Assembly: GCA_016782645.1 (NCBI GenBank)
Contig: JADHYC010000011.1
Span: 1 to 48,960, forward strand
Length of the DNA stretch: 48,960 bases
Reading direction: 5' to 3'
Source: Fidelibacterota bacterium
GTDB taxonomy: Bacteria; Fidelibacterota; UBA2242
The position numbers were made by a program, and so were the translations under genes. Below, one piece after another: positions 1-48,960 of the stretch. The notes beneath the pieces were generated by a model that did no database searches, was not told where the DNA came from, and saw nothing but the letters and a program-made list of their open reading frames with translations. Each line of letters starts with the position of its first letter. Position 1 is the first letter of the stretch.

Positions 1-185
1 CCATTTTGGACTCCTATTTGATCTAATAAATGCAAAGGTTTTGGTGAAAATCGCCCTAAATATATGCATTTTAATCCCAAAAGTCAAGGTATAAATTACT
101 GTATAAACAATATATTATATACTTTTTCAGGAGACCCTATTTAACAAACCCGAGATGGAATGCAACAGAATTAATACAAGAGATT

Positions 186-710
186 ATGTACCAGTTAGAA
201 ATAAATACATCGCCTAATTCTCGAGTTGATATGCTTCATTCTTTAAATGACTTTTTATTTAAAACAATACGCAATAATAAACATACCTTAATAATCGTAG
301 ATGAAGCACAGATTATTAATGATTATGAAACATTTGAAGAACTTCGCCTCCTTCTAAATTTCCAATTAAATAATCGATTCCTACTTACTCTATTTCTTGT
401 TGGTCAACCTGAATTAAAAGATATAATTATAAAAATCCCTCAACTTAATCAACGAATAGGTATTAGATACCATCTTAAACATTTCAAATACGAAGAATTG
501 AAAAAATATATTGAATATCGTCTACAAGTTGCCGGCTGTAATAGACCTATATTCACCGAATATGCTTATAAAAAAATTTACGAATATACCCATGGAACAC
601 CAAGAATAATAAACAATATTTGTGATTTAGGTCTTGTAATGGGTTTTGGAAAACATTTATCGACCATAGATGGAAACCTTATTACAGAAATAATTGAATC
701 TGAAGGTTAA
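186..710 (+). CDS. ExeA/GspA-type AAA ATPase, C-terminal part (5'-truncated)
   Basis: The protein matches the second half of ExeA-like AAA ATPases, which use ATP in secretion or envelope assembly. It has a Walker B segment (TLIIVDEAQ, about residues 34-42), a sensor-like region (FLVGQPEL) and the RINNICD segment near the C-terminus. Homology begins before this ATG: the same frame is open from base 75, and from about base 135 it reads PYLTNPRWNATEL, like the 'YIFNP' strand of the family. A TAA at bases 72-74 closes the frame, and I find no Walker A (GxxGxGKT) in any plus frame upstream. As it stands the product could not bind ATP normally, so it is probably a remnant. The ATG used here has only a weak AGAG in front of it. 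It is 6 bases from the HD-GYP gene, suggesting co-transcription. Confidence 0.6.
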   Translation: MYQLEINTSPNSRVDMLHSLNDFLFKTIRNNKHTLIIVDEAQIINDYETFEELRLLLNFQLNNRFLLTLFLVGQPELKDIIIKIPQLNQRIGIRYHLKHFKYEELKKYIEYRLQVAGCNRPIFTEYAYKKIYEYTHGTPRIINNICDLGLVMGFGKHLSTIDGNLITEIIESEG

Positions 711-716
711 AAGCAT

Positions 717-1886
717 ATGCCCAGAATGAAGGACATGATAAAATCCCATAATGATGTTCAGAAAGATTCTGAGAAAGAAGTCCCGAAAAGAAAATCCGAT
801 GAAGTTACAGGACTTAGTGGATTTGAAGCTATAAGAAACGCAATTAGAGCAAATATACAACATAAACCTTCAAGTACACTTTTTAATCAAGAAATCAATA
901 AAATTCAGATTCCACCTTCCCCGGAAAAGTCCACATTTATACCAGCCGATAAAGTAAAACCTATAGTAATTCCTACTCCTCCTCCAAAATCTAAAGATAT
1001 TGAAGATGAATCTCATTCACACAAGCTGTATATGGAATTTCATCGGCTATTAGGAACTATTTTAAACGATATCAAAGCTAAAAAATTAATAGATCCCGAA
1101 CCACTAGAAAAAGATATTCCCGCACTTTGTGAAGCAAATAATGTCAGTGAATCTCTCTTTTTAAAAGCAATCCAGCGCAAAAGATTCGCAACCTGGATTG
1201 TTTCTCACTCCGTAAACGTAACAATTTTTTCAATAAAAATCGGGTTCGGACTAAAATACAAAAAAGTGAACTTGCATCAACTTGCCTTGGCTTCCTTACT
1301 TCATGACGTTGGAATGGTAAAAGTACCTAATAGAATTTTATTTAAACACGGTAAACTATCCCCTGCTGAATTTGAGACTATACGTCAACACCCGATACAT
1401 GGGTATGAAATTGTTAAACATTTAAAAGATGATTATCCATATTTGATTGATTCTGTCTATCAAGAGCAAGAACGAGAAGATGGCTCTGGATATCCTCAAG
1501 GATTGAAAAGTGATAAAATTAGTGAATTCGCGAAGATTATAGGCGTTGCAGACGTATTTGAAGCCTTAATACATGGAAGAGCCTATCGTGAAGGTTTTAT
1601 CACTTATCACGCTATTCAAAATATGATAGAAACCAAATCCAAACTGTTCAGCCCTAAGATGATAAAATCACTAATAAGTGTAGTTTCAATGTTTCCTTTA
1701 GGAAGCCTTGTCGAATTGAATACCGGCGAGATTGGCAGGGTTGTCGCAATAAATAAAATTAGACCGGTTAGACCTGTTGTTGAAATAAGTAAAGATTTAG
1801 AAGGTCGTGATCTCGATCCTCCAATTAGAATAAATCTGGAAAAAGAACCATTAATTTATATAACAAAGCCTATCACCGAACATTAA
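717..1886 (+). CDS. HD-GYP domain protein, divergent active site
   Basis: Residues about 1-100 are a polar, proline-rich, probably disordered leader. An HD-GYP domain follows, the family that hydrolyses cyclic di-GMP. Visible landmarks are the first His (SHSVNV), the HD pair in LLHDVGM, QHPIHGYEIV, DGSGYPQGL, GVADVFEAL and GRAYREG. Two usual features differ: HDxGK reads HDVGM, and the His-His of the HHExxDGxGYP motif is replaced (EQEREDGSGYP). A C-terminal segment of about 60 residues (MFPLGSLVELNTGEIG...) is one often seen after such domains. Catalysis may be weak or absent, and a binding or regulatory role is possible. ATG 729 is an alternative start. The gene follows the ExeA-like fragment closely and converges with the next gene. 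Confidence 0.85.
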   Translation: MPRMKDMIKSHNDVQKDSEKEVPKRKSDEVTGLSGFEAIRNAIRANIQHKPSSTLFNQEINKIQIPPSPEKSTFIPADKVKPIVIPTPPPKSKDIEDESHSHKLYMEFHRLLGTILNDIKAKKLIDPEPLEKDIPALCEANNVSESLFLKAIQRKRFATWIVSHSVNVTIFSIKIGFGLKYKKVNLHQLALASLLHDVGMVKVPNRILFKHGKLSPAEFETIRQHPIHGYEIVKHLKDDYPYLIDSVYQEQEREDGSGYPQGLKSDKISEFAKIIGVADVFEALIHGRAYREGFITYHAIQNMIETKSKLFSPKMIKSLISVVSMFPLGSLVELNTGEIGRVVAINKIRPVRPVVEISKDLEGRDLDPPIRINLEKEPLIYITKPITEH

Positions 1887-1921
1887 ACTTCAATACAATT
1901 TCTTCATCTATAAACCAAGAT

Positions 1922-4000
1922 CTATTTTCTTTTAAGAATTACCATCATAATGTTGCTCTGCACTAAATCATTTTTAAAGACTTTATTTTCATTATCTAAT
2001 AAATATTTTTTTAAACCATTAATACTCGTATAATTTTTTTTTATAAAAATTTGGTGTATGTTATATTTATTAAATTTATCCACACTAGAATTAATCAGAA
2101 GAACTATATCCGATTGCTTGATATTTATATTTACTTCTTCAGGTATAGTGACATTATCAATCCCTGAATTTTTAACTTTAATCTCAAAAAATCGTACCTC
2201 CTTTGATATAGAATCGTAATGCACAATTAAGTAATTACCAATACCAGCAATTGACATTATCCCGGAATTGACATCAAGTATACCTATAGATAAATTCATT
2301 AAAATATTTTTATATGACATTTCAATGAAAACACCAAATGTTTCTTTCAATATTCTTGACGGACTTTTTTCTATCCTAAATAGTATATTAATAATGCCTT
2401 TTAGCTCTGACAGGCAAAATGCATCTTCAATATAATTTTTATTAATACTAGCATTAATAATTCCTAAATAACCAAAGCTTCCATTGATAAAATCCCAGTG
2501 GGTTTTAATATGCTCTTTATTTCTAAACTTAACCACCTCTATTTGATAATCTTTAAGTTCAGGTATTTTTCCGGGATATAATTTCTGACCGATTTTATTA
2601 ACAAAATTTAATTCCCATTTTGTTTTTTCACTTTCTATTGAACATTGTATAAATCCCTTACTTTCTAACAAGATATTTATATGTAATAAAAAAGTTTTAA
2701 GAGTATTTAAATCACTCTGACCAAAAGCATAATTTCCCTTCTTGCCAGCATAAAGGATAGCATTAACCGTATTTTCTTTGATAAGCGGCACTGCTAAAAT
2801 TGATTTCCAAGGCATCTTTAGCAATTTCATATAAATAGTTCTATCATCCCTGAATACATCATCGATTATTATTGGATTTTTAGATGAAATGATTAATCCA
2901 GTCAAACCGCTGTTTGCATTTAGATTTATATTTTCACTTATTGAATCTGGTAAATTTACAGCTGATGTAACTTTTACACTTTTCCTCTCATTTTCAACCA
3001 ATTCTAACCAACAAACATCTGAATTCGTCGATTCCAGCATGTACTGCAATATCGAATCAATTACCTGATCAATATTGTGTTTTGAGTTAATCATTTGACT
3101 TACTTTGCTAAGAGAAGCAACCTCTTTTATTACTCTATCATAGAAAGCAGCAATTGGTAAACGAACTAAAATTCCTATAAAAGAAAATGTTGTATAAACA
3201 ATAATAAAACCCAGCGAAGAAATTGCAAAACCTTTTACCGTTATACTATAAGCGTAAATCGGAAAAATAAGTCGAGATAAATATATATAAATGCACAAAG
3301 GCAATATTATCAAACCAATAATAAAAGCAGTAATTTTTTCATTCTTATTCAAAACATCAATCCATGATTTCCTGTATGAATTATAGATAAAAAGTCCTCC
3401 CAGCACTATAACAATAGCCCAAGAATTCAAATTTAAATCTGTATAAAAAGTTTTAGTAGGCTGGAATGTATATCGATTTTCCCAAAAATTTAAAGCAACT
3501 GCAACTGCAAGAATAGAAAACACTAAAACTTTGAAACTTAACCCTGAATAGCGGGTTTGCTTATAAAGTATCAGCTCTCTTATATTAAAAAGTAACAATA
3601 TTAAAACAATTACAATAGATATTGCACAAACAGTAGATACAATACTCCATACAACAGGAAACTCTGCTAAAAACGGGTTATTATCCCAAAGGATCAAGTA
3701 ATTTTTTAATACCAACTGCGGGAGAAAAAGCAGCAATATCATGAAAACAATTCCACCGCAAAGGAAAAATAAATTCTGCTTTAAAGATAAATCAAATTTT
3801 CTAAATACTTTTTTAACAATTGGGTAAAGACAGAGAAAAGCAATAACTATACCTATCTCTCGTTCATACCGATAAATTTTTATAAATGCAGGAACATGGT
3901 AAAATATTGCATCAATAAATAAAATAAAAACAAAAACAACCATTGAAATAAAAACTAAAAACGATGTCTTCAGGTAATCTTTCATCAGATTTCTAAACAC
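1922..4000 (-). CDS. Membrane GAF protein with SpoIIE/PP2C-like C-terminus
   Basis: The N-terminal 290 residues contain about eight hydrophobic segments with a membrane-sensor look. A GAF domain follows at about 300-450 (SGLTGLIISS, KSILAVPLI, FGQSDLNTLKTF), and then a C-terminal part at about 475-690 shaped like a SpoIIE phosphatase. In that last part the order of strands and motifs fits (YLGIINASI where active enzymes have an IADVSGHG-type motif; MSIAGIGNYLIVH where they have AGHNP), but the metal-binding aspartates of the DVSG and GD motifs are not visible. I infer a sensor with a degenerate, possibly non-catalytic phosphatase domain. The start is GTG; an ATG five codons in (base 3985) is equally plausible, and neither has a strong ribosome site. 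It stands alone. Confidence 0.65.
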   Translation of the reverse strand: MFRNLMKDYLKTSFLVFISMVVFVFILFIDAIFYHVPAFIKIYRYEREIGIVIAFLCLYPIVKKVFRKFDLSLKQNLFFLCGGIVFMILLLFLPQLVLKNYLILWDNNPFLAEFPVVWSIVSTVCAISIVIVLILLLFNIRELILYKQTRYSGLSFKVLVFSILAVAVALNFWENRYTFQPTKTFYTDLNLNSWAIVIVLGGLFIYNSYRKSWIDVLNKNEKITAFIIGLIILPLCIYIYLSRLIFPIYAYSITVKGFAISSLGFIIVYTTFSFIGILVRLPIAAFYDRVIKEVASLSKVSQMINSKHNIDQVIDSILQYMLESTNSDVCWLELVENERKSVKVTSAVNLPDSISENINLNANSGLTGLIISSKNPIIIDDVFRDDRTIYMKLLKMPWKSILAVPLIKENTVNAILYAGKKGNYAFGQSDLNTLKTFLLHINILLESKGFIQCSIESEKTKWELNFVNKIGQKLYPGKIPELKDYQIEVVKFRNKEHIKTHWDFINGSFGYLGIINASINKNYIEDAFCLSELKGIINILFRIEKSPSRILKETFGVFIEMSYKNILMNLSIGILDVNSGIMSIAGIGNYLIVHYDSISKEVRFFEIKVKNSGIDNVTIPEEVNINIKQSDIVLLINSSVDKFNKYNIHQIFIKKNYTSINGLKKYLLDNENKVFKNDLVQSNIMMVILKRK

Positions 4001-4466
4001 ATTTTTAATATAAAATCAGAAACAATATTGTCTTTAGGATATTTATTCTCAATTTGGTCCAACCACCTTTTTTCTTTTATTACTGCTAATTGTAAATTTA
4101 CTCTTGCAAATAATCAAGACTTATTCAAAAACACAACTGAATACAAATCTTAAAATAGCGCTATTTTACTTCTTTAAATTGAGACACTTTCCGTAAGCAT
4201 TAACCCATTAATTATTAAACCCTGTGAAAAAAGGTCCATTTTCAGATGGAAAAATCCTTAATAGATTAACGAGTCGTATTATCCAAAGGATTCCTGTGTG
4301 AAAAAAAGGTTTTAAATGATAAATTTGATACAAAATATACTCAATTATAAGTTGCTAATATCCCTGTCTGTTGGATGGGTAGCGTAGATAAGAATACATT
4401 ATATACAATAGTTATTGAAATTGATTTTTTTATGTAGATCCCTTAATCACAGGAAAATTATTTTAG
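4001..4466. other. Gene-free stretch between the GAF/SpoIIE-like gene and panD
   Basis: I see no convincing reading frame on either strand. It holds an 18-base perfect palindrome, listed separately. The phrase GTGAAAAAA(A)GGT occurs twice, around 4223 and 4297. It should contain the promoter of the upstream GAF/SpoIIE-like gene, but no clear -35/-10 pair stands out. Confidence 0.5.
4151..4168. promoter_or_regulatory. 18-bp perfect palindrome, possible operator
   Basis: TAAAATAGCGCTATTTTA reads identically on both strands. It lies about 150 bases upstream of the GAF/SpoIIE-like start. A gap-free palindrome of this size is typical of a dimeric regulator site, and no U-tract makes it look like a terminator. 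The function is inferred only. Confidence 0.35.
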
Positions 4467-4817
4467 TTAAAGTGAATTATTTTCAGAATCAAGTCTAATA
4501 ATAGCTGGCTCCCAATTACTTAATTCATCAACGTCAACCATAGCATAGGACAAAATCATTAAAACATCACCCTTTTGAGCAAGCCTGGATGCTGGTCCAT
4601 TCAAGCATATCTCTTTTCCTCCTGGTTTGCCCTCAATAACGTAAGTCTCAAATCTAGCACCATTGTTCTTATTCAACACATGTACCAATTCAAATGGAAA
4701 AAGATTAGCCGAATCCATCAATTCTTTATCAATCGTAATACTGCCCTCATAGTCCAATTCAGTTTCCGTCACTATAGCATCATGAATTTTAGATTTTAGC
4801 ATTAATATTTTACTCAT
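4467..4817 (-). CDS. panD: Aspartate 1-decarboxylase
   Basis: PanD makes beta-alanine from aspartate for pantothenate and CoA synthesis in the cytoplasm. The proenzyme cleaves itself at a Gly-Ser bond to make a pyruvoyl group; here that is the YEGSITID motif at about residues 23-30 from this start. Other family landmarks are LKSKIH, the NGARFETYVIEG block and ICLNGPASR. The length (116 residues) is normal. The frame is open further upstream to a GTG at 4856, but the family begins at MLKSKIH, so the ATG giving MSKILMLKSKIH is preferred. No panB or panC lies nearby, so the gene stands alone between divergent neighbours. Confidence 0.95.
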   Translation of the reverse strand: MSKILMLKSKIHDAIVTETELDYEGSITIDKELMDSANLFPFELVHVLNKNNGARFETYVIEGKPGGKEICLNGPASRLAQKGDVLMILSYAMVDVDELSNWEPAIIRLDSENNSL

Positions 4818-5101
4818 CTCTCTACAACCTTTATTTTTTTCAAAAAAGTTTAACACTAAATACTGTAAACTTCAAATAGTCACCGTCCTAAGATAAATTA
4901 TTTTAACTGACTAAAACAATTAAAAAAAAGACAAAAATGTCATTTTAATATGCTCAAAGTGGTAACAATCTCAGATTCCTTTATTAACTATATCAAGCCA
5001 TTCTCATTTAATATAAAATTTGGATATTTTGATATTTATTATAAATTAGAACAGAATTAATTATAATTTAGATAAGAAAGACACTTATAGAAATTATATT
5101 A

Positions 5102-5674
5102 ATGGAAACTTTAGTTCAAATTGATACTGCTTTATTTTTCTTCTTAAATAATACCATTACAAATTTTTTATTTGACCGGTTTATGCCATTCATAACAAAT
5201 CAATGGATATGGGCTTTACCAATTTTGATTGTCTGGCTTGGGATGCTTATCTTTGGAAATAAGAAAGCACGAATTGCTTCGATTATTCTCTTACTTTCCG
5301 TAAGCTCTTCAGATCTGATATGCGCCAGAATCATAAAACCATCGGTTAAACGGTTAAGACCTTCTCACAGTCTTGAAAATTCACGCCTTTTAGTTAAGAA
5401 AGGCGGAAAATATGGATTTCCATCAAATCACGCAGCAAACATCACAACGGCAATGGCAGTGTTAACATTTTTTTATCGCAGATTTAAATATATATTCATT
5501 TCTTTAGCTGCTATAGTCTCTTTTAGCAGAATTTATGTCGGAGTTCACTATCCGTTAGATGTTATTGCGGGAGCTTCGCTCGGGATATTACTAGCGCTAT
5601 CCTGGATAACAATGTGGATTATTATTTCTAATCGAATAATGAAAGAAAGTAACAAAAATTTATCTATTAAATAA
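5102..5674 (+). CDS. PAP2-family membrane phosphatase
   Basis: A polytopic membrane lipid phosphatase of the PAP2 superfamily, probably acting on undecaprenyl or other lipid diphosphates at the outer face of the inner membrane. The three signature motifs are present: KPSVKRLRPSH (KxxxxxxRP), PSNHAAN (PSGH variant with Asn for Gly) and SRIYVGVHYPLDV (SRxxxxxHxxxD). It has about 5-6 hydrophobic segments and the usual length of about 190 residues. The ribosome site is weak. It is followed by the 42-residue membrane protein in the same direction. The exact substrate cannot be read from the sequence. Confidence 0.88.
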   Translation: METLVQIDTALFFFLNNTITNFLFDRFMPFITNQWIWALPILIVWLGMLIFGNKKARIASIILLLSVSSSDLICARIIKPSVKRLRPSHSLENSRLLVKKGGKYGFPSNHAANITTAMAVLTFFYRRFKYIFISLAAIVSFSRIYVGVHYPLDVIAGASLGILLALSWITMWIIISNRIMKESNKNLSIK

Positions 5675-5718
5675 CCTCTTCTTTGATAATATTAATACTA
5701 TAAATTACAGAGTTAAAT

Positions 5719-5847
5719 ATGGCAGCAAAACACCACAGAAAGAAAAAATTTAGAGTCTCACGGGGAATGAAAACAGGCTTGTATATCTTGATAGGTGGAA
5801 TTATCTTTTATATAATGCTTTATTTTCTATGGGGTTGTCAAAACTAA
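5719..5847 (+). CDS. 42-residue basic single-pass membrane protein
   Basis: A short frame starting MAAKHHRKKKF, with a strongly basic N-terminus (about 9 Lys/Arg/His in the first 15 residues), one hydrophobic segment (GLYILIGGIIFYIMLYFLWG) and the ending CQN. I do not recognise the family. The charge pattern predicts an N-in inner-membrane peptide. The last four bases overlap the stop of the convergent methyltransferase/MTHFR gene. It follows the PAP2 gene by 44 bases and may share its transcript. The ribosome site is poor, so reality rests on the non-random composition. Confidence 0.55.
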   Translation: MAAKHHRKKKFRVSRGMKTGLYILIGGIIFYIMLYFLWGCQN

Positions 5848-7694
5848 ATATTTTCCATTTTAGAAATAACTTCTAATACTTTAAGTGGATAATCCACATT
5901 TCCAAACGGCATTGATACCTGTACACCAGCTACTTTTAAGTAAATTTGCCGTATAGTTTCATGTGCAATATTTAGCCCAACTTTTAAAGCTTCACTCTTA
6001 GTTTTCGTTGCTCTCATCTTTTCCATAATATATTCGGACACTTTTACGCCAGGCACTTCATTATTCATAAATTCAGCATTTCTTAAACTCACGAGGGGCC
6101 AGATTCCTGCGATTATAGGAATGTCCATTTCTTTAATCTTTTCTAAAAAATTAAAAAATATCTCAGTATCGAAGACCGGTTGAGTAATAGCAAACTCAGC
6201 ACCTGCTTTTACCTTCCATTCAAATCTGCGTAATTCATAATCAAGGTCAATTGCACCAGGGTTTACTCCAACACCAATAAAATATTCAGTTGGCTGACCT
6301 ATTGGATTTCCACCCAGATCAACTCCATGATTAAGACTATTAACCACATTAGTCAAGCCAATTGAATCTATATCAAAAACAGCTGTAGCATCAGGATAAT
6401 CACCCATTTTCGGAGGATCGCCGGTTATTAATAAAATATTACGAATCCCAATTGCGTGAATACCGAGTAAATCAGACATTATCCCTAATAAATTACGATC
6501 CCGGCATGTGTAGTGTAGAATCGGTTCAACTCCAACTTTATCAATAATAATTTTCGATAAGTATATTGCGCCCATTCGGGATAATGCTCTCGGTCCATCA
6601 GGAATATTAACGGCATCAATACATTTCTTTTTTAACAATTTTGTTATAGAGACAGCTTCAGATGTATCAATTCCTTTTGGGGGAACTAATTCCACGGTTT
6701 TAATAAACTTGTGCTCTGCTATTTTTAAAGCAAATTTCGACTTTTTCTCAATTTCTGTAGGTTTAAACTCAATCTCAGCTTTTCTTGTGACTTTTATTTT
6801 TATTTCCCTTTTATGAGGAACTACCGATTGAATAGCATCCCTCATTGCACGGATATGTTCCGGAGTAGTACCACAACAACCACCGATGATTTTAGCGCCA
6901 GTTTGAATAAACCTTTTGGTATACTCCGCCATATATTCTGCAGAAACTAAATATATATTTCTTCCCTCAATATTTCTGGGAACTCCTGCATTCGGCTGTA
7001 TAGAAATGGGTTTATCAGCGACTCTTACCATCTTTTCGAGCGCAATTAGCATTATCTGAGGTCCAACACTACAATTAATACCTACAACATCTGATCCCCA
7101 CTCGCTAAGCCGTTTCGCAAAATGCTCAGGAGTTGTACCATAAAGCGAATTACCATCATCACCTATTGTCATCTGTGCAATAACAGGTAAATCACAAATC
7201 TCTTTTACAGCTATAATAGCCTGCTGGATTTCTCCCAGGTCATAGAAAGTTTCAAGAATAAATATATCTACACCACCATCGTAAAGTGCTTTTGCCTGCT
7301 CCTTAAAAACATCTCTTGCTTCTTCAACCGATGTCGGGCCCCACGGTTCAATACGAATTCCCAACGGTCCTATCGAACCGGCAACCCAGATATCTTCACC
7401 TGCCTCCTCACGAGCTATCCTAGCACCCTGATAATTAATAGAGGATATCTCTTCATCAAAACCATGAGCATTTAGTTTGAACCTGTTTGCACCAAAAGTA
7501 TTTGTCTCTATCACTTCTGAGCCTGCCCGTATATACTTATTGTGAATTTCTTTAACTAACTCTGGTCTGCTGAGATTTAACTCATCAAAACAACGGTTTA
7601 TATAGATACCGCGAGAATACAACATTGTCCCTATTGCACCATCAAAAAGAACAATGTTATCCTTCAAATAATTTAAAAATTCTCCTCTTGCCAT
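5844..7694 (-). CDS. Bifunctional homocysteine S-methyltransferase / methylenetetrahydrofolate reductase
   Basis: This is a two-domain fusion like B. subtilis YitJ. Residues about 1-290 are a Zn-dependent homocysteine methyltransferase: LFDGAIGTML, ETNTFGANR, and zinc cysteines in GINCSVGP (about 205) and GGCCGTTPEH (about 270). Residues about 315-616 are a MetF-type (beta/alpha)8 reductase: ELVPPKG, NIPDG, HYTCRDRN, LLITGDPP and GAEFAITQPVFD. Together they make 5-methyl-THF and methylate homocysteine to methionine. The fusion is known in many bacteria. The length (616) is normal. No SAM or other methionine riboswitch is visible upstream, and the gene appears monocistronic. Confidence 0.93.
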   Translation of the reverse strand: MARGEFLNYLKDNIVLFDGAIGTMLYSRGIYINRCFDELNLSRPELVKEIHNKYIRAGSEVIETNTFGANRFKLNAHGFDEEISSINYQGARIAREEAGEDIWVAGSIGPLGIRIEPWGPTSVEEARDVFKEQAKALYDGGVDIFILETFYDLGEIQQAIIAVKEICDLPVIAQMTIGDDGNSLYGTTPEHFAKRLSEWGSDVVGINCSVGPQIMLIALEKMVRVADKPISIQPNAGVPRNIEGRNIYLVSAEYMAEYTKRFIQTGAKIIGGCCGTTPEHIRAMRDAIQSVVPHKREIKIKVTRKAEIEFKPTEIEKKSKFALKIAEHKFIKTVELVPPKGIDTSEAVSITKLLKKKCIDAVNIPDGPRALSRMGAIYLSKIIIDKVGVEPILHYTCRDRNLLGIMSDLLGIHAIGIRNILLITGDPPKMGDYPDATAVFDIDSIGLTNVVNSLNHGVDLGGNPIGQPTEYFIGVGVNPGAIDLDYELRRFEWKVKAGAEFAITQPVFDTEIFFNFLEKIKEMDIPIIAGIWPLVSLRNAEFMNNEVPGVKVSEYIMEKMRATKTKSEALKVGLNIAHETIRQIYLKVAGVQVSMPFGNVDYPLKVLEVISKMENI

Positions 7695-7866
7695 TCTATC
7701 TCCAAATTTTGCTTGAATTTAAGCGAATTCTAATATCTATCAAAAACAAACATCTGTTTATAAATTCTGTAATCTATATTAATAGAAATCAAATTTTAAT
7801 TTTGGCTGATATAAAGAAAAAAATCTCAAGGAAATAAGAGAAGAATGTAGTGAGGAGACGCGCTTT

Positions 7867-7908
7867 ATGACTGCAACAATTTGCAAACTTATTTTCAACT
7901 TAATATAA
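7867..7908 (+). other. Possible 13-codon leader peptide ahead of nadC
   Basis: A GAGGAG ribosome site ten bases or so before an ATG opens a frame MTATICKLIFNLI, which ends in TAA within the AAGGA that serves nadC. The site is better than that of many real genes here, so it could be a translated leader coupling to nadC, but a chance frame cannot be excluded. Confidence 0.2.
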
Positions 7909-7919
7909 GGAACAAACAA

Positions 7920-8867
7920 ATGAACAATATTTGCCGATCTGAAAAAATCCGAAAATGCTTTGATGCCGCGAATGAATTGAAAATTGTCAATGAAAAATAC
8001 CGCAGATTTGTTCTAAATTTTTTCGACCATCTATTATCTATAGATATTGAGAATGGTGATGTTTCCCAGCAACCTGAGGAAGCTTATCAATACGAAACAG
8101 ATGCTGCTATTATAGTAAAATCTTTTGGAATTGTTGCCGGTCTTGAGGAAACAATCTTCATCTTAGAAAATAAGGGGCTAAATCTTTCATCAAATCTTTA
8201 TAGTGGTAACGAAATCCATCCTGGAGATACTCTACTCTCAATTAAAGGAAAAACATCTACGATTCTTACACTAGAGAGAACAATTTTAAATATATTACAA
8301 CGACTCAGCGGAATAGCCACTATAACAAAAAAATATACCGACTTAATTGCTCATACTAATTGTTTTGTAGTAGCTACACGGAAAACCTTTTGGGGACTTC
8401 TGGATAAAAGAGCCGTGCAGTGCGGCGGAGGTTTAACACATCGTCTAAGTTTATATGATGCGGCAATGCTGAAAGAGAACCACCTTACTATACTGAAGAA
8501 ATCCATAGGGAATCAGGCAATAAAAACGGCAATTCAAGAATCAATAAAAAAATTTCCATACCTTCGTTTTATAGAAGTTGAAGTCACTTCCAATGAGGAA
8601 TTCTGGGAAATCGTAAATATCTTTAATTCAATCGAGGCCAAAGTCCCGAAAGTGATAATGTTTGATCACTTTCTCCCGGAAAAAATTACTTCATTAGTTG
8701 AAAAACTGAAAACCTACAACCGACATGATCAAATACTCCTCGAGGCATCTGGAAATATTTCCCTGGAAACAGTAGTGAGTTATGCTGAAAGCGGTGTGGA
8801 TGTCATTTCAGTGGGAACGTTAACTCATTCAGCGCCAAGTATGGATTATAGTTTGATTTTCAAATGA
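7920..8867 (+). CDS. nadC: Nicotinate-nucleotide pyrophosphorylase (quinolinate phosphoribosyltransferase)
   Basis: NadC condenses quinolinate and PRPP to nicotinate mononucleotide in NAD synthesis. Landmarks: IVAGLEE near the N-terminal domain boundary; LNILQRLSGIAT; ATRKTFWGLLDKRAVQCGGGL, matching the family's TRKT...GL..Y AVRCGGG; HRLSLYDAAMLKENH; EVEVTSNEEF; and ISVGTLTHSAPSMD. At 315 residues it is slightly longer than the usual 280-290. The ATG at 7920 has AAGGA ten bases upstream. The frame runs back to 7881 but without a ribosome site. The 'TFWGLLDKRA' stretch differs from the common 'TTPGLRxLEKYA' form, so a ModD-like paralogue is a weaker alternative. No nadA or nadB is adjacent. 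Confidence 0.85.
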   Translation: MNNICRSEKIRKCFDAANELKIVNEKYRRFVLNFFDHLLSIDIENGDVSQQPEEAYQYETDAAIIVKSFGIVAGLEETIFILENKGLNLSSNLYSGNEIHPGDTLLSIKGKTSTILTLERTILNILQRLSGIATITKKYTDLIAHTNCFVVATRKTFWGLLDKRAVQCGGGLTHRLSLYDAAMLKENHLTILKKSIGNQAIKTAIQESIKKFPYLRFIEVEVTSNEEFWEIVNIFNSIEAKVPKVIMFDHFLPEKITSLVEKLKTYNRHDQILLEASGNISLETVVSYAESGVDVISVGTLTHSAPSMDYSLIFK

Positions 8868-9055
8868 TATAAAACAGCTTCCTCACTTCTTTAGAGTATA
8901 ACGATAATATGACCATGTTAATGCATGCTGTAACAAAATTCCAGAAATTAAAAACAGGTTGTTTTATGTCAGGAATTGCTTTATAAAAGTATAAAATTTT
9001 CGAAAGTTCCAAACCATGCATCTATTTCGTAAATTGCCAATAAGGAATTTTTAAT

Positions 9056-11254
9056 ATGCAGCCCATTTATCTAGATCACAATGCAAGCACACCTTTATTA
9101 CCAGAAGTAATAGATGCAATGATGCCATATTTAAAAAACGGTTTTGGCAACCCCTCAAGCAGTCATTGGTACGGTCAACAAAGTAAAAAAGCAATCGAAA
9201 AAGCAAGAACTCAAATTGCTTTATTGTTAAACTGTAGCCCCGAAGAAATCATTTTTACAAGTGGCGGGAGCGAATCCAATAATCTGGCAATTAAAGGAAT
9301 AACAGACCAATATAATAATGGACATATTATAACCAGTTCCGTAGAACATCCTGCAGTTCTTGAGGTCTGTCGCTATCTTGAAAAAACAGCTTTTAACTTA
9401 ATGTATTTACCAGTAGATGAATATGGTATTGCAAATCCTAAATCTGTTAAAAATGCAATCCGCTCAGATACAATTCTTATCACAGTAATGCTTGCAAATA
9501 ATGAAGTAGGCACAATTGAACCGATTAAAGAAATTGCAAGGATTGCTCGTGAAAATGGAATTGTTACACATACAGATGCTGCACAAGCAGTCGGAAAAAT
9601 TCATGTAGATGTAAGAGAATTAGGTATTGATCTTCTTTCAATTGCAGGACATAAAATGAATGCACCGAAGGGAATTGGTGCTCTTTATATTAAAACCGGA
9701 ACAAACCTCCTCCCTATTATTCACGGTGCCAGTCACGAAAGGGGATTACGTGCCGGAACTGAAAATGTACTTGAGATAGTTGGACTCGGTGCAGCTGCAG
9801 AGATTTTTCATAAAAACGAAAAAAAAATCATAGAAAACCAGAAAGAACTTCGTAGTCAATTCTGGAATGATTTAAAGCAGCAAATTCCTGATATTCAACT
9901 TAACGGTCATCCCAGTAAAATGCTTCCAAATACTCTAAATATTTATTTCCCAGGAATTGACTCAAACACACTTCTAGCTGAACTACCTGAAATCGCTGCA
10001 TCTGCTGGCGCTGCCTGTCACACTGATAGTATTGATCCATCACATGTTCTTAAAGCTATGGGATTTACAAATGAACGAGCTCTTGGAAGTATCAGATTTT
10101 CAACTGGGAGAACTACAACTTCTGAAGATATTTCTAACGCTGTAGTAAAAATATCGAAAGTAGTGAATCAATTAACAAAAACTGATGAAATTAAAGATAT
10201 ATACGCCGATGTTTCACAAATTCGACTGACACAATTTACGCATGGACTCGGCTGTGCATGTAAAATCCGTCCGCAAAATCTTGAGAAAATTCTAAAGAAA
10301 ATTAAACCACAATATTCCCCTGAAGTTTTGGTTGGTCTTGAATCATCAGACGATGCTGCGGTTTATCGCTTAAATGATGAAGTTGCATTAGTTTCAACTG
10401 TAGATTTCTTCACACCTATTGTGGATGATCCATTTGACTTCGGCAGAATTGCCGCTGCAAATTCTTTAAGTGACATTTATGCAATGGGGGCTCGCCCCTT
10501 GTTTGCACTAAATATTGTAGCATTCCCTGAGAAAAGGCTTCCTATTGTAATTTTAGAAAATATACTTAAAGGCGCTCAAGCAATTGCTAACGAAGCCAAC
10601 ATTCCCATTATTGGGGGACATACAATTGAAGATAATGAGCCGAAATTTGGATTGGCAGTAACAGGAACAGTTCACCCTGACAAGATTTTAAAAAACAGCA
10701 GTGCAATTGAAGGCGATGTGCTTATTCTAACTAAACCTATAGGATTAGGAATTCTATCAACTGCCTTAAAAAGAGGTGTGCTTGATGATAAAACTAAAAA
10801 AAATATTGTAGACATTATGAGTACGCTTAATGAAAAAGCTTCTAAAATCATGACCCAATTTCCTGTGCATGCTTGTACAGATATCACAGGATTCGGCTTG
10901 CTTATTCATCTTTACGAAATGACCTCCTCGAGTAAGGTAAATGGTACAATTTGGGCGTCCAAAATCCCTGTCATTCCGAATACATACAAAATGGTTCAGA
11001 TGAATATAATTCCAGGAGGAACTAAATCCAATATGGACTATCTAAAACCTCATGTAAAATGGGACTCTACAGTTTCTTTTATAAAAAAAGTTGTTTTATG
11101 TGATGCTCAAACATCAGGTGGGCTTTTAATATCTCTGTCAGAAAAATATTCTACTAAATTGATTAACAATTTTCACAAAGAGGGTATCCTTAATGCTACA
11201 ATTATTGGTACTATTGAAAAAGGTCCCATGGGTAAAATAAACGTTGTTCCTTAA
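9056..11254 (+). CDS. selD: Cysteine desulfurase-selenophosphate synthetase fusion (NifS/IscS-SelD)
   Basis: Residues about 1-375 are a PLP-dependent cysteine desulfurase: YLDHNASTP, TSGGSESNN, AGHKMNAPKG with the PLP lysine, RAGTENV, and a catalytic cysteine in SAGAACHTD followed by DPSHVL. After a short linker, residues about 391-732 are a complete SelD: RLTQFTHGLGCACK with the catalytic Cys and Lys, DDAAVY, TVDFFTPIVDDPFDFG, DIYAMGA, GGHTIED, TDITGFGLL, PGGT and LCDAQTSGGLL. SelD makes selenophosphate from selenide and ATP; NifS-like enzymes can release selenium from selenocysteine, so the fusion could channel selenide directly. The catalytic Cys codon is TGT, not TGA. An AAGGAA ribosome site precedes the ATG. 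No selA, selB or tRNA-Sec is in the window. Confidence 0.93.
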   Translation: MQPIYLDHNASTPLLPEVIDAMMPYLKNGFGNPSSSHWYGQQSKKAIEKARTQIALLLNCSPEEIIFTSGGSESNNLAIKGITDQYNNGHIITSSVEHPAVLEVCRYLEKTAFNLMYLPVDEYGIANPKSVKNAIRSDTILITVMLANNEVGTIEPIKEIARIARENGIVTHTDAAQAVGKIHVDVRELGIDLLSIAGHKMNAPKGIGALYIKTGTNLLPIIHGASHERGLRAGTENVLEIVGLGAAAEIFHKNEKKIIENQKELRSQFWNDLKQQIPDIQLNGHPSKMLPNTLNIYFPGIDSNTLLAELPEIAASAGAACHTDSIDPSHVLKAMGFTNERALGSIRFSTGRTTTSEDISNAVVKISKVVNQLTKTDEIKDIYADVSQIRLTQFTHGLGCACKIRPQNLEKILKKIKPQYSPEVLVGLESSDDAAVYRLNDEVALVSTVDFFTPIVDDPFDFGRIAAANSLSDIYAMGARPLFALNIVAFPEKRLPIVILENILKGAQAIANEANIPIIGGHTIEDNEPKFGLAVTGTVHPDKILKNSSAIEGDVLILTKPIGLGILSTALKRGVLDDKTKKNIVDIMSTLNEKASKIMTQFPVHACTDITGFGLLIHLYEMTSSSKVNGTIWASKIPVIPNTYKMVQMNIIPGGTKSNMDYLKPHVKWDSTVSFIKKVVLCDAQTSGGLLISLSEKYSTKLINNFHKEGILNATIIGTIEKGPMGKINVVP

Positions 11255-11387
11255 TAAAACATAAATTACTTTAGGAAGTTGAATAAAGCATATCGTTGAT
11301 ACTAATTATCAATATTATTGTCAATTACACATCAGTGACATAAAATAGAACACGATAAATTATTCTTATTAACTAAATTCTTATAAT

Positions 11388-12308
11388 ATGATGACACGTT
11401 ATCGAAAAGAATTCAGGAAAATCGCTAAGAAATTGACTCTGGCAGATATTCAATGTGGAATTTCTGACGACCTTTCTTTTGAAAATCTCTTCAAAGGTGG
11501 ACATATAATATCTGCCTCAGATTATCTTATGGGAGTTTTCAGCAAGAAGGGTATAATAAAAATCCTCGAAGTATTTGGATTTATAAAACTCCTGGAAGAT
11601 ATCGGACTTTTTGATATTGATATTGAAATAGACACAAATGATCCTCATATACATAGACTATATGCGTATACCGGAACACACTCCCCTGAAAATAAAATAT
11701 GTGAATTAGTGTTCAAGCAAGCACAATTACATTTAAAAGAGGGAATATTACCCACCTTCCCTAATAGAAAATTAAATCTTTTACAAATTGAGTGGTTGCT
11801 ATTACAAAACCCAAAAATGGATTTTAATCCCGAAAAACCCCCCTTACCCGGACAATCACACCCAGGATTAGGATTAGGAGACCGACTAATGGAATTACTT
11901 ATTATAATGACAAGACGCTTACGTCTTGAGGGAATGGTAAATAAACCCAATTTCTTACACACAGCATTTATGTTTACCAAAGAATTTGTTTTTACTAATC
12001 CAAACAACCAGGCAGTTCTATATGCTATAAGCAAAGATTTATTATCTGATTATTCATTTTACACTGTTGCATGGGCTACTTATTTTAAGTGTATTTTAAA
12101 CACTGATGATAAAACTCCATTTCTATGGGAGCCAGATTATTTAATCTTGCCTCTTACTAAAGACCTAATTAAATACTTCCGTTTAAAAGAATACCAGCAT
12201 AAAGTTAAAGATTTGGCAAAAAAGTATCATTTCTGTATTGATATTAAAAAATTCACTAAATCCATGAAGAAGAATAATCTTGAGATTTACGAAGACCTAC
12301 CAAAATAA
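11388..12308 (+). CDS. Conserved-looking protein of unknown function downstream of NifS-SelD
   Basis: I do not recognise this 306-residue protein. It is soluble-looking, with no signal peptide or membrane span and a basic start (RYRKEFRKIAKK). The most motif-like region is PLPGQSHPGLGLGDRLMELL (about residues 164-183), glycine- and proline-rich as in a ligand-binding loop. Just after it come RLRLEGMVNKPNFLHTA and a C-terminal block with FLWEPDYLILPLTKDL. There are few cysteines and no metal-binding cluster. It is 133 bases downstream of the NifS-SelD gene and 26 bases upstream of thiN, all on the same strand, so it could belong to either. A second ATG directly follows the first. Confidence 0.8.
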   Translation: MMTRYRKEFRKIAKKLTLADIQCGISDDLSFENLFKGGHIISASDYLMGVFSKKGIIKILEVFGFIKLLEDIGLFDIDIEIDTNDPHIHRLYAYTGTHSPENKICELVFKQAQLHLKEGILPTFPNRKLNLLQIEWLLLQNPKMDFNPEKPPLPGQSHPGLGLGDRLMELLIIMTRRLRLEGMVNKPNFLHTAFMFTKEFVFTNPNNQAVLYAISKDLLSDYSFYTVAWATYFKCILNTDDKTPFLWEPDYLILPLTKDLIKYFRLKEYQHKVKDLAKKYHFCIDIKKFTKSMKKNNLEIYEDLPK

Positions 12309-12334
12309 ATATATCACACAATTTAAAATAGATT

Positions 12335-13000
12335 ATGAAATTAAATGCACCATTTTCCGACGACAACCCACGTGCTTTGATTCTTGGTAACGGATCACAT
12401 CTTAATGAAAACCAACTAATAAATTTAGTTAAAAAAGCCTCTTTTATAGTTTGTGTCAATGGAGGTTCTGAAAAAGCAAAAGACCTCAAGATCAATCCTG
12501 ATATTATTCTTGGCGACCTTGATTCGATAAATCAAGATATTGTAAAATATTTCAATAATTTAAATATCCCTATTGTAAAAATACCATCCCAAGAAAAAAA
12601 TGATCTGGAAAAGGCGATTCTCTACCTCCTTAAAAAAGGCTATGAAAGAATTATCTTATGCGGATTCTTGGGAAAGCGAGTTGACCAAACCATAGCCTCT
12701 TTACAAGTTGTTAAAAAATATATATACAGAGCAGAATTCCAAATCTTCTCAAAAAATTCCGAACTTTTTCTCCTTAAAAAAGGAGAATTTGAATTTCAAA
12801 CCATACCGAGACAAACTATCTCTCTCTTTGGATTTCATCGTGCAATAGGAATTTCTACCGAGGGCCTAAAATTCCCACTTAAAAATGAAAATTTACTTGT
12901 AGGTTCAAGAGGCATAAGCAATCAGGCAACCTTAGATACAGTTTCCATAAGTATGAAGAGCGGTACTCTACTTGTTGTAAAAATTAATTTTGTTATATGA
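12335..13000 (+). CDS. thiN: Thiamine pyrophosphokinase
   Basis: This enzyme converts thiamine to thiamine diphosphate. Visible family motifs are ALILGNG, CVNGGSEKA (substrate pocket), PDIILGDLDS, the acidic SQEKNDLEKA, and GFLGKRVDQTIASL (family GxxGxRxDH; the last His is Gln here). The C-terminal beta domain carries STEGLKFPL and GSRGISN, matching the usual 'T.GLKYPL...S.G.SN'. The length of 221 is typical. It ends in a 4-base ATGA overlap with the symporter gene, so the two are translationally coupled. No TPP riboswitch is visible upstream. Confidence 0.92.
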   Translation: MKLNAPFSDDNPRALILGNGSHLNENQLINLVKKASFIVCVNGGSEKAKDLKINPDIILGDLDSINQDIVKYFNNLNIPIVKIPSQEKNDLEKAILYLLKKGYERIILCGFLGKRVDQTIASLQVVKKYIYRAEFQIFSKNSELFLLKKGEFEFQTIPRQTISLFGFHRAIGISTEGLKFPLKNENLLVGSRGISNQATLDTVSISMKSGTLLVVKINFVI

Positions 13001-14397
13001 ATCCAATTCAGCTTGATCCTATTGATCATGCTATAATTTTTATCTATCTAATTGTAATTATTACCCTCGGATTAAGACATGCTCGTGTTTATAGTAGTGG
13101 TATTGATAATTATCTCTTAGCTGGCCGCAGACTATCATTACCAGCTTTTGCCGCCACATTGGTCTCAACATGGTATGGTGGAATTCTAGGAATCGGGGAA
13201 TTTACATATACTTACGGAATCTTAAGTTGGATAACTCAGAGTCTCCCCTATTACATCTTTGCAATATTATTTGCGATATTCCTTGCACCAAAAATCCAAA
13301 AAATCAAACTCTACACAATACCTGACCTTTTATATAATAATTACGGAAAATCATCTGGTATTATCGGAAGTATCTTTATCTTCATTCTTGTTACACCCGC
13401 TCCATACCTGCTTATGGTAACTGTACTTTTAAGTTCACTTCTCGGGATTCCCTTTTGGTGGGCATTTATTATCGGAGCAATTTTCTCAACTATCTATGTC
13501 CTCGTCGGAGGTTTTCGCTCAGTAGTAAAAACAGATATCATACAATTCATATTAATGTTCTTAGGATTCTTCATTTTAGTTCTCACGTTAATTGATAAAT
13601 ACGGCGGTTTAACTTTTCTACAATCAAATCTACCCAATAATCATATAAATATAACTGGTGGTAAAAGTTTACAATACGTATTCGTCTGGTTTTTTATCGC
13701 ATTATGGACATTTGTTGATCCCGGTTTTTACCAGCGCTGCTATGCAGCAAAATCTCCAAACACCGCCAAATATGGAATATTAATTTCAGTTCTATTCTGG
13801 GTATTATTCGATCTTTTGACAACAGTTTCAGGACTTTACTCAAGAGCCATATTAACAGACATTAATCCGATTATGGCATATCCAAAACTTGGTGAATTAG
13901 TTTTACCCACAGCCTTACGAGGAATTTTCTTTATTGGTCTTCTTGCAACAATCATGTCCACATTAGATTCTTATTCCTTTTTGTCTGCTATCACTTTTGG
14001 TCGTGATTTAGTATGGAGAATACGTAAAGAATGCGATATAAAACGATACACTCAAATTGGATTAATAATCTCTATTATTATTTCTGCTTGCCTTATTTAC
14101 TTTATACCATCTGTCGTAAAAATCTGGTATATTTTAGGAACATTATTTATTCCCGGATTATTACTACCTCTCATTTCAAATTTCTTTCTAAGAAAAAAAA
14201 TGTCCCCTAAAGGAGTCTTCCTTTGTATGACACTCTCTTTTATTGCTACATTAGCATGGTTTATTATTGGAATCAATCGCGGTTCTTTAGCCGATCCCAA
14301 TTTCCTTTATAATCTCCAGCCCTTCTTTATAGGCATTACAATTTCCACCATAATATTCATGACAGACTTAATTACTCAGTTATTTCTTGCAAATTAA
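12997..14397 (+). CDS. Sodium:solute symporter (SSS family)
   Basis: A 466-residue polytopic protein with about 12-13 hydrophobic segments in the SSS arrangement. Landmarks include the early NYLLAGRRLSLPAFAATLVSTWYGG (family 'aGR.l..~ta~iaTw.~g'), VLVGGFRSVVKTDIIQFILMF (the characteristic GG..aV..TD..Q segment), and DPGFYQRCYAAKSP (the D.~~~QR..aAks signature). It imports a solute with sodium; the sequence alone does not say which. The 4-base overlap with thiN makes thiamine or a precursor a reasonable guess, but this is inference. It ends 170 bases before the tRNA-Val. Confidence 0.9.
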   Translation: MNPIQLDPIDHAIIFIYLIVIITLGLRHARVYSSGIDNYLLAGRRLSLPAFAATLVSTWYGGILGIGEFTYTYGILSWITQSLPYYIFAILFAIFLAPKIQKIKLYTIPDLLYNNYGKSSGIIGSIFIFILVTPAPYLLMVTVLLSSLLGIPFWWAFIIGAIFSTIYVLVGGFRSVVKTDIIQFILMFLGFFILVLTLIDKYGGLTFLQSNLPNNHINITGGKSLQYVFVWFFIALWTFVDPGFYQRCYAAKSPNTAKYGILISVLFWVLFDLLTTVSGLYSRAILTDINPIMAYPKLGELVLPTALRGIFFIGLLATIMSTLDSYSFLSAITFGRDLVWRIRKECDIKRYTQIGLIISIIISACLIYFIPSVVKIWYILGTLFIPGLLLPLISNFFLRKKMSPKGVFLCMTLSFIATLAWFIIGINRGSLADPNFLYNLQPFFIGITISTIIFMTDLITQLFLAN

Positions 14398-14567
14398 ATA
14401 GTACAATTCAAAGTGATTGGTCATTCTCTTATTATATGGTTTAAGAATATTTTTATCTTTTACCTAAAAATAGTTAGCTTAAGCCATTTGAGCTGTAATT
14501 TATATTGATTTAATCATTCAATTTGAATAAATTCTTACGCTTTTTTTGATATTTCAACATTTTAACG

Positions 14568-14641
14568 GGGTGATTAGCTCAGTTGGTCAGAGCGTCCCGT
14601 TCACATCGGGAAGGCCATCCGTTCAAATCGGATATCGCCCA
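14568..14641 (+). tRNA. tRNA-Val (CAC)
   Basis: A full cloverleaf is visible: acceptor GGGTGAT/ATCGCCC (one U-G pair), D arm GCTC...GAGC, anticodon stem TCCCG/CGGGA around loop TTCACAT with anticodon CAC, T arm ATCCG-TTCAAAT-CGGAT, and discriminator A. The 3' CCA is not encoded (CTT follows), so it must be added by the nucleotidyltransferase. Confidence 0.95.
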
Positions 14642-14698
14642 CTTGATTGGTAAGATATTGATCCTGTTATCAGAGAAAAACAAAACTATCAAAAAAGA

Positions 14699-14722
14699 TT
14701 GCACCTTCAACGGTGCAATTTT
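14699..14722 (+). terminator. Rho-independent terminator after tRNA-Val
   Basis: A perfect 7-bp stem TTGCACC/GGTGCAA with loop TTCAAC is followed by TTTTCATTTT. It sits between the tRNA and the next gene and probably ends the tRNA transcript. Confidence 0.8.
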
Positions 14723-14748
14723 CATTTTAAGAGCGATTTGGAGGTAAA

Positions 14749-15552
14749 ATGCTAAAAGAGTTTGAATATGTTATAAAACTTCAAAAGATAGATAATCAAT
14801 TGCTCGAAATCAATAATATGAAAGGTGACCTCCCTCAAATTGTTGATACTCTCCAACAAGAAATTAAGACTCTCGAAAAAGAATTGGAATCAGAACGTAA
14901 ACGCGAAAAAGAAATTGTTCTTGAAATAACAGACTTTAAAGGAAAAACTCAAGATGATAACGTACACCTGGAGAGGTATCAAGATCAACTATACCTTGTC
15001 ACTTCTAATAAAGAATATGATGCTCTGTCCTCAGAGATTGACACCATGAAGCAAGACATAGACAAATCGGAATATTCAATTCTTGAACTAAGCGAGGAGA
15101 TAGATAAACTAAAAGAGTCAGTTAAAAGCAAGGATTTAACTCATCAAGATAAGGTAAAGGAGTTAGATATAAGAAAAACCGAACTTGAAAAAACAAACAA
15201 CAAAACAAAAAGTGTTAAGGCTAAACTTCAAAAAGAAAGAACAAATATTGTCAAATCAATTCCATTGAGATATTTCCGAGAATACAATCGAATTGCTAAA
15301 GCTAAAGAAGGTGTAGCAATTGTTCCTATACAGCAAGTATTTATTGAAAAAAAAGATAAGAAAGGAAATATTGAATATATCCCGGCTAAGGTATCGTGTA
15401 GTGGCTGCCACAAAATTGTTCCGCCACAGAAAGTTGTAGAAATACGGTCTGGTAACAAATTAAACCGTTGTGAATTCTGTGGGCGATTGCTATATTGGGA
15501 TGACAAAATTAGCGAGATTAAGTCCAATAATAATGAGGAGGAAATATTCTGA
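14749..15552 (+). CDS. Coiled-coil C4 zinc-ribbon protein (COG1579 type)
   Basis: Residues about 1-180 are a long antiparallel coiled coil rich in Lys, Glu, Gln and Ile heptads. Residues about 200-250 form a four-cysteine zinc ribbon: CSGCHKIVPP then CEFCGRLLYW. This is the architecture of the COG1579 family, predicted to bind nucleic acid, with no firmly defined reaction. A GGAGG ribosome site lies seven bases before the ATG. The stop codon TGA overlaps the first two bases of the RNase P RNA, so protein and RNA are probably on one transcript and the mature RNA end must be cut out of it. The length is normal. Confidence 0.9.
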   Translation: MLKEFEYVIKLQKIDNQLLEINNMKGDLPQIVDTLQQEIKTLEKELESERKREKEIVLEITDFKGKTQDDNVHLERYQDQLYLVTSNKEYDALSSEIDTMKQDIDKSEYSILELSEEIDKLKESVKSKDLTHQDKVKELDIRKTELEKTNNKTKSVKAKLQKERTNIVKSIPLRYFREYNRIAKAKEGVAIVPIQQVFIEKKDKKGNIEYIPAKVSCSGCHKIVPPQKVVEIRSGNKLNRCEFCGRLLYWDDKISEIKSNNNEEEIF

Positions 15553-15938
15553 AGTTGGTCGGGCAGTCGTTCCCGATTCAATCGGGAGAGGAAAGTCCGA
15601 ACTCCGCAGAGCAAGGTGCTTCATAACTCGGAGTCCAAATGATTGAAGGAAAGTGCCACAGAAACTATACCGTCCCGTCCCGACATGTCGGGACAGGGTC
15701 AAGGGTGAAATGGTGCGTCCTGCAATTAAGCGGGATTAAAGTAAGAGCGCACCGTCCAGGCAGCGATGTCAGGAGCAGGGCAAACCCCACCTGGAGCAAG
15801 ATCAAGCAGGGTATATGGATTGCTCGTCCTACTAAATTCCCGGGTAGATCGCTTAACTTCAGCCGTAAGGCTGAACGTAGATAAATGGCTGCCATCCGGC
15901 AGATGCCGGATACAGAATTCGGCTTATAGACCAACTTC
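15551..15938 (+). ncRNA. rnpB: RNase P RNA, bacterial type A
   Basis: This is the catalytic RNA that matures tRNA 5' ends. The ends pair (GAAGTTGGTC with GACCAACTTC, P1). Conserved blocks are GAGGAAAGTCCGAACTCC, the ACAGAAA segment, GAGCAGGGCAAACCCC, GGGTAGATCGCTT, TAGATAAATGGCTGCC and ACAGAATTCGGCTTATAGACC. The variable P12 arm contains an 18-base perfect palindrome at 15677-15694. It lies between the Zn-ribbon gene and recJ, with a short T-rich run after the end but no separate strong hairpin. Several open frames cross it on both strands and are not genes. Confidence 0.97.
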
Positions 15939-15961
15939 AGAAATTTTTTCCATCATCAATA

Positions 15962-17674
15962 ATGAAATATAACTGGAAAATAAAAGAAGTAGACATTCAA
16001 AAAGTCCAACAGCTTAATAAAGAACAAAATATCCCTTCTATAATTGCAGCAGTTCTAATTAACCGTGGCCTGGATAATCCAGTCGTAATTAACAAATTTT
16101 TTAATCCCTCAATAGATAATCTTTACAATCCATTTCTAATGTCTGATATGGATAAAGCTGTTAATCGATTAAAAAAAGCAATATCAAATAAAGAGAAAAT
16201 AGTAATACTTGGTGACTATGATGTTGATGGTACTACGGCAACAGCTTTTCTCTATTTATTTCTACAGGAAATTGGATTAGAAGTTATCTATTACATTCCA
16301 GACCGTGAAAAAGAAGGTTATGGTGTCTCAAACCGTGGCATTGATTTCGCCATTAAATCGAGTGCGAACCTGATAATAACATGTGATTGCGGTATCAATT
16401 CAATTAATGAAATCGAATATGCCAATAAGAACAATATTGATATTATTGTTACAGATCATCATGAACCAGCAGAAGTACTTCCTGATGCTCTCGCAATCTT
16501 AGATCCAAAACGAAAAGATGATATTTACCCTTTTAAAGAATTATGCGGGATAGGTGTAGCATTCAAAATGCTGTACGGGTTATCAATAGCTAATAAGATT
16601 CCCCTTGAAAAAATATTTTACTACCTTGATCTTGTCTCTATAGGGACGGCTGCAGACATAGTTCCAATACTTAATGAAAATAGAATTATCGTCTCAAAAG
16701 GTTTAAAAATCTTAAACAAATCTAAAAATATCGGTCTTCAGTCTTTATTGAAAGTATCAGGATTTGAAAATAAAACTATAAATGTTGTAAATATTGTATT
16801 TGGTTTAGCGCCAAGAATAAACGCAGCAGGTCGCCTTGGTGAAGCCACAAGAGCAGTTAGACTTCTAACTTCATTTAATCATAAAGAATCTATCGATCTT
16901 TCAAACTTACTTGAGCGAGAAAACCAAAATCGCCAAATTATTGAAAAAGCCACAATAGACAACGCAATTCTTCAATTAAACGCAACTCATGACCTTGATG
17001 TAGATAAGATTTTAATTTTAGATGCACCTGATTGGCATCAAGGCGTAATTGGAATAGTAGCATCAAAATTGAAAGAAATTTATAATCGTCCTGTAGTCAT
17101 GCTTACATTTCAAAACGGAATTGGGAAAGGCTCGGCAAGAAGTATTCCCGGTTTTAACATCTTCTCTGCCTTTTCAGAATGCTCAAACTTTCTGTTAAAT
17201 TTCGGTGGACATAAAATGGCTGCTGGATTAACAATAAAAAAGGAATCACTTCCTCACTTTAAGGAACGCCTAAAAAAAATTGCTTCAGACCAAATTTCCG
17301 ATGAGATGCTAAACCGGGTGCTTAGTATTGAAGGCGAGATTCCATTTAGTGATATAAACCAGAAAACAATTGATTATCTTCAAAAAATGGCGCCCTTTGG
17401 TCCAGGGAATATGCGACCTATTTTTGTAGCACGCCACCTGAAAATCTCCGGGATTCCGAGAATAGTCGGTGAAAATCATCTGAAGTTCAAAGCCTGCCAG
17501 GATAGAATAGTGATAAGTGCTATCGGTTGGAAATTGAGTGAACTATACGAGATGTTAATTAGCAACCGCCCTTTGGACATGGCATTTGTTATTGAAGAAA
17601 ATGAGTGGAATGGACTTAAAGAAATACAACTGAATATAAAAGACATTCATTATTCAGTTACTAATCATAATTAA
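15962..17674 (+). CDS. recJ: Single-stranded-DNA-specific exonuclease RecJ
   Basis: RecJ degrades single-stranded DNA 5' to 3' in recombination and mismatch or base repair. DHH-family metal motifs are visible: GDYDVDGTTATAF (about residue 83), TCDCGINS, and VTDHHEPAEVLPDALAILDPK (about 160). The DHHA1 domain contains WHQGVIGIVASKL and NFGGHKMAAGL, and a C-terminal OB-like domain follows (PFGPGNMRPIF). The 570-residue length is typical. It starts 23 bases after the RNase P RNA without a strong ribosome site and is followed 16 bases later by fabH. Confidence 0.96.
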   Translation: MKYNWKIKEVDIQKVQQLNKEQNIPSIIAAVLINRGLDNPVVINKFFNPSIDNLYNPFLMSDMDKAVNRLKKAISNKEKIVILGDYDVDGTTATAFLYLFLQEIGLEVIYYIPDREKEGYGVSNRGIDFAIKSSANLIITCDCGINSINEIEYANKNNIDIIVTDHHEPAEVLPDALAILDPKRKDDIYPFKELCGIGVAFKMLYGLSIANKIPLEKIFYYLDLVSIGTAADIVPILNENRIIVSKGLKILNKSKNIGLQSLLKVSGFENKTINVVNIVFGLAPRINAAGRLGEATRAVRLLTSFNHKESIDLSNLLERENQNRQIIEKATIDNAILQLNATHDLDVDKILILDAPDWHQGVIGIVASKLKEIYNRPVVMLTFQNGIGKGSARSIPGFNIFSAFSECSNFLLNFGGHKMAAGLTIKKESLPHFKERLKKIASDQISDEMLNRVLSIEGEIPFSDINQKTIDYLQKMAPFGPGNMRPIFVARHLKISGIPRIVGENHLKFKACQDRIVISAIGWKLSELYEMLISNRPLDMAFVIEENEWNGLKEIQLNIKDIHYSVTNHN

Positions 17675-17690
17675 ATCATGAGGATATTAT

Positions 17691-18683
17691 ATGTATAAAA
17701 GCAAAATAGCCGGAATCGGTGCAAATGTGCCAGAAAATGTAATAACAAACTTCGATCTTGAAAAATTAATGGATACAAGTAATGAGTGGATTTTAGAAAG
17801 AACAGGTATTCACGAAAGAAGATTTATAACACAACCAACTGGAGCAGCTGAACTAGCACTACCAGCATGTATCAAAGCAGTGAAAAATGCCGGAATCAAT
17901 AAATCCGATATAGATTTGATAATTGTAGCCACACTAACTCCTGAACACCAATGCCCTGGAACCAGTAGTTTTCTTCAAGTTCTACTAGAACTCCCCGGTG
18001 TGCCTACTCTTGATATTCGAGTTCAATGTTCGGGCTTCATTTATGGATTATCTATTGCAGACCAGTTTATTAAAACGGGACAATATAAGAATATATTACT
18101 TATCGGAGTAGAAGTTCAATCCGTTGGTTTAGATCTCAGTACCGAGGGTAGAGATTTATCTGTTCTCTTTGGCGATGGTGCAGGCGCTGCTGTTATTAGT
18201 CGTTCATATAATGATAGTGCAATACTATCTACACATCTGTTTGGCGATGGTAGATATGCCAAGGATTTGTGGGTCGAAGCCCCGGTTGGTTATCAAAATC
18301 CACGAATATCTGCTAAGATGTTAGAAGAAGGTAAACAATATCCTAAGATGAACGGAAAACATGTCTTTAAACATGCAATTGTACGCTTTCCCGAAGTAGT
18401 TAGAACTGCTTTAAAAGCAAATAACTGGACAATTGATGATGTAGATATTGTTATTCCTCACCAAGCGAACCAAAGAATAATAGAGGCAATTGCAAAACGA
18501 CTTGAGCTTCCTCTTGAAAAAGTTTATAGTAATATACACAAATATGGAAATACTACTGCAGCTTCTATACCTTTGGCAATTTACGATGCTCTAAACGAGG
18601 GAAAAATAAAGAATGGGGACAATGTTATACTTGCTGCATTTGGTTCAGGTTTTACCTGGGCTTCTGCGGCAGTTAGATGGTAG
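17691..18683 (+). CDS. fabH: 3-oxoacyl-ACP synthase III
   Basis: FabH condenses acetyl- or other acyl-CoA with malonyl-ACP to begin fatty-acid synthesis. The thiolase-fold triad is present: Cys in VQCSGF (about 112), His in PHQANQRI and Asn in KYGNTTAASIP. Other landmarks are TNEW-like TSNEWILERTGI and FGDGAGAAV. The 330-residue length is typical. A GAGGATATT sequence precedes the ATG. Its context (recJ before, an HD membrane phosphodiesterase after) is housekeeping rather than a fab operon; no plsX or acpP is adjacent. Confidence 0.95.
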   Translation: MYKSKIAGIGANVPENVITNFDLEKLMDTSNEWILERTGIHERRFITQPTGAAELALPACIKAVKNAGINKSDIDLIIVATLTPEHQCPGTSSFLQVLLELPGVPTLDIRVQCSGFIYGLSIADQFIKTGQYKNILLIGVEVQSVGLDLSTEGRDLSVLFGDGAGAAVISRSYNDSAILSTHLFGDGRYAKDLWVEAPVGYQNPRISAKMLEEGKQYPKMNGKHVFKHAIVRFPEVVRTALKANNWTIDDVDIVIPHQANQRIIEAIAKRLELPLEKVYSNIHKYGNTTAASIPLAIYDALNEGKIKNGDNVILAAFGSGFTWASAAVRW

Positions 18684-18726
18684 AAATTTTACATAAATTT
18701 GTAAAAAGATAAATAGTCCAATAATT

Positions 18727-21096
18727 ATGAATTTCTTTTCAAAGAAAAGTCCAAGCAATCCAAAACTACGCTTTCAAAATCATAAAAAAGCGTCTATTTT
18801 TCTTATCGGTTTTATTACTATCTTCTTAATTGCATTAACATTCCCAAAAAATCGATATAGCGAATTTTATTATAAAATTAATGATATTACTCGTGAGACA
18901 ATCATTGCCCCTTTCGATTTTCCTATATTGAAAGATGAAGAAAGTTTACAACATGATAGAGAAGAAGCACTGAAAAAAGTATCATTTGTTTTTTTTCAAG
19001 ATATTGAAACTCAGGAAAATGAAATTTCACAATTAAATAGTTTCTTTACTGAAATTGAAAAAATCCGATCTGCAAAATCAAAATACGAATCCTCAAAAAA
19101 ACTACTTGAGAGATACCGCTATTCAAAAAAGTATGATGAGATATACTCACTTACTCAAACCGATTCGGCTTCATATATCAACCTAATAAATAAGTTCCAA
19201 GAATCTTTTAAATTCGATATAAACTCTTTAGTATTTAAAGCACTCATCTTCTCTTCCAGCAATAAACAAAGCGTGATTAACCCGGCAAATCTTCTTCCTA
19301 AATTAAAACGGATTCTCACCAACATTTTGGCTCAACTAGTACTCGATATTCCGAAAGATGATATCATTTCTGAAAAAATATCAATTCAACAAGAGGGGGA
19401 AGAACTGCTTGAAGACCCCAACCAGGTCCTCACTCTTGAAGAAGCCTGGACAAAATCTAAGCTGGTGCTCCAGGCAGAATATCCAGAACATGGTTCTGAT
19501 GTAATCAATATTGGCTATGATATAATAGTTAATTTCCTGAAGCCCAATTTAATTTTTCAAAAAGAAATAACCGAATCACGACAGAAAGAAGCAATTAACA
19601 AGGTTCCAATAAGCCGTGGAATTGTTTTAGAAAACGAAAAAATTGTTGATGCCAACACTAAAGTTACACCCGAAATATTCAGAAAATTGGACTCACTATC
19701 GAAAGAAAGAGCAAGACGAACAAATATCCGTGGTGGATTACGCACAAGTTTACCGGTAATAGGTGATCCAGTCATCTTTTTAGGTCAAATAGCGCTGATA
19801 TGTATTATCTTTTCTTTCTTTATCACATTTCTTTTAACTTACCGCCCTAGTATTATAAAAGACAATAAGATGTTAGTTTTAATAGGGATTGTTTTTATTA
19901 TACAGTCTATTATAGCTTCTATTTTTGTTGAAAATTTTAACATTTCCGAATACTCAATCCCCATAACAATGGCAGCTATGACACTAACAATCCTATTTGA
20001 TACTAGAGTCGCTTTTATCGGAATTGGAATGTTAAGCATTCTTGTTGGCGCACAGCTTGGTGGTAATAGCAGCTTTGTAATTACCTCAATTTTCGCAAGC
20101 TCTCTAGCAATTTATTCCGTTAGAAAACTCCGTAAACGAAATCAAGTTTTTCAATCAATCATATATATAATCCTTGGGTATGCCGTAGCTATATCCATTA
20201 CAGAACTGCTACATTTTTCATCAACCCAAGTTATTTTAAACCACTTTAAATTTGCTGGTATTAATGGTATAGTTGCCCCATTCTTAACTTATGGAATTAT
20301 TGGATTGTTTGAATCCGCATTTGGTATAACTACTGACCTTTCACTACTTGAGCTTGCTGATTTTAATCATCCTCTTTTAAAACTTCTTTCCAAGGAAGCT
20401 ACAGGAACATTCACACACAGTGTAACTGTAGGAAATCTTGCCGAAGCAGCTTCTGATTCAATAGGATCTAATTCACTTCTTGCTCGAGTTGGGGCTTATT
20501 ATCACGATATTGGGAAAATTACAAAGCCTGAATACTTCGTCGAAAATCAATCTTATGATGATAACAAGCACGATAAATTGGCACCAAATCTTAGCGCACT
20601 AATCATAATTAACCATATTAAAGAAGGTCTAAGATTGGCAAATGAATATAAGCTACCAAAGGTGATTGTTGATTTTATTCCATCACACCATGGAACTACA
20701 CGAGTGGAATATTTTTATAATAGAGCTCTTGAGCAGTCTGAAAATCCTTCGGATATCAACGAATCTGATTTTAGATATCCCGGACCTAAACCTAAAACTA
20801 AAGAAACCGGCATAGTAATGCTCTGCGAATCTATTGAGGCTGCTACAAGATCAATAAAAAAACCAACAGTTGCAAATATTGAGAAAATAGTAGATCAAAT
20901 AATTGAAAATAGGCTAAAAGAAAAACAACTTGATGAATGTCCACTTACATTTAGTGATTTAAGAAAAATTAAAGGAGATATTAAGGGAAATTACGGAATA
21001 CTTCCTATTCTTAAAGGAATACACCATTTACGCGTAGAGTACACCAGCAAGGAAATCCCCAAAAAACATAAAAAATCACAATCCACGGATACTTAA
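18727..21096 (+). CDS. PgpH-type membrane HD phosphodiesterase (7TMR-HD)
   Basis: The order is the 7TMR-HD family's: one N-terminal membrane span (about 20-38), a long extracytoplasmic region (about 40-345; includes APFDFPILKDEE and ISRGIVLENEKIVDANTKVT), seven membrane spans (about 350-560), then a cytoplasmic HD domain. HD landmarks are GTFTHSVTVGNL, YYHDIGKITKPEYFVENQ, IINHI and SHHGT. The last metal position reads LCESIEAATRS, with Glu where the family usually has Asp (ADSVEAA). The family's best-studied members hydrolyse c-di-AMP. A ybeY gene follows 12 bases later, a pairing conserved in many bacteria. Confidence 0.9.
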   Translation: MNFFSKKSPSNPKLRFQNHKKASIFLIGFITIFLIALTFPKNRYSEFYYKINDITRETIIAPFDFPILKDEESLQHDREEALKKVSFVFFQDIETQENEISQLNSFFTEIEKIRSAKSKYESSKKLLERYRYSKKYDEIYSLTQTDSASYINLINKFQESFKFDINSLVFKALIFSSSNKQSVINPANLLPKLKRILTNILAQLVLDIPKDDIISEKISIQQEGEELLEDPNQVLTLEEAWTKSKLVLQAEYPEHGSDVINIGYDIIVNFLKPNLIFQKEITESRQKEAINKVPISRGIVLENEKIVDANTKVTPEIFRKLDSLSKERARRTNIRGGLRTSLPVIGDPVIFLGQIALICIIFSFFITFLLTYRPSIIKDNKMLVLIGIVFIIQSIIASIFVENFNISEYSIPITMAAMTLTILFDTRVAFIGIGMLSILVGAQLGGNSSFVITSIFASSLAIYSVRKLRKRNQVFQSIIYIILGYAVAISITELLHFSSTQVILNHFKFAGINGIVAPFLTYGIIGLFESAFGITTDLSLLELADFNHPLLKLLSKEATGTFTHSVTVGNLAEAASDSIGSNSLLARVGAYYHDIGKITKPEYFVENQSYDDNKHDKLAPNLSALIIINHIKEGLRLANEYKLPKVIVDFIPSHHGTTRVEYFYNRALEQSENPSDINESDFRYPGPKPKTKETGIVMLCESIEAATRSIKKPTVANIEKIVDQIIENRLKEKQLDECPLTFSDLRKIKGDIKGNYGILPILKGIHHLRVEYTSKEIPKKHKKSQSTDT

Positions 21097-21108
21097 AAGT
21101 CCTGAACT

Positions 21109-21570
21109 ATGCCCTGCATAAAAATTATAAATATTCACCCAAATCTTTTTTTACTACGACCTGCAATTGAAAGAATAGCGAATTTTATCGCAAGCCATGA
21201 AAAGAAAAGTATAAAAAACGTAACTCTAATTGTTGCAGACGATTCAACACTTAATGACTTAAAAATAAAATTTTTCGGAGAGGACTTACTTACAGATACT
21301 GTAAGTTTTAATTACAATGAATCAGATGAACCTATAGAAGGCGAAGTCTACCTAAGTATTGACAGAATTATGGAAAACTTAAAAAATTATAATGTTTCTT
21401 TCGAGCAAGAACTTGCTCGCGTTATTATACACAGTCTATTGCATCTAATGGGCTATAGAGATGATAAGCCAAGAAATAAAAGACAGATGACCGCACTTCA
21501 AAATTTCTATCTTCAACAACAGTACCTTAAAAGACTCTATAGAAAAAGATCAAAGTCATTAAATGGTTAA
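21109..21570 (+). CDS. ybeY: rRNA maturation endoribonuclease YbeY
   Basis: YbeY is a metal-dependent endonuclease used in 16S rRNA 3' maturation and ribosome quality control. The metal motif reads HSLLHLMGYRDDK: the first two His fit HxxxH, but the third ligand, usually His in GYDH, is Asp. From memory this variant (GYKDK-like) is common in Bacteroidetes and relatives. The 153-residue length is normal. It is tightly placed after the PgpH-type gene, and its end overlaps the first candidate start of mazG. Confidence 0.9.
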   Translation: MPCIKIINIHPNLFLLRPAIERIANFIASHEKKSIKNVTLIVADDSTLNDLKIKFFGEDLLTDTVSFNYNESDEPIEGEVYLSIDRIMENLKNYNVSFEQELARVIIHSLLHLMGYRDDKPRNKRQMTALQNFYLQQQYLKRLYRKRSKSLNG

Positions 21571-22360
21571 TACTATGAAAAACAGCGACCCGAACAAAGA
21601 GTTATCAAAGCTGATAAAAATCGTCAAGACTCTCCGTGGTCCAAACGGATGTAAATGGGATAAGGCTCAAACCCACCAATCTCTCACGCCCTATCTCCTT
21701 GAAGAAGCCTATGAAGTGATTGAATCAATAGACGAATATAACCTTCAAAAGTTAAAAGAGGAGCTGGGTGATTTACTTCTACATATTGTTTTCCAAGCTG
21801 AACTAGGTGAGGAGAAAGGAAATTTTACTCTTACTGATTCAATTAAAATCATAAGCAAAAAATTAGTCAGGAGACATCCGCATGTCTTCAGCGATACAGA
21901 AGTTAATAGTATAAAAGAAATAAAAAAGAACTGGGAAGAAATCAAACTAAAAGAAGGTAGAACCTCACTTATGGAAGGTCTTCCTAAAACTCTTCCAGCT
22001 CTTTTACAAGCACAACGAGTTCAGCTAAGAGCTTCAGAAGTTGGATTTGACTGGGAGAAAATAGACGGTGTATGGGATAAAGTTCTTGAGGAACTAAAGG
22101 AATTAAAAGAAGCAACTGAAACTAAAAACCATGAAAAAATCAGAAACGAATTAGGAGACTTACTATTTTCCCTTGTCAATCTATCCCGTTTCCTCAATGT
22201 AAACACTGAAGAGGCACTTAGAGGAACGGTTAAAAAATTTGTTAATAGATTCAAATCCATTGAAGAAGAACTATCTTCAAATGGTGTAGAAATTAAAAAT
22301 TCTTCATTATCCAAAATGGATCAATTATGGAATAAAATAAAAACTAAAGAGAAGTTATAA
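21563..22360 (+). CDS. mazG: Nucleoside triphosphate pyrophosphohydrolase MazG
   Basis: MazG hydrolyses (d)NTPs to monophosphates plus pyrophosphate, cleaning damaged nucleotides and modulating stress. Two tandem all-alpha MazG domains are visible. The N-terminal one has LRGPNGCKWDKAQTHQSL, LLEEAYEVIESID and LKEELGDLLLHIVFQ; the C-terminal one has GFDWEKIDGVWDKVLEELKE and RNELGDLLFSLVNL with the EExxE/ExxD metal pattern. The length of about 262 is normal. A second ATG at 21575, just past the ybeY stop, is an alternative start; neither start has a strong ribosome site. It is the last gene before the insertion sequence. Confidence 0.95.
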   Translation: MVNTMKNSDPNKELSKLIKIVKTLRGPNGCKWDKAQTHQSLTPYLLEEAYEVIESIDEYNLQKLKEELGDLLLHIVFQAELGEEKGNFTLTDSIKIISKKLVRRHPHVFSDTEVNSIKEIKKNWEEIKLKEGRTSLMEGLPKTLPALLQAQRVQLRASEVGFDWEKIDGVWDKVLEELKELKEATETKNHEKIRNELGDLLFSLVNLSRFLNVNTEEALRGTVKKFVNRFKSIEEELSSNGVEIKNSSLSKMDQLWNKIKTKEKL

Positions 22361-22396
22361 TCCTTATATCAATATTATCTGCAGGATCTTAAATTT

Positions 22397-23343
22397 TTAG
22401 AAAATTGGTATAATGGACAAAAATGGTTGCGAATTTGATAGAATTTCATTTATCAATTTAACTTTTCGATGATACTTCAAACCAGCATGCACCCTTGTTT
22501 TCGTCTTCAAATTTGAGAACACTCCTTCCAAAGAATTGATGGTATTGGGTATGTTTAAATCAGGATAATCTTGGAAGGTAAATAAAAATGGTAAATTGGT
22601 TTTCAAACTACGATAAGCGCTTCTGATTCTACGATGAGTGAAATGACATTTTTGAGTATCAGGATTAAAGGTTTTCTCTCTTAAAAATTCACTCCATTTT
22701 AGATTCCAATCTTCTAACAACTTTTTAAAGTCGTTTTTGTTACTGGTAGATAATTGCGCTACAATGTTCTTTAGTTCTTTACCAGCTTCCAGTTTGGGAT
22801 TTTGGGTAACATATCTTTTCACAATAGCAACCTGATGATATTGACACATTTGGATAGGTATCGACCCAAAACAATAAAACAATCCTCTTTTACCGTCACA
22901 AACAATGGCTCTGACTTTCCAGCCTTTTGATTCAAGATCTTTTATTCCTGTCTGATAATCATTAAGAGTTTCGTGTCCTACAAATTGCCAGGATAGGTTT
23001 CTGTTTCGGTAATGATCCCGAAAAACCATTACCCCGTAATTCCTTCCAAAATAACATGTATCCATGACTATCACTGTCTTGCATGGTTTATACTTCGGTA
23101 TGAACGGCAGATACAAGTCAATTCTTCGCTGAATAGTCCTTGCGGATAATCCAAACCTTTTGGCCAGCTCCTGGTATGTTTAAAACATATCGATTCCAAA
23201 GCTTGTGAATTTCTACGGTCTTATCTCTACCTTGATTTTGAAATGCTCGGTGACATTCCAAACAAATATATCGCTGCTTTCTGTTCCGCTTACCATTTTT
23301 TTGTTCGATGAGATTGACAATAGAGACATATTCTTTTACTCAA
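22397..23343 (-). pseudogene. Transposase (Zn-ribbon + DDE), two frameshifts
   Basis: Read from a TTG at 23343 (GGAG upstream), the product begins SKRICLYCQSH, half of a zinc ribbon. At a run of seven A (about 23294-23300) the frame must slip by -1 to continue NGKRNRKQRYICLECHRAF, the other half. Near 23180 a second shift is needed to reach QELAKRFGLSARTIQRR (helix-turn-helix) and the DDE core: VIVMDTCYFG, AIVCDGKRGL, QMCQYHQVA, and NTINSLEGVFSNLKTKTRVHAGL with the Glu. From 23116 to the stop the frame is intact (239 residues). The stop lies 12-14 bases outside the left terminal repeat, so the C-terminal residues are encoded by the repeat and host DNA. The A7 run alone could be a programmed slip, but two breaks make it a pseudogene. 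Confidence 0.85.
22411..22430 (+). repeat. IS terminal inverted repeat, left
   Basis: TAATGGACAAAAATGGTTGC; it matches the complement of the right end over all 20 bases and diverges immediately inside and outside. Confidence 0.9.
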
Positions 23344-23409
23344 TTTTAAACTCCATATTAAATATTGGCTCTTAAATGCTTTAATATTAACTGTTTTGTA
23401 TTGCTTTTA

Positions 23410-23429
23410 GCAACCATTTTTGTCCATTA
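23410..23429 (-). repeat. IS terminal inverted repeat, right
   Basis: GCAACCATTTTTGTCCATTA; the exact complement of the left repeat. It is the end proximal to the transposase start. Confidence 0.9.
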
Positions 23430-23446
23430 CGCCGGAAAATTTATAA

Positions 23447-23475
23447 TTGACAATTTGAAAAAAGAGTCTTATAAT
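23447..23475 (+). promoter_or_regulatory. Perfect-consensus sigma-70 promoter
   Basis: TTGACA (23447-23452), a 17-base spacer and TATAAT (23470-23475) match the housekeeping consensus at all 12 positions with ideal spacing. It lies 18 bases outside the IS end and about 40 bases before the start of a 60-residue membrane protein. Confidence 0.85.
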
Positions 23476-23517
23476 TAATAGCGTAAATAAAATGTGAAAG
23501 AAAAACCAGGAGGGATT

Positions 23518-23700
23518 ATGAAAAATTTGGTCATTGTTGCTATCATAGCTGCAGCAGTTGCTTTAATTCTCGGCATTATCACACAATTAGTGGGACATGC
23601 GGTTCTCATTTCAGCAAATGCTTGGAACAATTTCTCACAGACTATTCTTCTATTCGGAATCTGTTTTGGTATTTGGGAATATCTCAAATGCAAAGAGTAG
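23518..23700 (+). CDS. Small two-span membrane protein (60 residues)
   Basis: I do not recognise the family. The protein begins MKNLVIVAIIAAAVALILGIITQLVG, one membrane span, and has a second hydrophobic stretch FSQTILLFGICFGIWEYL, ending KCKE. AGGAGGG is placed six bases before this ATG, which decides the start over an in-frame ATG eight codons upstream. It has its own perfect-consensus promoter and a strong terminator, so it is a complete, probably highly transcribed single-gene unit. The hydrophobic pattern resembles small proteins of the general 'yia/hypothetical membrane' kind, but no function can be assigned. Confidence 0.8.
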   Translation: MKNLVIVAIIAAAVALILGIITQLVGHAVLISANAWNNFSQTILLFGICFGIWEYLKCKE

Positions 23701-23721
23701 CTCTACATCCTGATTAATTCT

Positions 23722-23751
23722 AAAAAAGCCCTGATTCTCAGGGCTTTTTTT
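23722..23751. terminator. Rho-independent terminator, probably bidirectional
   Basis: A stem AAAAAAGCCCTGA/TCAGGGCTTTTTT with loop TTC gives a GC core of 7-8 pairs flanked by A- and T-runs. It ends the 60-residue-protein unit and, read the other way, could also serve the convergent DUF3857 gene. Confidence 0.92.
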
Positions 23752-23807
23752 GTTATACAAATAGTATTTTACACAAACATCCTAATAAGACATCGGTATA
23801 AAAACAT

Positions 23808-25643
23808 TTATATCCTAAAAACCAAATTTTGAAATTTCGGTTCTTGCCATATTAAAATCAATTTTCTAAAACAATTGTATTCAGAAGGAGCAATTTCTGA
23901 TCTCTTCAATATTAGACTTCTTTTTAATATTAAAGTATTATCACCTTCCTTTTCAATCGAAATAGCAACTTCTCCAACATTATTTTTCAACTTAGTGTTA
24001 AAATAAGGAGTTACCAACCAAAGACTCTCCGGTATTTTCATCGATACAATATAACTTTCAATAAAAGACGATTGCAAAGATATTGGTGTTACCCTTTCAG
24101 TTTGAGCTGCCGAAACATTCGAACTGTTAAATCCGTGCATAAATTCAGGAAGTTTCCATTTAATATATCCATTTGAAATTTCTAAACCTTCAGTCGAACT
24201 AAATTCAGCATAAAAGTCACTTTCTTTACTATTTAACAATCGAACCTCTATTTTATCAACATTAAAATTACTTATTGAACTTTCAATTTCACTTTTTGCA
24301 GAATTGTTATCTGAACCAAATTTGAATGATCTACTAAAGTACCCGCAAAATGTAAAACTTCCCTCTCCAGTCATCATTAAGTTATCATCCAATTCTATCT
24401 TTAGAATCATTTGCTTATAGTTGTCCTTATGTCCATAATCTCTAATCTTAGAAAAAATCTTCTTTGCTTTCCTGATATTAAATAGAGTTTTATTGGAAAT
24501 GAACGGCATCAAATCTCCTTCCTGAGAATGAGTAGGAGCCAGATATACTTTTTGCATATTTGGATAGCGGCAAATAACAACAAAATCATCAAATTGATAT
24601 AATGATGGCACTTCTACACTAAATTCTTTATACCTTGAAACAAGAGCAGGATATGCTTTGGCTCCAGAGTATTTCAACAAGGCTGTTAATAAGACAGCCT
24701 TTTCCCATCCTGTTCCAACATTTTCCATAAAAACTTTTTCAGCTGATTTTGCTTTAAATCCATAGATCCATGGCTTACAATTAACTTTTCCCATTTCATC
24801 TGAAACAATTTTTTGAAGTCTCAACATCTTGGACTGAGAATCCAAAATTCCCTCTAACTGATTATTTATAATCCGGCGTGAAGAGGCACTTAAATCCAGG
24901 GAATCTCCCATGAATGAATCTATGTAATCAAAAATTATATCCCACGAATCCACAGTTGAAAAAATAAGTCTTGGAATAAATTCTCCCCATTCGGGTTGAT
25001 TTCCTTCTACCGGTATTCCCGGAAGATCTTTTAAAAACCAAGTATATATTTTAAAATTATCCCGTATCTCCAACTTTGGCTCAATATCAGTATTGAAGAA
25101 CTTATAATTCAGATTCTCACTATCTGGAATAATCACACGAACCGTCATCTTGTGTATTGGACTATAATCTGCGAATATTTCTTCTCCCATCAATCCTGGC
25201 ATAAACTCCTTATCAGTCTGGAGCACATAGGATAGATTAACGGTACATCCTCTCTCCAACCCGACATGAGTTATCACCATTTCTCGAAAATGATTAAAAG
25301 AGGGCGCGTCAGCTGCAAATCTTGGAAGTACTTCATTAAAAGCATTAGGTGGAGATTGAAATTTCTTCCCATCCTTCATCATTGTTTCTGATTTTTTAAT
25401 TTCAAGAGTCTGGAACTCTGGATTATGAACAATGAAGGATTCACCATAATGTCTAGTAACTGCAAAATATGAGTTTAAACGTAGTTTATGATGATAGGAA
25501 AGAATAGTACTTCCGTCCATCTTTAGTTTATATTCTTTAACTATTTCAATATATTCTGCATCAGGAATTTCACCGAAAAGGACAGAAAAACAAGATAGCA
25601 GGATAAATGATATGAACATTTGAAATCTATAATTTCTCCTCAT
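23808..25643 (-). CDS. Exported DUF3857 protein with degenerate transglutaminase-like domain
   Basis: After a signal peptide (MRRNYRFQMFISFILLSCFSVLFG) comes a DUF3857-like beta domain (about 25-215), a transglutaminase-like region (about 300-400) and a C-terminal beta-rich part. Compared with the adjacent upstream protein, the catalytic Cys position reads GTGWEKAVLLTALLKYSGA (Trp), the His position FDDFVV (Asp) and the Asp position LAPTHSQ (Ala/Pro). All three triad residues therefore seem lost, and the protein is likely a structural or binding partner in the periplasm. GGAGGGGAG precedes this ATG, which overlaps the stop of the upstream gene by four bases (ATGA), so translation is coupled. 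It ends near a terminator hairpin. Confidence 0.82.
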   Translation of the reverse strand: MRRNYRFQMFISFILLSCFSVLFGEIPDAEYIEIVKEYKLKMDGSTILSYHHKLRLNSYFAVTRHYGESFIVHNPEFQTLEIKKSETMMKDGKKFQSPPNAFNEVLPRFAADAPSFNHFREMVITHVGLERGCTVNLSYVLQTDKEFMPGLMGEEIFADYSPIHKMTVRVIIPDSENLNYKFFNTDIEPKLEIRDNFKIYTWFLKDLPGIPVEGNQPEWGEFIPRLIFSTVDSWDIIFDYIDSFMGDSLDLSASSRRIINNQLEGILDSQSKMLRLQKIVSDEMGKVNCKPWIYGFKAKSAEKVFMENVGTGWEKAVLLTALLKYSGAKAYPALVSRYKEFSVEVPSLYQFDDFVVICRYPNMQKVYLAPTHSQEGDLMPFISNKTLFNIRKAKKIFSKIRDYGHKDNYKQMILKIELDDNLMMTGEGSFTFCGYFSRSFKFGSDNNSAKSEIESSISNFNVDKIEVRLLNSKESDFYAEFSSTEGLEISNGYIKWKLPEFMHGFNSSNVSAAQTERVTPISLQSSFIESYIVSMKIPESLWLVTPYFNTKLKNNVGEVAISIEKEGDNTLILKRSLILKRSEIAPSEYNCFRKLILIWQEPKFQNLVFRI

Positions 25644-27625
25644 CTCCCCTCCTTTCTGATAAGAACTATACAATCAGACGCAACTTTTTTTACTGATCTA
25701 ACTGAATTTCTAAAACTTTCCCAATCCTCAGGAATATAAATTCGCTTTTTCAATGTTAATCGCTGCTTAAATTTCAGCTTATTACTTTTTACCTTGTATT
25801 TAGCCTCAAAAGCTGCACCACTGCCATCAACATCTTCATATTCAGGAACAACATCTATTTTATATGATTTTGGAAAAGTTATCGTCTCTTCAAATTCAGC
25901 CAATCTGGAACATGTCGTTCTAAAACCATATTCTCTTTCTTCTAATTCCATATTCATGAAAAGATGATGATTTATCGTTCTATTCCAGAAGGGATAAGTT
26001 GCCACAACAGGTGTAAAACGTATTTCATTTTTACTAATCTGAGCGTATTCTGGAATACGATATTTAATATTAATCTCCATCGGTCTTGAAATGTCATAAG
26101 GATCTTGATACTTCAGTTCAAGAATTTCTGTATTTGGAGAAATATGATACATCATTTCCTCAAAAAATGATTTCCAGGTTATCTTGAAATTTCTTAACAA
26201 AGCTCTCCTAATTCTGGCATCAGATTGCTTTTCCGCCTTTATGCTAAATTTTCCCTCAAGAGTACCGTTATTTTTTAATATTGAAGAACCTTTAACACGG
26301 TAATAATGTTCTTCAGGCGGTGAAATCGGCGTTGATTTAAGACCCGCACCTTCAGGAACTCCCATAAGATACTCTTGCTGCTGTTCAGCACTTGACCAGA
26401 GTTCACGAACTCCTGGTACCCATGTCGGATCAAGTAGCATATATGAACCATCTGGCTTTTTTAACAAGGTAACACTGTGATTAAATTGATCTGCCGGAAT
26501 ACGGTCTATTCGGGAACCAGCCATCGTCATCGCAGCAAAAGATTCAAATCCCGCAGCTCTTAGCATCGTAACAAGCATTCCTGCCTTATCCTTACACACT
26601 CCACACCGATCAGTAAAAGTCATACCGCCTTTATGAAGTGTATAACCTTCCCCTGGTCCCATTGACAAACCTGAATATCTAATTTCTTCGGCAACCCAAT
26701 GCGTCAGTCGAGAAATTTTCTCCATATTCGATTTAGAGCCTTTAATAATCTCATCTGTTTTCTCCTTTACTTCAGGTGTTACATCAAAACTCCCGTAATC
26801 CTCATTTACACCATAAAACCATATAGATTTCGCCTGCCAATCAGGTGAAGTAGAAAGAAGAAGTTTTGGAGCTACATCGGATACCGCTACCATATCCGTT
26901 TCTCTCTCAAATGGCTTAATATTTTTCTTACTCCACAAATAAATCGTTTTGTTATCAGAGAATATAACAGACGATTGCAATTCTCCGTTATATATTTCAT
27001 ATTGAAGTGGTTTATCTTTTGGAAGAGTAACTTTATAACATTTCTCTAACACAGGAATTGATGACCAAAACTCGACTATGTCATAAAAATGTCCCTTCAT
27101 TGGAGGAATATACTTCTCATCTTCCTCATCATATAGAAGCGCGTAGGTAAATCCTTTCCGAAATACTTTTACTTCAACGGCATCACCTACTTCAAGCCTT
27201 CCGATCTTTGCCATTTTTTCTCGTGCTCTCCAGTAAATCCACCTTGCAGGAGCCGGATAATCAACGATATCATCTGAATTAACCTGTATTATCCTACCGT
27301 CATTTTTATAAATAACAACCGACTGAATGTCAACGTATGCCGATAATGAATCATAACTAAATTTTACTGTTCTCAAATCTCGAGCACCAACTGGAGTAAG
27401 AACCTTGGTTAATTTGTGGATCCAGACATAACTTAACCCGGATTCCTTAACGTCAACTTTTGTGCTATCGAAAATTACAACCGTATTAGAACCAGGAAAG
27501 TCTTCTGCAACTCCAGCATTGTTGATCATTTCAAATACTTCCGAAGGCTTCTGACCCCTTGCCATATTTATATATAGTATAAAAACAAAAAGAAAAATCC
27601 TTACACTTTTAAATCTGATCCTCAT
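25640..27625 (-). CDS. Exported DUF3857/transglutaminase-like protein, intact triad
   Basis: The domain order is a signal peptide (RIRFKSVRIFLFVFILYINMARG), a DUF3857 domain (about 50-230: WIHKLTKVLTPVGA, YPAPARWIYWRAR, LEVGDAVEVK) and a transglutaminase/protease-like core (about 300-420) with TDRCGVCKDKAGMLVTMLRAAGF (Cys), FNHSVTLL (His) and MLLDPTW (Asp). A beta-rich C-terminus follows. This family is common in Bacteroidetes and relatives; it is predicted to act on peptides or proteins in the periplasm, but the substrate is unknown. An ATG four codons upstream exists; this one has GGAG six bases before it. It is coupled by ATGA to the degenerate partner downstream. Confidence 0.85.
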   Translation of the reverse strand: MRIRFKSVRIFLFVFILYINMARGQKPSEVFEMINNAGVAEDFPGSNTVVIFDSTKVDVKESGLSYVWIHKLTKVLTPVGARDLRTVKFSYDSLSAYVDIQSVVIYKNDGRIIQVNSDDIVDYPAPARWIYWRAREKMAKIGRLEVGDAVEVKVFRKGFTYALLYDEEDEKYIPPMKGHFYDIVEFWSSIPVLEKCYKVTLPKDKPLQYEIYNGELQSSVIFSDNKTIYLWSKKNIKPFERETDMVAVSDVAPKLLLSTSPDWQAKSIWFYGVNEDYGSFDVTPEVKEKTDEIIKGSKSNMEKISRLTHWVAEEIRYSGLSMGPGEGYTLHKGGMTFTDRCGVCKDKAGMLVTMLRAAGFESFAAMTMAGSRIDRIPADQFNHSVTLLKKPDGSYMLLDPTWVPGVRELWSSAEQQQEYLMGVPEGAGLKSTPISPPEEHYYRVKGSSILKNNGTLEGKFSIKAEKQSDARIRRALLRNFKITWKSFFEEMMYHISPNTEILELKYQDPYDISRPMEINIKYRIPEYAQISKNEIRFTPVVATYPFWNRTINHHLFMNMELEEREYGFRTTCSRLAEFEETITFPKSYKIDVVPEYEDVDGSGAAFEAKYKVKSNKLKFKQRLTLKKRIYIPEDWESFRNSVRSVKKVASDCIVLIRKEGR

Positions 27626-27763
27626 TATGCTCTCCATTTCATTAATGATAGAATTGACCCAGAAGATATAAATTACAATACTTATTTAAAAACCCACATA
27701 AAAATGTTTATCAGAGCGAAATTGTAAGCCATATCGCTAAAAATAAATAAATGTAGCTATAAA

Positions 27764-27904
27764 TCAGGCGGCTTTCTCCTCATCGATACCTTTCCAAAGG
27801 TCACGTAGAACTCCTTCGGAGAATCCTATGGATTGACACAGCCGTCTTTTTTTACCTGCCCCGATAACGAACAGAATGAGAGTACCGGGAATTAAGTAAA
27901 AATA
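27764..27904 (-). pseudogene. Possible gene remnant: 46-codon open frame without start
   Basis: Between a TAG and a TGA the minus strand reads YFYLIPGTLILFVIGAGKKR then a charged tail ending LRDLWKGIDEEKAA. The composition (hydrophobic span, basic stop-transfer, amphipathic tail) looks like real protein, yet no ATG, GTG or TTG opens it. It may be the 3' end of a lost gene or start at a rare codon. The rest of this 330-base gap holds nothing I can identify. Confidence 0.35.
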
Positions 27905-27959
27905 CTAACTTCTCAGGCTTTTAACTGATGTTTTCGCTTCTAATATATTTGCGTCTAAT

Positions 27960-28160
27960 TTATTCTTTAGGAAAAGCCTTGACGCTAAGAGCTGCAGCAA
28001 TAGAATAAAGCGCACAGATACCCGTAAACCTAAGGTAACTCAATGGTTTCAGTGTGCAAACCTCAAATGGAATTAATTTAGCGAGAATTCCTACTACAAC
28101 ACTGACAATTCCCAGAAAGAAAAAAACATAAAAAATACTACGTAAAACTTTCGGACTCAT
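27960..28160 (-). CDS. Small two/three-span membrane protein (66 residues)
   Basis: Starting MSPKVLRS, it has a hydrophobic stretch IFYVFFFLGIVSVVVGILAKLI, a short loop FEVCTLKPLSY and a second span FTGICALYSIAAALSV, ending KAFPKE. I do not recognise it. GAGGAGG precedes this ATG by about six bases and favours it over an ATG seven codons upstream. It sits alone on the minus strand between YjbQ and the possible remnant; its size and layout resemble the 60-residue membrane protein near 23.5 kb, though the sequences differ. Confidence 0.72.
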   Translation of the reverse strand: MSPKVLRSIFYVFFFLGIVSVVVGILAKLIPFEVCTLKPLSYLRFTGICALYSIAAALSVKAFPKE

Positions 28161-28292
28161 ACAAACCTCCTCTTTTTTCACTTTACTTATTTTTACATAT
28201 TATTTCTTAAATAGTCAAGCTATAATTGCAATAAAATATTAAAAGGCGTTAAAATTCATAAAAAATACCATACTCCCAATTTATATTCATTT

Positions 28293-28682
28293 CTATCTCA
28301 CACTAACCCACACTCTTCTATTATGTGGTCCATCAAATTCACAAAAAAATATTCCCTGCCATGTTCCCAGTTGTAGCTTTCCATTTTCAATGATAAACTG
28401 CTCTGAACAACCAACCAGAGTGGATTTAATATGTGCATCAGCATTCCCTTCCATATGACTATATCCCTCTCGATATGGGACCAGCTTATTAAGCTTCATC
28501 AAAATATCAGAGGCTACATCAGGATCAGCATTTTCATTGATTGTTATAGCAGCTGTGGTGTGCGGACAGTAAATCGTGCAAATACCCTCTTGTGTATCAC
28601 TTTCTCTAATGACATCTCTTATCTGCGAAGTCATATCAACCATTTCAACTCGTGAACTGGTCCTTACTGATATCTCTTTCAT
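28293..28682 (-). CDS. yjbQ: YjbQ / UPF0047 family protein
   Basis: A 129-residue single-domain protein of the UPF0047 family. Members have weak thiamine-phosphate synthase activity when overproduced, and databases call them 'secondary thiamine-phosphate synthase'. The true role is unclear. Landmarks are YCPHTTAAITINENADPDVASDI (His and acidic residues of the metal site), SHMEGNADAHIKSTLVG, and WQGIFFCEFDGPHNRRVW. The length and motifs are complete. It is divergently placed from nothing and separated from neighbours by more than 100 bases on both sides. The thiN gene is 15 kb away, so no local thiamine operon exists. Confidence 0.93.
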   Translation of the reverse strand: MKEISVRTSSRVEMVDMTSQIRDVIRESDTQEGICTIYCPHTTAAITINENADPDVASDILMKLNKLVPYREGYSHMEGNADAHIKSTLVGCSEQFIIENGKLQLGTWQGIFFCEFDGPHNRRVWVSVR

Positions 28683-28758
28683 AGATACTCCTCAATATTA
28701 AACTATATATTTATCTATGAGTCCACTTAAAAAAGGTTATAAAAGCAATTAATTAGAT

Positions 28759-28840
28759 GTCATCCTGAGTTCATCGAAGGGAGACATCCTCTAAGCACAC
28801 TTCGATAACATCACAATAAATTGTGATTACTCAGTATGAC
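28759..28840. repeat. Intergenic palindromic element (GTCATCCTGAG type)
   Basis: Outer arms GTCATCCTGAGT and ACTCAGTATGAC pair over 12 bases with one mismatch. Inside are a TCACAATaaATTGTGA hairpin and further short pairings such as TCGAAG/CTTCGA. The whole could fold as a long cruciform or RNA. 'GTCATyCTGAG' motifs are a common dispersed repeat in environmental genomes; copy number here is unknown. Confidence 0.6.
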
Positions 28841-28899
28841 AGGAATAAATGTTAGTTTTTTACGTGAACTCATCTATATAAAACACCATAAAACACGGA

Positions 28900-28918
28900 A
28901 GCACCTCTTTAAGGTGCT
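28900..28918 (-). terminator. Possible terminator of the small lipoprotein gene
   Basis: A 7-bp stem AGCACCT/AGGTGCT with a five-base loop lies 66 bases past the lipoprotein stop. On the minus strand it is followed by TCCGTGTTTT, a weak U-tract. It could equally act on the plus strand. Confidence 0.4.
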
Positions 28919-28983
28919 CTGGTTATTTTCTTACCCTTTTCCAAAAGAATCAACAAGATAGCTATTCTTAATCCGTGATCACT

Positions 28984-29163
28984 CTATTTCTCCTGAGCTT
29001 GAGCTGGAGTTGTATCAGCTGGAGCTTCTTGAACCTGTGTTGTATCAACTGGAACCTGTTCCTCAACCTTTGTTTCTACTTTCTCTTCCTTTACCTTCTT
29101 CTGACAACTTAAACCAAAAATGAGCAAACCAAGAATTATTAAAAACATTAAAAACTTTTTCAT
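28984..29163 (-). CDS. Small acidic/proline-rich lipoprotein
   Basis: A 59-residue protein with a lipoprotein signal (MKKFLMFLIILGLLIFGLSC; the lipobox Cys is the last of these). The mature part is low complexity: charged KKVKEEKVETKVEEQ then Ala/Pro/Thr/Gln repeats (VDTTQVQEAPADTTPAQAQEK, partly a repeat of V/ADTT). AAGGAGGG sits in front of the ATG. I cannot assign a function; such lipoproteins often act as envelope spacers or are surface-exposed. Confidence 0.8.
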   Translation of the reverse strand: MKKFLMFLIILGLLIFGLSCQKKVKEEKVETKVEEQVPVDTTQVQEAPADTTPAQAQEK

Positions 29164-29386
29164 CTCACTACCCTCCTTAAATATTAACAATTCTTTCTTT
29201 TCCCCATTTATTTTAAAACTTACAAAATTTCTAATAAAATTTAATCAATATTCCACAAAATCCCCAGAAGATAAATATCTGTCATTTTAAAATATTAAAT
29301 CTAAATTCTTGAAAAAAAATCAAATCCACTACCAGTCACAATGTTAAATTATAGTTTTCAATTTGCACTTTGAAATTTGCAATTCT

Positions 29387-30634
29387 CTATGTCTTCCGCT
29401 CCTTCTTCCTCGCAGATGGAAAAAGAACATTATTCAAAATTAGCCTGTATCCAGGTGAATTTTTATGTAGCTCTAAACGAGTTGGTGGATCACCTACATA
29501 ATGCCTATAATCTTCCGGATCGTGCCCCCCTAAAAAAGTGAACGTGCCTTTACCATAATTCCCATTAATATATTTCACCTGTTCCCCACTTTCTACTTCA
29601 CCGAGAATAACGATATGATTCTTAATTTTATCACGTCTGAATCCAGTCGTCTGTCCCATAAAACCTTTAACAACTCCAACATGACTCTGAGTAAGCATTG
29701 ACGGAACAGGATCATATTTTGCGGAAAATTCAAACAGCGTAAAATAATCCGCTTCAGCACCAGGAGCGACAGTTTGGAAACTGGGTGGATAATCAATATC
29801 GGAATATTCATAAAGCATCGGATCAGTGTACAGTTTAAAATATTCAAAAGCGAACGTCTTCGTAAAATCTAATTTCTCATTCGCTTGAGGATTCACAGGA
29901 TCGCCATCAAAAACTGATGCTACAATATCAACATCTTCTGCTGCTAATGCAATATCTAAAGCATCGGTAGCAGAACACATTGCGAATAGGAATCCTCCCT
30001 GACCTATGTATTTTTTTATCGCCCTTGCAATTGCTTTTTTCTCCTCAGATACTTTACTAAATCCCAATCGGGCAGCCATTGCTTCAAATTCAGCTTTCTG
30101 TTTTTTATACCAATCATGATTTCTATAAGTTGCATAAAACTTCCCATATTGTCCTGTAAAATCCTCGTGGTGTAAATGCAGCCAATCATATTCAGGCAGC
30201 TTACTACTTAATATGTCTTCATCCCATATTAGATCATATTCAATTTCTGCATAAGTTAGAGCAAGAGTAACGGCATCATCCCATGGTTGCTTATTCGGTG
30301 GTGAATATATAGCAATTTTAGCCGCCTTTTCCAGTAATGCAATATCCATATTACTTTCATCAATTGTAGAATAAATTTGTAGAACATGTGCCGGATTCGG
30401 CTCTTCAAAAGTAACTCCTCGAAGACGTAACTCTTTAATAATACCTGTATATGAATCCATTAGAAATGAACCACCACGGTAATTCAGAAGCCATTCAACA
30501 TTCACTCCCTGTTTAAGAACCCAATATGTTACCCCATAAGCTTTCAAATGATCAGTTTGTGCAATGTCCATAGGTATTAAAATTTTTTGAGAATAAGCTG
30601 ATACTACCAGCAAAAATATTAGAATGCATTTCAT
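29387..30634 (-). CDS. Secreted protein of the family labelled 'asparagine synthetase B'
   Basis: A signal peptide (MKCILIFLLVVSAYS) precedes a 400-residue protein. The family, found in Bacteroidetes and relatives, is often labelled 'asparagine synthetase B', but no glutamine amidotransferase (N-terminal Cys) or ATP-pyrophosphatase (SGGxDS) motif is visible, and it is exported, so that name is very doubtful. Conserved-looking segments are NYRGGSFLMD, SPPNKQPWDDAVTLALTYAEI, LHLHHEDFTGQYGKFYATYRN, GGFLFAMCSATDALDIALAAE, GFMGQTTGF and FTFLGGHDPEDY. The GGFLFAMCSATD part and the final GGHDPE resemble flavodoxin-like or GATase-like folds. Gene context is the TPR-DUF4175-DUF4159 block upstream. The substrate and reaction are unknown. 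Confidence 0.8.
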   Translation of the reverse strand: MKCILIFLLVVSAYSQKILIPMDIAQTDHLKAYGVTYWVLKQGVNVEWLLNYRGGSFLMDSYTGIIKELRLRGVTFEEPNPAHVLQIYSTIDESNMDIALLEKAAKIAIYSPPNKQPWDDAVTLALTYAEIEYDLIWDEDILSSKLPEYDWLHLHHEDFTGQYGKFYATYRNHDWYKKQKAEFEAMAARLGFSKVSEEKKAIARAIKKYIGQGGFLFAMCSATDALDIALAAEDVDIVASVFDGDPVNPQANEKLDFTKTFAFEYFKLYTDPMLYEYSDIDYPPSFQTVAPGAEADYFTLFEFSAKYDPVPSMLTQSHVGVVKGFMGQTTGFRRDKIKNHIVILGEVESGEQVKYINGNYGKGTFTFLGGHDPEDYRHYVGDPPTRLELHKNSPGYRLILNNVLFPSARKKERKT

Positions 30635-30828
30635 CGTAATCTTAATAATGGTTTATTCCATTTTCGATTGTTGATTTTCTATTATTTATTGTTCATTAGT
30701 CATTGGCCATTTTAAACTTTTAACACTTTCGATGTTCGAGATTCTTTATTTTAGATTTTGGATTTTTCACTCCGCATTCAACATTCAACTTTCGACTCTC
30801 AACTTCAGGTACTTTATTATAAACTTCT

Positions 30829-32844
30829 CTAACTTTCTCTCTCCAAATTAGCATTTTTCTGAAACTCCCTTAGTCGCTTCCTCGCTAAATCCGTATATAA
30901 TGAATATGGGTATCTCTCTAAAATCAATTCATACCAACGGCTTGCTTCATTAATGTTATTATCTCTATAATGTGCCACTTCCGCCATCATAAAAGATACT
31001 TCATCTGCAAGCATTTCGCCAATATCCAAAATAGGTTCGATAGTTCTCTCCGCTTCTTCTCTCTTACCAAACTGCAACTGAATTTGAGCCAATCTAAATC
31101 TTGCAGCACTGGCAACAGGAACATCTGGATAGTTTAATAATAAAAATTTATAAACCTCTCCAGCCTCAGAAAGTTTATTCTGCCGAACGAGTAATTCACC
31201 TTTAATAAAATCTTCAAAAGCTTCCTTCCCCATTTTATCTACATTTGTATAGTTCTCATCAATAAAATTCATAAACTCGAATACATCATTAAAAAGCGGG
31301 TTTTTTATTCCTAACAGCGCAAGAATTTCATTCTTATTCGCAATGATTGAATCTATTTCTCCTGTAAGAAACTCAGTTAGCAAAGCATGTACTTTCAACG
31401 ACTTCTCAATACCAGTTCCTTCCCTTTTTCTTACTGCACTGGTAAATATATCAGAAGCAGCAACAGGATCACCTTTAGCAAGTGTAACTTCACCTATACG
31501 TATCTTACAATTATCTCTGAACTTTCTATCCCGACTCACCTCATACGCTTTTCTATAAAGTTTCAATGCACCATCAAAATCCCTTGTAACTTTAAACCTG
31601 AGTTCCGCTAACCTGTATAATGCCTGAGCGGAATATATACTCCTGGGAAGAGTTACTATTAGAGAATCATATATAGAAAAGGATTTTTGCAGATGATGCT
31701 CACTAACGTCAACGCTCTGTACAAAACCTGTATTAAAAAAAAGATTGCCAGGGAAAAAATATGTTAACGGTGAAATAGATTGCCTGTTTATTACCGATTT
31801 TTCTGCAGCATCAGCCAACCCTAAAAGCGCTCTTGGAGCAACCTTCTGAAATTCACTCCTTTGAAGAATTTCCGTATACAATTCCTCTGATTTTTCATAC
31901 TCCCCTTCATGTAAAAGATCTTTAGCAAAATCTAAAATCTCATTCCCCTTATTACCAGTTAAAGCTTCAATATAAAAAATTTCACTTGCTGCATTATTAT
32001 ACCGTTTGAATTTAAAAAGTATATCTCCTCTTAATCGATGTAAATCAGGTTTTGAGCCTAATTCACTTATTTCCTTGCATATTAATGAATCAACACTAAT
32101 AAAAATTTTCTCTTCAGATGGAAATCTAAGTATCTGCCTTGAAGCAATCTTATAATTTCTTGGATTTCCCCGTGCAGATAATAAATACTCGCGGGTAGAT
32201 AAAATATATTCACCCCTTATCATATAGAAACTTGCCAGCTCTAAAGAAAAAAGATAACTCTTATTATGATACTCCCTCGCTTGAATAAATAACTTTTCCG
32301 CCCTGTCATATAATTGATGAGCAATCATTCCATTAAATAGAGTCCTGTAAAAAGACACCGAATGATTGAAACGTTCAAGAGATTCATCCCAATATTTAAA
32401 AGCTAAAAAGGTATCCCCTCTTGCATAATAGAGTTCTCCTAAATCCACAATAGCATTCACATTATTAGGATTATATTCAAGATATCTATTTATCACATGA
32501 TTAAGCTCAGCGAAATCCTTACTCTTGAAAAGGAGATTCACATAACGATTATAGTACGAATAATTACCGGGCTTTTTCTCCACAATATACCTGTATATTT
32601 TCATTGCTTGTTCTACTTGCCCTTGTCTTTCAAGTCTCTGAGCTAAACGAAGCTTTGAGTTTAATTCTCTGTCTATCTGTTTTGTCGGTACCCATTTCTG
32701 AGCAAAAACAGTGCTGGATGTAATTAGTAAAAGAACAAATATTAAACACAAAACACTATTCGTAAATAGTTGATAATTAACACCCTGCCTCTGGTGGGAA
32801 ACAGTCCCGCTGAAAACGGAAATTGATAATCGATAATTCTTCAC
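30829..32844 (-). CDS. Exported TPR-repeat protein
   Basis: The mature protein is almost all tetratricopeptide-like helices (for example LERQGQVEQAMKIYRYIVEKKPGNYSYYN, and a final block with GKREEAERTIEPI and NINEASRWYELILERYPYSLYTDLARKRL), a scaffold for protein interactions, probably in the periplasm. The GTG start overlaps the stop of the DUF4175 gene by four bases. The first 28 residues before the hydrophobic segment (LCLIFVLLLITSSTVFAQ) are unlike a normal signal peptide n-region and are encoded by palindrome-like DNA, so a TTG start nearer the hydrophobic core is possible. It forms a unit with the DUF4175 protein. Confidence 0.85.
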   Translation of the reverse strand: MKNYRLSISVFSGTVSHQRQGVNYQLFTNSVLCLIFVLLLITSSTVFAQKWVPTKQIDRELNSKLRLAQRLERQGQVEQAMKIYRYIVEKKPGNYSYYNRYVNLLFKSKDFAELNHVINRYLEYNPNNVNAIVDLGELYYARGDTFLAFKYWDESLERFNHSVSFYRTLFNGMIAHQLYDRAEKLFIQAREYHNKSYLFSLELASFYMIRGEYILSTREYLLSARGNPRNYKIASRQILRFPSEEKIFISVDSLICKEISELGSKPDLHRLRGDILFKFKRYNNAASEIFYIEALTGNKGNEILDFAKDLLHEGEYEKSEELYTEILQRSEFQKVAPRALLGLADAAEKSVINRQSISPLTYFFPGNLFFNTGFVQSVDVSEHHLQKSFSIYDSLIVTLPRSIYSAQALYRLAELRFKVTRDFDGALKLYRKAYEVSRDRKFRDNCKIRIGEVTLAKGDPVAASDIFTSAVRKREGTGIEKSLKVHALLTEFLTGEIDSIIANKNEILALLGIKNPLFNDVFEFMNFIDENYTNVDKMGKEAFEDFIKGELLVRQNKLSEAGEVYKFLLLNYPDVPVASAARFRLAQIQLQFGKREEAERTIEPILDIGEMLADEVSFMMAEVAHYRDNNINEASRWYELILERYPYSLYTDLARKRLREFQKNANLERES

Positions 32845-35800
32845 TCAACTTCCTCTTTTGACAGTGCCTCAAAATAATGGCGTATTATTTCCTCATATTC
32901 CCTGGAATAATCATCCCGCATTGCTTTCTCTAAATTTTCTTGTAGAAGGCTTCTCCGTTCTCCAAGATCTTTGGGCAGTTCACCGGGAGATGTACGAACT
33001 ATATCTTCTCCTGTTTTGCTTTTCCTCTCCTTTTTAAAACTTTGAGTGCGTAAGGACTTCTGAGCATCAAGCAATCTGGTTAAAATACGCTGCTGTCTTT
33101 CAATTGTACGACGCAATATTTTATTATTTCGCAAATCTTTAATGACCTCATCCATATCTTTAGCAATTCCGCCAAGATCACCAGTTTGATTTGTACTTTC
33201 TCTTATCTCTTCTTGAAGCTGTTCCAATGATTTTCGCACCTGCCGCTGACGAGCTGCAATACGTTGAAGTACCATTTGCTGACCGGGAGAACCCATTCCA
33301 AGCATCTGTGTATCATCATTGATCCCCTCTTGCTGTCCAGCCATTTTCTGTAGCTGTTTAAGATAATTTTCAAAGCCTGAAGATGAACCGCTTTTTTGAA
33401 GATTCTGCATCTCTGACATGAGCGCTATTGCAGTACTATTAAGAGCCTCCATAGCCTTTTTTCCCTCCTGAGAGGCTTTATGTGGATTACGGTTTTCCAT
33501 TTGACCGATCGCATTCTTCATCTTCGAAGATGCTTTTCCAAAACCTTTGCCAATTCTTGGAGTAACTCCAAAGGTTTTATTAGAAAGAGCAATTACATCC
33601 TTAACGATATGTCCCAGATTTTGATAAATTCGCTGTTGATCAACAGCGATATCCATCAAGTGTTCACTTTGACGTGGTACATCTTTCACAACCTTACTCA
33701 TAACTTCCTGACTCTGAGAAAGCTGTAGCGTTTTTTTAATAATACGTTGAAAATCCGCCATTACTTCATCCATATTCCTTTTATTGAACTCGTCACGGAA
33801 GTTTCTCATCATATCAAAAAGTTCTGACAGATTTTCCTGTGATTGTTGAGAAGGCTTCTGTGCTTTTGATTTATTACCTTTTTTCAATGACCTCTGAGAC
33901 TGCTTTAGGTCTTTCAGAAGTCCCATATCTTTCATTTCTTCAATTATCTTAATCAATTCTGCATTCGGCATTAACGGAAACTCAGTCATTTCATTTTCTG
34001 TTCTTTCCATCAAATCCTGAGCAATTTCTGTATCCCTGTGAATTGATTCCTCTTCCTTTGACAGCTCAGACATTTTGCCATAATCATCTGAAGAAGTCTT
34101 GTCCAGTTCATTATTCAAATGTTCCTGTCTCTTTGCAAGATCATCAAATCTTTTCACCAACTCATCGATTGACTGCTCAATCTTTATTCGCTGAAAGAGT
34201 TTCAGCATTCTATCTAACTCTTTTGAAAATTCTTCTTGCGAACTTCGGAACTTTTTCAAAGCAGCTTGAATTTCTTTAGGATCCATATTCTCTATTGCTT
34301 TTTGAAGTCTTTCCATAGCTTCTCTTAACTCCGGAGTCATTATATCTTGAAAGGCTTCTTGGAGCTGCATGTATTTTTCAAAAGTTTCCTTATTAAAAAG
34401 TTGATTTTCCTTAGCCCTTTGAATTAAATCTTCAAGATGATCACTAATTTCTGATAATTTTTCTCCGGCTTCTCGAGTCTTCTTTATTTCTTGCTCAAGC
34501 TGCGCTTTTTGCTCCCACTTAATACTCGAATCTTTTAAAAGTTCAAGTGATACTTGTTCCAAAACCTCTTTAGTAGCCTCTAACTGTTCTAATATCTCAT
34601 CTCCCGTTTCACTAATTTCATCTTGCTGTTCATTTATTCCAGCAAATAGGTCATTAAGTGATGGAAATCTTGCTCTTAGTTTTTTTGAAGAAGTCTTCTT
34701 AGGACCATTAACAATGTCATTATCATAAATTTCCACTTTAAATTCCACTACATCTTCTGGAGAAAGACCTAATTCGCTAACATCCCATATATAATAAAGT
34801 TCTTGAAGAGTCAATTTATTATCGTAAAGTGGAAAGGGGATCTCATTTTCAGCCTGCTCTTCTTCTCCATATTTTTTTATCAATTCATACTTAATAACTG
34901 CTTTTGAAAAACCATAATCGTCTCTAACTCGTATGCCTAAAGAGATTTCCATAGACTCATTCAAATCGATATCCTCCGTTGGTGAAAGTAAAATGATCAT
35001 CGGATAGGCATCAAGTGATATACGTATTCTATATATCACAGGATTTAGATTCGAAACGCCATTTTTATCTTCAATTACGATTTTAAATTGATCATCATGA
35101 GTCACCTGAAATTTGCCGTGAACATAAAACTTTTCTACAACAATTGGAATTACTCCCGCTTTTTCAAACTCAAGATTTCCAGCTGAAAGCGCTTTGTTTG
35201 AAAAAACATCCATCTGTATTTCTGTTCCTGGTAAAACATAAAATTCCGTGATATTCGACTCCTGAACCTGATCATCAAGTCCAGTGTATTCTGGAAAATG
35301 AAGCAGCGATTTTACACTAAGAATTTCTGGACGATTAGTCACTCGGATAGTATCAAGCCCGGAACTGATACGTTTCCAAGGAATAAATAGAGAATTATTC
35401 TCTACAAAGCCTTCATAAACCACATCCTTCCGCACAGACCCTAAACTAAATTCTGACTTTCCACATGAATCAACAGAAAGGTTTTCCTCTTGAACATAAT
35501 CCTTATAAATCATGAATAACTTTATATGCTTAGGGAAATGCCCATTACAATGAAATACAACTCCTGTACTATCTCCACCAAGAATACCAAATGTTCCCGA
35601 TTCAGATGTAATTGAAAATGGCTCGGGAATGGGAAAATCGGTACCAGGATGCAAGAGTCGATTTGCGGATGATGAAAAAAAATTCGGTGATACAGCAAAT
35701 AACAAACACACCAAAATGACATTACCTAAAAACAGGTGAAATCCTTTTTTTACCTCATGACGAGGAATTATTGTTTTAAAAGAATGTGTCTCAATTTTTT

Positions 35801-36236
35801 TAGCAATATTTTCCATTGACCGAACTACAAGTGCACTGGAAAAACCCTTTTCTCCGTTCACAACCATATCCCTTAGTTGAAGAACATTTAAAAGTGAATC
35901 TTTTACGTTTTCATACTTCTTCCCTATCATTTCTGCCAGGCGAAAATCGCTAAATGAAGTTATTCTATTTCGAATAACCATTATTGATAAAAGAAAAGGC
36001 GTAATTAAAAATATAAGTCCGAATACTGAGAAAAAAATTAATATTGGGTTGCGGATATTCATATTCAGGTATAAAAATCCTTCAGCTAAAACAATTAAAA
36101 AAGCAATTGAAATGATAAGGGAAAGCGCTCGAAAAATTCCTTTAATTAATACATACCAACCAAATCCACGACGCAGATTTGAGAACTTTAATGAAATAAA
36201 ATCTGAATATTTATGTAATTGTTCGATGTTTGTCAT
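32841..36236 (-). CDS. Large DUF4175-family membrane protein
   Basis: Three N-terminal hydrophobic segments (about 25-50, 55-80 and 160-185) anchor a 1131-residue protein. A beta-rich, Ig-like region (about 200-500) is followed by a long coiled coil (about 520-1100) with many Gln, Glu, Lys and Met, including EMSKVVKDVPRQSEHL-like helices. This is the DUF4175 layout. In many FCB and related genomes it lies beside DUF4159, TPR, vWA, DUF58 and MoxR genes, a membrane complex of unknown function sometimes linked to stress or aerotolerance (Bat). The gene is coupled to the TPR gene downstream and lies 150 bases after DUF4159. Confidence 0.87.
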   Translation of the reverse strand: MTNIEQLHKYSDFISLKFSNLRRGFGWYVLIKGIFRALSLIISIAFLIVLAEGFLYLNMNIRNPILIFFSVFGLIFLITPFLLSIMVIRNRITSFSDFRLAEMIGKKYENVKDSLLNVLQLRDMVVNGEKGFSSALVVRSMENIAKKIETHSFKTIIPRHEVKKGFHLFLGNVILVCLLFAVSPNFFSSSANRLLHPGTDFPIPEPFSITSESGTFGILGGDSTGVVFHCNGHFPKHIKLFMIYKDYVQEENLSVDSCGKSEFSLGSVRKDVVYEGFVENNSLFIPWKRISSGLDTIRVTNRPEILSVKSLLHFPEYTGLDDQVQESNITEFYVLPGTEIQMDVFSNKALSAGNLEFEKAGVIPIVVEKFYVHGKFQVTHDDQFKIVIEDKNGVSNLNPVIYRIRISLDAYPMIILLSPTEDIDLNESMEISLGIRVRDDYGFSKAVIKYELIKKYGEEEQAENEIPFPLYDNKLTLQELYYIWDVSELGLSPEDVVEFKVEIYDNDIVNGPKKTSSKKLRARFPSLNDLFAGINEQQDEISETGDEILEQLEATKEVLEQVSLELLKDSSIKWEQKAQLEQEIKKTREAGEKLSEISDHLEDLIQRAKENQLFNKETFEKYMQLQEAFQDIMTPELREAMERLQKAIENMDPKEIQAALKKFRSSQEEFSKELDRMLKLFQRIKIEQSIDELVKRFDDLAKRQEHLNNELDKTSSDDYGKMSELSKEEESIHRDTEIAQDLMERTENEMTEFPLMPNAELIKIIEEMKDMGLLKDLKQSQRSLKKGNKSKAQKPSQQSQENLSELFDMMRNFRDEFNKRNMDEVMADFQRIIKKTLQLSQSQEVMSKVVKDVPRQSEHLMDIAVDQQRIYQNLGHIVKDVIALSNKTFGVTPRIGKGFGKASSKMKNAIGQMENRNPHKASQEGKKAMEALNSTAIALMSEMQNLQKSGSSSGFENYLKQLQKMAGQQEGINDDTQMLGMGSPGQQMVLQRIAARQRQVRKSLEQLQEEIRESTNQTGDLGGIAKDMDEVIKDLRNNKILRRTIERQQRILTRLLDAQKSLRTQSFKKERKSKTGEDIVRTSPGELPKDLGERRSLLQENLEKAMRDDYSREYEEIIRHYFEALSKEEVE

Positions 36237-36253
36237 TTTAGTCTATATACCGG

Positions 36254-36290
36254 TCATGGTGAGTCCGCAAGTCGGCGGATCGAACCATGA
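36254..36290. repeat. Intergenic palindromic element (TCATGGT...ACCATGA)
   Basis: Arms TCATGGT and ACCATGA enclose a second pair TCCGC/GCGGA, giving a two-step stem with the small loop AAGTCG. It lies between the DUF4159 and DUF4175 genes inside one operon, where it would be transcribed. Confidence 0.65.
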
Positions 36291-36383
36291 TTCAGGTTTT
36301 CCTGGAATGAGTACTTCTGTTACTTTCACACTCCTTAACACCAATAATAACCGTATTAAGTCTTATTATTCCTATTCAAATTA

Positions 36384-37082
36384 TCATTTCATCAATGAAT
36401 ACAAAATTATATTTGTACCCATTTTCAATGCTGCCTGACGTATCTCTTCAGGATCGCCGTGAACTTTAGGATCTTCCCAACCGTCTCCTAAATCACACTC
36501 ATAAGTGTAAAACACAATCAATCTCCCTTTATAAAAAATTCCAAACCCCTGAGCTAGTTTACCATCATGTTCATGGATTTTTGGTAAGCCTTTAGGAAAA
36601 TCATAAAATATATGAAAAATAGGATGATTAAAAGGTAACTCAATAAGCTCATTATTTGGGAAAACACGCTTTATTTCCCTTCGAAATGACTTATCCATCC
36701 CGTAATTATCATCAGCATGTAAAAAACCACCGGATTGCAAATATCTACGCAGTCTTAATACTTCCTCATCACCAAATTTTATATTTCCATGTCCCGTCAT
36801 ATACAAATAAGGATAGGAGAAAAAATCATTGTCCATTATAGAAACACGAATCTCCTCGGGATAGGCATCAATTGGAGCATTTTCTTTAATAAATTTCAAA
36901 AGGTTAGGTAATGAACTCGGATCACTGTACCAATCGCCGCCACCATCATATATTAGCCTGGCAATTGTAAATTTTCCATAGGTAGAAATATCTTGTGCAT
37001 AAGAAATGGCAATATACAGAACCAAAAATAGCGCAAGTGCAAAACAAACTCTACTAAATTGCCTAATTCTATTTCCTTTCAT
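36384..37082 (-). CDS. DUF4159 protein, exported
   Basis: An N-terminal hydrophobic segment (about 11-29, ending SYAQ) is a signal peptide or anchor. The remaining 200 residues match DUF4159: ARLIYDGGGDWYSDPSSLPNLLKFIKENA, PYLYMTGHGNIKF, LRRYLQSGGFLHADDNYG (a flavodoxin/GATase-like turn), ELPFNHPIFH and YTYECDLGDGWED. The family function is unknown; it usually accompanies DUF4175, TPR, MoxR and DUF58 genes. Here it begins the minus-strand run DUF4159-DUF4175-TPR, with no MoxR or DUF58 gene upstream in the window. Confidence 0.9.
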   Translation of the reverse strand: MKGNRIRQFSRVCFALALFLVLYIAISYAQDISTYGKFTIARLIYDGGGDWYSDPSSLPNLLKFIKENAPIDAYPEEIRVSIMDNDFFSYPYLYMTGHGNIKFGDEEVLRLRRYLQSGGFLHADDNYGMDKSFRREIKRVFPNNELIELPFNHPIFHIFYDFPKGLPKIHEHDGKLAQGFGIFYKGRLIVFYTYECDLGDGWEDPKVHGDPEEIRQAALKMGTNIILYSLMK

Positions 37083-37561
37083 TTACTATTTATTCTCTTA
37101 TATTTAATTTAGATGTATTAATATATTTCACGATACTATCTGTACTAAAATTAATTCTCCTTCGATTTAAACAAACAGTCACTAAACAATGTTTCAAAAA
37201 AATGCTCCATTTGTCCAGTCTGAAAATAGCCATTGGACAGAGAATATACAAGATTTCAAAAAGATCAATTGTTCATATTTCTTTACTTACATCAAATTCC
37301 TTGATAAATTCATTGCAGTATTTTTACTTATCAATGGAGTTTCAGGGATACAAAGTATTGATAAAATTTAGGTTAAAACAAATTTTCAAAGACTTATTTA
37401 AAAAAACTCAGTTTACAGAGCAAACTATATCTATTTTTAATATTCTTAGTAACTTAATGTCCGGCAGTAGCTGGATAGCAAAGTTTTATCCCAAAAGGGA
37501 TCACTTTGTTATAAATAAATCAGGCTACAAAACTCCTTCAATTCGCTGGTTTTATTAACGA
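37083..37561. other. Gene-poor stretch with ambiguous overlapping frames
   Basis: Two plus-strand frames overlap here (37189-37371, 60 codons, and 37202-37558, 118 codons). Neither has a ribosome site or recognisable motif, and both are rich in Ile, Lys, Phe and Ser as random AT-rich DNA would be. The end of the longer frame (WIAKFYPKRDHF and later SIRWFY) looks slightly protein-like, so a degraded gene is possible. Divergent promoters for the DUF4159 gene and the next plus-strand gene should be here but are not obvious. Confidence 0.4.
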
Positions 37562-39292
37562 ATGAAACACCAAATAATCATAGCGACTATTATTTTAAGC
37601 TCTATTGTACATATCCAATCTCAGATTTTGTATAAAATCTCCGATTTCTTCAAGAACCCCATCGAGTACAGGACACCATTCACAATATCTCTTTTCGACT
37701 TAAAGGCAGGTATACAAATCATTGGCTTTACAGGAAATTCCATTCTCTTTGATTCTACAGAAACAGAATTAGAAAAATTTAACCTTCTTGCTGTTCGCTC
37801 AATGAACTCATTTGAAATCGACTTATTAAAATACAATTATCTTAGATATATACTTCCACAGAACTTTATTGACTTCCATACAGGTTTGGGAGTAAAATAC
37901 ACAAACTCAATTATAAAATTGGGACTGCCCGGTGCATGGCAACGAATCTATCCCAAAGACAATACTCAATTATACTTCTCTCCAGAACTTATTGAAGCAA
38001 ACATAAATCAATCATTTCTTTTTCAATGGTCTCCAAGATTCTATAACTATTTTCAAATAAATTTCGGCAGGGCATACGCCTCTGCTTATCGCTCGCGAGG
38101 TGGCAACCGATACCTTAACCAGGAAGGATGGACTTACTCTTTTGCGCTAGGAATAAAAATGTTTAGGAAAACTGGTACTGTATCCAAAGAAGGCTATGGT
38201 ATCGAAATAAAATATACCTCTGCTCGGTTCGATAGACTACGTGATCCCTACAAACTCAGTCCTATTACCAACCTTGATTTCAGTAGTATAGGCATATATT
38301 TCACTATTAATTCAATCATTGGTGGCGACCCTACTCTCGGAGATGAAGCTAAGACTTTGTATAACTCTGGAGACTACATTGCATCAAAAGCAAATTTCGA
38401 AGAGTTCATACGGTCATATCCAAAACACACTAAAAAATTTAAAGCAAATAGGATGATTCAGAATTGCATTAACCGAATTCCATATCAAGAGGTTGCTTTA
38501 GCCGAATCTTTCTTAGAAACACAAAATTTTGCAAAAGCTTCCCAATATTTAACATCTGCTTCCAAAACAACAGATTCCTCTCTTATATCCAGAATAAAAA
38601 AGAATTATAACTTAATTGCTAAATGGTATATTGAGGAAATAGATACAAATATTTTAGCAAATGATATAGATAAAGCTGAAATTCTTCTGAAAGAAGTAGA
38701 AACATTAAAAATAAGCGAAATCCGTAACCTTCTTGACCAATATTGGAGTGAGATATATTTTCATAGAGGAGTTGCTTTTACAGAATACGAAATATGGGAT
38801 AAGGCTATTTATTTCTTTGATCGCTCAGTCAGAAAGTATCCTCAAATCAGAGAAAGAGTTGATCCCTGGCTTTTAAAAATAGCTTTTGGATATATCAATG
38901 ATGTCAACAAGTCCGTTGATCAAAAAAACATCGATCTCGCTTTGGAATCACTACGACAGGCAACGCGAATACGCCCGGATATCGGCTTTATAACTAAGGA
39001 GCATATTGAAAAATTAGAAAAAGGAATTGAATACTTAAAACAAGAAGCCGCATCTCAAAAACTTCAAGAGAGTGTTGAAAAAAGTTTTACTCCACCTATT
39101 ATACTACCTCAACCTGAAACCGGAATGGAAAGTGAAACTATTCTTTCTCTACTCGGTGAGCCTATATATAAAAATCAATTAAAAGATAGTATAGGTCAAA
39201 TATTCGAACTTTGGATTTATGTCTATGAGAATGGAGATGAAAAACACCTTTATTTCAAAAACAACATCCTGTTAAAAATAGAACTCAAATAA
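37562..39292 (+). CDS. Exported protein: barrel-like N-terminus plus TPR-like C-terminus
   Basis: A signal peptide (MKHQIIIATIILSSIVHIQS) is followed by about 240 residues of alternating aromatic beta-strand-like sequence (GLGVKYTNSIIKLGL, FQWSPRFYNYFQINFG, WTYSFALGIKMF, YGIEIKYTSARFD), suggesting an outer-membrane or beta-sandwich domain. From about residue 255 it changes to helical repeats (AKTLYNSGDYIASKANFEEFIRSYPKHTKK and later FTEYEIWDKAIYFFDRSVRKYPQ), TPR-like. The C-terminus (LLGEPIYKNQLKDSIGQIFELWIY) is a SmpA/BamE-like 'LGEP' strand pair, as judged by eye only. I do not recognise the family. It stands alone between divergent and convergent neighbours. Confidence 0.75.
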   Translation: MKHQIIIATIILSSIVHIQSQILYKISDFFKNPIEYRTPFTISLFDLKAGIQIIGFTGNSILFDSTETELEKFNLLAVRSMNSFEIDLLKYNYLRYILPQNFIDFHTGLGVKYTNSIIKLGLPGAWQRIYPKDNTQLYFSPELIEANINQSFLFQWSPRFYNYFQINFGRAYASAYRSRGGNRYLNQEGWTYSFALGIKMFRKTGTVSKEGYGIEIKYTSARFDRLRDPYKLSPITNLDFSSIGIYFTINSIIGGDPTLGDEAKTLYNSGDYIASKANFEEFIRSYPKHTKKFKANRMIQNCINRIPYQEVALAESFLETQNFAKASQYLTSASKTTDSSLISRIKKNYNLIAKWYIEEIDTNILANDIDKAEILLKEVETLKISEIRNLLDQYWSEIYFHRGVAFTEYEIWDKAIYFFDRSVRKYPQIRERVDPWLLKIAFGYINDVNKSVDQKNIDLALESLRQATRIRPDIGFITKEHIEKLEKGIEYLKQEAASQKLQESVEKSFTPPIILPQPETGMESETILSLLGEPIYKNQLKDSIGQIFELWIYVYENGDEKHLYFKNNILLKIELK

Positions 39293-39322
39293 AATATTTA
39301 CTATCTGGAATTTATAAGCATT

Positions 39323-40441
39323 TTATAACAAATGGGCGTTCCTGGAAACAAAAGCTATTTCTTGCCCTACAACTTTGATAACCCCTGCTGTAGGAACGGC
39401 AAATAACATTCCTAAAGGTCCGAGTAAGGTACCTCCGATCAGTAATGCTATCATTACCAGTATCGGATGAAGTCCAACACTTTGACCTACTACTTTAGGT
39501 GTTATATAGTTATTATCAATCTGCTGAACGATAAGAAACATCAAAATTATATCAGGAATAAAAAACGGTGATGGCACTACCCCAAATAATTTATGCCCTA
39601 AGGCAATATCATTACCAAGATTATTCATAAATGCAATTAAAATCGCTGGTGCCATACCGACAAAAGGTCCCACCAAAGGAATAAGATTAGCTAACCCAGC
39701 AATAATCCCTATAAAAACGACAAGCGTTAAATTGGCACCGAATGCATTGAGGATAAATAATCCAATGATGGATAATATTGCAACACTGGTAGCTGCCAGT
39801 AATTGTCCTCGCAGATAACTTGAAACTGAACGTTCAATGTTAAAAATCAACCGCAGACCAATTTCAAAATATTTATTCGGTATAAACCGGACAAGAGACT
39901 TCCTAAAATGGTAATACCCATACAATATAATGACTGTAAAAATAATCACCATAACTACAGTAAATAAAAAACTCCCTACAGCTCCTGCGAACGACAGGAG
40001 ATTTTGGAGAATCCCACTAACTTGCCCCTGAAGTTTATCTGCCATATTACCAGTTCTAGGAATGATATCCCTCACAAATTCAGGTAGTGAATTTACGGCT
40101 TTCTCTGCAAAGGAATTCAGATCTGAGATATAGTCATCCTGATTTAACTGCGAAGAAAACTCTTTTGCTTGCTTAACAAGACCTGATGTAAAGCCCCCGA
40201 GGAATACGGAAATGACCGCAATTACTATAATAGTCATGATAAGAACACTCAAACCACGACTCTTAATTTTACGCTCAAGGTTATCCACACCGGGTAAAAG
40301 AATAGTAGTAAATAAAAATGCAAAAACCAGCATAACCACTACAGTAGCAATGTAAGGCCATATTACATATACAAATCCAATAATAATAAGACCAATAATA
40401 ATTCGATAAATTTGCTGCAGCGGATCTGTTGACTTACTCAT
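39323..40441 (-). CDS. AI-2E family (PerM/TqsA-like) transporter
   Basis: This is a membrane protein with about eight hydrophobic segments and the family's typical central soluble stretch (about 90-145). Family landmarks are FNIERSVSSYLRGQLLAATSVAI, IAGLANLIPLVGPFVGMAPAILIA, and the end VQQIDNNYITPKVVGQSVGLHPILVMIALLIGGTLLGPLGMLFAVPTAG. Members export or exchange small molecules or ions; the AI-2 name comes from one E. coli member and should not be taken as the substrate here. The length of 372 is normal. It begins two bases after the cyclic-nucleotide-binding gene, so they form an operon. Confidence 0.92.
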   Translation of the reverse strand: MSKSTDPLQQIYRIIIGLIIIGFVYVIWPYIATVVVMLVFAFLFTTILLPGVDNLERKIKSRGLSVLIMTIIVIAVISVFLGGFTSGLVKQAKEFSSQLNQDDYISDLNSFAEKAVNSLPEFVRDIIPRTGNMADKLQGQVSGILQNLLSFAGAVGSFLFTVVMVIIFTVIILYGYYHFRKSLVRFIPNKYFEIGLRLIFNIERSVSSYLRGQLLAATSVAILSIIGLFILNAFGANLTLVVFIGIIAGLANLIPLVGPFVGMAPAILIAFMNNLGNDIALGHKLFGVVPSPFFIPDIILMFLIVQQIDNNYITPKVVGQSVGLHPILVMIALLIGGTLLGPLGMLFAVPTAGVIKVVGQEIAFVSRNAHLL

Positions 40442-40443
40442 AT

Positions 40444-40950
40444 TTATTTCGCTGCTTGACTTTCAGCTAAAAGCTCATTGGTCTTCCTGAGGCGTGCACC
40501 AATAACACGAGCAAGATTCAAGAGAATTTTATTCCCTAACTCCGGATTTCTCTCAAGAAGGGAGAATAAATCAGGTCTGAAGAACCCTAAAAGTGTAGAG
40601 TGATCTTTAGCTATAGCAGAAGCTGAACGTACCTCTTCATCTAACAAAGAAAGTTCACCAAAAAAATCCCCCTCTTCCAATTCCACAAGAGTCTGCTTTT
40701 TACCGTCTGCTTCTTCAATAAAAATCTCAACTTTACCAGACAATATGATATACATCCCTACGCCGGGGGCTTTCTTTTTAAAAACATATTCATTTGGTTT
40801 ATATATCCGTTCATGGATTAATTTTTCTATTTCCCTATACCGCTTGTCGCTAAACCCCTCAAAAATGGGTACCTGTTTCAAAGTGAGAACTGTCGGACTC
40901 TCTTCTCTCCTCCATCCTTGAAAAATATTTCCCCAAAAAGCATTTTCCAT
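40444..40950 (-). CDS. Stand-alone cyclic-nucleotide-binding domain protein
   Basis: The 168 residues comprise one cNMP-binding beta-barrel (about 30-145): LKQVPIFEGFSDKRYREIEKL, PGVGMYIILSGKVEIF, GDFFGELSLLDEEVRSASAIAKD (the phosphate-binding cassette with Glu, Arg and Ser as in cAMP binders), and LLERNPELGNKILLNLARVIGARLR as the C-helix. No DNA-binding helix-turn-helix or effector domain follows. It may regulate its partner transporter by protein contact. The two genes are two bases apart. Confidence 0.9.
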   Translation of the reverse strand: MENAFWGNIFQGWRREESPTVLTLKQVPIFEGFSDKRYREIEKLIHERIYKPNEYVFKKKAPGVGMYIILSGKVEIFIEEADGKKQTLVELEEGDFFGELSLLDEEVRSASAIAKDHSTLLGFFRPDLFSLLERNPELGNKILLNLARVIGARLRKTNELLAESQAAK

Positions 40951-41533
40951 AAATCAACTCGCTATTTTTTTTCAATTTTCACAAACATAATATAAGATTT
41001 TTTAATATACAACATTTTTGATTAATCACTTATTCTAACATTCCCCCTTTTTCTTAATTGTGCAAGGTTACTACTCAGTGCAGAAAGTAGTTTAAGTTAA
41101 ACAATTAGAATATGATAACGCACTATTCAGTACAATATATACTTGATATTAAATTCAAAGCATCAATCGCCAAATTGCAAACAATATCAAAATTCAAATG
41201 ACAAAAATTCCAAACAAAGAGTAATTTATCTTCCGGAAAGTTTTGAATTTTTAATTTAAGATTTGGGATTTGTTTGTTAATTGTGTTTTGAGATTTAGTG
41301 CTTTAAAGAAAAAGTAAGGCATCTATTGATGAGAGTGTAGTTTATATTTCAGTGTAAACTATTTTATGCTCCCCTTAGTAATTGTTCTATACTGCAAACA
41401 TTTTGAAAAATGTGAGAATTTCTAATCCAAATTGTAAGGCACATAATTATACGTTCTTTATCTATGATAAACATATTTTCTAAGTTTATATTCTTGAATT
41501 TCAATCCTACTTTCAGTATTTTGGAAAAGTTTT
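40951..41533. other. 583-base gene-free divergent region with degenerate repeats
   Basis: No reading frame here looks real. Around 41170-41300 there are long, degenerate phrases of the type CAAATTGCAAAC, AAAATTCAAATGACAAAAATTCC and, inverted, TTTTGAATTTTTAATTTAAGATTTGGGATTTGTTTG, a loose inverted repeat. It separates the cyclic-nucleotide-binding gene from the M23 gene, so both promoters should be here, but I see no clear site. Confidence 0.5.
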
Positions 41534-42748
41534 ATGAGTACAAAACTTAAAGAATTGATCATAGCGCTGTTATTTCTTCTAATTTTGTTTCCTGAATCTC
41601 CATTTCTTCAGGAAGAAGACATTAACAAAAAGATCGAATACAGATCAGATGAACTGGAAAAAATCCGAAGTGAAATCAAACATTTCAGAAAAAACTTAAA
41701 AAAGACAGAGGCTAAAGAAAAATCTCTCCTAACCAAACTTCACGAAACAGAAAAAAATATAAGCTTAACTGAAAAAATGATTTCCCAACTCAATCGCGAA
41801 CAGAAACAAAAAGAGAGAGAAATCAAGGCTACCGGCAATTCTATAAAAAAACTCGAAAATGATCTGAGTCAATTGAAATCTAATTTCGCAAAGCGTTTAG
41901 TCAATATATACAAAAGCGGAGAATATAATGATTGGGAACTTATTCTAACTTCTCAATCGTTAAATCAGGCAATCTACCGATATAAATATCTCCGCATTAT
42001 TTCAGACATTGATAAAAAAACTTCATCAGAAATCAGACACAGCATTGTCACAATAGACAATAAAAAGCAAAAAATGATCACCGAATTACAGGATAAAAAA
42101 AAGATCATAAATGAGAAAAAGAGATATCAAAATAGTTTGTCCAAACAAAAAAATCTCAGGAAACAACAAATTAATAAAGCAAGAAGAAATAAAAATAATC
42201 TCCTCGCACAAATTAAAGAAAAGGAAAAAGCTGCGGCAAAACTTTCTAGATTAATCACTGATCTTGAAAAACAGCGAGAAATACGACGAAAGGAGTTAGC
42301 TCACCAGAGAGCACTTTTCGGTGTAAGCGCTGATAACCCTTTCCTTCTAAATCAAGGCAAACTTATCTGGCCTGTACAGGGAAAAATCATTTCAAAATTC
42401 GGTATTCAAAAAAATCCTGTATTAAAAACTATCACTGAAAATTCCGGAATAGACATTAAAGCAGAAAAAGGTACTCCTGTTAAAGCAATTCTGGATGGTG
42501 TAGTTACAACGATCACCTACATTAGAGGATTTGGAAACACGATAATTATTGACCACGGTTCCGGTTTTTATACAGTTTATACTCACGTAGAAAACGTTCA
42601 CATTTATGAAAAACAGTATATATCAACTGGTACAATAATAGCAAATGTTGGAGAATCCGGTACATTAAGTGGATCAATACTACATTTTGAAATCTGGAAA
42701 AATAAGATAAAACTTAACCCAGAAGATTGGTTAGCGAAAAGAACATGA
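41534..42748 (+). CDS. EnvC-like M23-family protein (coiled coil + degenerate LytM domain)
   Basis: An N-terminal signal/anchor (about 7-22) precedes a coiled coil (about 30-265) and a LytM (M23) domain (about 275-404). The domain has SKFG, GIDIKAEKGTPVKAILDGVV, IIIDHGSGFYTVYTHVENV and ILHFEIWKNKIKLNPEDWL. In active LytM the zinc site is HxxxD...HxH; here the first His is Asn (NSGID), and the first His of HxH is Ile (ILHF), while Asp, the THV His and the last His remain. The zinc site is therefore probably broken, as in EnvC, which activates cell-division amidases. It ends with an ATGA overlap with holB. Confidence 0.85.
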   Translation: MSTKLKELIIALLFLLILFPESPFLQEEDINKKIEYRSDELEKIRSEIKHFRKNLKKTEAKEKSLLTKLHETEKNISLTEKMISQLNREQKQKEREIKATGNSIKKLENDLSQLKSNFAKRLVNIYKSGEYNDWELILTSQSLNQAIYRYKYLRIISDIDKKTSSEIRHSIVTIDNKKQKMITELQDKKKIINEKKRYQNSLSKQKNLRKQQINKARRNKNNLLAQIKEKEKAAAKLSRLITDLEKQREIRRKELAHQRALFGVSADNPFLLNQGKLIWPVQGKIISKFGIQKNPVLKTITENSGIDIKAEKGTPVKAILDGVVTTITYIRGFGNTIIIDHGSGFYTVYTHVENVHIYEKQYISTGTIIANVGESGTLSGSILHFEIWKNKIKLNPEDWLAKRT

Positions 42749-43881
42749 GTCTATTTCCATTAATAAATCAAGATTTCAATCGCAAACTACTCTTAAATAC
42801 TTTAGAAAACGACCGTGTCGCTAACTCTTACCTTTTCTACGGTCCGGAGGGTGGTGGACATGAAGGGTTTGCCCTCGAATTTACTGCAATGCTAAACTGC
42901 ATTTCAGATAATGAACGCCCTTGTGGAAAATGTCCATCATGTAGAAAAATGAAAACCCTTGAGCATGCAAATTTGCAGCTTATATTTCCAATGCCTATTA
43001 AAAAAGATAGGTCATCTGATAACCAACCTTTTAAAAGCCTTTCCCAGAGCGAGATTGCTGAAATTCAAAATATTATTAAGAAAAAATCTGAAAATCCATA
43101 CGAAAAAATATCAATTCCAAATGCTAAACACATTTCAATTAATTTCATAAGAGAGATTAAGAGAACAATCTATCTTACCTCCCCTGAAAAGGGATGGAAA
43201 GTTGTTATTGTTTTCGACGCGCATTTGATGACCGAACAAGCTTCAAATGCATTCTTGAAAATCCTGGAGGAACCTCCCCCTAAATCAGTTTTTATTCTCA
43301 CCAGTTCAAATCCAAGTAACTTAATTCCAACTATTCAATCACGCTGTCAACCCATTTACTTCCCCCCTCTTTCCCTATCTTCACTTGAGTCAGTTCTATC
43401 CTCAAAAGGAATCCCCGAAAGCAGCAGGCACTTAATCATCAGTTTATCATCTGGAGATTTAAATCAAGCAATCGATTTATCTGAAACTGACCTAACTAAA
43501 TTGAAAGAAAGTACTCTCGAAATTCTACGTTCTATTGCAGTATGGAATATAGAAAAAATCTATAAACTTATCGAAACACTTTCTATACTTTACAAGCAGG
43601 AACCAGAAAATTTTACCCAACTTATGTTATCGCTCTCATTTTGGTTTAGAGACGCTGCTACTTTAAAAATTGGCTGTCCTAACACAGAACTTATTCACTC
43701 TGACCTTAAAACAGAGATCTCAAAATTTGTTAAAGCTTTTCCCGATTTTAATGGTTTTAAGATGAATACTTCCATCGAAAATTGTATTGATTTCATAAAG
43801 CGTAATGTATATATTAACCTCGCTTTATTAAATATGTTCTTCAAGATACGTGATACTATTAATCCCGGAAAGAATAAATAG
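42745..43881 (+). CDS. holB: DNA polymerase III delta' subunit
   Basis: This clamp-loader subunit is recognised by SYLFYGPEGGGHEGFALEF (Walker-A-like but without Lys, as usual for delta'), a four-Cys zinc module CGKCPSCRKM, VVIVFDAHLMTEQASNAFLKILEEPPPKSVFILTSSNPSNLIPTIQSRCQPIYF (the Walker B and SRC motif), and a helical C-terminus. The ATG overlapping the previous stop by four bases (ATGA) is chosen; the frame extends six codons further back without a ribosome site. The following RicT/PSP1-like gene starts immediately at its stop. The order holB-yaaT-metS-tatD-ksgA is conserved in Firmicutes. Confidence 0.92.
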   Translation: MSLFPLINQDFNRKLLLNTLENDRVANSYLFYGPEGGGHEGFALEFTAMLNCISDNERPCGKCPSCRKMKTLEHANLQLIFPMPIKKDRSSDNQPFKSLSQSEIAEIQNIIKKKSENPYEKISIPNAKHISINFIREIKRTIYLTSPEKGWKVVIVFDAHLMTEQASNAFLKILEEPPPKSVFILTSSNPSNLIPTIQSRCQPIYFPPLSLSSLESVLSSKGIPESSRHLIISLSSGDLNQAIDLSETDLTKLKESTLEILRSIAVWNIEKIYKLIETLSILYKQEPENFTQLMLSLSFWFRDAATLKIGCPNTELIHSDLKTEISKFVKAFPDFNGFKMNTSIENCIDFIKRNVYINLALLNMFFKIRDTINPGKNK

Positions 43882-44706
43882 ATGAATGATAACAACAATC
43901 CCTTGATAAAGGTAAAATTTAAAGGTTCGCGCCGCGAATATTTTTGCAATTCAATGGAATTCCCTATCAAACAAAACGACCGTATGGTCGTTGAAGCTGA
44001 AAGAGGTGAAGATATCGGAAAGGTACTTGCAGAAAATCCATGTAAAAAACCACATTCTGATGATGAAAGTATCTTTCCAATCCTTAGAAAAGCTACGAAT
44101 AATGATCTAATTCGAAATAGTGAAAACAGGATTAAAGAAAAACCCTCTTTTAAATTCTGTAAAAGAAAAATTAAAGAACTCAATCTTCCCATGAGACTTG
44201 TGGATGTGGAATACCGACTCGATAGAAAAAAGATAACATTTTACTTTACTGCCGACGATCGTATTGATTTCCGTGAACTTGTAAAAATTCTTGCTACAGA
44301 ATACAAAACCCGCATTGAGATGCGACAAATAAGCACGCGTGAAGAGCTGAAGAGAACAGGAGGTATAGGTCATTGCGGAAAGTCATTATGTTGTACTGAT
44401 TGGCTTGACAATTTTGAACCTATCAGCACACAACTGGTAAAAGAACAGAATCTCCCAATGAATCCTTCTAAAATCTCAGGTTGCTGTGGAAAATTAAAGT
44501 GCTGCTTCAGGTACGAGCATGACACATATTCAGAATTCTTGAAGAACTATCCCGCTTATGGTTCTAGAGTTCAACATGAAGATAAAACAGGAACCATCGA
44601 AAAGATAGATATCTTCCAAAAGACAGTCACTATAAAATTTGATGAGGATCAATTGGAGGAATTCCATCTTCAGGATTTCGAAAACAAGATAAAAGTTCTA
44701 AAATAA
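43882..44706 (+). CDS. PSP1-domain protein, RicT/YaaT homologue
   Basis: A 274-residue protein with the PSP1 domain (about 50-190). Cysteine motifs of the family are visible: GGIGHCGKSLCCTDWL and ISGCCGKLKCCFRYE. In B. subtilis RicT (YaaT) such cysteines bind Fe-S as part of the RicAFT complex that supports RNase Y and sporulation or competence. RicA and RicF are not in the window. The gene starts directly after the holB stop (no gap) and is followed 26 bases later by metG, the same neighbourhood as in Firmicutes, so a conserved housekeeping role is likely. Confidence 0.92.
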   Translation: MNDNNNPLIKVKFKGSRREYFCNSMEFPIKQNDRMVVEAERGEDIGKVLAENPCKKPHSDDESIFPILRKATNNDLIRNSENRIKEKPSFKFCKRKIKELNLPMRLVDVEYRLDRKKITFYFTADDRIDFRELVKILATEYKTRIEMRQISTREELKRTGGIGHCGKSLCCTDWLDNFEPISTQLVKEQNLPMNPSKISGCCGKLKCCFRYEHDTYSEFLKNYPAYGSRVQHEDKTGTIEKIDIFQKTVTIKFDEDQLEEFHLQDFENKIKVLK

Positions 44707-44732
44707 ATTTTAAATAAACCTACTTTATAATA

Positions 44733-46616
44733 ATGGCGGAAAGCAACTACTTCTATATTACTACACCAATTTATTATGTTAATGACAAACCACATATTGG
44801 TCATGCATATACTACAATATTAGCTGATGTACTTGCAAGGTTTCACAGGGAAAAGGGTGATGAGACATTTTTCCTGACCGGTGTAGATGAACATGGGCAA
44901 AAAGTTCAACAGGCTGCTGAAAGAGCAGGCATTGATCCTCAGACTCACTGCAACAAAATGGTTGTTTATTTCAAAAAAGCCTGGGAGAAATTAGAAATTA
45001 CCAACGACTTTTTTATTCGTACCACCGATGATTTCCATGAAAAAGTCGTCCAGCAAGTACTTCAAGACCTTTATGACAAAGGTAAAATATATGAACATGA
45101 ATATGGTGGATACTATTGTGTCGGCTGTGAACGATTCTACACAACAAAGGAACTCGTTGATGGTAAATGTCCTCAACATTTAAAAGAGCCCGAATATATC
45201 AAGGAAAAAAATTATTTCTTTCGCATGAGTAAATATCAGGATTGGTTAATCGAGTACATTAAAACACACCCTGAATTCATCCAACCTAAAAGCAGAAAAA
45301 ATGAAGTTCTGGGATTTCTAAAGAATAAACTCGGTGACCTTTGTATTTCACGACCTAAATTACGGTTAAAATGGGGTATCGAATTACCATTTGATAGCAA
45401 TTATGTAACTTATGTCTGGTTCGATGCACTCCTTAACTATATCACTGCTATCGGATACAAACAGGAGGAAGAAAGATTCAATAAATGGTGGCCCGCAAAT
45501 TATCATCTTATCGGTAAAGATATTGTTACTACACATTGTGTCTATTGGCCTACAATGATGAGGGCAATCGGAATTCCAATGCCGAAAACAATCTTTGCTC
45601 ATGGCTGGTGGATGGTGGACGAAACAAAAATGTCCAAATCACTAAAAAATATTGTAAAACCACTTGATTTAATTGATTCCTATGGTGTCGATCCAGTTCG
45701 ATACTTCCTCATTAGAGACATGACTCTTGGACAGGATTCTAACTTTAGTGAAGATATTTTTATAAAAAGATATAATTCAGAACTTGCTAACGATTTTGGT
45801 AATTTAGTTAGCAGAATTGTAACTTTGATAAGAAAAAATTTTAATTCAGTCGTTCCTAAAATTCTTATTAATGGAAAAGAAGAACTGAAAATAATAGATA
45901 ACGCGAAAACTTTCCCTGAAAAGGTTCACAATCTAATTGATAATCTGCATCTTAATGACGCAGTTGAGACAATAATCATTTTTATTCGATCAATAAATAA
46001 ATATATGGAACTTCGCCAGCCCTGGCATTTAGTAAAACAAAATAAACAAGAAGCGGGAACCGTTCTATATACAGCTGCAGAGGGACTCAGAATAGCTGCC
46101 TCGCTTCTTCACCCGATAATGCCTGGAAAAATCTCAACACTTTTAAAGGCATTTCCAACAGCTGATAACCGAAAAAACTCTTTTGAATGGGGAACATTGA
46201 AATCCGGTGAAAAATTAAGCGAACTACCAATTCTATTTCCAAGAATTATTAAGAAAATAGAGGTTGTGAAAGAAGTACAAAATAAAGGTGAAGAATTGAT
46301 TTCCATCGATTATTTTTCAAAAGTAAAACTAATTACTGCGAAAGTGCTTGCTGCAGAGCGGGTTCCGAAAACTGATAAACTCCTGAAGTTATCAATAGAT
46401 ACAGGTGAAGAAAAACGCCAAATTGTAGCAGGTATCGCTCAATATTACAATCCGGAAGTCTTGATTGGAAAAATGGTCATCATCGTTACAAACTTACAGC
46501 CGGTGAAAATCCACGGTGTTGAAAGCCAAGGTATGTTACTCACTGCAGAAAAAGGTGAAAACCTAACTTTATTAACAACATTTGATGACTTAGGACCTGG
46601 ATCTTATATTAGCTAA
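44733..46616 (+). CDS. metG: Methionyl-tRNA synthetase
   Basis: Class I synthetase charging tRNA-Met. Landmarks are the HIGH motif (PHIGHAYTT), a zinc knuckle (CVGCERFYTT...DGKCPQH), the KMSKS loop (TKMSKSLKNIV), the anticodon-binding helical domain (about 385-500), and a C-terminal tRNA-binding OB domain (about 520-627: DYFSKVKLITAKVLAAERVPKTDKLLKL...GVESQGMLL). The 627-residue length with the fused EMAP/Trbp domain is common. It lies in the holB-ricT-metG-tatD-rsmA run. Confidence 0.97.
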   Translation: MAESNYFYITTPIYYVNDKPHIGHAYTTILADVLARFHREKGDETFFLTGVDEHGQKVQQAAERAGIDPQTHCNKMVVYFKKAWEKLEITNDFFIRTTDDFHEKVVQQVLQDLYDKGKIYEHEYGGYYCVGCERFYTTKELVDGKCPQHLKEPEYIKEKNYFFRMSKYQDWLIEYIKTHPEFIQPKSRKNEVLGFLKNKLGDLCISRPKLRLKWGIELPFDSNYVTYVWFDALLNYITAIGYKQEEERFNKWWPANYHLIGKDIVTTHCVYWPTMMRAIGIPMPKTIFAHGWWMVDETKMSKSLKNIVKPLDLIDSYGVDPVRYFLIRDMTLGQDSNFSEDIFIKRYNSELANDFGNLVSRIVTLIRKNFNSVVPKILINGKEELKIIDNAKTFPEKVHNLIDNLHLNDAVETIIIFIRSINKYMELRQPWHLVKQNKQEAGTVLYTAAEGLRIAASLLHPIMPGKISTLLKAFPTADNRKNSFEWGTLKSGEKLSELPILFPRIIKKIEVVKEVQNKGEELISIDYFSKVKLITAKVLAAERVPKTDKLLKLSIDTGEEKRQIVAGIAQYYNPEVLIGKMVIIVTNLQPVKIHGVESQGMLLTAEKGENLTLLTTFDDLGPGSYIS

Positions 46617-46727
46617 ACTTAAATTGTAAATCGGAAATTTCAAATCCAGTAAAAAGAAGTGTTCGTTAAATTTTCATTTTAAAATTTCTCTCATAGAGAC
46701 CTCTTTATTTAATTTAAACCTTGCAAT

Positions 46728-47486
46728 GTGATGTACATCGACACTCACTGTCATCTAAACTATTCTCCACTTTACGAACAAGTTGAGAACGTCATTCAGC
46801 GAGCCTTAGATGCTTGTGTAAAACAACTGATTTGTGTTGGCACTGATATTTCATCATCCAAAAAAGCAATCCTTTTAGCAGAACAATATTCGAACGTTTT
46901 TGCAACAGTTGGTATACATCCACATGACACTGAAACAGCAAAACCCAGTTGGCAAAAAGAACTTATAGAATTTACAAAACACAATAAGGTCGTTGCTATC
47001 GGTGAAATTGGATTAGATTATTACAGAAATTATGCTCCTAAAGAAATCCAAATTGCATTCTTTTCAAAGCAAATAGAAATAGCTAGAGATCTACTACTGC
47101 CAATAATCATTCATAACCGACGAGCTGATAAAGACATTAAAGATATTCTTACCAAATATAATTATTATAATGGTGTTTTACATTGTTACTCCAGCAATGA
47201 AGATTACGCAAGTGAAATGCTCCAACTTGGACTTTATATTTCTTTTACTGGCAGCGTAACTTATGGAAGCAAAAAAACAGAAAAAGCAGTTGAAGTTGTT
47301 CCATTTTATCGATTAATGCTCGAAACCGACTCCCCTTTTCTTTCTCCTTTGAGTAAAAGAGGACAAACAAATGAACCAGCGAACATTCCACTAATTGCTC
47401 AAAAAATTGCCGAACTGAAAGAATGTTCTATAGACGATGTGACTTCAAAAACTACCCAAACTGCCCGTAGATTCTTTAATTTATAA
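46728..47486 (+). CDS. tatD: TatD-family metal-dependent hydrolase
   Basis: A TIM-barrel nuclease of the TatD family. Metal ligands are seen in DTHCHLNY (HxH), GEIGLDYYRNYAP (Glu), IIHNRRADKD, HCYSSN and LETDSPFLSP (Asp). The 252-residue length is normal. Members show 3'-5' DNase activity and RNA quality-control roles in some organisms. It is separated by 111 bases from metG and two bases from rsmA, matching the conserved metS-tatD-ksgA order. Confidence 0.95.
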   Translation: MMYIDTHCHLNYSPLYEQVENVIQRALDACVKQLICVGTDISSSKKAILLAEQYSNVFATVGIHPHDTETAKPSWQKELIEFTKHNKVVAIGEIGLDYYRNYAPKEIQIAFFSKQIEIARDLLLPIIIHNRRADKDIKDILTKYNYYNGVLHCYSSNEDYASEMLQLGLYISFTGSVTYGSKKTEKAVEVVPFYRLMLETDSPFLSPLSKRGQTNEPANIPLIAQKIAELKECSIDDVTSKTTQTARRFFNL

Positions 47487-47488
47487 CA

Positions 47489-48268
47489 ATGAATATATAT
47501 CCCAAAAAACGTTGGGGACAGAATTTCTTAATTGACCCGAATATCCTAAGAAAGATTATCCAAACAATAAATCCACAACGAGATGATTTTATCATTGAAA
47601 TCGGATCGGGTAAAGGCGCCCTCACTCGCTTTTTGTTAGAAAGTAACGCGCAGATCCATTCCATCGAAATTGACAGTGAGCTGATCCCGGAATTGAAGAA
47701 ACAATTCTCCTCACAATCCAACTTCTTTCTTCATCATACTGATGCATTGACACTTGATTTTACATCTATTACTCCGAAAAAACTTAAAATCCGGGTTATC
47801 GGCAATATTCCTTATAATATCACTTCTCCCCTGCTCTTTAAAATATTCAAATATTCCGACATCATCAATGATGTCCATTTTCTGGTTCAGCGTGAAATCG
47901 CCCGGCGGCTTTGTGCCGTACCGAAAACAAAGGAATACGGGATATTATCTGTGATCACCCAATTCTACGGATCGCCTTCCATTGCTTTCGATGTTTCTCC
48001 TAAAGTGTTCCGACCTATACCGGAAGTATATTCGTCACTGGTCTCGATTAAGATTCAGCCTGTAATCGATAATTCCGAATTTCGGCAAAATTATCATACC
48101 GTCGTCAGGACAGCTTTTGGCAAACGACGAAAAACTCTGCGGAATTCATTAAGCGATTTAATTATTAATAAATCCAGTGATAGTCCTATTGATCTGGGCC
48201 GGCGCGCTGAGTCTCTGAATATCGAGGAATTTATCAATCTGACAAACTGGTTGTATGACAGAAATTAA
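47489..48268 (+). CDS. rsmA: 16S rRNA dimethyladenosine transferase
   Basis: RsmA (KsgA) dimethylates two adenines near the 3' end of 16S rRNA. Diagnostic motifs are KKRWGQNFLIDPNIL, the SAM-binding EIGSGKGALTRFLL, NIPYNITSPLLFK and LVQREIARRL. The length (259) is normal. The gene's 3' half is visibly richer in G+C than the AT-rich average here (for example CGCCCGGCGGCTTTG), but this need not mean transfer. It ends 60 bases before a tRNA gene. Confidence 0.95.
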   Translation: MNIYPKKRWGQNFLIDPNILRKIIQTINPQRDDFIIEIGSGKGALTRFLLESNAQIHSIEIDSELIPELKKQFSSQSNFFLHHTDALTLDFTSITPKKLKIRVIGNIPYNITSPLLFKIFKYSDIINDVHFLVQREIARRLCAVPKTKEYGILSVITQFYGSPSIAFDVSPKVFRPIPEVYSSLVSIKIQPVIDNSEFRQNYHTVVRTAFGKRRKTLRNSLSDLIINKSSDSPIDLGRRAESLNIEEFINLTNWLYDRN

Positions 48269-48328
48269 GCGTGCATTTTTTCTTGAAATAAATTATAAAA
48301 CAGAATAACTTCACCCGCTTTCTGAAAA

Positions 48329-48401
48329 GGGCCCCTAGCTCAACGGTTAGAGCGCCGGACTCATAATCCGTAGGTTCGGGGTTCGAATCCCCGGGGGCCC
48401 A
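48329..48401 (+). tRNA. tRNA with CAU anticodon (probably tRNA-Ile2; tRNA-Met possible)
   Basis: A full cloverleaf: acceptor GGGCCCC/GGGGCCC, D arm GCTC...GAGC, anticodon stem CCGGA/TCCGT-type around loop CTCATAA (CAT), T arm CGGGG-TTCGAAT-CCCCG, and discriminator A; CCA is not encoded. The loop CTCATAA is typical of the lysidine-modified tRNA-Ile reading AUA; elongator Met usually has TTCATAA/C. Not an initiator (the first pair is G-C). Confidence 0.9.
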
Positions 48402-48441
48402 CTTAATTCAAGGAAAAATAATAAAAATTCGAATCTGTAAA

Positions 48442-48594
48442 TTATAGAAATCGAATTTTGTCGTTTTGTAAAGAAGTTATCAAACAATCAAGTTCATCAA
48501 TATTTCTTTCTATATCTTTTAATCCGTAAATATGTTTACAGCTGCCTATTGTGTTTTCTATCTTTTTAATGCTATCCTGAAAATTGCTATTCAT
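48442..48594 (-). CDS. Possible 50-residue helical protein
   Basis: The frame begins MNSNFQDSIKKIENTIGSCK and continues HIYGLKDIERNIDELDCLITSLQNDKIRFL: charged, amphipathic and coiled-coil-like, more protein-like than random AT-rich DNA. No ribosome site is visible before the ATG. It lies between the CAU tRNA and the DUF4238 gene, on the opposite strand from both. The remaining 180 bases up to the DUF4238 gene hold nothing I can identify. Confidence 0.35.
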   Translation of the reverse strand: MNSNFQDSIKKIENTIGSCKHIYGLKDIERNIDELDCLITSLQNDKIRFL

Positions 48595-48772
48595 GTAATT
48601 AAATTAATTACTGCAGATCATGAATAAAAATGGAGTGTTCTTCTAAGGGGAGCTTTGAGTCTTGATGGTATTTCATTATCCATACTCCCCCTGAGATATT
48701 CACAGCGTTTTTTTAATGGATATATCGAAAATATCTGCTATTTTAGCACAAGATATTAATAGAGTATTAATT

Positions 48773-48960
48773 ATGAATATTCCACGTAGAAATCATTATA
48801 TTCCTGAATTCTATCTCAGATCGTTTGTAAATGATAACGACAAGCTGTTCGTCTATTATAAAGGAGAATGCAGAGTTGAGGAACAGAACGTTACAAAAAC
48901 TAGAGTAATTAGAGACTTCTATAATATCAAAAATGATGATGGAACCATTGATTATAGACT
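48773..48960 (+). CDS. DUF4238 protein, N-terminal part (runs off window)
   Basis: The product starts MNIPRRNHYIPEFYLRSFVN, matching the DUF4238 hallmark (xRRHHYIPQFYLxxF), and continues with KLFVYYKGE and NVTKTRVIRDFYNIKND. Such proteins are scattered in accessory regions; their function is not established, though some are found near defence genes. Only 62 codons are in the window, and no stop is reached. The ribosome site is weak. Confidence 0.82.
   Translation, partial: MNIPRRNHYIPEFYLRSFVNDNDKLFVYYKGECRVEEQNVTKTRVIRDFYNIKNDDGTIDYR

Follow-up and report, generated by a model that had tools for sequence, protein, structure and literature searches.

A predicted transglutaminase-fold enzyme and its catalytically degenerate paralogue are encoded side by side in several bacterial phyla

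The window analysed here, a stretch of 48,960 nucleotides from Fidelibacterota contig JADHYC010000011.1, carries on its minus strand two overlapping genes for predicted exported proteins with a DUF3857 domain, designated A and B. The features of the pair are as follows.

25640..27637, minus strand: gene A, predicted exported DUF3857 and transglutaminase-core protein with intact triad, 665 aa
26909..27430, minus strand: DUF3857 domain of A (Pfam match)
26510..26758, minus strand: Transglut_core domain of A (Pfam match)
26594..26596, minus strand: codon of catalytic Cys348 of A (motif GVCKDKAG); Cys in 83/83 homologues
26477..26479, minus strand: codon of His387 of A (FNHSV); His in 83/83 homologues
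26429..26431, minus strand: codon of Asp403 of A (LLDPTW); Asp in 83/83 homologues
25640..25643, minus strand: ATGA stop/start overlap of A and B (the B ATG at 25643 overlaps the A TGA)
23808..25643, minus strand: gene B, predicted exported DUF3857/degenerate transglutaminase/DUF3858 protein, 611 aa from ATG
25017..25517, minus strand: DUF3857 domain of B, its best-conserved part (Pfam match and column information)
24708..24710, minus strand: Gly312 of B, in the Cys column (VGTGWEKA; alignment with A)
24585..24587, minus strand: Asp353 of B, in the His column (QFDD; alignment with A)
24537..24539, minus strand: Ala369 of B, in the Asp column (YLAPT; alignment with A)
23817..24167, minus strand: DUF3858 domain of B (Pfam match)

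The original prediction had placed the pair at 23808-27625. Both open reading frames are present there on the minus strand, with A taken as 25640-27637; position 27625 is an alternative in-frame ATG, four codons in, and is an equally plausible start. Residue numbers of A refer to the 665-aa version. A matches DUF3857 (PF12969; 109 bits, 2.9e-31, curated cut-off 24.6) and Transglut_core (PF01841; 37.1 bits, 4.2e-9, cut-off 23), while DUF3858 (PF12970) reaches only 14.6 bits in A, under its cut-off of 27. The Cys, His and Asp that A had been said to carry in the expected motifs are indeed there, as Cys348-His387-Asp403, and are invariant across 83/83 homologues. A is predicted to be a Cys-His-Asp enzyme of the papain/transglutaminase fold (a peptidase, amidase or acyltransferase).

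B was described as sharing the domain order of A and starting at an ATGA overlap, and both features were seen. DUF3857 scored 95.5 bits in B (4.9e-27, cut-off 24.6) and DUF3858 75.4 bits at its C-terminus (cut-off 27); the Transglut_core Pfam profile gave no match in B, which is thus not recognised as an active enzyme of this family. A and B are homologous over ~250 residues at 23% identity (7e-13), as distant paralogues, and no DUF3857 gene other than these two was found in the source genome. With regard to the triad columns of B, which had been predicted to hold Trp, Asp and Ala/Pro, Asp353 and Ala369 stand, but the Trp does not: the ungapped alignment of CGVCKDKA (A) with VGTGWEKA (B) puts Gly312 opposite the catalytic Cys, and Trp313 lies one column off. 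Among 81 B homologues, the Cys column holds mainly Glu (15), Pro (14), Gln (12) and Ala (10), the His column Asp (26), Lys (13), Asn (13) and Glu (10), with His in four rows, and the Asp column Ser (52) and Ala (11), with Asp in four rows; other residues make up the remainder of each. Triad residues elsewhere in B would contradict a pseudoenzyme; a replacement triad was looked for and none was found, and no Cys is conserved across the B homologues. The invariant residues of B are instead Gln78, Pro98, Asn103, His126 and Pro499. Most of these lie in DUF3857, and Arg120 and Glu121 are almost invariant as well.

A hydrophobic signal segment, scored as a 12-mer within the first 37 residues and taken to indicate export, was found in 75/77 A and 65/67 B homologues. 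These hydrophobic N-termini suggest an exported, presumably periplasmic location of both proteins. A lipobox-like motif is present in about 10/67 B homologues, compared with 1/77 for A, and B may therefore be membrane-anchored in some carriers.

To determine the distribution of the pair, GTDB species genomes were scanned with an A profile and the best-scoring 80 loci were taken. These belong to Neomarinimicrobiota, Calditrichota, KSB1, Ignavibacteria, one 'Chlorobiota' MAG and Bacteroidota, and their A proteins share 50-65% identity (95% for a same-genus copy). Together with relatives from the source's own phylum they comprise 83 distinct A loci. B lies directly downstream of A in 83/83 loci examined, spanning five phyla. 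It is split into two ORFs in one of them (L084) and cut by the contig end in another (L087); in the remaining 81, A and B are on the same strand, and in 64 they overlap or lie within 30 bp. Relative to the source copy, Neomarinimicrobiota from outside the genus are 60-66% identical in A and 33-41% in B. Note that one record titled Alphaproteobacteria (L102) has the same pair lengths and spacing as a Bacteroidales MAG locus (L105), with nearly the same scores; because of this near-identity it is probably a misnamed bin. Pairing across several phyla suggests a two-part enzyme.

Since the 80 GTDB loci were the best-scoring ones, we also made an even draw of 393 Bacteroidales genomes and searched these independently for A and for B, using part of the sequence of PDB entry 3kd4 (see below) as the B query. 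A was present in 100/393 genomes, and B was found in 98 of these 100 once diverged copies had been read. Eleven genomes had first appeared to contain A without B, nine of which were resolved as having a diverged, cut or unlinked B; in the other two (G223, G231), A is at or near a contig end. B without A was seen in a single genome (G364), with B 324 bp from the contig start. Seven genomes (G088, G201, G297, G308, G375, G439, G115) contain both genes though unlinked; in G115 there is no B beside A, and a C-terminal B fragment lies at the edge of another contig. The expectation that the pair would be conserved and coupled in relatives is thus borne out, both by the 83/83 loci in five phyla and by near-perfect co-occurrence among the 393 Bacteroidales genomes. 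Co-retention after unlinking is the strongest argument that sequence offers for a functional dependence of A and B.

Functional dependence need not mean contact. A and B might share an exported pathway and form no complex, B being a stand-alone binding protein (for example a DUF3857/DUF3858 receptor for substrate or ligand) and A an enzyme that works on the same material independently. The seven genomes with unlinked genes fit pathway partners as well as subunits, co-occurrence would also be seen for non-touching proteins of one pathway, and the uneven occurrence of lipobox-like motifs means that the locations of A and B may differ. The B homologue 3kd4, moreover, crystallised without A. However, near-absolute one-to-one co-occurrence, stop/start overlaps and common ancestry are more typical of subunits, and other tandem DUF3857 pairs follow the same active/inactive rule (see below). 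We consider separate pathway partners unlikely.

Clustering of neighbours in 76 loci revealed no third partner gene, none besides A and B being common to more than one third of the loci. A larger neighbour cluster (25 loci) was rejected as a partner gene, as it consists of antisense ORFs inside A and B. From the absence of a conserved third neighbour, the A-B pair seems to be a self-contained module. Upstream of A, the window encodes at 28293-37082 YjbQ (UPF0047), an exported protein (29387-30634), a TPR protein, DUF4175 and DUF4159. The 29387-30634 protein is conserved, being 72% identical in L031, and has no Pfam assignment. The gene order DUF4175-TPR-29387 ORF-YjbQ-A-B recurs in L031, from one other family within the same taxonomic order. 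Also in this region, at 28984-29190, is a small ORF of 68 aa when read from a TTG, the ATG version of which starts MKKFLMFLIILGLLIFGLSCQKK. It contains a lipobox-like LSC and a Q/A/P/T-rich tail partly encoded by a 30-nt direct repeat (28998-29057), and looks like a small lipoprotein. Just downstream of B, an insertion sequence assigned to the IS256 Zn-binding variant group occupies about 22412-23429. Its transposase ORF is at 22397-23116 (NF048019 match, 299 bits), and its 23-bp inverted ends are at 22411-22433 and 23407-23429. In the same-genus genome G001 this site is empty.

The two proteins are under different constraint. In A, mean column information is 2.77 bits for DUF3857, 3.44 for the catalytic core and 2.24 for the C-terminus; the corresponding values in B are 2.36 (DUF3857), 1.63 (transglutaminase core) and 1.44 (C-terminus). 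A was more conserved than B in 2145/2145 pairwise comparisons, with a mean identity of 58% versus 34%. This reversed constraint is the pattern that would be left by an enzyme and a partner without catalysis but with a retained binding domain. The A and B distance matrices correlate with r = 0.91 (mirror-tree); as adjacent genes share their history and such a correlation is expected from shared descent, we set this value aside as evidence of contact.

Structure models of the monomers reached a pLDDT of 93.7 for B and 88.2 for A. The best PDB fold match of both is 3kd4 (E 3.5e-47 for B, 1.9e-32 for A), and B belongs to the 3kd4 family (TM-score 0.85 over the target; phmmer 7.9e-48). Likewise, 3kd4 is a member of the B family, scoring 446 bits against the B profile versus 18 bits against the A profile. 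This protein is BDI_1141 of Parabacteroides distasonis, deposited as a 'putative protease', and is the structure behind DUF3857/DUF3858. It is without the triad, having GTPLEIA at the Cys site, then Q/T and S, and its closest sampled relatives (61-62% identity, in G272 and G355) have A directly upstream. The GTPLEIA motif and the B-family match thus mark the solved structure behind these two domain families as the inactive half of a pair.

After 3kd4, both models best match the folds of Ost1/ribophorin I and M1 aminopeptidases, at low TM-scores, a hint that DUF3857 may be similar to the M1 N-terminal domain. This bears on whether B could itself be catalytic through a relocated or different active site, which might lie near His126 in DUF3857, or in DUF3858. 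His126, one of the five invariant residues of B, is its sole highly conserved candidate nucleophile or base, and Arg120 and Glu121 could be counted in its favour. However, B has no conserved Cys, and the beta-rich domain that contains its conserved residues has as its closest non-family folds the M1 N-terminal domains and Ost1/ribophorin I, in which we know of no catalytic sites. An active site of this kind in B is highly improbable. The least confident segments of the A model (166-169, 321-330 and 342-345) consist of nearly invariant sequence beside the active site. These loops may be ordered by B or by substrate; against an ordering role of B, their low confidence might instead stem from substrate binding or from the depth of the alignment.

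Further tandem DUF3857 pairs were found in Bacteroidales and in the source's phylum. Some are intact-then-degenerate (L132, L133) and others degenerate-then-intact (L134, L135, L137-L139); a further type, in Neomarinimicrobiota, is a diverged pair of the latter order (L033, L035). As a less selective test, 20 DUF3857 loci other than A/B were read from 60 drawn Bacteroidales genomes. Two DUF3857 proteins are encoded at 17/20 of them, with exactly one complete triad in 17/17. These loci vary in detail: the second member of L189 keeps the Cys and has Tyr for His, the two DUF3857 genes of L187 are about 1.9 kb apart, and profile matches are weak (72-100 bits) for the partners in L191 and L199-L201. 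In a tree, pair types 1 and 2 stand apart from types 3 and 4, at least two losses of the triad being needed, and a single origin of all inactive members was rejected (AU p = 0.005). Because of long tree branches, recurrence itself is more certain than how many losses took place.

ORFs of about 1220-1290 aa (L036, L037, L127-L131), roughly 1250 aa and matching both profiles, were considered as A-B gene fusions and rejected, and they provide no fusion-based support for contact between A and B. In the two that were scanned (L036, L037), TPR repeats precede DUF3857 and a transglutaminase core; the Cys motif is intact in the similarly long L127-L131. These long ORFs may represent a single-chain counterpart of the two-gene pairs.

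The gene order of the tandem pairs is also relevant to a regulatory role, in which B would be an inhibitor, chaperone or pro-domain-like partner of A that keeps the cysteine enzyme off or shields the cell. Obligatory pairing and the faster divergence of B would suit such a role, as would the unusually conserved loops around the A Cys that are modelled as poorly ordered in A alone. In contrast, the active member comes first in types 1 and 2 and the inactive member in types 3 and 4, which follows no inhibitor ordering logic. Moreover, B is full length with all domains kept rather than a small inhibitor, and its constraint falls on DUF3857 rather than on any surface known to obstruct the active site. 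A regulatory B is quite improbable.

The original prediction of an enzyme/pseudoenzyme pair, in which only one member has the catalytic residues, is well supported at the sequence level, because no triad was found at another place in B and the pairing is conserved, including in genomes with unlinked genes; that the two form a complex is what we infer from this. In the reading we prefer, with a probability of roughly 0.6, A and B together make up one exported enzyme, with A as its catalytic and B as its non-catalytic subunit. B would be an anciently duplicated relative of A that lost the active site and kept DUF3857 and DUF3858. Translational coupling would ensure joint synthesis of the two proteins, followed by Sec export and assembly into a heterodimer. 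There B, mainly by its conserved DUF3857 face, would hold the substrate or order the active-site loops of A, and A would do the chemistry; in one version B would order the loop before the Cys, the invariant YSGxSMGxGEG...DRC.

Several known systems resemble parts of this arrangement. Other bacterial Transglut_core (PF01841) enzymes share with A the signature of the core fold as well as the Cys-His-Asp triad; unlike them, A has an N-terminal DUF3857 and an obligatory inactive partner. In M16 pairs, one subunit is active and one degenerate, the alpha/beta mitochondrial processing peptidase being a two-protein M16 peptidase. Another example is PqqF/PqqG, in which the two proteins heterodimerise and PqqF can also act on its own (PMC12997753). 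The likeness of these two-protein peptidases to the putative A-B complex would be in how they work; fold and chemistry differ, with zinc in M16 and cysteine in A. SVBP is a partner protein needed by vasohibin. The latter is an enzyme of the transglutaminase-like cysteine protease superfamily (PMC4866520). Vasohibin/SVBP is thus, like our reading of A-B, a transglutaminase-like enzyme with a partner protein, but it is eukaryotic, and SVBP is a small peptide unrelated to the enzyme rather than its degenerate paralogue. No published description of the A-B pair was found in the open-access literature. Enzyme/pseudoenzyme pairs are an already known kind; new, within that literature, are the fold family, the breadth and the recurrence.

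In conclusion, we see an even chance that the DUF3857 proteins of FCB phyla are a broad, hitherto undescribed class of exported cysteine enzymes with two obligate subunits, the catalytic subunit always needing a paralogous dead subunit, with a split that arose at least twice and with the sole solved structure (3kd4) being the dead half. The substrate of A is likely to be both widespread and basic in these cell envelopes, as the catalytic half is >50% identical across phyla. Two DUF families (DUF3857 and DUF3858) would become a testable two-component enzyme, in which the protein to assay is A, together with its partner B. The pairing would also explain the missing active site of the only solved structure, which carries the label of a protease. 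The repeated active/inactive split in one family may be a useful case for why enzymes keep dead paralogues.
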